This document shows, in pieces, positions 1 through 39,420 of a DNA stretch of 39,420 bases (position 1 is the stretch's first letter; each line of letters starts with the position of its first letter). A program made the translations under genes and the position numbers. The DNA comes from Nitrospirota bacterium (GTDB lineage: Bacteria; Nitrospirota; Nitrospiria; JACQBW01): the NCBI GenBank assembly GCA_016178585.1, contig JACOTA010000038.1, positions 1-39,420 of the forward strand, in the 5' to 3' direction. A model generated the notes under the pieces. The model was not told the origin of the DNA and did not search any database. It saw only the letters and a program-made list of their open reading frames with translations.

Positions 1-131
1 ACAGGTTGGCAACATCCAAATGGAGACCCTGGCATGCGATTGTCTCTTGCATAGGAGACAATATGCCATATATGGATTTGGAAGTCCAGCAAAAAATGAA
101 ACCTTACTTTAGGCGGGGGAGACCTGAGTAG
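1..131 (+). CDS. 3' end of an ORF entering from the left (partial)
   Basis: A frame is open from position 3 to a TAG at 129-131, about 42 codons, and has no start inside the window that is clearly real. Its C-terminal part contains the string DLEVQQK. The secreted protein at 968-1309 ends in DLEVQRKK, so this may be the tail of a third member of the same tandem family. The shared stretch is short, and 42 open codons can occur by chance, so the call is tentative. No terminator hairpin follows it. Confidence 0.3.
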   Translation, partial: RLATSKWRPWHAIVSCIGDNMPYMDLEVQQKMKPYFRRGRPE

Positions 132-176
132 TTACAAAAAAACTTTCAAGAGGATTAAAAATAAATGTCTTGTCAG

Positions 177-439
177 AATCACAAAGCCTTGTAACTTATT
201 GGTTTTATTTATTAAATCGTGTTTAACCCATTTTCAGTCTGTTTTTTCCACATTTTTTTTATTTTTTTTGAATCTGTCCCCCATCTGTCCCCTTTGACAT
301 GAAATAATTTTTTTTAATTAACCTTTAATTTTAGGAGGTGAAAACCATGAAAAAAATTTACTCATTTGTCTTGAAACCGATGCGGATCGCTCTTCTGTTT
401 GCCGCGATATCGGTTGCGATCGCCCTGCCTGCATTTGCC
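177..439 (+). repeat. Tandem duplication unit, copy 1 (leader DNA plus signal peptide)
   Basis: This stretch resembles 791-1060. Shared blocks include the TTGGTTTTA segment, the T-rich tract, two CTGTCCCC repeats 11 bp apart (274-281 and 285-292), the ATGAAATAAT block, AGGAGG and the coding region of the 31-residue signal peptide. Similarity stops at the signal-peptide cleavage point, so the mature proteins differ. This is seen directly by aligning the two stretches by eye. Confidence 0.75.
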
Positions 440-604
440 GTGCAAAAGGATCAGGCCGCTGCTCCCGCTTCTGCCAATCCCGGCACCTCTCCTTCTAATC
501 CCGTTGCCGGGAAAACCAAAGTACCTAAGCCACCAAAAGTACCCATAACTCCCAAGGATATTAAAGATATAATAGCACCTACTAAATGCCTCCCCAATTG
601 CTAA
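347..604 (+). CDS. Small secreted proline-rich protein, first tandem copy
   Basis: 85 aa, function unknown. I chose ATG 347 because AGGAGG at 333-338 lies 8 nt upstream; an in-frame GTG at 338 overlaps that ribosome binding site. Residues 1-31 form a clear signal peptide (MKKIY start, hydrophobic core, cut after LPAFA). The mature part of about 54 residues is rich in Pro, Lys and Ala, is probably disordered, and ends in a pair of cysteines (KCLPNC). Signal peptide and upstream DNA nearly match the gene at 968, whereas the mature parts do not align. A strong terminator follows at 655-691, so it is probably transcribed alone. I do not recognise a family. Secretion is well supported; everything else about its role is open. 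Confidence 0.68.
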   Translation: MKKIYSFVLKPMRIALLFAAISVAIALPAFAVQKDQAAAPASANPGTSPSNPVAGKTKVPKPPKVPITPKDIKDIIAPTKCLPNC

Positions 605-654
605 TGTAGTTACATCACGGGCACCAAGGTATAGTCACCGCTATGCAGATCATT

Positions 655-691
655 TACGGGAGGGAGTGCAACACATTGACTCCCTCCCGTA
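655..691 (+). terminator. Intrinsic terminator after the first secreted-protein gene
   Basis: A perfect 13-bp stem (655-667 pairing with 679-691, TACGGGAGGGAGT and its complement) with an 11-nt loop is followed by GAATTTTCATAATTTT. The stem is very stable but the T-run is interrupted. It lies 50 nt past the stop at 604. The rest of the 605-967 gap is the leader of the next gene. Confidence 0.7.
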
Positions 692-790
692 GAATTTTCA
701 TAATTTTATTATCACAACGAGGTTTTACCAAAACCAGAGAACTTCGTAAGTTCTTCTCTGCTCCCTTGACGACCTTCTCAATCACATCGA

Positions 791-1060
791 AATCAAAGCT
801 AGAAAGTTTATAACCCATTGGTTTTACTAATTAAATTTCATTTAACCCCTTTTTAGTCTATTTTTTTTAAAATTTTTCATTTTTTTTGAAATCTGTCCCC
901 CATCTGTCCCCCTTGGTATGAAATAATGTTTTTGTTAATAAATCTTAAATATTAGGAGGAAAAAACCATGAAGAACATTTACTTAGTTGTCGTGAAACCA
1001 ATGCGGATCGCTCTTGTGCTTGCCGCAATGTTGGTTGCGATCGCTTTACCTGCATTTGCC
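791..1060 (+). repeat. Tandem duplication unit, copy 2 (leader DNA plus signal peptide)
   Basis: Second copy of the unit at 177-439, with the same order of blocks: TTGGTTTTA, T-rich tract, CTGTCCCC at 893-900 and 904-911, ATGAAATAAT, AGGAGG and the signal-peptide codons. The segment just upstream of each AGGAGG is weakly promoter-like (TTGACA at 294-299 in copy 1, TTGGTA in copy 2), but no good -10 box can be assigned. The paired CTGTCCCC sites, one helical turn apart and kept in both copies, are the best candidate operator. Confidence 0.72.
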
Positions 1061-1309
1061 CAGAAAATGAAACTGCCGGACGGTACAATCGTTACTTGTG
1101 CGGGAGTTGGAAAAGACGGAAACGGGAACTACGTATGCCGGAATGGCGGCGACATTACAACTCTGCCGCCGGGAACCGTTCCCGCGAAACCCAGCGTAAA
1201 TAGCGGTACAAAGAATCCACCTCCCATAGATAAAAATCAACTCAAAAAACCGGTGAAAACCGGTGATGATGATGACATTAACGATCTCGAGGTTCAGCGC
1301 AAAAAGTAA
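968..1309 (+). CDS. Small secreted protein, second tandem copy
   Basis: 113 aa, function unknown. ATG 968 has AGGAGG at 954-959, 8 nt upstream. The signal peptide (residues 1-31, ending LPAFA) is close to that of the gene at 347, including the shared KPMRIAL and VAIALPAFA strings. The mature part differs. It has a short Gly/Asn-rich section with two cysteines (TCAGVGKDGNGNYVCRNGG), which could form a disulfide in the periplasm or outside. A Pro/Lys-rich linker and an acidic GDDDD tail ending DLEVQRKK follow. No recognised domain. The pair looks like a duplicated export cassette carrying different cargo. Confidence 0.68.
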   Translation: MKNIYLVVVKPMRIALVLAAMLVAIALPAFAQKMKLPDGTIVTCAGVGKDGNGNYVCRNGGDITTLPPGTVPAKPSVNSGTKNPPPIDKNQLKKPVKTGDDDDINDLEVQRKK

Positions 1310-1384
1310 TCAAACGATTAAAAAGTCAGGCGAAATATTTTCTCGTTGATGACCCCTGAATGAAGGGATTATTCCGGTCAATCC

Positions 1385-2536
1385 TTAAGGTCTTGAATCG
1401 CTGGTCAGGGATTGGATTAAATTTCTTAAGTTAACGAATTTTATACTGATGTGATCGTATTGCCTTGAATAACCCTTCGTAACATCATTTGCGACAACAA
1501 AATTATTTCCTTCAGGATATTGTCTTCTAAAAGCCAAAAAATTGGTTGGGTCAAAATCTGAACCGCTCCACTTACATTCGATTCCTGTCGGAAGGTGGTG
1601 ATGATCAGTCAGAACAAAATCGACTTCATGACCTCTTTTGTCCCGCCAGTATAGAATTTTTCGAGTTTGTAAATGTGCCTGAATTTCATTTAAGACAAAA
1701 TGTTCCCAAAGAAACCCCATATCCTCACGGCGTAAATCATTCCAGCCCTTAAAGGTGCAGATAAAACCAGTATCAAACGCATACACTTTTGGGGCTGAGA
1801 TAATTTCAGCGGGGCGATGTGAACTAAAGGGCCGAATCACGTGGGCGACAAAGGTCGCCTCCAAAACAGCCAGATAATTAGAAATGGTTGTTCGACTCAC
1901 TTCACAGGGGCGCGCAAACCTGGTGGCCTCAAATATTCCTCCACTCTGGGCGATGACGAGCTCGGCAAATTTAATGAAGGAATGCCGTCGTTCGAGCCTG
2001 AAGAGTTCCTGAATGTCTTTGGCCCAGTAGGAATCCATCCATTCTTGAAAATCACGTTCAGGGATTGTTTTAGCCAGGAAAAAAGGGGGAAGCCCGCCAT
2101 ATAAAAAGCGGTGTTTTAAATCAGGTTGTGTAAAATCATGTAAATCTTCTAAAACAATCGGCGTTAACCAGATTTCTGTTTTACGTCCGGTCAGGGTATC
2201 CCGGAATTTTCTTGATGCCCCGAGTGTGGAGCTTCCGGTAGCCAGTATCTTTGTCTCCTTATAATGATCTGCCGCAATTTTAAGAAGCTCAGAAGGATTA
2301 TCGAGCCGATGAATTTCATCAAAAATAACCGTTTTACCTTTCAAGTCTTCGAGAAAAGATTGGGAATCTTCCATTTGACGACGTGTTCTCGGAAGTTCAC
2401 AATCAAAATACTCAATTTTGGGAAGGCTCTGGCATAATGAGGTTTTTCCAACCCGGCGGACACCTGAAAGCCATAGGACGGATTTGTGCTCCCATGCTTC
2501 CCTGATTTTTTTTATCCAGAACTGTCTTGTAACCAT
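1385..2536 (-). CDS. AAA-type ATPase with DUF4143-like C-terminus
   Basis: 383 aa, the usual size for the AAA_14/DUF4143 ATPase family. Visible motifs are Walker A GVRRVGKTS (25-33), Walker B VIFDEIH (70-76), a sensor-like LATGSS after it, and a C-terminal part resembling the DUF4143 nuclease-like fold (GHEVDFVL and IECKWS, i.e. a D...E-x-K arrangement). The family is common in bacteria and archaea and its biological role is poorly defined. Several members are discussed alongside toxin-antitoxin or mobile modules, which I cannot confirm here. The ribosome binding site before ATG 2536 is weak. It stands alone, convergent with the secreted-protein gene at 968. Confidence 0.85.
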   Translation of the reverse strand: MVTRQFWIKKIREAWEHKSVLWLSGVRRVGKTSLCQSLPKIEYFDCELPRTRRQMEDSQSFLEDLKGKTVIFDEIHRLDNPSELLKIAADHYKETKILATGSSTLGASRKFRDTLTGRKTEIWLTPIVLEDLHDFTQPDLKHRFLYGGLPPFFLAKTIPERDFQEWMDSYWAKDIQELFRLERRHSFIKFAELVIAQSGGIFEATRFARPCEVSRTTISNYLAVLEATFVAHVIRPFSSHRPAEIISAPKVYAFDTGFICTFKGWNDLRREDMGFLWEHFVLNEIQAHLQTRKILYWRDKRGHEVDFVLTDHHHLPTGIECKWSGSDFDPTNFLAFRRQYPEGNNFVVANDVTKGYSRQYDHISIKFVNLRNLIQSLTSDSRP

Positions 2537-2551
2537 ACGACATCATAATCT

Positions 2552-2570
2552 CATTTAGCGCTACTAAATG
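2552..2570. promoter_or_regulatory. Short inverted repeat upstream of the ATPase gene
   Basis: CATTTAG and CTAAATG, 7 bp each, are separated by CGCTA and lie 15 nt upstream of the ATPase start. It could be an operator for the minus-strand gene, but it may be chance in AT-rich DNA. Confidence 0.25.
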
Positions 2571-2646
2571 CAAACATAAAATCGAGCTAAAAAAGGGGCT
2601 GATAAATATATAGGGGGGAAAAATTTTAAATTAGATTCGTATAAAT

Positions 2647-2783
2647 CCCAAGAACAGAGTTAGAAAGCTGTCATTGCGAACAAAGTGAAGCAATCTCAAG
2701 ACTTTACGATAAGATTGCCACGCACCCTTCGGTGCTCGCAATGACATGATTAATAAGTGGGTGCGAAGTCTATCGCTGGTCTT
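2647..2783 (-). mobile_element. MITE copy 1 (subfamily A), right end clipped
   Basis: From 2650 to 2783 this is, base for base by eye, the reverse complement of 39287-39420. The core contains GTCATTGCGA and TCGCAATGAC in inverted orientation with nested GCAATCT/AGATTGC arms, so it can fold into a long hairpin. The CCC end is present at 2647-2649, but the expected GGG after GGTCTT is missing and no target duplication is evident. The element carries the ATG used by the following ORF. Confidence 0.85.
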
Positions 2784-3648
2784 TGTTATTCTAGCTGGAA
2801 TCTTGTTAGGGCTATTTTCCGCGCTGGCGTGGGGTGCGGGTGATTTTATTGCCAAACGAACCGTAGATAAAATAGGGCCTTATGTCACTCTGTTCTATAT
2901 GTTCCTGGTCGGAACGGTCTTGTTGGGGCTCCTCACCTTTTTCGTTATCGGGACGGCAGGTCCTCTTGACCGATGGATGATCCTCGTTATACTCCTCTCA
3001 TCGATCCTTGGCGTCCTGGGGTATTTTTGCCTTTATTACGGTTTTCAAATCGGCTTTCTCTCTGTCGTTTCCACGATCACGGCAGCCGGAACGATCGTCC
3101 CCGTGGGTCTGTTACTTTTAATTCTCCAGGAGTGGCCCACGCGAATCCAGTTACTCGGAATCGTTCTGATCATTCTGGGGGTGACCCTGGTCTCGTTCAA
3201 GCGCCAGCCGGAAATATCTCCCGCCATTCTAAAAAAGAGACTGGGCGTTATCCCGGCTATTTTTTCTGCTCTCTTCTTTGGATCGTATGTGGTTTTGATT
3301 AAAATTGTCAGCCTTAAGACGGGGCCCATCCTTCCCATTTTCATCGTTCGAGGAATGGGGGTCATTTTAATTGGATTGACTTTAATTTATCGAAAAGAAA
3401 TGACGCCTCCCCCAAAAGCGACATGGAAATATTTGTTGGCTATTGGCGTATTAGATGCCGCGGCATTTTTGGCATTCACCGTTGGAATCACCAGAACCCT
3501 GGTTGCTATTGTAGCGCCTCTCTCCAGCCTTTTTACCCTTGTAACAGTAATCCTTGCCCGGGTGATTTTAAAAGAACAACTCGCCTTTCATCAAAAATGG
3601 GGTTTCTGGATGGTTTTAATTGGAGTGCTGACCCTTTCGTCCCAATAA
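2746..3648 (+). CDS. EamA/DMT-family membrane transporter
   Basis: Up to 300 aa and about ten hydrophobic segments, in two repeats of five as in the drug/metabolite transporter superfamily. SALAWGAGDFIAKR near the N-terminus is typical of the first EamA repeat. Substrate unknown. The start is doubtful. ATG 2746 and the first residues (MINKWVRSLSL) are encoded by the MITE at 2647-2783. TTG 2803 would start the protein at LLGLFSALAWG, closer to what the family shows, but it has only a weak GGA upstream. The MITE may have replaced the native 5' end and supplied the start. It converges with the MCP gene at 3687 with no obvious terminator between. Confidence 0.85.
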   Translation: MINKWVRSLSLVFVILAGILLGLFSALAWGAGDFIAKRTVDKIGPYVTLFYMFLVGTVLLGLLTFFVIGTAGPLDRWMILVILLSSILGVLGYFCLYYGFQIGFLSVVSTITAAGTIVPVGLLLLILQEWPTRIQLLGIVLIILGVTLVSFKRQPEISPAILKKRLGVIPAIFSALFFGSYVVLIKIVSLKTGPILPIFIVRGMGVILIGLTLIYRKEMTPPPKATWKYLLAIGVLDAAAFLAFTVGITRTLVAIVAPLSSLFTLVTVILARVILKEQLAFHQKWGFWMVLIGVLTLSSQ

Positions 3649-3686
3649 CTTGCCACTTATCCCTTTAAACCGGAATGGGACCTCGG

Positions 3687-5438
3687 CTAAAATCGCTTAA
3701 ATTCGTGGTCATGGTGGCTCCCGGGAACACCCTGCGCCTTTACCCTCACGTTCCAGCTCTCTCCTTGATCGCCAGATGCATGCCCTACTTGATGCGCAGG
3801 AGCCATGTCCTGAGAGGAGTCTGACGTCACCGAATGATTGCTGCCGGGTCCATTGGCGTTTTGAAGGCTGTACCCTTCTTTTTCATATTTTCTATCAAAC
3901 TGGGTCGACTGGCTCAAACGGAAGAAAGCCATCAACTTCTGGAGGGACTCCGCCTGGGACGCCATTTCCTCCGCGGCCTCCGATAATTCCTCAGCTGAAG
4001 AGGCATTCCTTTGCGTCACTTGATCGACCTGCATCATCGCCTTGTTAATTTGAGCAACGCCGGACGATTGTTCCTGGGACGCCGCCGTCACCTCCTGAAC
4101 CAGGTCCGCGGTCTTCTTGATGGAAGGGGTTAATTGTTTAAGCAATTCTCCCGCTTCCTCGGCGATTTTCACGCTTGAGCCGGCCAGGGTGTTGATTTCA
4201 TTAGCCGCGAATTGACTCCGTTCAGCAAGTTTCCGAACCTCCGAGGCCACCACGGCAAAGCCCCTTCCATGTTCTCCCGCCCGCGCCGCCTCAATGGCCG
4301 CGTTCAATGCCAGCAGGTTTGTCTGATAGGCAATTTCTTCGATAATGGAAATTTTACCCGTAATTTCTTTCATCGCTTCGACCGTTTCTTTAACCGCTCT
4401 GCCGCTTTCCTCAGCGTCTTTTGCCCCTTTTATTGCCATGAGCTGCATCTGCCTGCTGTTCTCGGCATTTTGCGCAATTGAGGCGCTCATTTGTTCCAAA
4501 CTCGCGGTCATCTCTTCTATGCTGGAGGCTTGTTCGCTGGTGCCGCCGGATAAACTTTGAGCGGACGAGGCCACCTGCCCCGAAGCATTGGCAACGGCGT
4601 TGGATCCCTCCCGGGCCTCGCTAATCACCTGTCCGAGTCTTTGAATCATTTTAGACATTCCAGACAAAAGACGGCCTAATTCATCTTTTCGATTGAACTC
4701 TACCGCGACGGTCAAATCCCCCTGCGTAATTCGTTCCGCGACACCTGCCGCCATTTTTACCGGCCCGGTAATCCCCCGGGTAATAACCCAGGCAATCAGC
4801 ATCGAAATAAGCATCGCAACAAAAACCACGACCCAAACGACACTTGGCGTTCTTTTGCCAATGTCCGAGATTGCGGTCTCGCTCTCCACCGCCATTTCCG
4901 CATAGGTTGACGCCGAAGTTTCAAGCCGATGAACTTCGTCCTTAAAATTCGCGGCCGCCGCGTTTCCTTCCCCCGGTGTCTTGATCGCTCCCGCCTCGAC
5001 CTTTTCAACAACCCGGTTGAAACCCTTAACATAGGCAGTCAAATCCTCTTTCATTGATTTGACCATCACGCGGGCCTTATCCGTTAAAGCAACCTTTTCC
5101 AGATTATTCAAACGGGTTTCAAGCTGTACCCTTTCATTATTCCAGCTCTCTTTATATTCGGACATCTTCTTTCTGCCAGACTCTGAGCTGTTCTTTTTGT
5201 CTTGAATGTTTAATAAAAAGTCCTTTTCAAAACGCCTCAGCCCCAGGGTATTTGCTTTTGCCCGCTGGGCATTTTCAAAAATCCGGGTGTCCCGGCGGAC
5301 GTCTTCCAATATCTTATGATTTACCGTAATCACGGCATCCAGGCCCCAGATGCCCCAGCCTGTGACGCCAATCAGCATGAGCACGACAAGACCAAATCCC
5401 AGGCCCAATCGACTGCCAACGGAAATATTTCTAAACAT
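3687..5438 (-). CDS. Methyl-accepting chemotaxis protein
   Basis: 583 aa. Transmembrane helix 1 is at about 10-32. A helical periplasmic domain of about 160 residues follows, then TM2 near 195-220 and a HAMP domain ([19 protein letters not shown]). The cytoplasmic coiled coil has the conserved hairpin tip [19 protein letters not shown] followed by [15 protein letters not shown]. The tip identifies a receptor that docks CheA and CheW. The periplasmic domain looks like an all-helical bundle; its ligand cannot be read. The last 75 residues are a flexible Ser/Gly/His-rich tail. It lies 7.5 kb from the che operon and probably feeds it. The promoter at 5506-5533 is a good match. Confidence 0.95.
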
Positions 5439-5505
5439 AATCTCTCTCCCCTTTGCTCAGGATCATTCGCTCCATTTTCACCAAAGTATTAGTGCTATAG
5501 GTTAA

Positions 5506-5533
5506 AAGATACCAAGCTTCTGAAATTTGTCAA
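5506..5533 (-). promoter_or_regulatory. Sigma-70-type promoter for the MCP gene
   Basis: On the minus strand TTGACA (complement of 5528-5533) and TATCTT (complement of 5506-5511) are 16 bp apart, about 65 nt upstream of the MCP start. The -35 box is perfect, the -10 fair. No flagellar sigma-28 consensus is seen there. Confidence 0.5.
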
Positions 5534-5582
5534 AGGGAGTAAGGGGTTTTACGCGGGTCAGGCAAGAAAAACGAAATTTTGT

Positions 5583-7412
5583 CTAAGAAACGACATTGGA
5601 AATCTTTTTTCCTTCGATTTCCGCCTTCAGGGCTTGATTCATAATTTGTTCCGCCAGGGGGGCTGTGGCTTCGTCAAGGGCTTTCATTTCTTTTCGGATC
5701 AGGGCAGGGTCCTCTCCGTGAATCACCGCCTTTAACCGGGTGACCGCCTTTGTTACCCGATCCTTCTCTTCAGGCTTAAATCTCGCCGAATGCTGATCGA
5801 TGGCAGCCCCGGTATGTCTCAGAACAACCTCCGCTTCGTTTCTGGCTTCAATGAGTTGTCTTGTCTTTAAATCGGCGGCCGCGTTTGCCATCGACTCTTT
5901 AACCATTTTTTTAACATCGTCTTCGCTGATCCCGTACGTGGGCTTGACTTCGATAGCCTGTTCGATCCCGGTACGGGCCTCTCTGGCGCTGACGCTCAAA
6001 ATGCCATTTGCGTCAATTTGAAACTTTACTTCGATTTTAGGCAGTCCGGCTTTCATCGGAGGGATTCCTTTAAGGGTAAACCGCGCAAGGCTTCTGACAT
6101 CCCTGACGAGTTCCCGCTCTCCCTGAACGACATGAATTTGAACCCCTGTTTGATTATCCACGGAAGTCGTAAACTGATCCACCGCGGACGTTGGAATAGT
6201 GGTATTTCTTTCAATAATCCGGCTGACGACCCCGCCAACCGTTTCAATGCCAAGGGAAAGAGGCGTCACATCCAGCAAAAGCATGTCATGAATATGTCCT
6301 GAAAGAATATGCCCCTGTACCGCCGCGCCCAGGGCAACCACTTCATCCGGATTTAACTCGGAATGAGGCTTTTTTCGGAAAAGGTCCTCTACCAGTTTTC
6401 GGACCACCGGCACGCGGGTTGAACCTCCCACTAAAACGACCTCATCCACCTCCTCCGGTTTTAACCGGGCATCGGCCAGGGCCTGTTGACACGGGTCCGC
6501 CGTTGACTGAACCAGGTTAGAAATGGCGGCTTCAAACTCGGCTCTGGAAAACTTTCGTTGATAAACCTTATTTTCTTCCACCGAAATCCGGATTTCGGCA
6601 ATAGCCTCGGAAGAAAGGACCCATTTTGCCGCCTCGGCGGAGGCTCTGACTTTTTCAAATAAAACCGGGCGGGTCTCGCCGTCGACTCCGAATTTTTCCT
6701 GGATTTCTTTTAAAAAAATCGATACCAGGGCATGATCAAAATCATCCCCTCCCAGGTGATTGTTTCCATTGGTTGAAAGGACTTCGAAAATACCGTCTCT
6801 AAGTTTTAAAATCGAAATATCAAACGTCCCCCCGCCCAAATCGTAAACTGCGACAATCCCCTGTTTTCTCTTATCAAGACCGTAGGCAAGAGAAGCCGCG
6901 GTCGGTTCGTTAATGATTCGCATCACTTCCAAACCGGCGATTTGTCCCGCGTCTTTTGTCGCCTGGCGCTGACTGTCGTTAAAATAAGCGGGCACCGTGA
7001 TGACGGCCTGTTTTATTTCTTCATTAAAGTAGGCTTCGGCCTGCAGTTTGAGTTGTTTTAAGACCATGGCCGATATTTCCGGAGGGGTAAAGACCCGGTC
7101 CCCAACCTGAATTTTAATCACTCCGCCTTCTTCCCCTGAAAGTTTAAAAGGAATATACGCCAGCTCCGATTGGACCTCCTTTAAACCTTTCCCCATTAAG
7201 CGCTTAATCGAATATAGCGTGTTTTGGATATCTTCTTTACGGCGCTGCCTGGCCTTTTCTCCAACAAGAATTTCATCCCCTTTAAATGAGACGATTGAAG
7301 GGACCATTCGATTGCCTTCCTGGTCAGGGATAATTTTAGGCGCCGTCCCATCCATATAAGCCACCAGGCTATTGGTAGTGCCGAGATCAATACCGACGAT
7401 TCGTGTTGACAT
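5583..7412 (-). CDS. hscA: Hsp70-family chaperone, HscA-like
   Basis: 609 aa, matching HscA and slightly shorter than DnaK. The nucleotide-binding domain shows IVGIDLGTTNS (5-15), YDLGGGTFD and VLVGGSTRVP. The substrate-binding part begins around residue 385 (LLLDVTPLSLGIET). The long acidic/Gly tail of DnaK is absent; the protein ends NVVS. HscA helps transfer clusters from the IscU scaffold to target proteins. The gene for the A-type carrier IscA ends 125 nt upstream on the same strand, which supports HscA over DnaK. No hscB, iscS, iscU or fdx gene is in the window, so the isc operon is scattered or continues elsewhere. The intrinsic terminator at 7490-7521 separates it from iscA, so it may have its own promoter. 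Confidence 0.88.
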   Translation of the reverse strand: MSTRIVGIDLGTTNSLVAYMDGTAPKIIPDQEGNRMVPSIVSFKGDEILVGEKARQRRKEDIQNTLYSIKRLMGKGLKEVQSELAYIPFKLSGEEGGVIKIQVGDRVFTPPEISAMVLKQLKLQAEAYFNEEIKQAVITVPAYFNDSQRQATKDAGQIAGLEVMRIINEPTAASLAYGLDKRKQGIVAVYDLGGGTFDISILKLRDGIFEVLSTNGNNHLGGDDFDHALVSIFLKEIQEKFGVDGETRPVLFEKVRASAEAAKWVLSSEAIAEIRISVEENKVYQRKFSRAEFEAAISNLVQSTADPCQQALADARLKPEEVDEVVLVGGSTRVPVVRKLVEDLFRKKPHSELNPDEVVALGAAVQGHILSGHIHDMLLLDVTPLSLGIETVGGVVSRIIERNTTIPTSAVDQFTTSVDNQTGVQIHVVQGERELVRDVRSLARFTLKGIPPMKAGLPKIEVKFQIDANGILSVSAREARTGIEQAIEVKPTYGISEDDVKKMVKESMANAAADLKTRQLIEARNEAEVVLRHTGAAIDQHSARFKPEEKDRVTKAVTRLKAVIHGEDPALIRKEMKALDEATAPLAEQIMNQALKAEIEGKKISNVVS

Positions 7413-7462
7413 GCTTAAAACCTTCTTTGCTACTTTACTACGCTTTTTTTTCTGTTAGATTC

Positions 7463-7490
7463 AGGGCAGGCACAGGAGCCTGCCCCTACA
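7463..7490. repeat. REP-like palindrome, half-element
   Basis: GGGCAGGC and GCCTGCCC arms flank an ACAGGA loop, followed by CCTACA. It matches the right half of the larger palindrome at 33719-33773 (one internal base difference visible in the loop). It lies between iscA and hscA, next to a true terminator. Confidence 0.7.
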
Positions 7491-7521
7491 AAAAAAGGGC
7501 GTCACGCAGACGCCCCCTTTT
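7490..7521 (-). terminator. Intrinsic terminator of iscA
   Basis: Read on the minus strand: GGGCGTC, loop TGCGT, GACGCCC (plus-strand arms 7497-7503 and 7509-7515), followed by seven T. A-run and T-run also pair across the base. It lies 17-40 nt past the iscA stop and is the best intrinsic terminator in the window. Confidence 0.85.
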
Positions 7522-7537
7522 AAACATTTTTGTGATT

Positions 7538-7861
7538 TTAAACGGCGAAGGAGGTACCGCACCCGCATGAACCGCTTGCGTTGGGATTGATGAACTTAAA
7601 ACCTCCTCCTGTCAATGCTTTTGAAAAATCAATCGTGATTCCATTCAGGTAAAGATAGCTTTTCGCATCCACCAAAACTTTCACGCCGTTGATTTCAAAT
7701 TGTTCATCCCATTCCTCTCTTTCGGAATCAAACGAAAGCTTGTATTCCAAACCCGAACACCCCCCTCCTTTAACCCCTACACGAAGGGCAAGGTCAGGGT
7801 TATTCTCTTTGGCCATAATTTTTTTAACTTCCTCAGATGCGGTTTCTGTTAAATTAATCAT
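7538..7861 (-). CDS. iscA: A-type iron-sulfur carrier protein
   Basis: 107 aa, the normal family length. All three cluster-binding cysteines are present: C35 in GGGCSGLEY and C99/C101 in SGSCGCGTSF. The family receives Fe-S clusters from the scaffold and passes them to apoproteins. IscA and ErpA cannot be separated safely from sequence alone. ATG 7861 was chosen because AAGGAG lies 9 nt upstream and MINLTETA is the usual N-terminus; a frame reaching to 7897 would be encoded by the leader palindrome. hscA follows on the same strand. The leader contains a REP-like hairpin (7883-7960) ending a few bases before the ribosome binding site. Confidence 0.93.
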   Translation of the reverse strand: MINLTETASEEVKKIMAKENNPDLALRVGVKGGGCSGLEYKLSFDSEREEWDEQFEINGVKVLVDAKSYLYLNGITIDFSKALTGGGFKFINPNASGSCGCGTSFAV

Positions 7862-7882
7862 TGATTTCAACTCCTTATAACA

Positions 7883-7960
7883 GCCTGCCCTGGGCAACCA
7901 CGGGGGGTTGCCCCTACAAGAAACATGTCACAATTATTTTCACGTTTGTTTATATTAATT
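7883..7960 (-). repeat. REP-like palindrome in the iscA leader, with conserved flank
   Basis: On the minus strand this reads AATTGTGACATGTTTCT, then TGTAGGGGCAAC, CCCCCGTG, GTTGCCC, AGGGCAGGC. The same order occurs on the plus strand at 33687-33757, including about 30 bp of non-palindromic flank. It forms GGGGCAAC/GTTGCCC hairpins. The element ends 7 bp before the AAGGAG of iscA, so it is part of the transcript leader if the promoter lies upstream. Confidence 0.8.
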
Positions 7961-7987
7961 TAAGTCTACCATACTGAAGCCCTGGAT

Positions 7988-8752
7988 TCAACGAACATTC
8001 TTCCCGGGTAACTGACCGGCCGCTGCCTGATCCACGTAAAAAGAGAGAGATCCCCGAATCGGCTGTATCCGCTGAGCGGGATAATTCTCTTTTTTTTGCG
8101 GATCAAAAACCGCTTTCAGGACAGGCGCTTTTTCCTGTCCGGCCACCAGAAACACGATTTGATCCGCAGAATTAAAAACAGGCAGGGTAAGCGTAATCCG
8201 GGCGGCCTTATCTTTTTTAACATAGGGAGCCACCACCCATTTTACCTGTTCTTCCAGCTCCGGAAGTCCTGGAAATAATGAAGCCGTATGACCATCCTCT
8301 CCCAATCCCAGGAAAATTAAATCAAACCTTGGAAAATCCCCTCCTGGGAAAAAAGTCTTTAACCTTTTTTCATAGACCCTCGCCGCTTCTTGCGGGGTGT
8401 ATCCGTCTGTTTCGATCGGATGAATATTGGATTCCGGAACCGTTATTTTCGAAAAAAAGTTTTTTTTCACCCATCCTGAATTGCTATCAGGGTGATCTTT
8501 GGGAACAAATCGTTCATCTCCCCAAAAGAAATGAATTTTTTCCCAGGAAAACTGTTTCTGAATAACAGGGTCCGCAAGAGATAAGTAAAGGCCCTGCGGC
8601 GTCGCCCCCCCGGACAGGGCGACGGTGAAACGTCCTTTGACCGAAATAGCCCGTTTCGAAAGTTGGATAAATAACGCTCCGGCCTGCTGATATAATTCTG
8701 TCCGATTACGCCATACCTTTAACATCGGAGGAACATTTAAAGCTGGCGCCAT
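7988..8752 (-). CDS. pgl: 6-phosphogluconolactonase
   Basis: About 254 aa. It hydrolyses 6-phosphoglucono-1,5-lactone to 6-phosphogluconate, the second step of the oxidative pentose phosphate pathway. Family motifs are VALSGGATPQGLY (sugar-phosphate isomerase-like fold), FFWGDERFVP and LGLGEDGHTASLFPG. The gene overlaps the end of zwf. Three starts are possible: 8800 (64-nt overlap), 8752 (16-nt overlap, used here) and 8725 (11 nt past the zwf stop; MLKVWRNRTELY matches the usual family N-terminus). None has a good ribosome binding site, so translation is probably coupled to zwf. Last gene of the pgi-gnd-zwf-pgl operon. Confidence 0.93.
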   Translation of the reverse strand: MAPALNVPPMLKVWRNRTELYQQAGALFIQLSKRAISVKGRFTVALSGGATPQGLYLSLADPVIQKQFSWEKIHFFWGDERFVPKDHPDSNSGWVKKNFFSKITVPESNIHPIETDGYTPQEAARVYEKRLKTFFPGGDFPRFDLIFLGLGEDGHTASLFPGLPELEEQVKWVVAPYVKKDKAARITLTLPVFNSADQIVFLVAGQEKAPVLKAVFDPQKKENYPAQRIQPIRGSLSFYVDQAAAGQLPGKNVR

Positions 8753-10269
8753 TGATGTCCGTTTTTTGAAAGAAGGCCATCCGCGGCCCGGGGGCCCCAC
8801 GTTTCGGCCTTATAGTTCGGAAGGTCTTTCGGGGGATCTTTCTCCCACCCTTCAATAATCGGGTCGATCAGGGTCCAGGCCTCCTCTATTCCGTCCCGGC
8901 GCGTAAACAGGGTTTGGTCCCCTCTCATGGCATCAAGAAGAAGGCGTTCATAGGCCGAATCCTTATTGACAACCGCCCGCGGATTAAAACGGAAATCAAG
9001 CGTTTCAGACTTCAATTGAATTCCCGGACCCGGATGTTTGGCCTCAAACTGAAGAGAAATGCCCTCATCCGGCTGAATCCGAAGGAGAAGAAGGTTAGGT
9101 TGCTGGGTATGGTCAGAAAATCTTCGAAAGAGGAGATGCGGAGCCCGTTTGAACTGGATGGCAACCTCCGTTACCCGTCTCGGCAGCCTTTTCCCTGTCC
9201 GAAGATAAAAGGGAACCTGGCTCCACCGCCAATTATCAATAAAGAACTGCACGGCGACATAGGTTTCCACGGTAGAGTTTGGGTGAACTTTCTCTTCCTG
9301 TCGATACCCTTTTATTTCCTGGCCATGAAAAGGGCCCGGGCCATATTGTCCCCGAACCGTATATTGATTGACCTCATTCGGCTGAATCGGACGGATCGCC
9401 CGCCAGACTTTGACTTTTTCATCCCGGATGGCATCGGCATCCAGAGCAACAGGGGGCTCCATGGCCACAAGCGTTAAAAGTTGCAGCATATGGTTTTGAA
9501 CCACGTCGCGAAGAGCTCCTGCTTCTTCGTAATACGCCCCCCGTCCTTCAATGCCAAGTCCCTCCGCAACCGTAATCTGGACATGATCGATATATTGACG
9601 GTTCCAGATCGGTTCAAATATGCCGTTCGCAAAGCGGAGGGCCAAAATGTTCTGTACCGTTTCCTTCCCCAGGTAATGATCAATCCTGAAAATCTGATTT
9701 TCGTGAAATGCCTGACCGGACAAACGATTTAAGGAAGCCGCGGATTTCAAATCCCGGCCAAAGGGCTTTTCGATAATGATCCGGGCGCCCCCCTTTGACT
9801 CTCTCTGTTTTCCGGAAAGACCGGCCCGTTCTAAATTTTCAATGATCTTTGGATAGACGCTGGGCGGCGTGGCCAAATAAAACAGCAGATTGGAGCTGAA
9901 CGCCGGGAGCTTTTCTTTCCCTTCAAGAAACTGCGATAGATTCCTGAAATCGTTTTCTTCTTTAAAGTCGCCGGAAAAATAAAAAAGACGGTCGGAGAAA
10001 CTCCTCCATTCCGGATCAAATTCGGAATTTATTTGCACCGGAAATCTTTTCCGAAACGCCTCATGACTCATCGGCGTCCTGGCAAAACCGACCACCGAAA
10101 ATGTCTTTGGAAGCAAACCCTGCTGGAAAAGGCTGAACAGAGCGGGAATGAGTTTTCTTTTCGTCAAATCCCCTGATGCGCCAAAAATCACGAGCGTACA
10201 GGGATCGGGAATAAATTCAGGCGATCCCTCGCGGTGAATCGGCGCGGGAGTCATTTGATCAGGATTCAT
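8737..10269 (-). CDS. zwf: Glucose-6-phosphate 1-dehydrogenase
   Basis: 510 aa, full length. It oxidises glucose-6-phosphate to 6-phosphogluconolactone with NADP or NAD. The nucleotide-binding motif GASGDLTKRKLIP (30-42) and the active-site signature IDHYLGKE (near residue 200) are intact. ATG 10269 overlaps the end of gnd by 11 nt and has GAGGTG upstream. It lies between gnd and pgl in the same operon, so all enzymes from G6P to ribulose-5-phosphate are made together. Confidence 0.97.
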   Translation of the reverse strand: MNPDQMTPAPIHREGSPEFIPDPCTLVIFGASGDLTKRKLIPALFSLFQQGLLPKTFSVVGFARTPMSHEAFRKRFPVQINSEFDPEWRSFSDRLFYFSGDFKEENDFRNLSQFLEGKEKLPAFSSNLLFYLATPPSVYPKIIENLERAGLSGKQRESKGGARIIIEKPFGRDLKSAASLNRLSGQAFHENQIFRIDHYLGKETVQNILALRFANGIFEPIWNRQYIDHVQITVAEGLGIEGRGAYYEEAGALRDVVQNHMLQLLTLVAMEPPVALDADAIRDEKVKVWRAIRPIQPNEVNQYTVRGQYGPGPFHGQEIKGYRQEEKVHPNSTVETYVAVQFFIDNWRWSQVPFYLRTGKRLPRRVTEVAIQFKRAPHLLFRRFSDHTQQPNLLLLRIQPDEGISLQFEAKHPGPGIQLKSETLDFRFNPRAVVNKDSAYERLLLDAMRGDQTLFTRRDGIEEAWTLIDPIIEGWEKDPPKDLPNYKAETWGPRAADGLLSKNGHQWRQL

Positions 10270-11164
10270 TGGTTTTTTTCACCTCATGTCCTCCAAATTC
10301 TTTTCGCAAGGCCGCAATGACCTTCGCGCTAAAGGACTCCGTCTGACGGGAATGAAAACGCTCCATTAACGAAAGGGTGATGACAGGGGAGGGCAACCCC
10401 ATTTCTATGGCCTCGTTTACCATCCATCTCCCCTCCCCTGAATCCTCAACATACCCTTTTATCGAAGAAAGCCCGGGGTCCTTCTTAAAAGCCTCTGCCG
10501 CCAATTCCAGCAGCCACGATCTCACCACGCTTCCATGATTCCAAAGGTCCGCGACGGAATGCAAATCAAAATCATAAGGAGACGCTCTCAACATTTCAAA
10601 CCCTTCCGCATAGGCCTGAAGCATCCCGTATTCAATTCCGTTATGCACCATTTTTGTAAAATGTCCTGCTCCGGTTTTTCCGCAATACAGGTAACCCTCC
10701 TCCGGAGCCAGGGTCTTAAACACCGGTTCAAATCTGTTAAATACTTCCTTTTTTCCTCCAATCATCAGGCAATATCCTTCTTTCAGTCCCCAGATTCCGC
10801 CGCTTGTCCCCACATCGAGCCAGTCCATTGATCTTTCTGCCAGCAATTGGGACCGTTCGATGGCGTCTTTATAATAAGAGTTCCCTCCATCGATAACCGT
10901 ATCGCCGGGAGAGAGGAGCGGAAGGAGTTCTCTGAGGGTCTGGTTCACCGGCTCTCCGGCCGGGACCATCATCCATACCCCTCGCGGAGGCTCAAGCTTT
11001 TCGACGAGCGCCGGAAGCGAAGAGGCCTTGACTCCTCCAAAGGAGGCCAATTCTTTACCGGTTTCAACGCTTCGATCAAAACCGACCACCTGATGGCCTC
11101 CTTTTAACAGCTTTTGAGCCATATTGGCGCCCATTTTACCCAAACCAATCATCCCCAACTGCAT
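10259..11164 (-). CDS. gnd: 6-phosphogluconate dehydrogenase (decarboxylating), short form
   Basis: 301 aa, the short-chain form usually preferring NAD, against about 470 aa for the E. coli type. The Rossmann motif MIGLGKMGANM is at 5-15. The catalytic region shows DVGTSGGIWGLKEGYCLMIGG and HFTKMVHNGIEYG (K and N of the active site). It converts 6-phosphogluconate to ribulose-5-phosphate and CO2. AGGAGGG precedes ATG 11164. The start overlaps the end of pgi by 16 nt and the stop overlaps zwf by 11 nt. Cofactor preference is inferred from the subfamily. Confidence 0.95.
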   Translation of the reverse strand: MQLGMIGLGKMGANMAQKLLKGGHQVVGFDRSVETGKELASFGGVKASSLPALVEKLEPPRGVWMMVPAGEPVNQTLRELLPLLSPGDTVIDGGNSYYKDAIERSQLLAERSMDWLDVGTSGGIWGLKEGYCLMIGGKKEVFNRFEPVFKTLAPEEGYLYCGKTGAGHFTKMVHNGIEYGMLQAYAEGFEMLRASPYDFDLHSVADLWNHGSVVRSWLLELAAEAFKKDPGLSSIKGYVEDSGEGRWMVNEAIEMGLPSPVITLSLMERFHSRQTESFSAKVIAALRKEFGGHEVKKTNES

Positions 11165-12840
11165 GAGTTCCCTCCTGCCGGCTGAAATCCTTCAATGAGT
11201 TGAATCACGTGAGCGAGCCCCTCCTCCGGGGATCGTCCCAGATGGATCTGCAGCACCGGCAATCCTTTTTTCTTCAGAGAATCCAAGTCCCCGAGAGATT
11301 GAGCCCGTTTTAAGATACTGAAGCCGTAATTTCTTTCAGGAATTGGAACGTCGTCGGGATCATCTGCCGTAATTTGAAAAAAGACCCCTTTTCTGGCCCC
11401 CCCCTTATGAAGCTGGCCGGTTGAATGTAAAAATCTGGGTCCGTACCCTAACGTGGTCGCGACCCGGAATTTGTCTCGAATGGAGACCCTCATCTTTTGC
11501 AGGAGATTCTCAGTGGAGGGGGAACGCTCAAGATAAGCCAATAAAGCAACATAAGAAGAGGGCTTAACCTGTTTTAAAAATACCCCTGAATTTTTGGCAA
11601 AAGAAGGGTCTGGATGAACTTGGGTTTCCGGGAGATGCCCTGAGGTCCGGTAAATCTCTAAAATCCGGCTGGTGTTTTCCTTGCTCTCTGTCACATTGGG
11701 CTCGTCAAACGGATTGATTTCCAATTGAATGCCGGCTACGGCGGTTGCCATTTCCCATCGAAAGAATTCTCCTGCCAGGTCATACGGGTCGCGAAGAAAA
11801 ATTTCAACAACCGGCTGACCGGCTTTCCTCAAAGTCTCCACCGACCTGTCTAAAGCCGTATCCGGATGCGACTTTAACCTGTAGTAGATAAAGAGCCGGT
11901 CGCTCCCATATTGATCAGGCTGTCCGGGTTCTTCTCCTTCGACCGGTATCAGCCCTTTTCCTTCTTTCCCTGTGCTTTCGGCAAGAAGTTGTTCGATCCA
12001 GACTCCAAAACTTTTAATCGGCGGTGGAAGAATAAAGGTCACCTTGTCCCTTCCTTCTCTTCCGAGCTCCGACAACACAGCTCCCAGCGCCGCGCCGGGG
12101 TTCTCTTCGACGGGAACATCGGAACCGCATCTTTTAATGACCTCATCCGCCCGGTTAAGAAAAGTTTCCAAATCGATTCCTATCAATGCCGCAGGAACCA
12201 ATCCAAAAAAGGAAAGAGCGGAGTACCTTCCACCGATATCGGGAGGATTCAAAAATACCCTTCGGAAATGTTTTTCAGAAGCTGTTTTCTCAAGAGCGGA
12301 GCCCCGATCCGTAATGGCGACCCAATGATCTCCGGGAGAAGAAATTTCAAGAGCCTTTATTTTTTTTGAAAAATAGAGAAACAGAGATTCCGATTCAATC
12401 GTGGAACCCGATTTACTTGCCACAATAAAAAGGGTCTTGCGAAGATCGAGCTTTTCCTCCAGATGAAGAAGCGTTGCCGGATCAGTGCTATCCAGCACCC
12501 GAAATTCAGGATACCCCGGGGAAATTCCAAAAGTATTCCGGCAGACTTCCGGACAGAGACTGCTCCCCCCCATCCCCAGAAGAACGACGTCTTTAAATCC
12601 TTCCTTTTTGATTGTCGTTCCAAATTCCCTTAAGGCCGCGAGTTGTGTTCGCATAAAACCCGTTATCGTCAACCAACCGAGCCGGGCATTGATCTTTCGT
12701 TGAATGCCCAAATCGCTTTTCCAGAGCGAAGGGTCATGGTTCCAAAACCGTTCGACCATCTTTTCGCGGCCGAATTTCCGTAAAACCGCATTGACCGCTT
12801 CCTCAGCCTTTCCAACTGACATAACAAAATCTCGTTCCAA
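11149..12840 (-). CDS. pgi: Glucose-6-phosphate isomerase of the transaldolase-fused type, standalone
   Basis: About 563 aa. SIS-domain features are LLGMGGSSLCPE, FIVASKSGSTIES, GGRYSALSFFGLVPAAL and a C-terminal LGYGPRFLHSTGQLHKGG. The sequence resembles the isomerase half of bifunctional transaldolase/PGI proteins (about 950 aa) more than classical PGI, but no transaldolase domain is encoded upstream. It interconverts glucose-6-phosphate and fructose-6-phosphate. I place the start at TTG 12840 because GGAGG lies 7 nt upstream; the longer frame from TTG 12855 would translate the ribosome binding site itself. ATG 12822 is another option. First gene of the pentose phosphate operon. Confidence 0.87.
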   Translation of the reverse strand: MERDFVMSVGKAEEAVNAVLRKFGREKMVERFWNHDPSLWKSDLGIQRKINARLGWLTITGFMRTQLAALREFGTTIKKEGFKDVVLLGMGGSSLCPEVCRNTFGISPGYPEFRVLDSTDPATLLHLEEKLDLRKTLFIVASKSGSTIESESLFLYFSKKIKALEISSPGDHWVAITDRGSALEKTASEKHFRRVFLNPPDIGGRYSALSFFGLVPAALIGIDLETFLNRADEVIKRCGSDVPVEENPGAALGAVLSELGREGRDKVTFILPPPIKSFGVWIEQLLAESTGKEGKGLIPVEGEEPGQPDQYGSDRLFIYYRLKSHPDTALDRSVETLRKAGQPVVEIFLRDPYDLAGEFFRWEMATAVAGIQLEINPFDEPNVTESKENTSRILEIYRTSGHLPETQVHPDPSFAKNSGVFLKQVKPSSYVALLAYLERSPSTENLLQKMRVSIRDKFRVATTLGYGPRFLHSTGQLHKGGARKGVFFQITADDPDDVPIPERNYGFSILKRAQSLGDLDSLKKKGLPVLQIHLGRSPEEGLAHVIQLIEGFQPAGGNSCSWG

Positions 12841-12901
12841 CGAAACACCTCCCAAAGCCGCTCTGTACGTTCTTTATCTTATCGTTTAAAAAGAAGGGAA
12901 T

Positions 12902-13060
12902 TCAAGCTCTTTCAGGAGAGTCAATTCTCTCTTGAAGTCTTAAAAGACGTGCCTTGTTCTCTCGAAGCTTTGGCAGGAAATACTTTTCGTCGATCTCGTC
13001 AATGTTTTTCCGGCACCCGGCTTGATAGAACCGATCGGTTTGGGTCCGTTTTTCCCCCAT
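12902..13060 (-). CDS. Possible small ORF overlapping the cheR 3' end
   Basis: ATG 13060 opens a 52-aa frame that runs through the cheR stop at 12999 to a TGA at 12902. Its second half (NIDEIDEKYFLPKLRENKAR) is charged and helical, unlike random translation. There is no ribosome binding site. It could be a real small protein, or the native C-terminus of CheR moved out of frame by an indel in the GGGGGAAAAA run near 13050. Neither can be settled from one sequence. Confidence 0.3.
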   Translation of the reverse strand: MGEKRTQTDRFYQAGCRKNIDEIDEKYFLPKLRENKARLLRLQERIDSPERA

Positions 13061-13925
13061 GGGTGTAAACGGTCGGGATGATGGATCGGGCCAGACCATC
13101 TTGAAAGTTTACACTTTCGGCGTGCCCCAGAAAAAGATACCCTTTCTGGGCCAGATAACAAAATAAACGGCGGATGACGCGGGCTTTCGATTCGGCATTA
13201 AAATAAATCAACACGTTCCGGCAGAAAATCAGGTCAAAAAAGCCGTTTAACGGATAAGCCGCATCATTCAAATTTAACCGGCTAAACCTGATGATCGACC
13301 GGATCGCCGTTCCCGCTTTCATTTTTTCGGCGTGTTGCCCGGTCCCCTTCAACATATAACTTTTGAGAAATTTCTCCGGAATTTCATGGGCTTTGTCTTT
13401 AGAAAAAATACCCGCTTCGGCATTTTTTAGAACCCGGGCCGATAGGTCGGTGGCGAGAATTTCGATCTCCCAGCCGGAAGAGGGAGGAAAGTGATCAAAG
13501 AGGAGCATCGCAAGGGAATAGGGTTCTTCCCCGGTCGAACAGGCAGCGCTCCAGACGCGAATTTTTCTATTCTTAAGACCCGATAAAGCCTGAGCTTTCC
13601 ATTCGGGGAAAATCTGTTCCTCTAAAAATTTAAAATGGCGGGGTTCGCGAAAAAAATGGGTCTCGTTCGTACTAATGCGATCCAGCAGAGTAATAAGTTC
13701 CTCTCCATCCTCCTCAACAACCCTTTCGTAGTATTTTCCAAAAGAACGAATATTGAGTTCCCGTAAACGCTTCGAAAGACGTCCCGCCAGCAGAGCTTTT
13801 TTCGGCGGGCCCAGGTAAATACCCGCCTTCCGATAAATCAAGGCCCGAAAAAGAGCAAACTCCCTTTCTGTCATCGGGGAGAGGCCTCCCTCCTCCTGAG
13901 GAGGCCTGACTTCATTCTTATCCAT
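12999..13925 (-). CDS. cheR: Chemotaxis protein methyltransferase CheR
   Basis: 308 aa. The N-terminal helical domain (FALFRALIYRKAGIYLGPPK) and the SAM-binding domain are both visible: RVWSAACSTGEEPYSLAM, FFDLIFCRNVLIYF and LFLGHAESV are signature strings. It methylates glutamates on MCP helices using SAM. ATG 13925 directly abuts the cheW stop (13926-13928). It is the last recognised che gene of the minus-strand operon; cheB, its usual partner, is not found here. Its C-terminus may be affected by the alternative frame at 12902-13060. Confidence 0.95.
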   Translation of the reverse strand: MDKNEVRPPQEEGGLSPMTEREFALFRALIYRKAGIYLGPPKKALLAGRLSKRLRELNIRSFGKYYERVVEEDGEELITLLDRISTNETHFFREPRHFKFLEEQIFPEWKAQALSGLKNRKIRVWSAACSTGEEPYSLAMLLFDHFPPSSGWEIEILATDLSARVLKNAEAGIFSKDKAHEIPEKFLKSYMLKGTGQHAEKMKAGTAIRSIIRFSRLNLNDAAYPLNGFFDLIFCRNVLIYFNAESKARVIRRLFCYLAQKGYLFLGHAESVNFQDGLARSIIPTVYTHGGKTDPNRSVLSSRVPEKH

Positions 13926-14474
13926 TCAAAAGGACTTGCCTTTCTCTTTCTTTGATCCGTCAGGTTCAACCATTTCTTTTGCCTCCACCGTTTTGGCGCG
14001 AATAATCGCCGGAAGCTCGTCATGGGACAAGACCTGATTGACATCGAGAATTTGAATGAATTTTTTGTCGACCTTTCCCATTCCCAGGAGATAGTCGGCC
14101 TTCACCTGCGTTCCGAAGAAAGGGGGAGGCTCAATATCTTCCGATGAGAGGTTCATAACCTGGTTGACCGCATCGGCAATAACCCCGACCACGCTCTTTT
14201 CTCCCTCAATCTCAATTTCAACGATCACAATACAGGTTCTCCTGGTCATCGAACTTTCCGGAAGTCCGAACTTAACCGCCAGGTCAACCACAGGAACCAC
14301 CCCTCCCCGAAGGTTGATAACCCCCCGGATCGATTTTGGCATAGAAGGAACCTTTGTTAAAACACCATACTCAATAATTTCTTTTACCTGGAGAAGGCCG
14401 ATCGCGTATTCCTCCCCGGCCAGGTAAAAGGTCAGGTATTGTTTTTGATCAACTGCTTCTTTAACGGATGCCAT
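13926..14474 (-). CDS. cheW: Chemotaxis coupling protein CheW
   Basis: 182 aa. It has the two-barrel CheW fold: YLTFYLAGEEYAIGLLQVKEII, VPSMPKSIRGVINLRGGVVPVVDL and VVGVIADAVNQVM. It links receptors to CheA. It carries a charged C-terminal extension of about 25 residues (EAKEMVEPDGSKKEKGKSF) beyond the usual end. AAGGAG precedes ATG 14474. It starts 2 nt past the cheD stop and touches cheR, so the three are one transcript. Confidence 0.96.
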   Translation of the reverse strand: MASVKEAVDQKQYLTFYLAGEEYAIGLLQVKEIIEYGVLTKVPSMPKSIRGVINLRGGVVPVVDLAVKFGLPESSMTRRTCIVIVEIEIEGEKSVVGVIADAVNQVMNLSSEDIEPPPFFGTQVKADYLLGMGKVDKKFIQILDVNQVLSHDELPAIIRAKTVEAKEMVEPDGSKKEKGKSF

Positions 14475-14476
14475 GT

Positions 14477-15046
14477 TTATTCTCCTTCTTTAACCGGCGC
14501 TGGTTTTCTTCCCCCCAACAATTTGACCCAGGCAACCCCTTCATTGACGTGGAAAACCAATTTACGACCCTGTGCCCCTCCAACGTCCTCGATCATAACA
14601 GGAATTCCCTCTTCCTGAAGGAGGCGGCGGGCCACTTCGACATTTTTCAATCCCAGATTTTCGCTGTTTCCCTTCATCTCTTTAACGACACAAGCTCCTC
14701 CGAAAATCTTGGCACGAAGATCGGTCTTCATCCCTCCCAGGTTTAACACTTTTTCGATGAGAGAATGTATCGCGACATCACCAAATCTGGCTGAAGTTTC
14801 ATTTTTCCCGGTTCTGAACGGGAGAAGATAATGGTTAACCCCTCCGACTTTCAAAAAGGGGTTCCACAAACCAACCGCAACGCAGGAACCTAAAACCGTG
14901 GTGACCACAGAAGGTGTCGAGGCGGCAAACAATTGTCCTGCGTGAAGATAAACAGTTGAAATACCCCCGGGAGATTGGGCCGCATCTCTGCCTTTTGACG
15001 GAAGGCCGACCGGAAGAAGAGGAATAAGAGTTGATTTAGAATTCAT
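14477..15046 (-). CDS. cheD: Chemoreceptor glutamine deamidase CheD
   Basis: 189 aa. Catalytic Cys55 (TVLGSCVAVGLW) and His72 (GGVNHYLLPF) are present, with the family string IFGGACVV later. CheD deamidates selected MCP glutamines to glutamates and can bind CheC. No cheC is in the window. ATG 15046 begins one base past the GAF gene's stop, implying translational coupling; the frame stays open upstream into the GAF gene, but that would be an unlikely 48-residue extension. Confidence 0.94.
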   Translation of the reverse strand: MNSKSTLIPLLPVGLPSKGRDAAQSPGGISTVYLHAGQLFAASTPSVVTTVLGSCVAVGLWNPFLKVGGVNHYLLPFRTGKNETSARFGDVAIHSLIEKVLNLGGMKTDLRAKIFGGACVVKEMKGNSENLGLKNVEVARRLLQEEGIPVMIEDVGGAQGRKLVFHVNEGVAWVKLLGGRKPAPVKEGE

Positions 15047-15047
15047 T

Positions 15048-15818
15048 TTATTCGACGATTCCCGCGGTTTCCCGGGCCGATCGGCGGGTACAATAAAGCG
15101 CAACGGCGGCATGGGTCGCCAATAAATCAAACAGCTCAAAATCGACCGCTTCAAGGCCGGGTTTCTGCTCCAGCAACCGGAAAATGGCAATGGCTCCGAT
15201 GACCTTGCCCCCGACTTTTAAAGGGATACAGGCGGTTAAATCACACTCTCCCGCGAACGCTCCAGGAGGTTGGCCGGGTTTAGCCGAATAAAGCTCTCCG
15301 GATGAAACCGCACGACCGATAAGGCCCGCGCCGAGGGGGACACTTTTATAATGTTCTTCTTCAATCCCCATAGACGACAGGCACGTTAGGGACGAATTGC
15401 GGGAGTCCAGCTCAAAGAGGGCCATCTCTTCAGATCCAATCAGGTTAGTGACAATTTCTTGAATGGTCAACAGAACTTCCTGCCGGTCCAAAGTGCTGTG
15501 CAAGCGATAACTCGCGACATAGAGGTTCGCCAAATTGGAGTTTTGTTTCTCTACTTCGATATATTCCTGTGAAAAATGGCGGCTTTCTTCCTCGATTTTA
15601 GACATCTGTTCTTTCCAGCGGGCCTCTTCCCTGATGTAACGGCCGAGCTCTTTATCCGTTATCTCAAGCTGTTCCTCAATCCGGGTTTTCTCGCTCTGAA
15701 GTTTTGCCGCCAGGAGGCGGATCCTGTCGTTTTCAATCAGCAGATTCTGAGTAAACTGTTTTGTCTCTTCCTGTATTTTTTGAATATAGGCGGGTTTATG
15801 AGTTCCATCACTCTTCAT
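15048..15818 (-). CDS. Coiled-coil GAF-domain protein in the che operon
   Basis: 256 aa, soluble. Residues 1-100 are a long charged coiled coil (runs of E, K, Q and L). Residues 105-250 form a GAF domain (VPLGAGLIGRAVSSGE, ACIPLKVGGKVIGAIAIF and DFELFDLLATHAAVAL). No kinase, cyclase or EAL domain is attached. GGGAG lies 7 nt before ATG 15818; a GTG sits just ahead of it. It is between cheY and cheD on the same strand, so it probably adds a cytosolic sensory or scaffold input to the CheA complex. That is inference. The bound ligand is unknown. Confidence 0.85.
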   Translation of the reverse strand: MKSDGTHKPAYIQKIQEETKQFTQNLLIENDRIRLLAAKLQSEKTRIEEQLEITDKELGRYIREEARWKEQMSKIEEESRHFSQEYIEVEKQNSNLANLYVASYRLHSTLDRQEVLLTIQEIVTNLIGSEEMALFELDSRNSSLTCLSSMGIEEEHYKSVPLGAGLIGRAVSSGELYSAKPGQPPGAFAGECDLTACIPLKVGGKVIGAIAIFRLLEQKPGLEAVDFELFDLLATHAAVALYCTRRSARETAGIVE

Positions 15819-15855
15819 CACGACGCTCCCGGGTTTCTCTTGTTTTGACCGGCGT

Positions 15856-16233
15856 TTATTTTAAATCAACCAAATAAGTTTTAACCTTGGACATTAACTC
15901 CAGCCCGTTGATCGGTTTTGTGACATAATCATTACAGCCATTTTCAAAACCGCTTTCCCTGCTTTCCATTTCACCCCGCGTGGTCACCATGATAATCGGA
16001 ATCAATTTTGTCGCCTCGTGCGCTCTAATTTTTTGACAGGCTTCAAAACCGTTCATTTTGGGCATATTCACATCCATCAGAATAAGATCAGGTTTTTCAG
16101 AAACAGCTTTCGTTACGGCCTCCTGGCCGTCTTTTGCGATGATCAGATCAAACCCTCCCTTGCCAAGGATCATTTTTTCCATCATGAGAATGGTATCCGC
16201 ATCATCCACCAACAAAATTTTTTTACGGTTCAT
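15856..16233 (-). CDS. cheY: CheY-like single-domain response regulator
   Basis: 125 aa, one receiver domain. Acidic pair D10/D11 (LLVDDAD), phosphoacceptor D54 (ILMDVNMP), T84/T85 (MVTTRGE) and K106 (YVTKPING) are all in place. It takes phosphate from CheA and would act on the flagellar or pilus motor. It could equally be a twitching-type regulator, since no flagellar or pilus genes are here. AAGGAA precedes ATG 16233. It lies between cheA and the GAF gene. Confidence 0.9.
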   Translation of the reverse strand: MNRKKILLVDDADTILMMEKMILGKGGFDLIIAKDGQEAVTKAVSEKPDLILMDVNMPKMNGFEACQKIRAHEATKLIPIIMVTTRGEMESRESGFENGCNDYVTKPINGLELMSKVKTYLVDLK

Positions 16234-16326
16234 TTCTTCCTTTTTATTTTAGATTGATAATCGTCGACGACCCGTGCATGGGCCAACCCCCTTGATTGAA
16301 AACAACCGTTTACGCTTTTCATTCAA

Positions 16327-18000
16327 TTAAACCAGTTGATCCGCCATCCGGGTCTGTTTTCCGGCCGCGTCCCGAATCAGCGCCGGAATGTCCAGAATCA
16401 AAGCCACCTTGCCGTTGCCCAGAATGGTCGATCCGGAAACCCCGGGGAGGCCTTGAAAAAACTTTCCAAGAGGCTTGATCACCACCTGGTTTTCTCCGAA
16501 TAAGGTATCGACCACGATGCCGGCCAGGCGGTCTTGATTCTTAACGACCACGATGCTTTCACGTCCTAGAGCCTCCCCTCCCAGCCCAAAGTTTTCTCTC
16601 AAATAAAAGTAAGGGAGAACCTTTTCCCGCAGATTGATGATGTTTTGTCCGTCACGATCACGCCTGTTCTGTTGCGTCAGGTCCACGCATTCAATCACGT
16701 TCTCGATGGGAATAATATAAGTCTCCTTGCCCACACCCACGGCAAATCCGTCAATAATGGCCAGGGTCAGGGGAAGTCGAATGGTCAGGGCAGACCCTTT
16801 TTCCTCCTGACTGTCGATCTCAATTGATCCGCGCAGCGCTTCGATGTTTCGCTTCACAACATCCATTCCAACTCCTCGTCCGGAAAGATCGGTCACCGTT
16901 TCAGAGGTCGAAAACCCGGGCATGAAAATGAAGCTATAGACCTCCGCATTTGAAAGTTTCTGTGATTCGGAGATTAACCCTTTTGAAACCGCTTTCTCGA
17001 TAATCCGTTTGCGGTTAAACCCGGATCCGTCATCCATGAGTTGTATCACAACGTTACCCGAATCATGAAAGGCCCTTAGGATCAATTGTCCGCAGGGATC
17101 TTTTTGTTTTTCAGCGCGGATTTCCGGCGATTCAATCCCGTGGTCCAAAGCGTTCCGAATCATGTGGGCAATGGGATCTTTCAGGAGTTCGATCATTGCC
17201 GTATCGACTTCAACTTCACCCCCTTCGATCACGAGACGGGCCGTCTTGCCGTGGGCCAACGCGACATCCCGGACGGTTCTGATAAGCTGACGGAACATCG
17301 GCCCCACCGGGACCATTCTGATCTTCATGATTTCTTCTTGAAGCTCCAGGAACAGAGCGTCCGTGGCGGTGTTGGCCTCCAGAACCTCCTGTCCTAATTT
17401 GCCTGCCCGCTCTTCCAAAATCTGACTGAATCTCCCCCGCGCAATCGTAATCTCGCCGGCAAGGTTGAGCAGGCGGTCCAGTTTGTCAAGATCGACCCGG
17501 AGTGTTTTGTTACGATAAACCCCTTCCCGGGCCTCGTCTTCTCTTCTTTCGAATTTCCCCCCGCGGGCTTCACTCCCGGAAGCCGTCAAAGAGGTCTCTT
17601 TCTCATCGATCTCGTCTAATTTAAGCCCGGTCAACTGTTTGAATAGTTTTTCGTCCCCCAGAAGCGACTCGTCTGTTCCAGCCGCATACTCCGGCACGAC
17701 CCGGCGCAAAAAGTCTACCGCGCGCAACAAAAGGGTAATCAACCGGCTCTCGGCCACCCGGGTCCCTTTCCGGAGTTGCTGAAGAACATCCTCCAGTCCA
17801 TGGGCAAACTCGGCCACCCGCATAAACCCCGTCGTAGAAGCGTTTCCTTTCAGGGTATGCGCCGCGCGAAATAAGATCTCAATCATTTCCTTATTTTCAG
17901 GCTGAGTCTCCAGAAGAACCAACGACTCCTCCATCCGGACTAATTGTTCTTCGGCTTCAGCCAGGTACGTTTGAATCAACAGGTCATGATCGAAATCCAT
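16327..18000 (-). CDS. cheA: Chemotaxis histidine kinase CheA
   Basis: 557 aa. Domain order: Hpt with phosphorylated His48 (FRAAHTLKGNASTTGF), a short linker, the dimerisation helix (LDKLDRLLNLAGEITIARG), the HATPase domain (HMIRNALDHGIE, LMDDGSGFN, GRGVGMDVVKRNI) and the CheW-like domain (VGVGKETYIIPIENVIECV). No separate P2 CheY-binding domain is obvious, which explains the short length. ATG 18000 follows GGAGG by 5 nt. It opens the minus-strand operon cheA-cheY-GAF-cheD-cheW-cheR. A gap of 93 nt separates it from cheY, with no clear terminator. Confidence 0.95.
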   Translation of the reverse strand: MDFDHDLLIQTYLAEAEEQLVRMEESLVLLETQPENKEMIEILFRAAHTLKGNASTTGFMRVAEFAHGLEDVLQQLRKGTRVAESRLITLLLRAVDFLRRVVPEYAAGTDESLLGDEKLFKQLTGLKLDEIDEKETSLTASGSEARGGKFERREDEAREGVYRNKTLRVDLDKLDRLLNLAGEITIARGRFSQILEERAGKLGQEVLEANTATDALFLELQEEIMKIRMVPVGPMFRQLIRTVRDVALAHGKTARLVIEGGEVEVDTAMIELLKDPIAHMIRNALDHGIESPEIRAEKQKDPCGQLILRAFHDSGNVVIQLMDDGSGFNRKRIIEKAVSKGLISESQKLSNAEVYSFIFMPGFSTSETVTDLSGRGVGMDVVKRNIEALRGSIEIDSQEEKGSALTIRLPLTLAIIDGFAVGVGKETYIIPIENVIECVDLTQQNRRDRDGQNIINLREKVLPYFYLRENFGLGGEALGRESIVVVKNQDRLAGIVVDTLFGENQVVIKPLGKFFQGLPGVSGSTILGNGKVALILDIPALIRDAAGKQTRMADQLV

Positions 18001-18147
18001 CAAACCTCCGATGACAATTAAATTCAATCTCTTTTCCTAAATTTACCAGCTATTTAGAACCTGTCAAGGCGGCGACAAACGAATATTATTTTTCAAAAAA
18101 GCTGAATTATGATAGATTAACTCGATTTCAAAACAGGAAAAAATGAG

Positions 18148-18264
18148 ATGAGGGCCAGCCGATATCAGGATTTACTTAAACGCTCCGGATTTCAGTTTTT
18201 CCTCTGGACCCAATTTCTGGGCGCCTTCAACGATAACGTTTTTAAAATGGTCGTTTACCATTAA
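18148..18264 (+). pseudogene. 5' fragment of an MFS transporter gene (LplT/Aas type)
   Basis: A 38-codon frame from ATG 18148 contains FLWTQFLGAFNDNVFKMVV, the first transmembrane segment typical of MFS proteins related to lysophospholipid transporter LplT and the MFS half of Aas-like acyltransferases. It stops at TAA 18262 where about 400 residues should remain. Matching downstream pieces are found at 21461-21672, so the gene was broken and its middle replaced by the block between them. The similarity is from memory of the family, not from a search. Confidence 0.75.
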
Positions 18265-18277
18265 GGAAATTAACTTG

Positions 18278-18523
18278 ATGCAACCCCTTGGAATTACGGC
18301 CAATGGATTGTCTCGAGAGTTACGGGTTCCTGTGACAAGAATATCGGAAATTGTTAAGGGGAGAAGAGCGATTACGGCAGATACCGCGTTACGATTGGGA
18401 AGATATTTTGGGAATACACCTCAATTTTGGATGAACCTCCAAACCAGTTACGAACTAGAAATGACCGAGCGTCAATCTAAGACCGAAATCGAGAGATATA
18501 TTCATCCCCGAAAGGCCGCTTAG
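18278..18523 (+). CDS. HigA/VapI-family antitoxin, N-terminally truncated
   Basis: 81 aa. It matches the XRE-type helix-turn-helix of HigA antitoxins: PLGITANGLSRELRVP, ISEIVKGRRAITADTALRLG and YFGNTPQFWMNLQ. Normal members have about 95-105 aa and begin with a HPGEILxEEFLxPLGI segment. Here only a decayed IKEINLMQPLGI can be read, partly upstream of the start, because the DNA switches to the MFS fragment at about 18262. AAGGA lies 10 nt before ATG 18278; TTG 18275 is possible. No HigB/RelE toxin gene is beside it. It is probably a remnant, but the DNA-binding part is intact. Confidence 0.75.
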   Translation: MQPLGITANGLSRELRVPVTRISEIVKGRRAITADTALRLGRYFGNTPQFWMNLQTSYELEMTERQSKTEIERYIHPRKAA

Positions 18524-18574
18524 AATCCTTCCTGATAACCGCAGCATAACATTTTTCTAAAGGATAGTATGTTA

Positions 18575-18712
18575 CCCAGGAGAGATAGGATTTGTAACTC
18601 CTTGTTTTGCCTGTCATCGCGAGTATCCGTAGGGTGCGTGGCGATCTCGATTCAAGATAGCGAGATTGCTTCACTTCGCTCGCAATGACAACTTTCTATC
18701 GCTGTTCTAGGG
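18575..18712 (+). mobile_element. MITE copy 2 (subfamily B) with target duplication
   Basis: 138 bp from CCCAGG to CTAGGG, flanked on both sides by TGTTA (18570-18574 and 18713-18717). The right end is CTATCGCTGTTCTAGGG, nearly the family's consensus 17-bp terminal repeat; the left end is diverged. The interior has two GTCAT(T/C)GCGA-type arms. It closely resembles the inner element at 22673-22808. Confidence 0.9.
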
Positions 18713-18751
18713 TGTTACATCCCGTATTCATTAATGTAAATAAAGAAAGAT

Positions 18752-18780
18752 TTGACTTAAATAATTTGAAATTATAGTAT
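18752..18780 (+). promoter_or_regulatory. Candidate sigma-70 promoter for the lipoprotein genes
   Basis: TTGACT (18752-18757) and TAGTAT (18775-18780) are 17 bp apart in AT-rich DNA, 143 nt before the lipoprotein start at 18923. An overlapping TATAGT at 18773 gives only 15 bp. The rest of 18718-18922 shows no other structure. Confidence 0.4.
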
Positions 18781-18922
18781 TAGGTCGCCTTTTCTGTTCA
18801 TTCTAAATAAAGAACCCGCTGTTTTGGGGTTTATCATCAATTAAGTTTAGAATTTCAAAACACAATGTTTTAAAGTTTATTTAAATTTCAATATTTCTAA
18901 TGAAACAACATACGGAGGTCTT

Positions 18923-19720
18923 ATGGTAAAAAATAAACTATTTCCTTTAATTTTCGTTTTCATTTTCGGCCTTTTTTCTTGCGCGACTCCACAACAGGGA
19001 GGCCCAGATAGTGGCCATGGGTTCAGTTCAATGTTTTTAGGCATTGGCCATTTAGTTCTATCTCCTTTACAAATAGCGGCAGGATTACTGGAGGGGGTAG
19101 CCGCTGTGCCCTATTATGCCGCCACAAGTTTGAAAGATATTAATGATGGTTTGATAAAAGCTCAGGCTAAGGTAACTTTAAATGACACCTATGAGTCCGC
19201 TTACGGCAAACGACTTGACCAAGTAGGACCTGACGGCAATACCGGAGAGGCTTTCCGGCGGATGAAAAATGCCTCTGAATATTATCAAAAGGTTTTAAAA
19301 CAATATGGGGTGAAGGATGCTCAACATTACATATTGACGAGCATTGATACGGCGAATAAAGATGGATTCACTCTTTTTGCCGTTGTGTATCGACCCTATG
19401 ATTCCATCGAAGTCATTGATAAATACGATGGCAAAACGATTAGGAAATTTTCTAAGGATGACCGTTTATTTTACGAACCTTATAAACAAGATATTAATGG
19501 CCAATCCCTTGATACCGTTATTGACTGGGCGGGGGCACCTGTTGATGGTTATAAGACTCAAAAACAGCAGGCCGTTTTGATGACATTAGCAGCCAACTCT
19601 GTCGTTGAGGGGAAAAAAAGAACGGATTATTGGGACGTCGAAAAGAGATGGATTGCGGGTGAATTCAAGGACATCGTACAGAATCAGAGTAAAAAAGTTG
19701 AACAAGCATTGGGTATTTAG
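18923..19720 (+). CDS. Lipoprotein of unknown function
   Basis: 265 aa. A lipoprotein signal peptide ends at the lipobox GLFSC, giving lipidated Cys20. A hydrophobic Gly-rich stretch (about residues 33-65) follows, then a soluble domain with KVTLNDTYESAYGKRL and DAQHYILTSIDTANKDGFTLFAVVYRPYDSIEV. I do not recognise the family. ACGGAGG lies upstream of ATG 18923. The hydrolase lipoprotein gene starts 8 nt past its stop, so the two are co-transcribed and probably act together at the envelope. The region is noticeably AT-richer than its neighbours. Confidence 0.8.
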   Translation: MVKNKLFPLIFVFIFGLFSCATPQQGGPDSGHGFSSMFLGIGHLVLSPLQIAAGLLEGVAAVPYYAATSLKDINDGLIKAQAKVTLNDTYESAYGKRLDQVGPDGNTGEAFRRMKNASEYYQKVLKQYGVKDAQHYILTSIDTANKDGFTLFAVVYRPYDSIEVIDKYDGKTIRKFSKDDRLFYEPYKQDINGQSLDTVIDWAGAPVDGYKTQKQQAVLMTLAANSVVEGKKRTDYWDVEKRWIAGEFKDIVQNQSKKVEQALGI

Positions 19721-19728
19721 GACTATTG

Positions 19729-20958
19729 ATGAATTCTGTTAAATTATTTCTAATATTTATTTTTTTTCTTTCCGGATGCGCTACAACTGCTCAAACGGTT
19801 CACGTTGCTCTTTCTGACAGACATCAGCCGACAGGTGGGGGTACTGATATTAAGTATGATGGCCTGTCATTTGAAAACTATATCAAGCTCAGCAGGAAGG
19901 TGATTGCTAATTCGAGAACCGATCTGAAAAATAAAGGTCGGGAAGAAATTATTGATGGGAATTCTCCCTTCGAATTAGAACCTCCCCAGTCCTGTGCTCC
20001 TGGTAAGAATAAACGTTATCGGAGGGGAGTATTATTGTCTCACGGACTGACTGACTCTCCCTATTTTACCCGCCAATTAGGCCAATTCTTTCAGGAACAT
20101 TGTTTTCGGGTAATGGCAATTCTTTTGCCGGGCCATGGAACACGCCCAGGGGATTTGTTAGATGTGACTTGGCAGGAATGGGCCCAGGCAGAGGCATTTG
20201 GAACGGATGCATTAGCCTCCGAAGTGGATGAAGTCTATTTATGGGGTTTTTCTACCGGAGGAGCGCTCAGTGTTAGCCAGAGTCTTCGCGACCCTCGGGT
20301 CAAAGGGTTATTCCTTTTTTCACCGGCAATTCAGATTACTTCAATGGCTTCACTCGCCAATTTACACAAAATTTATAGTTGGGCCCTTCCCGGAGCAAAA
20401 TGGATTGACCTGATGAAGGACGAAGACCCGTTCAAATATGAGTCTTTCCCTTACAACGCAGCCTACCAGATTTATCTCCTCACTCTAGAGGTACGGTCGT
20501 CACTTGATAATCACAAGTTAACAATTCCGACTTTTATAGCCGCCAGTGAGGACGATTCAACTGTTATGATTTCTGGTACAGTTGATTTTTTTGACAAAGC
20601 AAATAATCCCAATAACAAAATGATCCTTTATACGACTAAAACAGGAATTCCTTCCGGAAAAATTGATAGGGTAAATAGTTTCTTCCCTGATCAGCATATT
20701 CTCACGTCAGCTCATACTGCTATTGTTCTTTCAGCCGCTTCAGCTCATTATGGTATCAATGGGGACTACGCCTATTGCAGTCATTATTTTCCCAAAGAGA
20801 TGGGAAAATATGATCGCTGCAAAAATAAAAAAGAGGACTATTTAGGGGAAATCAGCGAAGAAAATCTAAAGAAAGGGGTTATTCGAAGGTTAATGTATAA
20901 CCCAAATTTTGATTCCCTCGAAAGTAGCTTGAGTCAGTTTATTGAATCGTTGCCTTAA
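19729..20958 (+). CDS. Lipoprotein alpha/beta hydrolase
   Basis: 409 aa. The lipobox LSGC gives Cys17. The alpha/beta-hydrolase core has LLSHGLTDSP (oxyanion region, about 102-111), LLPGHGTRPGDL, nucleophile Ser175 in WGFSTGGAL, an acid candidate at D275/D276 (AASEDDSTV) and His329 in SAHTAIVLS. This layout is that of carboxylesterases and monoacylglycerol lipases. The substrate is unknown; an envelope lipid or ester is plausible. ATG 19729 was chosen over TTG 19726. There is no clear ribosome binding site, so translation may depend on the gene before it. The C-terminal 70 residues, containing a Cys pair, look specific to this group. Confidence 0.85.
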   Translation: MNSVKLFLIFIFFLSGCATTAQTVHVALSDRHQPTGGGTDIKYDGLSFENYIKLSRKVIANSRTDLKNKGREEIIDGNSPFELEPPQSCAPGKNKRYRRGVLLSHGLTDSPYFTRQLGQFFQEHCFRVMAILLPGHGTRPGDLLDVTWQEWAQAEAFGTDALASEVDEVYLWGFSTGGALSVSQSLRDPRVKGLFLFSPAIQITSMASLANLHKIYSWALPGAKWIDLMKDEDPFKYESFPYNAAYQIYLLTLEVRSSLDNHKLTIPTFIAASEDDSTVMISGTVDFFDKANNPNNKMILYTTKTGIPSGKIDRVNSFFPDQHILTSAHTAIVLSAASAHYGINGDYAYCSHYFPKEMGKYDRCKNKKEDYLGEISEENLKKGVIRRLMYNPNFDSLESSLSQFIESLP

Positions 20959-20988
20959 CAAAAGTAACCTGATAGATCTTAAATAAAA

Positions 20989-21015
20989 GAAACTCCATTG
21001 AAATGTAGGAGTTTC
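20989..21015 (+). terminator. Hairpin after the hydrolase gene
   Basis: GAAACTCC (20989-20996) and GGAGTTTC (21008-21015) form a perfect 8-bp stem with an 11-nt loop, 31 nt past the stop. No T-run follows, so termination is only possible. Confidence 0.35.
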
Positions 21016-21128
21016 AATTGGTGAAGTTCCCGGAAAATTTCTAAAAATTCTTTTTTCCAATATGAAGTTCTTTTTAATTTATTTTCAGGATTTGCTATGT
21101 TAGCCCACCAACCGCAATTCGATATAGT

Positions 21129-21287
21129 ATGAAGAATAGTCTTTTAGGAATTATTTGTGTAGTTTTCTTAATATCTTGTGCCGTGCCTCAAATGGAGAGA
21201 CGTGAAGCTGTAGAAGCTCCAGTAACTCCTGAAAAGCAACGTAAAGCACAAAATGAACTACAGGTACCCTTAGGAGCTATTAATTAA
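21129..21287 (+). CDS. Small lipoprotein
   Basis: 52 aa. A short signal peptide with lipobox FLISC gives Cys17 as the first mature residue, followed by a charged 36-residue tail (MERREAVEAPVTPEKQRKAQ) with no hydrophobic segment. It starts with ATG at 21129 and ends at TAA 21287. The ribosome binding site is not visible; TATAGT directly precedes the ATG. It is the third lipoprotein in a row after the genes at 18923 and 19729, which supports it. Function unknown. The flanks 21016-21128 and 21288-21460 show no further gene. Confidence 0.55.
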   Translation: MKNSLLGIICVVFLISCAVPQMERREAVEAPVTPEKQRKAQNELQVPLGAIN

Positions 21288-21460
21288 TAAATTCCGATTA
21301 CGGCAAAAACACTTCCAATTCCAAGTAATAATATTCCCCCTTTAATATTTCAGACAATGATCTCATTTTGAAAAATACAGTCCCTTGAGTTCGGAATGTT
21401 CGAGTAATTTAAATTCCGCTAAAAGTGAGCGATCGTGAATGATACCTCCCAACAAGGCTT

Positions 21461-21672
21461 CCTGAAATGCTGCCCGCCCACGAGCTCTCCAAGGCTAACG
21501 GGTTGTTCCATCCGGGTTTTATCCCAACCCCTGGAAAGAAATTTCCCTGGGACTAAAACATCTTCATCAACAGAAAATCCTCGAGCTGGCAGTTGGCGGA
21601 ATGACCTTCTTCTGGTTCCTGGGGGCGCTGCTCCAGCGGAAATTTCTTGACAGAAAGGCTCTAATCGCTTAA
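21461..21672 (+). pseudogene. Internal fragments of the same MFS transporter gene
   Basis: 21461-21505 encodes PEMLPAHELSKANGL, a string typical of the loop after TM4 in LplT/Aas-type MFS proteins. 21517-21672, in another frame, encodes NPWKEISLGLKHL and LAVGGMTFFWFLGALLQ, the segment around TM7, then stops. About 60 residues that should separate the two are missing and the C-terminal half is gone. Together with 18148-18264 this is a destroyed gene with 3.2 kb of other DNA inside. Confidence 0.75.
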
Positions 21673-21712
21673 AGATGACTGACTTATGCTTTATTAAACA
21701 AGGATGATCGAA

Positions 21713-22111
21713 ATGGGCTTGTCTTCCCTTCTGGCTATCGGAATCACGGCCGCGGCAGGGGCGTGGTTAAGATGGGGCCTTGGGATTTTCTTAAATCCTG
21801 TTTTTCCGACCGTTCCTTTAGGGACGCTGGCCGCAAACCTGATCGGCGGGTTTTTAATGGGAATCGCAATGGTTTACCTGGATAAAAATCCGGCGTTCCC
21901 TCCCGAAGTCCGGCTGGCGGTAACCACAGGGTTTTTAGGCGGATTAACCACCTTTTCAACCTTTTCCGCCGAAACGGTCACTCTCTTCGTCAGGCAGGAG
22001 TTCCTTTGGAGCCTTGTCATCATTGTCAGTCACGTGGCCGGGTCATTGGGAATGACCCTTCTCGGTATTTTAACCATCAAGTGGTTGAGCGGCGGCCACG
22101 GACCTTTCTAA
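21713..22111 (+). CDS. crcB: Fluoride ion channel CrcB/FluC
   Basis: 132 aa with four membrane helices, the normal size. The pore motif GGLTTFSTFS (76-85) and NLIGGFLMG (42-50) are intact, as is the N-terminal G-x-LRW. Members work as dual-topology dimers exporting fluoride. ATG 21713 follows AAGGA by 9 nt; an ATG at 21704 lies within that spacer. No fluoride riboswitch could be recognised upstream, where the DNA is MFS pseudogene. Confidence 0.95.
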   Translation: MGLSSLLAIGITAAAGAWLRWGLGIFLNPVFPTVPLGTLAANLIGGFLMGIAMVYLDKNPAFPPEVRLAVTTGFLGGLTTFSTFSAETVTLFVRQEFLWSLVIIVSHVAGSLGMTLLGILTIKWLSGGHGPF

Positions 22112-22127
22112 ATCCAAAGGTTTCGAG

Positions 22128-22547
22128 TCAATCCAATACCTCCTTAGAGCGGACTGGAGACCTGAGAGATTTTTTTTTGGCCTGATGACTTTTTTCCTCC
22201 AGCACCTTTAATTTTGCGCGACGAGACCTTTTTCTCTTCTGACGGCGGATCTTTTCAACCCGCTTCTGCTCTGCGCTCAATTTTCCTTCTTTTTGTTTCT
22301 CAATCTTATCCAGTAAAATCCTGCGGGCAAGGAAACGATTGAGCGCCTGGGAGCGCTCTGTTTGGCATTTCACCTTGATGCCGGTTAAAAGATGGTGAAG
22401 AACAACGCAGGTCGAGGTTTTATTAACATTTTGGCCCCCGGCTCCGGAAGAGCGGACAAAGCTTTCTTCGATATCCTCCTCACGAACCTCTAGTTTTTTC
22501 ATTCTTTCCACCAGATCTTTCTCCTTCTGCACCGAAACCGGAAACAT
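22128..22547 (-). CDS. Peptide chain release factor-like protein (GGQ domain only)
   Basis: 139 aa. It contains the catalytic loop SSGAGGQNVNKTST (GGQ at 37-39) and a basic Lys/Arg-rich C-terminal tail (QKRKRSRRAKLK), as in ArfB and mitochondrial C12orf65-type factors. It lacks the stop-codon recognition domain of PrfA/PrfB. Proteins of this kind hydrolyse peptidyl-tRNA on stalled ribosomes, the tail entering the mRNA channel. ATG 22547 follows AGGAGG; the frame open to 22625 would be translated from the MITE. It converges with crcB, with 16 nt between stops. Confidence 0.88.
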   Translation of the reverse strand: MFPVSVQKEKDLVERMKKLEVREEDIEESFVRSSGAGGQNVNKTSTCVVLHHLLTGIKVKCQTERSQALNRFLARRILLDKIEKQKEGKLSAEQKRVEKIRRQKRKRSRRAKLKVLEEKSHQAKKKSLRSPVRSKEVLD

Positions 22548-22595
22548 TTTAATTCCTCCTGAAATACGCTCTACCTTTATAATCGTAAAATCAAT

Positions 22596-22876
22596 CCCAA
22601 GACCAGCGATAGACTTCGCACCCACTTATTAATCATGTCATTGCGAGCACCGAAGGGTGCGTGGCAATCTTACCCAAGCGATAGGATTTGTAACTCCTTG
22701 TTTTGCCTGTCATCGCGAGCGCCCGCAGGGTGCGTGGCGATCTCGGTTCACGATGGCGAGATTGCTTCGCTTCGCTCGCAATGACAACTTTCTATCGCTG
22801 TTCTTGGGTCTTATCGTAAAGTCTTGAGATTGCTTCACTTTGTTCGCAATGACAGCTTTCTAACTCTGTTCTTGGG
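22596..22876 (+). mobile_element. MITE copy 3, outer element (subfamily A), interrupted
   Basis: An element beginning CCCAAGACCAGCGATAG at 22596 and ending CTGTTCTTGGG at 22876, flanked by the 5-bp duplication TCAAT (22591-22595 and 22877-22881). Its two parts, 22596-22672 and 22809-22876, together equal the intact copy at 39284 apart from the inserted element. It lies between the divergent release-factor-like and yceI genes. Confidence 0.92.
22673..22808 (+). mobile_element. MITE copy 4, inner element (subfamily B) nested in copy 3
   Basis: 136 bp from CCCAAGCGATAG to CTATCGCTGTTCTTGGG, inserted in the outer MITE. The target TCTTA is duplicated at 22668-22672 and 22809-22813. Removing the insert and one TCTTA restores the uninterrupted sequence found at 24439 and 39284. 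The left end lacks the AACAG of the consensus terminal repeat. Confidence 0.92.
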
Positions 22877-22899
22877 TCAATTTGGAAAAAACAGTTTTT

Positions 22900-22927
22900 T
22901 TGATTGTAGAACCCTTCTTTCTATGAT
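22900..22927 (+). promoter_or_regulatory. Candidate sigma-70 promoter for the yceI gene
   Basis: TTGATT (22900-22905) and TATGAT (22922-22927) are 16 bp apart, just beyond the nested MITEs and about 95 nt upstream of the yceI start. Both boxes are good. Confidence 0.5.
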
Positions 22928-23028
22928 TAAGTGAAGAAATGTTGATCTAAATTTCTATCTGTTTTGCGCCATCAATAAATAGAAAAGAAATTGACGCTTC
23001 GTCATCTATTCACCAGGGAGAGTTTGTC

Positions 23029-23628
23029 ATGTCAAAAGAGTTTCAAAAACCGGTCTTTATGATCATCATTGGATGTTTGTTGATGTTCTCGCCCGCAGGA
23101 CATGCGGCAGAATATACCATAGATCCCGCACATTCTCACGCAGGATTTCAAGTGAGGCATGTGGTCAGCAAACTTCAGGGAGAGTTTAAGGATTTTGAAG
23201 GCGCTTTTACATTCGATGAAAAGAAACCGGAAATTTCAAAAGGAAAATTCACGATCATGGCCTCCAGCATTAATACCAATCATGAAAAAAGGGATACCCA
23301 CTTAAAATCGCCTGATTTTTTCGACACCGAAAAATTTCCAACCCTTAGTTTTGAAAGCAAAAAAATAACGCCTTCCGGAGGCAAAAAATACGCGTTATCT
23401 GGGGATTTATCCATCCACGGCATTAAGCGGCAGGTAATGTTTGAGGTTGAATATTTAGGCGCGGATAAAGACCCTTGGGGGAACCGGCGGGCGGGTTTCT
23501 CCGCGACCACGAAAATTAATCGTAAAGATTACGGAATTGTCTGGAATAAAATTCTGGATAGCGGCGGATTGTTAGTCGGCGATGAGGTTGACATCAACAT
23601 GCAAGTTGAAGCCATTGAAAAAAAATAG
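23029..23628 (+). CDS. yceI: YceI-family periplasmic protein
   Basis: 199 aa. A signal peptide is at 1-26 (cut near GHAA/EYT). The YceI lipocalin-like domain begins YTIDPAHSHAGFQVRH, followed by SINTNHEKRDTHLKSPDFFD and FPTLSFES, then LSIHGIKRQVMFEV. The family binds isoprenoid chains such as polyprenyl quinones; its physiological role is unsettled, often acid or osmotic stress. ATG 23029 has GGGAGAG upstream. The LuxR gene converges 2 nt past its stop, so transcripts may interfere. The symbol is used as a family name. Confidence 0.92.
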   Translation: MSKEFQKPVFMIIIGCLLMFSPAGHAAEYTIDPAHSHAGFQVRHVVSKLQGEFKDFEGAFTFDEKKPEISKGKFTIMASSINTNHEKRDTHLKSPDFFDTEKFPTLSFESKKITPSGGKKYALSGDLSIHGIKRQVMFEVEYLGADKDPWGNRRAGFSATTKINRKDYGIVWNKILDSGGLLVGDEVDINMQVEAIEKK

Positions 23629-23630
23629 GG

Positions 23631-24353
23631 TCAGGAGTGATTTTTCCCCAGGGCAAGGGCAACCGCCTCTAGCATGCTGTGAACCTGGAGTTTTTTCAAG
23701 ATTCTTTGGATATGGGTGCGAACGGTGGTTGTACTCAGGCCAAGCCTCGAGGCAATATCTCTGGCGTTAGACCCCTGCGTTAAGGACATGAGGACCTCTC
23801 CCTCGCGAGGGCTCAAACCAAATTTCCTGACCCACAGGGTCACATTGTTTGCCCGCTGAAAGGTTTCAAGCAATCCCTTGCTCCTGCTTAAGGTCTCATT
23901 GACTTCCGGAATCTGACGGCAAAAATATTCCATTCCCGTCGAAGAGGGAGACGGACGAAAGATATGAATAATTTTGGAATCTCTCGAAACGGGGGAGTTT
24001 GGTTCAAGAAGAGTCGTCACATTCAACCAGATTTTTTTTCCGGCTTTGTTTAACACCTGAATGTCAAAGTTTTGAACGATCTCATTCCGATTGACCATTT
24101 CCATGACCGTACATCCTTCGAAACAAAAACGGTTGCCCGCCAAATCTTGGCCTTCGCAGGCCTCATAACAGTATTTCCCGGTCATTTCTCCCTTGGAAAA
24201 GCCCAGAATCTCTTCAGCATAAGAATTGGCAAAAAGGATTCTTCCCCTGGAATCCATTACGAAGACCCCTTCAGAAGTTTTGTAGTCAAAGGGATGGGCT
24301 TGCTTTAGAACGTTTTGTTTTAACATTTTTGATACCGGAAAAGTTTCGTTCAT
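23631..24353 (-). CDS. PAS-LuxR family transcriptional regulator with Cys cluster
   Basis: About 240 aa. The PAS domain covers residues 20-140, with four cysteines in the order C62-x3-C66 and C77-x3-C81 (YCYEACEGQDLAGNRFCFEGC). The LuxR-type helix-turn-helix is at the C-terminus (LSPREGEVLMSLTQGSNARD, then LGLSTTTVRTHIQRILKKL). No receiver domain. The cysteines could bind a metal or act as a redox switch (inference). ATG 24353 is preferred. A frame open to 24479 begins inside the MITE with the same MINKWVRSLSL string as the EamA ORF, so that extension is element-derived. The target gene is unknown; yceI is next to it. Confidence 0.85.
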   Translation of the reverse strand: MNETFPVSKMLKQNVLKQAHPFDYKTSEGVFVMDSRGRILFANSYAEEILGFSKGEMTGKYCYEACEGQDLAGNRFCFEGCTVMEMVNRNEIVQNFDIQVLNKAGKKIWLNVTTLLEPNSPVSRDSKIIHIFRPSPSSTGMEYFCRQIPEVNETLSRSKGLLETFQRANNVTLWVRKFGLSPREGEVLMSLTQGSNARDIASRLGLSTTTVRTHIQRILKKLQVHSMLEAVALALGKNHS

Positions 24354-24438
24354 TAAAAATAAAAGACCCCTGCGGTTACTCTGGACGGCTCCTTTATTTG
24401 TATGATACTTCAGAAGTTTTGTCAATCGTTCTCGGGCT

Positions 24439-24578
24439 CCCAAGAACAGCGATAGACTTCGCACCCACTTATTAATCATGTCATTGCGAGCACCGAAGGG
24501 TGCGTGGCAATCTTATCGTAAAATCTTGAGATTGCTTCGCTTCGCTCGCAATGACAACTTTCTATCGCTGTTCTTGGG
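24439..24578 (+). mobile_element. MITE copy 5 (subfamily A), best-preserved
   Basis: 140 bp with perfect 17-bp terminal inverted repeats (CCCAAGAACAGCGATAG at the left, its complement at the right) and a 5-bp duplication GGGCT (24434-24438 and 24579-24583). It encodes no protein of its own. It lies just upstream of the PAS-LuxR gene and behind cfa, so it may carry the regulator's promoter. Confidence 0.95.
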
Positions 24579-24598
24579 GGGCTATTCCTTATACCCCC

Positions 24599-25741
24599 TC
24601 ACCTGAATGACGGATACCCCCCCGGTACCCCATCTTTAGAAAGGACGATCTGCCACAGCTGAAGTTCCCTTGCTCTGAACGTTCCGGCGCAAATTAATAA
24701 AAAATATTTCCACATCCGGTAAAACCGGTCGCCATGCTTTTCGATCCATAAGTCCTTTGACGCTTCGAAATTATGGTGCCAGGCCATTAACGTTTTATCG
24801 TAATCACTGCCAAAATTATGCCAGTCCTCCATGATAAAAAGCCCATCAATGGCCCGTCCGATATGAGTAATATAAGGAAGCATGGAGTTGGGGAAAATAT
24901 ACTTGCTGATCCAGGAGTCAATCCCTGCTGTCTCTCCATTGTTTCCAATGGTATGGAGCAGAAAAAGTCCATGCTTCTTTAAATTCTGATGAACAACCTT
25001 CATATAGGACCTGTAATTGAGATGACAGACATGCTCAAACATCCCCAGAGAAACGACACGGTCAAAGGATCCTTTTAAGTCCCGATAATCCTGCAGGCGT
25101 ATTTCAACGGAAAGCCCTTTACAGAGCTGTTTGGCTAAGTCGGCCTGCTCTTTCGAAACGGTAATTCCGACGACCTCGACGTCGTAACGTTCCGCCGCAT
25201 ACCTGGCAAAACTTCCCCATCCGCATCCGATATCCAAAACCTTCATCCCCGGCTGAATTCCGAGTTTTTTACAGACGAGTTCAAGTTTTGCCTCCTGAGC
25301 GTCATCGAGAATCTTCGCGTTTTTCCAATAACCGCAGGTATAGGTCATCCTCCGGTCAAGCATTTTTTCAAAAAATTCATTTCCCATATCGTAATGCGCC
25401 TCCCCGACCCTGAAAGCCCGGGTTAAGCTTTTCAAACCGACCAGAATTTCCTGAAAGGAAAAGAAGGGTTTCCGCCAGCCTTCTCTAATATTTTTTTCAA
25501 TCCGGGCACGGAGAATATGAATGATAAATTCATCCAACCGCTCGCATTCAAACCACCGATCCATATAAGACTCGCCCAGGCCCAGGCTCTGGTGGTATAA
25601 AATCCGCTTGTAACACCGTTCATCCTTAACCTGAATATCCCAGGGTCGATTCCCGTTGATCCGAATATCCGCCGAATCAGCCAATTTCTGAATAATGGAT
25701 TTTGCAATATGATCCGAAAGGTTAAGCATGGCGTAAATCAT
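24599..25741 (-). CDS. cfa: Cyclopropane-fatty-acyl-phospholipid synthase
   Basis: 380 aa, the usual size. The protein has the membrane-associated N-terminal domain and a SAM-dependent methyltransferase domain: HYDMGNEFF (116-124), MTYTCGYW (132-139), SAM-binding VLDIGCGWGS (168-177) and SLGMFEHVC. It adds a methylene bridge to unsaturated acyl chains of membrane lipids, typically on entering stationary phase or under acid stress. ATG 25741 or ATG 25729 could start it; neither has a good ribosome binding site. It stands alone on the minus strand, between repeat elements. Confidence 0.95.
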   Translation of the reverse strand: MIYAMLNLSDHIAKSIIQKLADSADIRINGNRPWDIQVKDERCYKRILYHQSLGLGESYMDRWFECERLDEFIIHILRARIEKNIREGWRKPFFSFQEILVGLKSLTRAFRVGEAHYDMGNEFFEKMLDRRMTYTCGYWKNAKILDDAQEAKLELVCKKLGIQPGMKVLDIGCGWGSFARYAAERYDVEVVGITVSKEQADLAKQLCKGLSVEIRLQDYRDLKGSFDRVVSLGMFEHVCHLNYRSYMKVVHQNLKKHGLFLLHTIGNNGETAGIDSWISKYIFPNSMLPYITHIGRAIDGLFIMEDWHNFGSDYDKTLMAWHHNFEASKDLWIEKHGDRFYRMWKYFLLICAGTFRARELQLWQIVLSKDGVPGGYPSFR

Positions 25742-25794
25742 AAATATAGCGGTTCCACAAAGTCTAATACAAACGCATTTAGTGCTGTTACGTT

Positions 25795-25868
25795 GTCATT
25801 GCGAACGAAGTGAAGCAATCTCTAATGGTTTCAATAGATTGCTTCGTCGCTCCGCTCCTCGCAATGAC
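25795..25868. repeat. Solo GTCATTGCGA palindrome
   Basis: GTCATTGCGA...GCAATCT and AGATTGC...TCGCAATGAC arms form a 74-bp hairpin. It shares the core of the MITEs but has no CCCAAG/CTTGGG ends, and no target duplication is evident. Either a different REP-type family or a decayed MITE. It lies between cfa and the PLD gene. Confidence 0.7.
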
Positions 25869-25895
25869 ACATTACTTATTACGTCTGCTATAGTA

Positions 25896-27356
25896 TTATT
25901 TATCCGGATCCTTGCTTCTTTTTCTGTGAAGCTGGTAAGCGCTGATGAGGAGCGAAACGCCCAGCCAGCCGCACAACAGCGCGAGGGGAATGGTTACCAA
26001 ACGGGGCCAGAAAACACTCGTCAGCCCCAGGGCCAGAAAAACCAGGCCTACGCCGGACATCATTCTTGCCTCCGCGGGACCCAATATTCGCTGGTTGGAC
26101 ACCGCGGCGCCGACGGCGTTTTTTATTCTGATCGCCCCCGCCCCCGCACGGCTGAGGGTTCCCTCGCCCCTTCCCCTTTGACCGAGAAATCGCCCAGGTC
26201 TTTTTTGAGCCAACCTCACTCCGCTGCGTTTACTCAAGATAATCTCCGTTGAATGGGCAATATCTTCGAGGTACATCTGCTCCATCGTCTTCGCGAAAGT
26301 TTCATCTTCTACCGCAACGTCCAGCTCATAATTCCCTATCCAGCTTGCCATGTTGAGGTTAGTCGATCCTACCCTGGCCCATCTTCCATCTGCAACTGCC
26401 GTTTTGGCGTGGAGCATCGATCCGTTCCATTCAAAGACCCTGATTCCGGCTTCGAGCAGGGGTTGGTATCCGGCCCTGGAAAAAGCCCGAAGAACAGGAA
26501 TATCGTTGGTCCCGGGCACGAGAAGTCTGACATCTACGCCGTCCCTCACGGCTGTTCTGAGGGCTTGCACATACGGAGTCATTCCGACAAAGTAAGCGTC
26601 CGTCAACCAGAGGTTTTTGCGCGCTAAAACCGCAATGAGGTGATCCAGCCGGTAAAGCCCCCCGGTGTTCGGAACACTTGCGACGACGCGTAACGCCATA
26701 TCCCCCGCCCGGGGGAGGCTCCCTCTTTCCGGCAACTCGTCTTCAGGCAGGGGAGAGCCCGTCTCTGCCCATACGTCGGCGAAGGCATGCTCAATGTCAG
26801 ATACCGCCGGTCCCCGCACTTCAACGCCCGTGTCGCGCCAGGGCTCAATAGAACGCTTCGGGGAACCGACCCACCTGAGACCGATGCAAAGGCCGGTTAC
26901 AAAACCGATCCTGCCGTCAACGGCAATCATCTTTCGATGATCCCTGCTAAGCCAGCTCAAAGGGTGGTCTAATTGGGGTGGGTTGTAACACCGGACTTCC
27001 ACACCGGCCTTCCTGAGCCGCTCCCAGAAGCGGGGCGAGGTGTTGCCGAGCGCCCCCAGCCAGTCATAAATCAGCCTGACGCGAACCCCTTCTTGCGCCC
27101 TGGCGGCCAGAGCCCGGGCGAACTGATTGCCTATGTCGTCTTCGTGGATGATATAGTTTTCAAAATGGATGGTTTTTTTGGCAGCGTCGATCGCTTCAAG
27201 CCAGGCGGGATAATTCTCCCGGGCATCCCGGAGAATTCGCACGCTGTTTCCCGCAACCAGAGGAGCTCCAGCGGCTCTTGAAAAAGCCTGTTCAGCGAGC
27301 AGGCGGACAGGGGAAGTTTTTTCATCAGTGGAGGGTTTAACATGAAGATCACTCAA
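25896..27356 (-). CDS. Phospholipase D-family cardiolipin synthase-like protein
   Basis: 486 aa. Two HKD motifs are complete: HRKMIAVDG (140-148) and HAKTAVADG (316-324, with GSTNLN after it). This is the arrangement of cardiolipin synthase ClsB-type enzymes, which join phosphatidylglycerol units. The C-terminus adds two hydrophobic segments (about 430-475), unlike ClsA, whose membrane segments are N-terminal. The start is TTG 27356 with GGGAG 8 nt upstream. It follows the AddB-like gene by 55 nt on the same strand. Its codons are more GC-rich than those of the neighbours. Exact substrate is inferred. Confidence 0.85.
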
Positions 27357-27411
27357 ACGACTGACTCCCTATACCCAACCCCGATTGGAAGGTGGACCCC
27401 TGTGGAGAAAA

Positions 27412-30243
27412 TCATCTTAGAATCCACTGTGTTCCGCAGATGGTTTGATAATCACATGCGGGGCAGGTCCTCTTCAGGTCAATCGCCGGTCCGAATGGGA
27501 CGGAGGGGTCGATTATTTCCTGAAGTAGTTTTAAAATGACCGTTTTCAGCGGAGCGTACACCTCGTCCGGCGAAGCTCCATTGAACAATGGAAGTTCGAT
27601 TTCCTTTCCTATTTTTGAACGGCCCAAAAACAGAAACAGGGCCTCAAGTTCCTCTATCCGGATTTTTTCTTTTTCGCTGTAAAGCATGATGTAGAAAGGC
27701 AACTGAAGGCTCCCGATGGCCTGTTCCCAACTCTCCCGTCTGTCCATTTTAAGCTTTTTCAGGTCAATCTTCAAGTACGCCTGGTTGGCGCCGGTTTTAT
27801 AGTCAACGATGACAATCTTGCCATTCCTCTTCTCGATTCTGTCTATTCTTCCCGCCAAATTAAACGCGTTTACCCTGACGTTTATTTTCTCCTCGCAGGC
27901 CAGGATGGCAATGCTGTTTTCGTTCACGAGCGGAACGCAATAAGCCTCGAGAAATTCACCCAAATGCCTTTTAACCTGCCTCTTCAGCAGATAAAGCGCG
28001 CCTGAGGAATCGGCGCCGTATCTATTCGCAAAATGGTTTTCTACCAGAGCATCCATCCGAGCCAAGTTCATATCCGTTTCTTTCAGCGGCTTATGTTTTA
28101 TTTCTGAAAAATAATCCCTCAAGACGGCATGAATAAAATTTCCCAGCTCATCGCGCTCGATGTCTCCTGATATTTCCTCTTTGGGTCTCAGTCCAAGGAC
28201 AGACGCGTAATAAAACTTAAGGGGACAGGCCAGATACCGGTCTAAAGCCGTTGCGCTGAAGGTAAACTCTTTCAGGAAAGCGACGGCGTCTCCGGTCTTA
28301 ACAATAGGCTCCGGGTTTTTGTTGACCAGGTTCACCTGGTATTGAATGGGTCTGATGTAGCGTCTCACGTCGGTGGTCTTGTCCCTTTTCTGCCTCGCCC
28401 AGAGAAGCTTTTCCACATAACGGGACCTCTCTGTCTTGTCGTTTTCGATAAAGAAAAGATGGACGTCTTTAGCCCCTTTCAGGAGCGTATCGAAATAATA
28501 GGCCGTCAGTTTATCCCTGTCGAAATAAGTGGGAAGACCCAGGATTTCCCGGGCTCTGAAGGGAATGAGAGTTTCTTCCTTTTTCGTTTCGGGAAGGACA
28601 TCCTCATTGGCATCCAGGACGAAGACACTCTTGAACTTGAGATTGCGTGTTTCCAGTGAACCTAACACTTGCAACCCTTTGAGCGGTGTGCCGGGAAAAG
28701 GAGTATGGCAGGTGGCGATATACTTCCGCAGGAAAAAAAAGTAGCTGGATCGGTCTTTAAAGGAGATCTCCTTCATCAACGATCGGGGAAGAACGTCAAG
28801 CGCCGCGATCAGGGATTCCGAAAAGGGATGGAAAAGAGGATGCAGTTTTGCGGGGCTCTGATTGAAGAGAAAGACGAGAATATCGATGCCATTCCTTGCG
28901 AACTCCCCAACATTCTCAAAGGAGAGGAAATTTCCAAGGGTGATTCTGTGAATTTCCTTCAGATGCTCCCTGAGCCGCTCTTCGGTCGCCTCTTTTTTGC
29001 CGGTGGGAAGTTTCTCTTTGACTTCCCTGAAGAGCGTTTTGCTCCCCTCGATCTCCTCGAGGGTGGTAAAGGTCCTGGCCTTGTGTCTGAGCAGTTCATC
29101 CTCAAGCGTGTGAAAAAGGATCCGGGTGGTCTCCGAATTTCTATGGAAATAAATGTTTTTAGTATAGGGATGCAAGACAAATTTCAGGTAGTCCGGGATA
29201 TAGATCCGGTCTCCGTCCATGGAAGTGACCAGTTCCATGAGGCTGTTGAGAAAACCAAAGACCGGAGTCCGAGACAAAGGATAACCCATCGATACGTTAT
29301 AGGAATCCTCGGTAATGTTGGAGAGACCTTGCCGTAAGAGAGGAAAAAGGGTATCTGACGTCGGCAGGACGATGACTGTGTTTTCATCCAGGGAATTTCC
29401 GGCCTCCACCCTGGTGTCGAGCACCTTGCCAAGGGCCAAAACCTGTCCATGGCTATCCGGGCTGCTGTAGAAGTGGATATCGGGTTCCGAAACTTCTGTC
29501 ACCGCCGGCTCTGGAGGAATACCGAATTCCTTGAGTTTTTCCGAAAGACCGACTCCCTGCTGGAAAAGGAAAACCGTATTGTCATGGGAAAGCAACTTCC
29601 GAAAGAGGGCCTTTTCGGCATGGGTCAGGGCAAAAAACCCGGCAAAGATGATACGGTCATATCGCTCAAGTCCCGCTTGTTCAACCTGTTCGGCCGCAAG
29701 CTGGTATCGTTTTGACCGGATAGAAAAACCCAGAGATTCCGCTTTCTTATAAAATTCCTCGTAAAAATAGCTCAGGGACTGCAGCCTCTCTTCTGTATGC
29801 TTGGGAATACCTTCGGTGATATAAGCTTCGATGCCTCTAAGTTTGTGGGATGGGACACCCTCGATGGCCAGCTCCTCGATGTCGCGATATATTTTCATCC
29901 CGAGAGGGAAAAAGCTGTCAGGTGATAAAAAACCGGTCCCCCCCAGCGGCTTCGGGGAATGCTTATGGATATCATACAACAGGGCCACGGCGTCGATGGT
30001 TTCAAGTTTCTTTAATAACCCAAATTTTTCGCAGATAAAATCGATGAACTCGTCAATAGAAAGGGTGACCGGCGGAATAAAGCTGGATCCGATCTCTTTG
30101 GCAAGGCCTTTTCTTAAGAAATGGGGGGGTCTTTTACCAGGAAAGATCACCAGAGACGACGAGAAATCCATCTCCTTTTCCTTAAGATGAGAGATCACCT
30201 CTTCGATTAGATCTCTGCCAGGGGGAACGACAACCACGTTCAT
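27412..30243 (-). CDS. addB: AddB-like PD-(D/E)XK nuclease subunit
   Basis: 943 aa. The N-terminal two thirds resembles an inactivated helicase fold without a Walker A motif (starts MNVVVVPPGRDLIEEV). From about residue 660 a RecB-type nuclease is visible: FSATALDRYLACPLKFYYAS, DELGNFIHAVLRDYF, LAGRIDRIEKRNGKIVIVDYKTG. Four cysteines (one in YLACPL, three in CPACDYQTIC) match the Fe-S cluster of AddB. With AddA it would resect double-strand breaks and feed RecA. ATG 30243 overlaps the AddA-like stop by 4 nt. Overall similarity to B. subtilis AddB is distant, so the symbol is functional rather than strict. Confidence 0.82.
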   Translation of the reverse strand: MNVVVVPPGRDLIEEVISHLKEKEMDFSSSLVIFPGKRPPHFLRKGLAKEIGSSFIPPVTLSIDEFIDFICEKFGLLKKLETIDAVALLYDIHKHSPKPLGGTGFLSPDSFFPLGMKIYRDIEELAIEGVPSHKLRGIEAYITEGIPKHTEERLQSLSYFYEEFYKKAESLGFSIRSKRYQLAAEQVEQAGLERYDRIIFAGFFALTHAEKALFRKLLSHDNTVFLFQQGVGLSEKLKEFGIPPEPAVTEVSEPDIHFYSSPDSHGQVLALGKVLDTRVEAGNSLDENTVIVLPTSDTLFPLLRQGLSNITEDSYNVSMGYPLSRTPVFGFLNSLMELVTSMDGDRIYIPDYLKFVLHPYTKNIYFHRNSETTRILFHTLEDELLRHKARTFTTLEEIEGSKTLFREVKEKLPTGKKEATEERLREHLKEIHRITLGNFLSFENVGEFARNGIDILVFLFNQSPAKLHPLFHPFSESLIAALDVLPRSLMKEISFKDRSSYFFFLRKYIATCHTPFPGTPLKGLQVLGSLETRNLKFKSVFVLDANEDVLPETKKEETLIPFRAREILGLPTYFDRDKLTAYYFDTLLKGAKDVHLFFIENDKTERSRYVEKLLWARQKRDKTTDVRRYIRPIQYQVNLVNKNPEPIVKTGDAVAFLKEFTFSATALDRYLACPLKFYYASVLGLRPKEEISGDIERDELGNFIHAVLRDYFSEIKHKPLKETDMNLARMDALVENHFANRYGADSSGALYLLKRQVKRHLGEFLEAYCVPLVNENSIAILACEEKINVRVNAFNLAGRIDRIEKRNGKIVIVDYKTGANQAYLKIDLKKLKMDRRESWEQAIGSLQLPFYIMLYSEKEKIRIEELEALFLFLGRSKIGKEIELPLFNGASPDEVYAPLKTVILKLLQEIIDPSVPFGPAIDLKRTCPACDYQTICGTQWILR

Positions 30244-33200
30244 AAGACCTTTTCCACCTCGTTAAGATCGACAAAAGCAATGAGGCCGGTGATGATCTTG
30301 TCATGATAGATCTCCCCAAGTATTTTCATATAGTTCCTCAATTGAGCCTGGTATTTCTCCAAAGTCCCCCTGTCCTTCCCCGTTTTATAATCAATCACCG
30401 TCAGGTTTTCCGGGTCGATCACCACACGGTCCATCCTGAAAAGCTTTCCGGTACCATCCGAATATTCCTGCTCTTTTCTTATTTCCCTTCCCGGTGACAT
30501 CGCGAAATAATTCCCGATCTCTCTGTTATTGACCATCGCAAGGATGAGATCTTTAATGTCCGCATCGGAAGTGTCGAATCCGGTTTCTTCTTTGACCCGC
30601 CTGATGATTTCCTGGAGCTGAGATTCAAAACCCTCTCTCACGTCGTCGACAAAGAACAACACCCTGTGGATGAAATCCCCCCGCTTTCTTTCCTCAACCG
30701 AAAGGAGTCCCTCATGACCGGAAGGGAATTCCAGCGGCTTGGATCGATGCTGGATCCGGCAATGGTCCATCCCAGCAGGGGCTTGCAACGTTTGTAGATG
30801 ATATTCCGGCTTTTTCGAGGGCGGGTACTCCTCGACCGGCAGGAGCACGAAGGGGTAGTTCTGGGGTTTGTTTGTCACACCGACCACGTAAAGCTCTCTT
30901 TGAGGGCGCGTAAACCCGACATAAAGGCTGTTGAGCCTGTTCACCATTTCGCGCATTTTCTCCGTATCATAAAGGCCTCGAAGAATGTCGTCACATTCGG
31001 CCTCGTCCTTGTTGATCTTGAGCAGGTGGACAATTTGACCTTTTTCCTCAAGGATATAGTCAAATCCCCTGTTTTTGACTTCATAGAGAAGGACAATCAC
31101 CACCGGAAAGCCCAGTCCCTTTGCCTTATGGATGGTCATGAGGCTGACCGCCTCAATGTTCTTGGGAACCGCCATATCCCAATTCTCATCTCCCGTTTCC
31201 CCGCCGGATGCGGCCGCGAGAAAATCGGTCAGGCTGTTAGATCCCTGGCTCTCAAACGCTTTGACGACTTCAAGAAATTTGATAAGCGCCGCTTCCTCTT
31301 CCGGCATCCTTTCAAAAACTTTAAAGACAGCAAACAGTTCTGTCATCAGGTCATAAATGGGAAGAAATCCCGATACCCTGAAGAGACCCTCGAAATACTT
31401 CTCCCAAAGAGTTCTGAACCTCTCCTGGAACGCCTTGTAAAGGGGAGGATGATCCCGCTGGCTAAAACAGAACTGCCTGAGATGGTCTATCCTGATTTCA
31501 GGATGGTCTGTCCGAATGGCCTGATTAAAAAGTTCCCCCAGGATAAACGCTCCGAATGAGAAATCATCGGTCGGCGAATCGAGAAAGTTAATGAACGCCA
31601 TAATTTCCCCGGTGATCTTACGACGCCTGATGTCGAGACTGCTGTAAGAAATAAAGGGGATATCTTTCTCGTTGAGCCAGGAGGTGACCTTTACGGCATG
31701 TTCGTTGGTCTGGGTCAGGACGGCAATATCCCGGTAGCGGTGCCCGCGCGAGCGTAACGCCTTAATCAATTCCTGTATCTTTTCTCTTTCGGCGGGTTCT
31801 TCTTCCCTCCTTTCTAAAAGAGAGACCTCCACATAGCCGTCATTTTCACGCGGGTCTTCCGGGTTTTGGATATAATCCGTGAGGCCGCTTTTTTCTCCGG
31901 CCGACTGGTACTCCTCATGTTCAGCCAGTTTTGTTTTGAAGACCCGTTCGTTAAATTCAAGAATTTTCCTTTTGCTTCGATAGTTCGTGTCGAGTTCTTT
32001 CACCGAATGTTCCGCCGATGGGAAAGGATTCGATCCTTCAAGTTCTTTCATGATCGTGTAGTCCGCATTCCGGAAGCCGTAGATCGATTGCTTCGTATCT
32101 CCCACGACAAAAAGGCTTCCTCCCTGGGCAAGCGAATTTTCAATTAAGGGAAAGAGGTTTCTCCATTGGATAGGCGAGGTGTCCTGAAACTCATCGATGA
32201 GGAAATGATAAATAATTTCCCCGATGCGGAAATAGACGTCTGGAACGATCGAACTGTTTAAATATTCCGCAAGATAGCTGTTGATATCCCCGATGAATAT
32301 TTTCCCCTGTTGTTTTTTCGTGATGTCGACAATCCGGGTGAACGACTGGAAGGTCTTTACATAGGGCGTGTAGCTGGACCGGCAGAGTAGGACCGTCAGT
32401 TCGCAAGTCAGGATTTTGAATTTCTCCCATAAGGCGGCGATGCGGTCGTAGGCAGCCTGTTCATCCGCTTTCCCTTTTGAAGGTTTGGTTACGGGAACGT
32501 TCGCATAGGCTTTTCCGGTCAGGTCCTGGAAACTTTTCTCCCTGATCTGGCGCGGAATACTTTTATAGGCAGAGTTGCCGCTCCTCTTAAGGCCCGAACG
32601 TTCGATTTCTTTCTCTATGTTCTCTACGCACGAAGCGATCCGGCGTTTTAACTTCTCTAAATCTTCACGAGTGTCCTCTGTCTCAGCCTCTTTTCCGGCG
32701 GCGGAAACTTTGGTGTAAATTTTCTTTGTCTCCTCAAGAAGAACCGTTGAAGGAATCCAGAGATAGGCTCCATCCTGTTTCTTGTATTCGAGGAGAGAGT
32801 CGACGATTTTCTCCAAATAGGCGGCCTCGGGGCTCCCTTGTTTGACATTACGAAGAAACAGGTTGAAGGCGTATTCCATCAGGGAGGTATTGTCCATCAA
32901 GATGTCAAAATCAGGGTTATATCCAAAATCAATCGCCGAGGCCTTAAAAACCGTCGTCATAAAACTGTCGATCGTCTTGACCTGGAAATCCACATAGTTT
33001 TCAAGGATCTCGTCGATCAGCCGTCCGGCCCGGGCCTTCATCTCTTCCACTTCAAGAGATACAATTTTCGAAAGCGCGGCAACCTTTTCCTCATCTCCGA
33101 AGTGAATTTCCTTTAGCCACGCCAGCGTCCGCTCTTTCATTTCCTTCGCTGCATTGTTCGAAAAGGTGATCGCAAGGATGTTTCGAAGCCGGTTCTTCGG

Positions 33201-33332
33201 AATCTTTTCGGAAAGGAGGAACTGGACCATTCTTTGGGTCAGCGTGTAGGTCTTGCCGGAACCGGCTGAGGCCTTGAGCACCGTGAGATGAGGAAACCTG
33301 ACTAATGTGTCTTTTTCGAGAATTTGCGGCAT
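30240..33332 (-). CDS. addA: AddA-like UvrD/RecB-family helicase-nuclease
   Basis: 1030 aa. Superfamily 1A helicase motifs: I VLKASAGSGKTYTL (18-31), II FLIDEFQDTSPIQW, III GDTKQSIYGFRNAD, V SLMTIHKAKGLGFPVV, VI VGFTRPQRELYVV. The C-terminal nuclease domain shows RGDFIHRVLFF and MDRVVIDPENLTVIDYKTG, as in RecB/AddA. Together with the overlapping AddB-like gene it should form the break-processing complex; no recC or recD is present, favouring the AddAB layout. ATG 33332 has TGAGG upstream. The gap 33333-33661 to the next feature is AT-rich and shows no gene. Confidence 0.88.
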   Translation of the reverse strand: MPQILEKDTLVRFPHLTVLKASAGSGKTYTLTQRMVQFLLSEKIPKNRLRNILAITFSNNAAKEMKERTLAWLKEIHFGDEEKVAALSKIVSLEVEEMKARAGRLIDEILENYVDFQVKTIDSFMTTVFKASAIDFGYNPDFDILMDNTSLMEYAFNLFLRNVKQGSPEAAYLEKIVDSLLEYKKQDGAYLWIPSTVLLEETKKIYTKVSAAGKEAETEDTREDLEKLKRRIASCVENIEKEIERSGLKRSGNSAYKSIPRQIREKSFQDLTGKAYANVPVTKPSKGKADEQAAYDRIAALWEKFKILTCELTVLLCRSSYTPYVKTFQSFTRIVDITKKQQGKIFIGDINSYLAEYLNSSIVPDVYFRIGEIIYHFLIDEFQDTSPIQWRNLFPLIENSLAQGGSLFVVGDTKQSIYGFRNADYTIMKELEGSNPFPSAEHSVKELDTNYRSKRKILEFNERVFKTKLAEHEEYQSAGEKSGLTDYIQNPEDPRENDGYVEVSLLERREEEPAEREKIQELIKALRSRGHRYRDIAVLTQTNEHAVKVTSWLNEKDIPFISYSSLDIRRRKITGEIMAFINFLDSPTDDFSFGAFILGELFNQAIRTDHPEIRIDHLRQFCFSQRDHPPLYKAFQERFRTLWEKYFEGLFRVSGFLPIYDLMTELFAVFKVFERMPEEEAALIKFLEVVKAFESQGSNSLTDFLAAASGGETGDENWDMAVPKNIEAVSLMTIHKAKGLGFPVVIVLLYEVKNRGFDYILEEKGQIVHLLKINKDEAECDDILRGLYDTEKMREMVNRLNSLYVGFTRPQRELYVVGVTNKPQNYPFVLLPVEEYPPSKKPEYHLQTLQAPAGMDHCRIQHRSKPLEFPSGHEGLLSVEERKRGDFIHRVLFFVDDVREGFESQLQEIIRRVKEETGFDTSDADIKDLILAMVNNREIGNYFAMSPGREIRKEQEYSDGTGKLFRMDRVVIDPENLTVIDYKTGKDRGTLEKYQAQLRNYMKILGEIYHDKIITGLIAFVDLNEVEKVL

Positions 33333-33661
33333 TAGTGCCTCAGGATTGACATCGGCTATGACCGGGCCCTAAATCTTCCAGTCATCTAAAGCGACCTATC
33401 CTTACCCCCCCAATTAAAATCAGACGAACGAAAAGACGGTCACTCCAAAAACTTCGCGAGACAGCTTATCTTAATCTTAAAAAGCGCCGTTTGTCTACGG
33501 GTTAAAGGTCCCCAAGAGAGTTGGAAAACGAATTCTCTGGAACGATTTAATTGAATGAGCATTTGCTTAGTTTCTGCCAATATGCTTCTATTTTTTTTAT
33601 TTTTAGCTTTTTAATATTTATTTTTATTAATAAAATCAATTATTTATGAAATAAAATATTT

Positions 33662-33677
33662 TGGCACATTATTTGCT
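33662..33677 (+). promoter_or_regulatory. Sigma-54 (-24/-12) promoter
   Basis: TGGCAC-ATTAT-TTGCT matches the RpoN consensus TGGCACr-N4-TTGCw at every conserved base with exact spacing. Transcription would start near 33688, about 125 nt before ATG 33814, making the REP-like palindrome the transcript leader. No enhancer-binding protein gene is in the window. Confidence 0.75.
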
Positions 33678-33686
33678 TTCTGATTA

Positions 33687-33773
33687 ATACAAACGTAAAA
33701 AGAATTGTGACATGTTTCTGTAGGGGCAACCCCCCGTGGTTGCCCAGGGCAGGCACAGGGGCCTGCCCCTACA
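33687..33773 (+). repeat. REP-like double palindrome
   Basis: Ends TGTAGGGGCA (33719-33728) and TGCCCCTACA (33764-33773) are inverted repeats. Inside are two hairpins: GGGGCAAC/GTTGCCC and GGGCAGGC/GCCTGCCC. The left 70 bp, including AATTGTGACATGTTTCT, recurs at 7883-7960 and the right half at 7463-7490. Confidence 0.82.
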
Positions 33774-33813
33774 ATTAAAAATTTGAAACTTCTTTCGGAG
33801 GTTTCTTTTTAAA

Positions 33814-34170
33814 ATGAAAAACAATTACCCCCAGCTCATTCTTGAAAAAATAAATACTGTTTTACTAGAAAAACAAAAACCCGCGGTTAATCTTGAGCAG
33901 GTTGTTTTTATTTTAGGCATGAACCTGTTGAATTATCATAAAAATTTCTGTATGGTTTCAAAATCAGAGCTTATTTCACCCGATAAACTAGAAACGAATA
34001 TGACCCCTTTACTCCAGGGAGGTCCTAAAATCATTCGTGCGATTCTTATGCCGATGGAAGATCAAAGATATCTGATCGAACTCTTTTTCGGACCCCCAAA
34101 GGGAAGCGTTCTCCCTGAAATTATTGGGAATCCTGACCTCAGGCGAACTGTAAAAGTCGTTGAAATTTAG
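33814..34170 (+). CDS. Hypothetical 118-aa protein, probably sigma-54 controlled
   Basis: 118 aa, no signal peptide or membrane segment, no recognised domain. It begins MKNNYPQLILEKINTVL, has an amphipathic middle (LEQVVFILGMNLLNYHKN) and a C-terminal half with GGPKIIRAILMPMEDQRYLIELFFGPP. GGAGG lies 12 nt before ATG 33814. It overlaps the NHL-repeat gene by 11 nt, so the two form an operon. A perfect sigma-54 site lies about 140 nt upstream. Confidence 0.7.
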   Translation: MKNNYPQLILEKINTVLLEKQKPAVNLEQVVFILGMNLLNYHKNFCMVSKSELISPDKLETNMTPLLQGGPKIIRAILMPMEDQRYLIELFFGPPKGSVLPEIIGNPDLRRTVKVVEI

Positions 34171-35317
34171 TTTAATTTCTTTTCTCATTTTCCCTGCATT
34201 CTTTATCGGCGCCATGGCAATGGGCGCGGCAGATATCACGTCAGTCAATGAGGATTCAGCCCCCTCCGGGAAGCCTTTACCTAAAATCAGGCTCTTTCCG
34301 ATTGTAGAAAACCCTCCAAACATCTACGAATGCGGATATCAAGACGGGCCGCCAAATGCCGCAAGGTTTTGCAATCCCACTCATTTAACAACAGACGGGA
34401 AAAACCTCTATGTCGCGGACACCTCAAACCATGTCATCCGGAAAATCGTTCTGTCAACCGGGCGGGTCACTACGCTCGCCGGATACGGAGGGCAATTCGG
34501 CTCAGTCGACGAAACGGGTTCCGGCGCCAGATTCCGGAGCCCACGGGGGATGACTCTCGATAAGAAACGAGACACCCTCTATATAACCGACACGGGAAAT
34601 CACACCATTAGGAAAATTGTCATCTCAAACGCCTCGGTCTCAACGGTCGCCGGAACGTCAGAACGGTTTGGTTCAAACGATGGACCGGGCCTATCAGCCA
34701 GATTTAATGAACCGCAAGGAATTACCGGCGATCCGTCAGGAACCTCTCTTTATATTGCGGACACCTCAAACCATACGATCCGGAAAATTGAAGCGGCAAC
34801 AGGAATGGTTACGACGATCGCGGGTCGTCCGGGCTTTTTGGGATTTGAAGACGGAAAGGGAACGGCCTCCCGCTTTGACCACCCCACAGATATCGCCGTC
34901 GATCCTTCGGGAGCTTATCTTTACGTCGCCGACGCCTCCAACCAGGCTGTCCGAAAAATTGTGATTGCAACGGGCGAAGTGACAACCCTCCTCGGTAAAA
35001 GGGGAGAGAAGCGTGCCGGAGGGAGGTTAGGTATCCCCCACGGAATTACCCTTGATCCCTCAGGCGCCAATATTTATGTTGCTGACACAGCAAACCATTC
35101 TATTCGAAAGATTGATGCCTCCACAGGAGAAACCTCAAACTTTACCGGCACCCCGGGATCACCCCTTTTCGGGTTTCCCCAGGGCATCGTCTTCCCTGAC
35201 GAAGAAAACACCCTCCTCATTTCAGACAAACTCAGTAATTCCATCCAAAAATGGGCCATTGCCACAGGAAAGGTTACCACCCTGGCGGGTCCTCCAGGCT
35301 TTCCAAAAAATAAATAG
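34160..35317 (+). CDS. Secreted NHL-repeat beta-propeller protein
   Basis: 385 aa. The N-terminal 23 residues (MKFSLISFLIFPAFF...) look like a signal peptide. Five or six repeats of about 55 residues follow, each with a PxGITxDPSG(T/A)xLYVADTxNHxIRKI core and a GxVTTLAG end; together they should fold into a six-bladed NHL propeller, a binding surface rather than an enzyme. The start is TTG 34160, overlapping the preceding gene by 11 nt and without a ribosome binding site, so translation is probably coupled. Partner unknown. It could be an extracytoplasmic scaffold. Confidence 0.85.
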   Translation: MKFSLISFLIFPAFFIGAMAMGAADITSVNEDSAPSGKPLPKIRLFPIVENPPNIYECGYQDGPPNAARFCNPTHLTTDGKNLYVADTSNHVIRKIVLSTGRVTTLAGYGGQFGSVDETGSGARFRSPRGMTLDKKRDTLYITDTGNHTIRKIVISNASVSTVAGTSERFGSNDGPGLSARFNEPQGITGDPSGTSLYIADTSNHTIRKIEAATGMVTTIAGRPGFLGFEDGKGTASRFDHPTDIAVDPSGAYLYVADASNQAVRKIVIATGEVTTLLGKRGEKRAGGRLGIPHGITLDPSGANIYVADTANHSIRKIDASTGETSNFTGTPGSPLFGFPQGIVFPDEENTLLISDKLSNSIQKWAIATGKVTTLAGPPGFPKNK

Positions 35318-35352
35318 CGATTGACTCTTCCAAACAAGCTGTTAAAATTAAG

Positions 35353-37827
35353 ATGATCTTTAACAGAGGAAATTCCTGCTATCTTATGATGACGCTTATT
35401 TGGTTTTTGTTGGGTGTAGCCGCATTCTGGACACTTGCCGCTTACCGGGCTCCGGGATACCTCTGGACGGGAACCGCCGGAGCCGGTCTGGCGCTTTGGA
35501 CGGTTTTAACCCGTCAACCGGCTGAAATGCTGTTTCTGACGTTTGGACTTTTCCTTTTAATCGTTTTTCCTCTTAACATTTCCGTCCTTCGACGGTTAAT
35601 CATCAGCAACCCCCTGTTACATCTTTTCCGGAAAAAAGTTCCTCACATGTCCCAAACAGAAAGAGAAGCTCTGGCGGCAGGCACCGTCTGGTGGGATGCC
35701 GACCTTTTCAGCGGAAGGCCGGATTGGAAAAAGCTTCTTTCCGTACCGGTTCCCCGGATGACGAGCGAAGAACAAGCCTTTCTTGACGGCCCGGTCGTGG
35801 AGCTCTGTCAGATGCTCGATGACTGGCGGATCAACCAGGAATACCGCGACCTTCCACCTGAAGTCTGGAAATTTATAAAAGAGAAGGGGTTCTTTGGAAT
35901 GATCATTCCAAAGAAATACGGAGGATTGGAGTTTTCCGCGCTTGCCCATTCCAACGTTATTATGAAAATTGCCAGCCGAAGCCTTTCCGCTTCCGTAACC
36001 GTTATGGTCCCGAATTCCCTTGGCCCCGCTGAAATCCTTCTTCATTATGGGACAGAAGAACAAAAAGACTACTATTTGCCGAGATTGGCCCGCGGACAGG
36101 AAATCCCCTGTTTTGCTTTGACAAGTTTGGACGCGGGAAGCGACGCCGCCTCCATGACCGATTCGGGGATCGTCTGCCGGGGAGATTTCGATGGAAAAAA
36201 AGATATTTTGGGAATTCGGCTAACCTGGGAAAAGCGGTATATTACTTTGGGACCCGTGGCCACCGTATTAGGTCTGGCTTTTAAACTTTACGATCCCGGC
36301 CACCTGCTTGGTTCTAAAGAAGAACTTGGAATCACCGTGGCCCTGATTCCTACCCAAACGCCCGGAGTCGTGATTGGACGACGTCATGTTCCCATGAATC
36401 TTGCGTTCCAGAATGGCCCTAACAGCGGAAAAGATGTCTTTATTCCTATCGACTGGATTGTCGGAGGGGTCAAACAGGCCGGACGCGGCTGGACCATGCT
36501 CATGGAAAGCCTTGCCGCAGGGCGGTCAATTTCCCTCCCCGCTCTTTCAACGGGCGCAGGCAAACTGGCCAGTCGTTCAACCGGAGCCTATGCGGCCATC
36601 CGCAGGCAATTTAAAACACCCATCGGACATTTTGAGGGAATTGAAGAACCCTTAGCCCGGATCGGCGGAATGACTTACCTCATGGACGCCGCCCGGGTCA
36701 TGACCCTGGGAGCCGTCGATGCGGGACAAAAACCTTCTGTGATTTCGGCGATGCTCAAATATCACCTGACGGAACTCATGCGCCGGGTCGTCAATGACGC
36801 AATGGACATCCAGGGAGGAAGCGGAATTTGTTTTGGCCCCAGAAATTTTATGGGGCGGGTTTATGAAGCAATCCCCATCAGCATCACCGTCGAAGGAGCG
36901 AACATCCTGACCCGCAGTCTGATTATTTTCGGACAGGGGGCCATTCGGTGCCACCCTTATATCTTAAAGGAGATGGAAGCGACCGCTGATCCCGATATCC
37001 GAAGAGCTTCCAAAAATTTTGATCGGGCCTTTTTTGGCCATGTCAAATACTTGCTCAGCAACGCCGCAAGGTCGTTTTTCATGGGATTAACCGGCGCGCG
37101 GTTTTCCGCTTCGCCGGTTCAAGGGGCTGTCGGGTGGCATTATAAGCAACTGACAAGAATGAGCGCCGCTTTTGCGTTAATCGCCGATCTGTCCATGCTC
37201 ATCATGGGGGGTGCCCTTAAACAACGGGAGAAATTGTCGGCCCGTCTCGGCGACATCCTGAGCTACCTTTATATTGCTTCGGCCGTACTTAAACGTTTTG
37301 AAGACGAGGGACGCCAGAAAGAAGATCTTCCTTTAGTGCAGTGGAGCTGTGAATATTGCCTTCACCAGATTCGTCAACGCCTTGCCGAACTCCTTAAAAA
37401 CTTCCCGGTGATTTCACTCTCCTGGCTGTTAAGAGTTCTGATTTTTCCGGACGGGAGGCCATTCAAAGCGCCGCATGATAACCTCGGTCATCAAATCGCC
37501 CGGTTACTGCTCCGGCCAGGTTCCACAAGGGATCGCTTAACCAAAGGAATTTTTATTCCAAAGTCGCCTGATGAAACAATCGGAAGACTCGAATCAGCTT
37601 TAGAAAAAATCATTGCGGCGGAGGGAGCCGAACAAAAATTGCAAAAAGCCGTTCATGCCCGGATCCTTCATGCCCGAAATGAAGAATCCATGATTCAGGA
37701 AGGGGTTAAGCAGGGGATTATCAGCGAGGATGAGGCCGCTCTCTTAAAGACGGCCAACGATTCGCGCCGGGAAGCCGTCCGGGTTGATGATTTTCCTCCT
37801 GACAGCCCTCTTTTCAAATCCTTCTGA
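35353..37827 (+). CDS. fadE: Acyl-CoA dehydrogenase FadE
   Basis: 824 aa, as in E. coli FadE. Two or three N-terminal membrane segments are followed by MSQTEREALAAGTVWWDADLF, PRLARGQEIPCFALTSLDAGSDA, MRLTW-like GIRLTWEKRYITLGPVATVLG, SITVEGANILTRSLIIFGQGA and a C-terminal VDDFPPDSPLF. It catalyses the first step of fatty acid beta-oxidation and passes electrons to the quinone pool through ETF. ATG 35353 starts the longest frame; ATG 35386 or 35389 are possible. The M29-like gene begins 3 nt past its stop. Confidence 0.95.
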   Translation: MIFNRGNSCYLMMTLIWFLLGVAAFWTLAAYRAPGYLWTGTAGAGLALWTVLTRQPAEMLFLTFGLFLLIVFPLNISVLRRLIISNPLLHLFRKKVPHMSQTEREALAAGTVWWDADLFSGRPDWKKLLSVPVPRMTSEEQAFLDGPVVELCQMLDDWRINQEYRDLPPEVWKFIKEKGFFGMIIPKKYGGLEFSALAHSNVIMKIASRSLSASVTVMVPNSLGPAEILLHYGTEEQKDYYLPRLARGQEIPCFALTSLDAGSDAASMTDSGIVCRGDFDGKKDILGIRLTWEKRYITLGPVATVLGLAFKLYDPGHLLGSKEELGITVALIPTQTPGVVIGRRHVPMNLAFQNGPNSGKDVFIPIDWIVGGVKQAGRGWTMLMESLAAGRSISLPALSTGAGKLASRSTGAYAAIRRQFKTPIGHFEGIEEPLARIGGMTYLMDAARVMTLGAVDAGQKPSVISAMLKYHLTELMRRVVNDAMDIQGGSGICFGPRNFMGRVYEAIPISITVEGANILTRSLIIFGQGAIRCHPYILKEMEATADPDIRRASKNFDRAFFGHVKYLLSNAARSFFMGLTGARFSASPVQGAVGWHYKQLTRMSAAFALIADLSMLIMGGALKQREKLSARLGDILSYLYIASAVLKRFEDEGRQKEDLPLVQWSCEYCLHQIRQRLAELLKNFPVISLSWLLRVLIFPDGRPFKAPHDNLGHQIARLLLRPGSTRDRLTKGIFIPKSPDETIGRLESALEKIIAAEGAEQKLQKAVHARILHARNEESMIQEGVKQGIISEDEAALLKTANDSRREAVRVDDFPPDSPLFKSF

Positions 37828-37830
37828 TCG

Positions 37831-38844
37831 GTGAAAACCTCTCCCCTCTTCGAGAGGGCTAAAAAAAACATTCAGGAATTCGTCACCTTGGCCATAGGCC
37901 ATCAACCTGATCAGCCGGCTCTCCTGGTTTTTGACGAACAGTCCCCTCTCGCGAAACTTCTCGCGGAAGCGTATCGCCTTGTTTTGCCCGATGTAAAGGC
38001 GCTAAATTTCGATCAGGTTTCTCCCGAAGAAATTTTCGTCGAAGTGAACGTTCTTGCCCCAAAAAACCTGGTCATTTTGGTTCAATCCACGAGTTTTCGC
38101 TTGAATGAATTCCGCTTCAGGATAGAACTGTTTAATCGGGCTTTAAAGGTCATTGAGCACCCCCATCTGTCACGGATTCGCGCGGAGGAGTTTAGCTCTT
38201 ACGTCGAAGCCCTCGCCTATGACCCCGCTTATTACAGGTCCGTCGGACCGCGGTTGAAACAACGAATTGATCGTGCCCGGCACATTGAAGTGATCTGCGA
38301 TGGGACAAGCCTTATTTACGACACGCCGTTTGAAGAAGCCAGGTTGAATATCGGCGATTACAGCCGCATGAAAAATATCGGAGGCCAATTCCCCATCGGA
38401 GAGGTTTTTACCGAGCCGAAAGCCATTGACCGGGTCAACGGAAAGATCAATTTGTTTGCCTTTGGGAACCAGGACTTTTCGGTTTATGCGGTCGAAGAAC
38501 CTTTTTCGGCCCTTATCGAAAATGGCGTTTTGGTGGACGCCCCGGATGCCCCAACAGCTTTTAAGGCCGTTCTCGAGGAGATTCGGTTCCACGAGGAAAA
38601 GGTCTGGCTGCGGGAGCTCGGTTTTGGGTTGAACAAGGCATTCACCCGTGAAAACCGTGTAAGCGATATCGGCGCCTATGAAAGAATGTGCGGGGTACAT
38701 CTCTCGCTCGGAGCAAAACATTCCATCTACAGGAAACCGGGGTTTCCTAAAAAAAATCGATTTCATGTCGACGTCTTCGGCGCCGTTGATCGCGTCGAAA
38801 TTGACGGAGAAATCGTTTATCGGCAGGATCGGTATACCCTATAA
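37831..38844 (+). CDS. M29-type aminopeptidase-like protein
   Basis: 337 aa, start GTG 37831, 3 nt past the fadE stop. The C-terminal third resembles the M29 thermophilic aminopeptidase (AmpS/AmpT) metal site: IGAYERMCGVHLSLGAKHS and HVDVFGAVDRVEIDGE, giving the Glu, His, His and Asp ligands. The N-terminal part (LLVFDEQSPLAKLLAEAYRL) fits the family's first domain. Activity is inferred from these motifs only; some ligands could not be assigned. No ribosome binding site is visible, so it is likely coupled to fadE. The msrB gene follows 18 nt later. Confidence 0.7.
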   Translation: MKTSPLFERAKKNIQEFVTLAIGHQPDQPALLVFDEQSPLAKLLAEAYRLVLPDVKALNFDQVSPEEIFVEVNVLAPKNLVILVQSTSFRLNEFRFRIELFNRALKVIEHPHLSRIRAEEFSSYVEALAYDPAYYRSVGPRLKQRIDRARHIEVICDGTSLIYDTPFEEARLNIGDYSRMKNIGGQFPIGEVFTEPKAIDRVNGKINLFAFGNQDFSVYAVEEPFSALIENGVLVDAPDAPTAFKAVLEEIRFHEEKVWLRELGFGLNKAFTRENRVSDIGAYERMCGVHLSLGAKHSIYRKPGFPKKNRFHVDVFGAVDRVEIDGEIVYRQDRYTL

Positions 38845-38862
38845 ATTCAGGAGGTTGACAAA

Positions 38863-39261
38863 ATGGTTGAAATTAAAAAGACCGACGAGGAGTGGCGATC
38901 CGCCCTTACCCCGGAGGCTTATCATGTTTTACGAAAAGAAGGGACGGAGCCTGCTTTTCAAAATCAATACCATGATCAAAAAACCCAGGGAATTTACCAT
39001 TGCGCCGGTTGCGGCTTACCCCTCTTTTCATCCGATGAAAAATTCGACAGCGGCACAGGTTGGCCGAGTTTTTGGAAACCGATGGAGGAGTCGGCTGTCG
39101 AAACAAAAACCGATTGGAAAATAATCTATCCCCGAACCGAAGTCCATTGTAAAAGGTGCGGCGGACATCAAGGGCACCTGTTCAATGACGGACCCGCCCC
39201 CACCGGTTTGCGCTATTGCATTAACTCCGCGGCGTTAAAATTTGTCCCGGCCCCCAAATAA
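38863..39261 (+). CDS. msrB: Peptide-methionine (R)-S-oxide reductase
   Basis: 132 aa. Zinc-binding cysteines C47/C50 (HCAGCG) and C96/C99 (HCKRCG) and the catalytic Cys119 in RYCINSAAL are all present, with SGTGWPSF and [12 protein letters not shown] between. It reduces the R-isomer of methionine sulfoxide in proteins with thioredoxin, a repair enzyme for oxidised proteins. AGGAGG precedes ATG 38863. It ends the short run fadE-M29-like-msrB, and a MITE follows. Confidence 0.97.
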
Positions 39262-39283
39262 CGAAGTCAAGACCCTATTCCCA

Positions 39284-39420
39284 CCCAAGACCAGCGATAG
39301 ACTTCGCACCCACTTATTAATCATGTCATTGCGAGCACCGAAGGGTGCGTGGCAATCTTATCGTAAAGTCTTGAGATTGCTTCACTTTGTTCGCAATGAC
39401 AGCTTTCTAACTCTGTTCTT
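39284..39420 (+). mobile_element. MITE copy 6 (subfamily A), cut by the window end
   Basis: Begins CCCAAGACCAGCGATAG at 39284 and runs to the window end at CTGTTCTT, so only the final GGG is missing. Its 134 bp from 39287 are the exact reverse complement of 2650-2783 by eye, indicating recent movement. It lies 22 nt past the msrB stop. TCCCA (39279-39283) would be the left target duplication. Confidence 0.9.

What the first reader, a model, noticed from the sequence alone, without database searches (positions are those of the whole stretch)
177..1309. Tandem secreted-protein cassettes: conserved leader and signal peptide, unrelated cargo
About 265 bp of upstream DNA plus signal-peptide codons is duplicated, while similarity ends at the cleavage site. 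The mature parts share nothing obvious: one is Pro/Lys-rich with a Cys pair at the end, the other Gly/Asn-rich with an acidic tail. A fixed export and expression module with swapped or fast-evolving cargo recalls bacteriocin, toxin or adhesin peptide arrays. The array may continue to the left of the window.
Basis: partly seen in the sequence, partly recalled or inferred. Interest (0 to 1): 0.65.

Follow-up and report, generated by a model that had tools for sequence, protein, structure and literature searches.

The report
Duplicated secreted-protein genes with shared promoter
Two neighbouring bacterial genes for small exported proteins are an old, strongly diverged duplicate pair; the DNA in front of them is a long, well-conserved promoter that also drives unrelated exported proteins elsewhere in this genome and in a related genus, so this looks like a small coordinated set of surface-protein genes rather than a toxin or bacteriocin array.

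Summary
The duplication is real: 189-446 and 808-1067 are about 80% identical (promoter, ribosome-binding site, 31-codon signal peptide), and similarity collapses just after the predicted cleavage site. There is no array. The genome holds only these two signal-peptide copies, and an insertion-sequence end lies directly to the left (to about 135). The 'leader' is not tied to the signal peptide: a third copy (C27:889-998) precedes a 636-aa predicted outer-membrane protein, and a fourth, in another genus of the same family, precedes a 1616-aa Ig-like/beta-propeller secreted protein. All four share CTGTCCC-N4-CTGTCCC (11-bp period, as bound by OmpR/PhoB-type regulators), then exactly 7 variable bases, then TGA + wATnnT (extended -10). 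The leader is therefore most likely a ~120-bp activator-dependent promoter of a small regulon of lineage-specific secreted proteins. The two cargoes look unrelated, but a weak in-frame similarity suggests rapid divergence rather than cargo swapping. No homologue of either cargo was found, and no processing, export or immunity gene is in the window. The bacteriocin/toxin-array reading is not supported; 'fixed expression module, different cargo' is supported for the promoter only. The regulator and the cargo function are inferred or unknown.

The parts
1..135 (.). End of a multicopy element (insertion-sequence-like), at the contig edge; unique flank starts right after GTAGTTAC
   Evidence: Same 118-141 bp at eight other places, mostly contig ends; the seven read have a different flank after GTAGTTAC
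186..308 (+). Promoter copy 1 (conserved ~120-bp leader)
   Evidence: 78% to copy 2, 71% to the C27 copy, 65% to the G001 copy; exactly three copies in the genome
274..292 (+). Direct repeat CTGTCCCC-CAT-CTGTCCCC, 11-bp period: putative activator (OmpR/PhoB-type) site
   Evidence: 21-mer identical in all three genome copies, one mismatch in G001; 0.01 matches expected by chance in the window
300..308 (+). Putative extended -10, TGA-AATAAT, 7 nt after the direct repeat
   Evidence: Same register in all four copies
347..604 (+). Secreted protein 1, 85 aa: signal peptide 347-439, Pro/Lys-rich mature part ending CLPNC
   Evidence: ORF, SD AGGAGGTG 333-340; AlphaFold2 single-sequence model low confidence outside the signal helix; no Pfam/NCBIfam family
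653..693 (+). Strong hairpin, putative terminator between the two units
   Evidence: 13-bp perfect stem; fold z = -8.0
805..927 (+). Promoter copy 2
   Evidence: 81% to the C27 copy, 76% to the G001 copy
893..911 (+). Direct repeat of promoter copy 2
919..927 (+). Putative extended -10 of promoter copy 2, TGA-AATAAT
968..1309 (+). Secreted protein 2, 113 aa: signal peptide 968-1060, small Cys-pair beta region (residues 32-65), acidic tail
   Evidence: ORF, SD AGGAGGA 954-960; AlphaFold2 pLDDT 82-88 for residues 31-70 only; no Pfam/NCBIfam family above cut-off; no PDB fold match with E <= 0.001

Best explanation
Two tandem, separately transcribed genes for small exported proteins arose by an old duplication of a whole unit (promoter, RBS, signal peptide, mature part). 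Promoter and signal peptide stayed similar under constraint; the mature parts diverged almost beyond recognition by substitution and insertion/deletion. The shared leader is an activator-dependent sigma-70-type promoter: a tandem-dimer response regulator of OmpR/PhoB type would bind CTGTCCC-N4-CTGTCCC where the -35 would lie and recruit polymerase to an extended -10, with a ~75-bp AT-rich conserved tract upstream as a second contact region. The same promoter drives other, unrelated, lineage-specific secreted/outer-membrane proteins, so the pair belongs to a small surface-protein regulon. Shown: the repeat, its copy number, its association with secreted-protein genes, the invariant register of repeat and -10-like element. 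Inferred: promoter activity, the regulator class, Sec export, cell-surface location, homology of the mature parts.
For: Exactly three full leader copies in the genome and one in G001 of the same family; none in the other class members searched. All four precede genes whose products begin with a signal-peptide-like N-terminus; C27 leads a 636-aa barrel-like protein followed by lipoprotein/fn3/PKD genes, G001 a 1616-aa Big_3_5/beta-propeller protein. Leader similarity without the CTGTCCCC part is still 5-13 sd above shuffles. Invariant 7-nt spacing to TGAwATnnT while the 7 nt vary. The C27 copy lacks 10 bp, about one helical turn, within the AT tract. The leader is not a structured RNA (z = +1.8; no Rfam match). 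A 7+4+7 direct repeat is the recorded site architecture of PhoB/PhoP-type regulators (PMC4415409, PMC4832192). Residual in-frame similarity of the mature parts; none of 361 other coding windows aligned with cargo 1 reaches that score (max 14), while 1.1% of those aligned with cargo 2 do.
Against: Only four promoter copies, so motif boundaries are uncertain. The -10 matches are 4-5 of 6. No regulator was identified, and the pstS-porin region lacks the box. Residual cargo similarity is weak and both proteins are Pro/Lys-rich. Signal peptides were judged by eye (no SignalP). The hairpin between the units lacks a clean T run.
Confidence: 0.66

Rival explanations
1. Cassette with swapped cargo: promoter plus signal peptide recombined in front of unrelated mature sequences (bacteriocin-, toxin- or adhesin-like diversification).
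For: Sharp loss of similarity at the signal-peptide cleavage site; the promoter alone occurs in front of quite different secreted genes.
Against: Only two signal-peptide copies in the genome, none in relatives; weak in-frame residual similarity of the mature parts; no processing, export or immunity gene nearby.
Confidence: 0.18
2. The ~120-bp leader is itself a mobile or repeated DNA element (MITE-like or IS-borne promoter) that landed before several genes.
For: Sharp 5' boundary near AGTTTATAACC in the copies; the C27 protein has no homologue in G001; an IS end lies ~50 bp from copy 1.
Against: No terminal inverted repeats seen; always the same orientation, upstream of secreted-protein genes; copies 65-81% identical, far from recently transposed; only three copies.
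Confidence: 0.1
3. Leader is a 5' UTR regulatory RNA (riboswitch or attenuator) rather than a promoter.
For: Conserved sequence lies directly upstream of the start codons.
Against: Folds worse than shuffles (z +1.8), no Rfam match, conserved block ends about 20-105 nt before the RBS depending on the gene, extended -10-like element at its 3' end.
Confidence: 0.05

Closest known systems
OmpR/PhoB-type response-regulator promoters (Pho box: two 7-nt direct repeats, 4-nt spacer)
   Same: CTGTCCC-N4-CTGTCCC has the same 7+4+7 architecture and shares CTGTC with the E. coli CTGTCAT repeat; it lies where the -35 would be
   Different: CCC instead of CAT-type ending; additional ~75-bp conserved AT-rich tract; the pstS-porin region of this genome lacks the box, so it is probably not the phosphate regulon
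Tandem paralogous small secreted proteins with conserved signal peptide and fast-evolving mature part
   Same: High conservation of leader and signal peptide, near-total divergence of the mature part, separate promoters and a hairpin between
   Different: Only two copies; orphan in all genomes searched, so rates cannot be measured
Double-glycine/Sec-exported bacteriocin clusters
   Same: Small exported peptides, Cys pairs
   Different: No peptidase-transporter, immunity or modification gene in the window; promoter shared with large surface proteins

Membership tests
OmpR/PhoB-type regulated promoter | Two 7-nt direct repeats with 4-nt spacer (11-bp period) | tested here: met
   CTGTCCCCCATCTGTCCC identical in three copies, one substitution in the spacer of the fourth
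OmpR/PhoB-type regulated promoter | Repeat placed over the -35 region at a fixed distance from a -10 element | tested here: met
   7 nt between CTGTCCCC and TGA+wATnnT in all four; sequence only, activity itself not testable
OmpR/PhoB-type regulated promoter | Bound by a cognate phosphorylated response regulator | not testable with these tools
   No regulator linked to the loci was identified
Pho regulon proper | Box also upstream of the pst phosphate-uptake genes | tested here: not met
   No repeat with at least 11 of 14 matches in the pstS locus L106, which includes 306 bp 5' of the upstream porin-like gene
Bacteriocin/toxin peptide array | Dedicated processing/export or immunity gene | tested here: not met
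   Pfam scans of the main window genes: metabolism, chemotaxis, DNA repair, stress; DNA left of the IS end not available
Bacteriocin/toxin peptide array | More than two cassettes sharing the leader peptide | tested here: not met
   Two signal-peptide copies in a 96%-complete genome
Tandem paralogues | Homology across the mature parts | tested here: inconclusive
   P about 0.001-0.005 (DNA codon shuffle), about 0.012-0.017 (protein)

The most novel reading that the evidence does not exclude
A ~120-bp promoter that is better conserved across genera than any of the genes it drives: a fixed regulatory module that repeatedly captures newly arisen, lineage-specific secreted proteins (promoter first, gene later).
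Probability: 0.15. Interest if true: 0.6.

Novelty: new member of a known kind. Interest (0 to 1): 0.3.

Why it matters
It defines a compact, testable promoter motif for a small surface-protein regulon in a poorly known bacterial family, and gives two orphan secreted proteins a likely regulatory context. If the promoter really outlives its genes, it would be a natural case for studying how orphan secreted genes gain expression.

Tried and rejected
(1) A longer array: own-genome DNA and protein searches found only two signal-peptide copies. (2) Riboswitch/structured leader: rejected. (3) Pho regulon proper: no box at the pstS locus. (4) Cargo identification: no significant Pfam or NCBIfam match; for protein 2 no PDB sequence match, no significant fold match and no plasmid match; protein hits in relatives with E 0.002-1 were inspected for protein 2 and judged compositional. 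(5) The motif outside the family: 2-mismatch hits in the class, one hit in a Ruminococcus contig and four in viral contigs lack the full leader; three of the class hits (G053, G196, G041) share conserved flanks across species. (6) A literature search for TCTGTCCCC returned nothing relevant among the 15 papers listed of 196. (8) The direct-repeat pattern CTGTC-N6-CTGTC reads the same backwards, so the tool's reversed control is uninformative.

Full report
OBSERVATION. The duplicated leader plus signal peptide is real. Ungapped blocks 189-314/808-933 (80%) and 308-446/929-1067 (83%) give sliding identities of 78-90% up to ~445; beyond ~460 identity is at background. The leader alignment is 19.5 sd above dinucleotide shuffles. 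The ORFs are 347-604 (85 aa) and 968-1309 (113 aa), each with a strong Shine-Dalgarno and an N-terminus ending in ALPAFA; signal peptides were judged from sequence, not by a dedicated predictor.

COPY NUMBER AND LEFT EDGE. The window is the whole of contig C38 of a 2.45-Mb, 96%-complete assembly. Its first ~135 bp are the end of a multicopy element found at eight other places, mostly contig ends; the seven that were read each have their own flank after GTAGTTAC. The array therefore does not continue directly to the left; what lies beyond the element is unknown. The signal peptide occurs only twice in the genome.

THE LEADER IS A SEPARATE MODULE. A third leader copy (76%) lies at C27:889-998, without the signal peptide, about 40 bp before a 636-aa protein with an N-terminal signal sequence and a barrel-like C-terminus ending in F (judged by eye), followed by a lipoprotein-like gene, a secreted gene with a weak fn3 match and an fn3/PKD lipoprotein-like gene. 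The 21-mer ATCTGTCCCCCATCTGTCCCC occurs exactly three times in the genome even with 3 mismatches allowed. In 270 genomes of the class, only one other genome has a match that lies in a full leader: G001, of another genus in the same family, where it precedes a 1616-aa secreted protein with Big_3_5 Ig-like and beta-propeller domains. The part upstream of the CTGTCCCC repeat aligns 5-13 sd above shuffles in every pair tested. A sequence model of the four leaders finds no further copy in the genome or in 39 relatives. Hits elsewhere in the class, in one Ruminococcus contig and in four viral contigs are the short motif without the full leader.

ANATOMY OF THE LEADER. In all four copies: a GTTTATAACC-like start, an AT-rich tract with a TTTAGTCTATTTTT-like stretch, then CTGTCCC-N4-CTGTCCC (11-bp period), then exactly 7 non-conserved bases, then TGA followed by AATAAT, AATAAT, TATCTT or TATTCT. 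TG-N-TATAAT-like hexamers are extended -10 elements (general knowledge). The C27 copy lacks 10 bp, about one helical turn, within the AT tract. The RNA folds worse than shuffles and no Rfam family matches. This is what an activator-dependent promoter looks like. A 7+4+7 direct repeat is the recorded site type of PhoB and PhoP (OmpR/PhoB family) regulators (PMC4415409, PMC4832192). The pstS-porin region lacks the box, so a regulator other than the phosphate regulator is likely. That a response regulator binds here is inference.

THE CARGO. No significant family match was found for either protein. Protein 2 has no plasmid match, no PDB sequence match and no significant fold match. Weak hits in relatives look compositional for protein 2 and are of similar strength for protein 1. 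AlphaFold2 without an alignment gives low confidence for protein 1 outside the signal helix and a small, moderately confident beta region with a Cys pair for residues 32-65 of protein 2. The mature parts are not clearly unrelated: the best local DNA alignment is in frame, covers 60 nt and scores 17.5, against 10.7 for codon-shuffled pairs (P 0.001-0.005), with protein P 0.012-0.017. None of 361 other coding windows aligned with cargo 1 reaches that score; 1.1% of those aligned with cargo 2 do. This favours, without proving, a common origin with insertion of the Cys-pair region in protein 2 or its loss in protein 1.

INTERPRETATION. The best reading is an old tandem duplication whose mature parts diverged fast, inside a small regulon of lineage-specific secreted proteins driven by one conserved promoter. 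A strong hairpin (653-693) lies between the two units, consistent with each being transcribed from its own promoter copy. The leader of unit 2 is as close to the C27 leader (81%) as to that of unit 1 (78%) and nearly as close to the G001 leader (76%), so the promoter similarity is better explained by constraint than by recent duplication. The window's other genes are chemotaxis, pentose-phosphate, DNA-repair and stress genes.

LIMITS. Three genomes of the family are available, so regulon size and promoter conservation rest on four copies. The regulator, promoter activity and protein location are untested. The claim that the downstream genes are lineage-specific rests on searches of 20 to 57 relatives.

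Noticed in passing
window 1-135: End of a multicopy IS-like element present at many contig breaks; its flanks are often A/T-rich.
   Followed up: partly
window 1385-2536 (-): AAA_14/DUF4143 ATPase convergent with the second secreted gene.
   Followed up: partly
L041 158-720: Two short overlapping genes upstream of the third leader copy, the arrangement of a DUF433/DUF5615-type toxin-antitoxin pair (by eye, not searched).
   Followed up: no
L053 (C27, 6-20 kb): Long cobalamin-biosynthesis cluster (by eye) downstream of the third leader's surface-protein operon.
   Followed up: no
L045 4740-5000: A Ruminococcus contig with many scattered TCTGTCCCC / GGGGACA repeats, apparently unrelated to this promoter.
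   Followed up: no

Follow-up and report, generated by a model that had tools for sequence, protein, structure and literature searches.

What moves a 140-bp repeat that carries no transposase of its own? The question is raised by a sequence that recurs in the window, by which we mean the whole stretch of 39,420 nucleotides analyzed here, from a Nitrospirota genome. In its reference copy, CCCAAGAACAGCGATAG at 24439-24455 faces its exact reverse complement at 24562-24578 (17/17), and the open reading frames of this copy include no transposase frame. The initial annotation of a 140-bp element with perfect 17-bp ends and a GGGCT duplication is borne out (Table 1). Across the whole window, the 17-mer end occurs nine times at up to three mismatches, against 0.06 occurrences expected from shuffles. 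Sequence comparison leads us to read the repeat, with a probability of about 0.88, as a member of a high-copy MITE family mobilized in trans by IS1380-group transposases.

Copies of the repeat in the window and its genome

The initial annotation also listed copies at 18575, 22596 and 22673 as agreeing in their ends and in the length of their duplications. Ends and a 5-bp duplication are indeed common to them; the duplication matches in four of four copies (24439, 18575, 22596 and 22673), each match having a chance probability of ~1/1000. The left repeats of the B-type copies at 18575 and 22673 (136-138 bp), however, are missing 3-4 nt internally, and a single mismatch occurs in the right repeat that ends at 18712. 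The copies at 22596 and 22673 are both real, with the refinement that the latter sits nested inside the former: the outer A element comprises 22596-22672 and 22814-22876, and the nested insertion carries its own duplication. Two more A copies (2647-2783 and 39284-39420) had been left out of that list.

Table 1. Features of the repeat in the window, and Y1 transposase matches in its genome (G000)
Feature	Position	Strand	Remarks
Reference A-type MITE, 140 bp, perfect 17-bp terminal inverted repeats	24439..24578	+	identical copy at G000:C18:88550-88689
Left target-site duplication GGGCT	24434..24438	+	from sequence
Right target-site duplication GGGCT	24579..24583	+	from sequence
Inner palindromic core TGTCATTGCGAG...CTCGCAATGACA	24479..24556		common to A and B; elsewhere found without the 17-bp ends
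B-type copy, 138 bp	18575..18712	+	TGTTA duplication at 18570-18574 and 18713-18717
A-type copy split by nested B copy	22596..22876	+	TCAAT duplication at 22591-22595 and 22877-22881
B-type copy nested within A copy	22673..22808	+	TCTTA duplication at 22668-22672 and 22809-22813
A-type copy, right end (read on +) 3 nt short, without duplication	2647..2783	-	one of the class ascribed to assembly
A-type copy ending at contig end	39284..39420	+	flank TCCCA at 39279-39283
Y1 (IS200/RAYT-like) transposase matches	G000:C12:328-651, C13:138-461, C18:56554-56877, C18:43515-43694		the last with core repeats nearby

The A and B types have their ends and right half in common, including the palindromic core GTCATTGCGAG...CTCGCAATGAC, while their left halves are unlike. 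Three unrelated sequences occur after the terminal 17 bp, which sets the length of the terminal repeat at 17. Nothing in the window matches Rfam, and the predicted fold of the reference copy is an almost complete hairpin (-70 kcal/mol, z -11). At 25794-25869 of the window, the palindromic core (TGTCATTGCGAACGAAG...CTCGCAATGACA) occurs by itself, lacking the 17-bp ends, and it also stands alone in the Nitrospiria genomes G044, G005, G023 and G026, suggesting that the MITE interior is a separate widespread repeat. The strong hairpin, the free-standing core and the four Y1_Tnp matches of the own genome are what might be expected of a palindromic repeat of REP/BIME type, which a RAYT (Y1) transposase would move without duplicating the target. 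REP elements, however, lack 17-bp transposon ends and 5-bp target duplications, both of which are present here, and exact 5-bp duplications are seen in distinguishable copies. Moreover, no Y1 locus lies beside a full element, although one (L295) has core repeats nearby, and we consider this origin highly improbable.

Within its own genome (G000; 2.45 Mb, 82 contigs, class Nitrospiria), 103 matches are found for an A-specific 24-mer and 49 for a B-specific one. The matches listed for the A 24-mer contain no mismatches, which suggests that the A burst is recent. The whole element is absent from the 57 relatives searched; the nearest are a B-like copy in the sister genus G001 and, in G019, a copy having the same end with a related interior, matches in the others being to the core only. 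The terminal repeat pattern gave six matches in viral contigs, approximately the chance level. Short, without a transposase gene, bounded by terminal inverted repeats, flanked by a 5-bp duplication and present in many near-identical copies, the element has the features that define a MITE.

Other repeats were noted alongside. Tandem 171-bp coding repeats with a DTSNHVIRKI-like motif, NHL-type by eye, occupy window positions 34400-35130. A second interspersed repeat (GGGCAGGCACAGGGGCCTGCCCCTACA / TGTAGGGGCAACCCCCCGTGGTTGCCC) has inverted copies at 7462-7496, 7883-7949 and 33689-33779 of the window, and a further dispersed repeat gives the six-frame reading HGIPGTFVNAHPSLKGY in several loci (L106, L111, L147).

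Ends in common with an IS1380-family insertion sequence

The proposal that the element is non-autonomous, with its ends as the key to its partner, proved sound. When 269 genomes of the class were scanned with CCCAAGAACAGAGATAG, the variant CCCTAAAACAGAGATAG appeared repeatedly, in many cases close to contig ends, and beside one such variant in G171 lies a 470-aa frame encoding an IS1380-family transposase (NF033539, NCBIfam transpos_IS1380, E 1.2e-80; PF13701, E 1.8e-31). Full IS elements of 1634-1649 bp were found in G171, G021, G209, G164 and G026. One of their ends reads approximately CCCTAAAACAG[AC]GATAG and the other approximately CCCAAATCCAG[AC]GATAG or CCCAAGAACAGAGATAG, a pattern also written CCC[AT]AA..CAG[AC]GATAG. 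Their flanks carry the duplications TAGAC (G021), GTGGT (G164) and (T)GAGTT (G209), of 5 bp in G021 and G164 and reading as 5-6 bp in G209 and G001; not every IS copy has one (L186, L190), and none surrounds the copies of G171 and G026. The CCCAAGAACAGAGATAG end of the G164 element agrees with the window copy at 16/17 positions; MITE ends of sister genera (17/17) are identical to it, as are variant copies in the own genome. Clear sharing between the window element and the IS is limited to these 17-bp ends, their interiors being unrelated. Ends that match an autonomous IS1380 element, together with a duplication as long as that of the parent IS, characterize an IS1380 MITE, and both are found here. 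In public records, the hosts of the IS are named as Nitrospira and further MAGs of the Nitrospirota; less closely related members come from other phyla.

The suggested check, an IS with the same ends in the same genome, gave a different answer: no IS1380 transposase was detected in the own assembly (96% complete, 82 contigs) by PF13701, single protein or profile. For an IS1380 MITE, an autonomous IS in the same genome is usual but not a requirement. The IS is present in the sister genus G001 (same family), where it is split over two contigs with TCCAAA on both outer flanks, and in G004 a multi-copy IS is kept in the draft solely as ends on contig tips. We infer that the source IS was either lost from the own genome or is missing from its assembly. 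The missing transposase, along with the occurrence of 5-bp duplications in several families, also fits a scheme in which another transposase family of this genome (Tn3-like, IS4/IS5-like or another DDE type) moves the element and its likeness to IS1380 ends is convergent. That scheme appears improbable, as the own genome has no DDE_Tnp_1 member (PF01609, IS4/IS5-type), Tn3-type 38-bp GGGG ends are absent, a 16-17/17 match of MITE to IS ends within one class far exceeds chance, and MITE and IS occur together in the sister genus.

The mover is thus very probably an IS1380 transposase, judging from the ends, length, 5-bp duplications, copy number and nesting of the repeat, and from the match of its ends to an IS1380 subgroup in the same class. 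A DDE transposase of this family, supplied in trans, would recognize the 17-bp ends, excise or copy the 140-bp unit and insert it at a staggered cut, leaving the 5-bp duplication. Against this reading stand the lack of an IS1380 transposase in the own assembly, the limitation of clear sharing to the 17-bp ends, the IS copies without a duplication, and the many A copies without one, which we ascribe to assembly (see below).

Related MITEs were found in other genera. Those of G001 and G210 (163-345 bp) share the ends of the window element and lie between exact 5-bp duplications (TAAGA, TCGAT, TCCCT, TCACG, CTTTC), but have palindromic interiors that differ from its own; a 207-bp MITE in G209 has perfect ends without a duplication. 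The recurrence of these ends indicates that the boundaries are constant across genera. At L219, L221-L224 and L227, MITEs with these IS1380-type ends enclose differing palindromic interiors (GGATTCCCGC...GCGGGAATGAC and CCCTCTCCC...GGGAGAGGG). It looks as though ends of one kind had captured a number of palindromic repeats, each separately.

Copies with one short end

The initial annotation had tied the definition of the element to boundaries that stay the same between copies. These hold exactly in other genera; in the own genome, we analyzed stretches fetched around 98 A copies, and on the face of it the boundaries there do vary. Both flanks are present for 83 copies. Nine of these combine intact ends with an exact duplication, and 13 are intact at both ends but lack it; in ~60, just one of the two ends is 1-6 nt too short, and all but one of these are without a duplication. 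An exact 5-bp duplication is therefore present in 9/22 copies having both ends intact and both flanks present, while a few copies read as having a 6-bp duplication. In another 15 A copies, the contig runs out 135-140 nt into the element.

These short ends are probably a product of a k-mer assembly limit at ~141 bases rather than of variable boundaries. Truncation length correlates with the longest stretch of flank that a copy has in common with another copy at its intact end, opposite the short one (rho 0.37, permutation p 0.003 for identical copies; rho 0.42 for all copies; computed on fetched flanks only), with the caveat that assembler ascertainment could yield a correlation of like sign even if the copies were truly truncated. 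The contig ends roughly obey the same rule, and some pair by matching 5-bp flanks into intact copies: C24/C56 (ATCAA), C26/C74 (TCCCG) and C33/C38 (TGGGA). The last pair includes the window, whose terminal flank TCCCA (39279-39283) matches, as TGGGA, that of the terminal copy of contig C33, so that this contig joins the window end via one intact copy.

Alternatively, the element could be an IS1380-type MITE whose truncated copies are real, produced by a second, imprecise mode of insertion during the recent burst. In a lopsided version, the transposase would join one end, while imprecise end joining at the other would cost the duplication, 1-6 nt of the element and some target DNA. The ~60 of 83 copies with exactly one affected end fit such a mode, as does a disrupted GGDEF gene (L125, G000:C41) which seems to lack ~13 codons on the side of the truncation. 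There is, however, no biological reason for truncation length to follow the flank shared at the opposite end. Truncations of more than 6 nt are very rare. Contig ends break off within the same 135-140 nt of the element and pair into intact copies with exact duplications, and most copies that can be told apart by internal variants are intact, many of them having a duplication. A second insertion mode is thus unlikely, and its lopsided form equally so.

Three other accounts of the short copies were tried and rejected. A loss of constant length at truncated junctions is at odds with the ~13 codons seemingly missing from L125 and the apparent loss of only ~one nucleotide in a second interrupted open reading frame, L131 (G000:C48), whose frames were read by eye. 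Simple mis-joins were assessed by cross-matching the 5-bp flanks of intact ends over all A copies, and the excess was limited to the contig-end pairs. A missing duplication lying further downstream of the truncated end explains just two composite or nested copies (L028 and L030). Separately, an EamA-like transporter frame (window 2746-3648, named by its N-terminal sequence only) begins inside the A copy at 2647-2783 and seems to have lost its own start codon where the copy is truncated.

On the assembly-limit reading, a 140-bp repeat near the k-mer limit yields false one-end truncations and lost duplications in short-read assemblies. Such artefacts are a trap when transposition mechanisms are read from short-read genomes.

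Comparison with known elements

These data assign a parent IS family to an interspersed repeat that is very abundant in one Nitrospiria genome, and provide an end signature for IS1380-type MITEs: CCC[AT]A[AG]AACAG[AC]GATAG with a 5-bp duplication. MITEs with known parents are common; in a limited search of searchable papers, we found no earlier report of one assigned to IS1380. The window element resembles the IS1380 family in its ends, which begin CCC and span ~16-17 bp, in its 5-bp target duplication, and in that its partner IS scores to the NCBIfam transpos_IS1380 profile, but it is 140 bp long and without a transposase. For comparison, the family member IS1247 is 1672 bp long with 16-bp repeats and a 5-bp duplication (PMC3281130).

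Among small non-autonomous elements, MITEPye1 has been ascribed to IS1182 and occurs in 1-3 copies (PMC11578231), the bacterial MITE MITEAba12 (PMC6382973) occurs in 1-22 copies (PMC10969869), and TIMEs derive from Tn3 (PMC4133298). All are short, non-coding elements with inverted repeats, target duplications and hairpin potential that are moved in trans, as proposed here, but they differ from the window element in end sequence and parent IS family. Its ~150 copies also far exceed those of MITEPye1 and MITEAba12. A Tn3-derived TIME was considered and rejected, since it needs 38-bp GGGG-type ends along with a 5-bp duplication, whereas here the 17-bp CCCAAGAACAGCGATAG is followed by sequences that differ between A and B. 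ERIC and REP-BIME repeats are likewise palindromic, mostly intergenic and of high copy number; what sets the window element apart is its defined transposon ends and its 5-bp duplications, both of which agree with a specific IS.

Follow-up and report, generated by a model that had tools for sequence, protein, structure and literature searches.

The window analyzed here, a stretch of 39,420 nucleotides from a Nitrospirota bacterium (contig JACOTA010000038.1), carries on its + strand a predicted sigma-54 -24/-12 promoter element (33662..33677), a gene whose 118-aa product belongs to no known family (P0001; 33814..34170) and a gene for a 385-aa NHL-repeat protein with a modelled six-bladed propeller fold (34160..35317, with an uncertain TTG start). 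The initial annotation had placed the 118-aa protein outside known families and described an overlap of its gene with a beta-propeller gene. Both points are borne out: the 118-aa protein has no Pfam or NCBIfam match, its ORF shares its last 11 bases with the NHL ORF, and the product of the latter scores 104.3 bits against a cut-off of 20 for Pfam NHL (PF01436). Further downstream on the same strand, an acyl-CoA dehydrogenase gene (35353-37827) is preceded by a predicted sigma-70-like promoter (35321..35348), suggesting a sigma-54 unit of two genes, with the NHL gene as its last.

The leader of this putative operon contains a GC-rich palindrome of 55 bases (33719..33773), which is a copy of an interspersed REP-like repeat; the left 27 bases of the palindrome were found in 16 genome copies at ≤3 mismatches, against 0 for the reversed control. 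Within the window, the 27-base REP-like arm occurs at 33719-33745 and at 7892-7918. The leader RNA is predicted to fold strongly (z -4.07). Closer to the 118-aa gene, a + strand hairpin that takes in the GGAGG of the probable ribosome-binding site and is followed by a T-run (33785..33805) is not statistically significant.

Structure and distribution of the encoded proteins

The model of the NHL protein (three-sequence alignment, mean pLDDT 80) features six four-stranded blades preceded by 56 low-confidence residues, which open with a hydrophobic stretch. Read by eye, this stretch is probably an export signal, and the protein would thus be exported. The nearest PDB folds are NHL-type propellers, and the protein shares both the Pfam NHL match and the six four-stranded blades with the lumenal domains of quenching proteins (7djj/7djl), NHLRC2 and the sensor domain of PknD. 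Unlike these solved propellers, it has two conserved cysteines, C58 and C71, located before and in the first blade and invariant in the three sequences compared; moreover, it lacks an attached domain and is paired with a 118-aa partner not known elsewhere. Its identification as L-NosZ (NF052460) was rejected: the match spans 76 residues, scores 32 bits where the cut-off is 700, and reflects generic propeller similarity.

The 118-aa protein was found in two of the 40 genomes of the relatives search (the window's own included), in one of the 295 genomes of the phylum sample (the window's own) and in three of the 269 genomes of the class, one of the latter being a weak match with three stops. This class-wide match of genome G409 to the 118-aa profile (E 0.003, three internal stops) was dismissed. 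A scan of a named genome collection with the single 118-aa sequence gave no match, while a two-sequence alignment retrieved one locus in the same collection, on contig JACQBY010000115.1 of a Nitrospirae groundwater MAG, which we take as the locus of the one homologue (58% identity), found in genome G001. Plasmid and viral scans returned no relative, the best E-value of the PDB sequence search was 0.8, and the structure prediction reached a pLDDT of 56 with the two-sequence alignment. NHL matches occur in 187 of the 269 class genomes. Our survey of the literature on sigma-54 in Nitrospira/Nitrospirae, on NHL repeats and on the repeat motif found nothing on this operon.

The sigma-54 element and its conservation

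The element, TGGCACATTATTTGCT (TGGCAC-ATTAT-TTGCT), fits TGGCAC-N5-TTGCT with no mismatch, its GG and GC being correctly spaced, and predicts a transcription start near 33688. No other site in the window matches TGGCAC-N5-TTGCW without mismatch, and a search of both strands for the strict form, TGGCAY-N5-TTGCW, yields this site alone; the initial annotation, which had claimed a match at all conserved RpoN positions and noticed no other such site, is correct on both counts. Matches at ≤2 mismatches in the window number 13, for 12.6 expected. Genome-wide, four perfect sites are present in 2,448,663 bases (82 contigs), against two for the reversed pattern; perfect sites are thus not clearly enriched, and the genome count by itself lends weak support to the element. 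One of the four is the present element. Another lies behind a sigma-54 activator gene and 53 bases 5' of a gene series that runs flgB, flgC, fliE, fliF. Two of the four fall within ORFs and were dismissed as probably due to chance.

The data searched contain a single homologous operon, in G001, a genome of the same family as that of the window. The gene pair is kept there, the 118-aa and NHL proteins being 58% and 54% identical, respectively, and is preceded by a strict sigma-54 site, TGGCATGGTAATTGCT, beginning 158 bases 5' of the 118-aa homologue (152 in the window). With the two upstream regions anchored on this site, 15/20 bases agree in the block that holds it, compared with 4-11/20 in each of eleven other blocks. 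Among 100,000 Markov sequences matched to the 285-bp interval in length and composition, 65 contained a strict site, and the recurrence of the site in G001 hence exceeds chance. The initial annotation had also proposed to look for conservation of the promoter in relatives and for an enhancer upstream: the former was found in the one homologous operon available, while the window showed no recognisable enhancer for an AAA+ activator. In G001, a perfect inverted repeat with 8-base arms is centred 90 bases above the -24 element, a position common for enhancers; no counterpart was found in the window. The conservation of the site in the G001 operon and the perfect site in front of flgBC-fliEF together render the element at 33662-33677 credible.

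Past the promoter, the leader is not conserved, since G001 has an ORF there and the palindrome was not found at this position. This ORF (L020 1408-1482), which follows the sigma-54 element and precedes the 118-aa homologue, has a good ribosome site and encodes a hydrophobic peptide of 24 aa; it is not present in the window.

In a third member of the family, G002, the surroundings of the NHL gene (53% identity) repeat the gene order of the window, namely with the acyl-CoA dehydrogenase, a 337-aa gene, a PAS-LuxR regulator, YceI, ArfB-like and CrcB. Neither the relatives search nor the class search found the 118-aa gene in G002, and the vicinity of its NHL gene contains no strict sigma-54 site, only one poor GG-N10-GC stretch. 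Because G002 lacks both, gene and site occur together or are missing together across the three family members examined, a pattern that counts in favor of a genuine promoter. Among 30 NHL loci fetched, strict sites were found in the window and G001 only, a survey that says little because the other loci, except that of G002, belong to distant propellers (≤184 bits vs 434).

Signs of a sigma-54 machinery in the genome

The 96% complete assembly from which the window originates yielded no RpoN DNA-binding or core-binding domain, whereas rpoN is present in 53 of the 58 genomes of the relatives search, including G001, where hpf and rapZ adjoin it. Neither hpf nor rapZ was found in the window's assembly, and no rpoN was found in G002; the three genes are jointly missing from these two of the three assemblies of the family. 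The window's genome nevertheless encodes 14 strong sigma-54 activators. Twelve of them have a contact loop of the form G-x-[FY]-T-G-A, the other two reading GAFTNA and GAFTDA, and one of the 14 exceeds the NifA cut-off and adjoins glnA. No activator match was found on the window's own contig. The 14 activators (most with an intact contact loop, and a NifA among them) and the flagellar site make a gap in the assembly a likelier cause of the missing rpoN than loss of the gene, and we infer that RpoN is present. Loss of sigma-54 as the main reading was rejected on the same evidence.

The system resembles known sigma-54 promoters served by AAA+ activators, of the flagellar, nif and ntr type, in having all conserved positions and the spacing of the element, the same element before flgB and many activators in the genome. 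It differs from them in that no activator gene adjoins the operon, no enhancer was recognised and rpoN is missing from the assembly.

Possible relation to nitrite and nitric oxide

In G001, the operon is flanked by an Rrf2 (Rrf2/NsrR-like) gene and, after the NHL gene, by a convergent copper nitrite reductase gene (nirK). In the window's genome, nirK and an NsrR-like Rrf2 gene lie side by side in divergent orientation on another contig (L059 4057-5554), beside a hemerythrin-like ORF (named by eye). An NsrR-like box matching 18/22 positions lies between these two genes, and a weaker one (17/22) is found 5' of nirK in G001; the best match per sequence in 20 shuffled or simulated sequences of 10 kb was 14-17. 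Just 5' of the G001 nirK and on its strand, a looser sigma-54-like site, TGGTATATGAATTGC (L021 12973-12987), overlaps the NsrR-like box.

Upstream of the operon itself, the best NsrR box matches 13/22 positions in the window interval and 15/22 in G001, both within chance, and no tandem NorR sites stand out. Direct control of the operon by NsrR or NorR was rejected in the absence of a credible box or tandem sites. Roles of NsrR, NorR and sigma-54 in nitrogen-oxide metabolism are described in PMC1274295. Compared with the NsrR and NorR regulons, the operon shares nirK and Rrf2 flanks in G001 and a sigma-54 promoter as in NorR targets, but it has neither tandem NorR sites nor a credible NsrR box. 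The single neighbourhood in G001 weakly suggests a nitrite/NO role, which stays a lead only because such sites are missing at the operon.

Interpretation and alternative explanations

The best explanation of these observations is that 33662-33677 is, quite probably, a genuine sigma-54 promoter for the operon. RpoN-RNA polymerase would bind the -24/-12 element and wait for an AAA+ activator, presumably the product of a gene at another place in the genome, to open the complex; the mRNA starting from about 33688 would cover the 118-aa and the overlapping NHL genes, the shared transcript being something we infer. The initial annotation stated outright that the element controls the 118-aa protein, overlapping a secreted beta-propeller gene; a promoter for both genes is favored by the conservation in G001 and by a functional-looking genomic sigma-54 system, and the claim is kept here in the weaker form of probable control. 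Its suggestion of use under nutrient shift or surface growth found no specific support.

The site could instead be a chance match or a relic, functionless since the loss of rpoN, transcription then starting from some other promoter in the AT-rich upstream DNA. Such a scenario, which we regard as rather unlikely, would account for the missing RpoN domain, for the joint absence of rpoN, hpf and rapZ from two family members and for the modest excess of perfect sites over the reversed pattern (four vs two). It fits poorly with the retention of the site in G001, which has rpoN, with the 14 activators and their mostly intact contact loops, NifA among them, with the flagellar sigma-54 site and with the lack of any sigma-70-like match found on the + strand between 33300 and 33814. 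The extent of the transcript is a separate matter. From the NHL gene onward, the genes follow one another on one strand with short gaps, and the NHL, dehydrogenase and 337-aa genes adjoin in G002 too; a longer sigma-54 transcript, including the acyl-CoA dehydrogenase and later genes and serving mainly lipid metabolism, could be envisaged on this basis. The sigma-70-like promoter between the NHL and dehydrogenase genes and the convergent nirK after the NHL gene in G001 make this doubtful.

A further possibility concerns the signal rather than the promoter: the operon products may protect or serve copper nitrite reductase, under a nitrogen-oxide-sensing sigma-54 activator. The position of the G001 operon between the Rrf2 and nirK genes points in this direction, as do the neighbouring nirK and Rrf2 genes of the window's genome with the 18/22 box between them. 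This neighbourhood of the operon was seen in one genome, however, neither genome has a convincing NsrR box or tandem NorR sites at the operon, and class members that lack the 118-aa gene have nirK relatives too. We hold this response to be improbable as well.

Returning to the preferred reading of a genuine promoter, we read the operon as a family-specific sigma-54 unit that encodes an NHL propeller together with a novel small protein, within an otherwise ordinary sigma-54 world. A conditional function at the cell envelope is our best guess, with nitrite/NO-related conditions as the likeliest single trigger, itself of low probability. A comparative study ties sigma-54 to exterior functions (PMC3162934); this fits the putatively exported NHL protein and proves nothing for the present operon. 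The most far-reaching version, in which the 118-aa protein founds a new family and forms with the exported propeller (and the 24-aa membrane peptide in G001) a sigma-54-switched nitrite/NO envelope module proper to one Nitrospirota family, is very unlikely.

More generally, an uncharacterised, lineage-specific protein pair is here tied to a defined switch, and its condition of use could be found via a short list of activators. The case also illustrates how a single consensus match, unremarkable by count, is made credible by its conserved position in a relative, and the apparent absence of rpoN from an activator-rich assembly is a warning against reading absence from draft genomes.

Elsewhere in the window, an addAB-type locus (25896-33332) corresponds to L021 1335-9384 of G001, in each case beside a cardiolipin-synthase-like gene (77% identical). 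Both genomes have a RecB/AddA-like helicase gene there together with one for an AddB-like nuclease, but the order of the two is reversed between the genomes and identity is only ~25%, as if an addAB pair had been replaced by a distant one at this locus.
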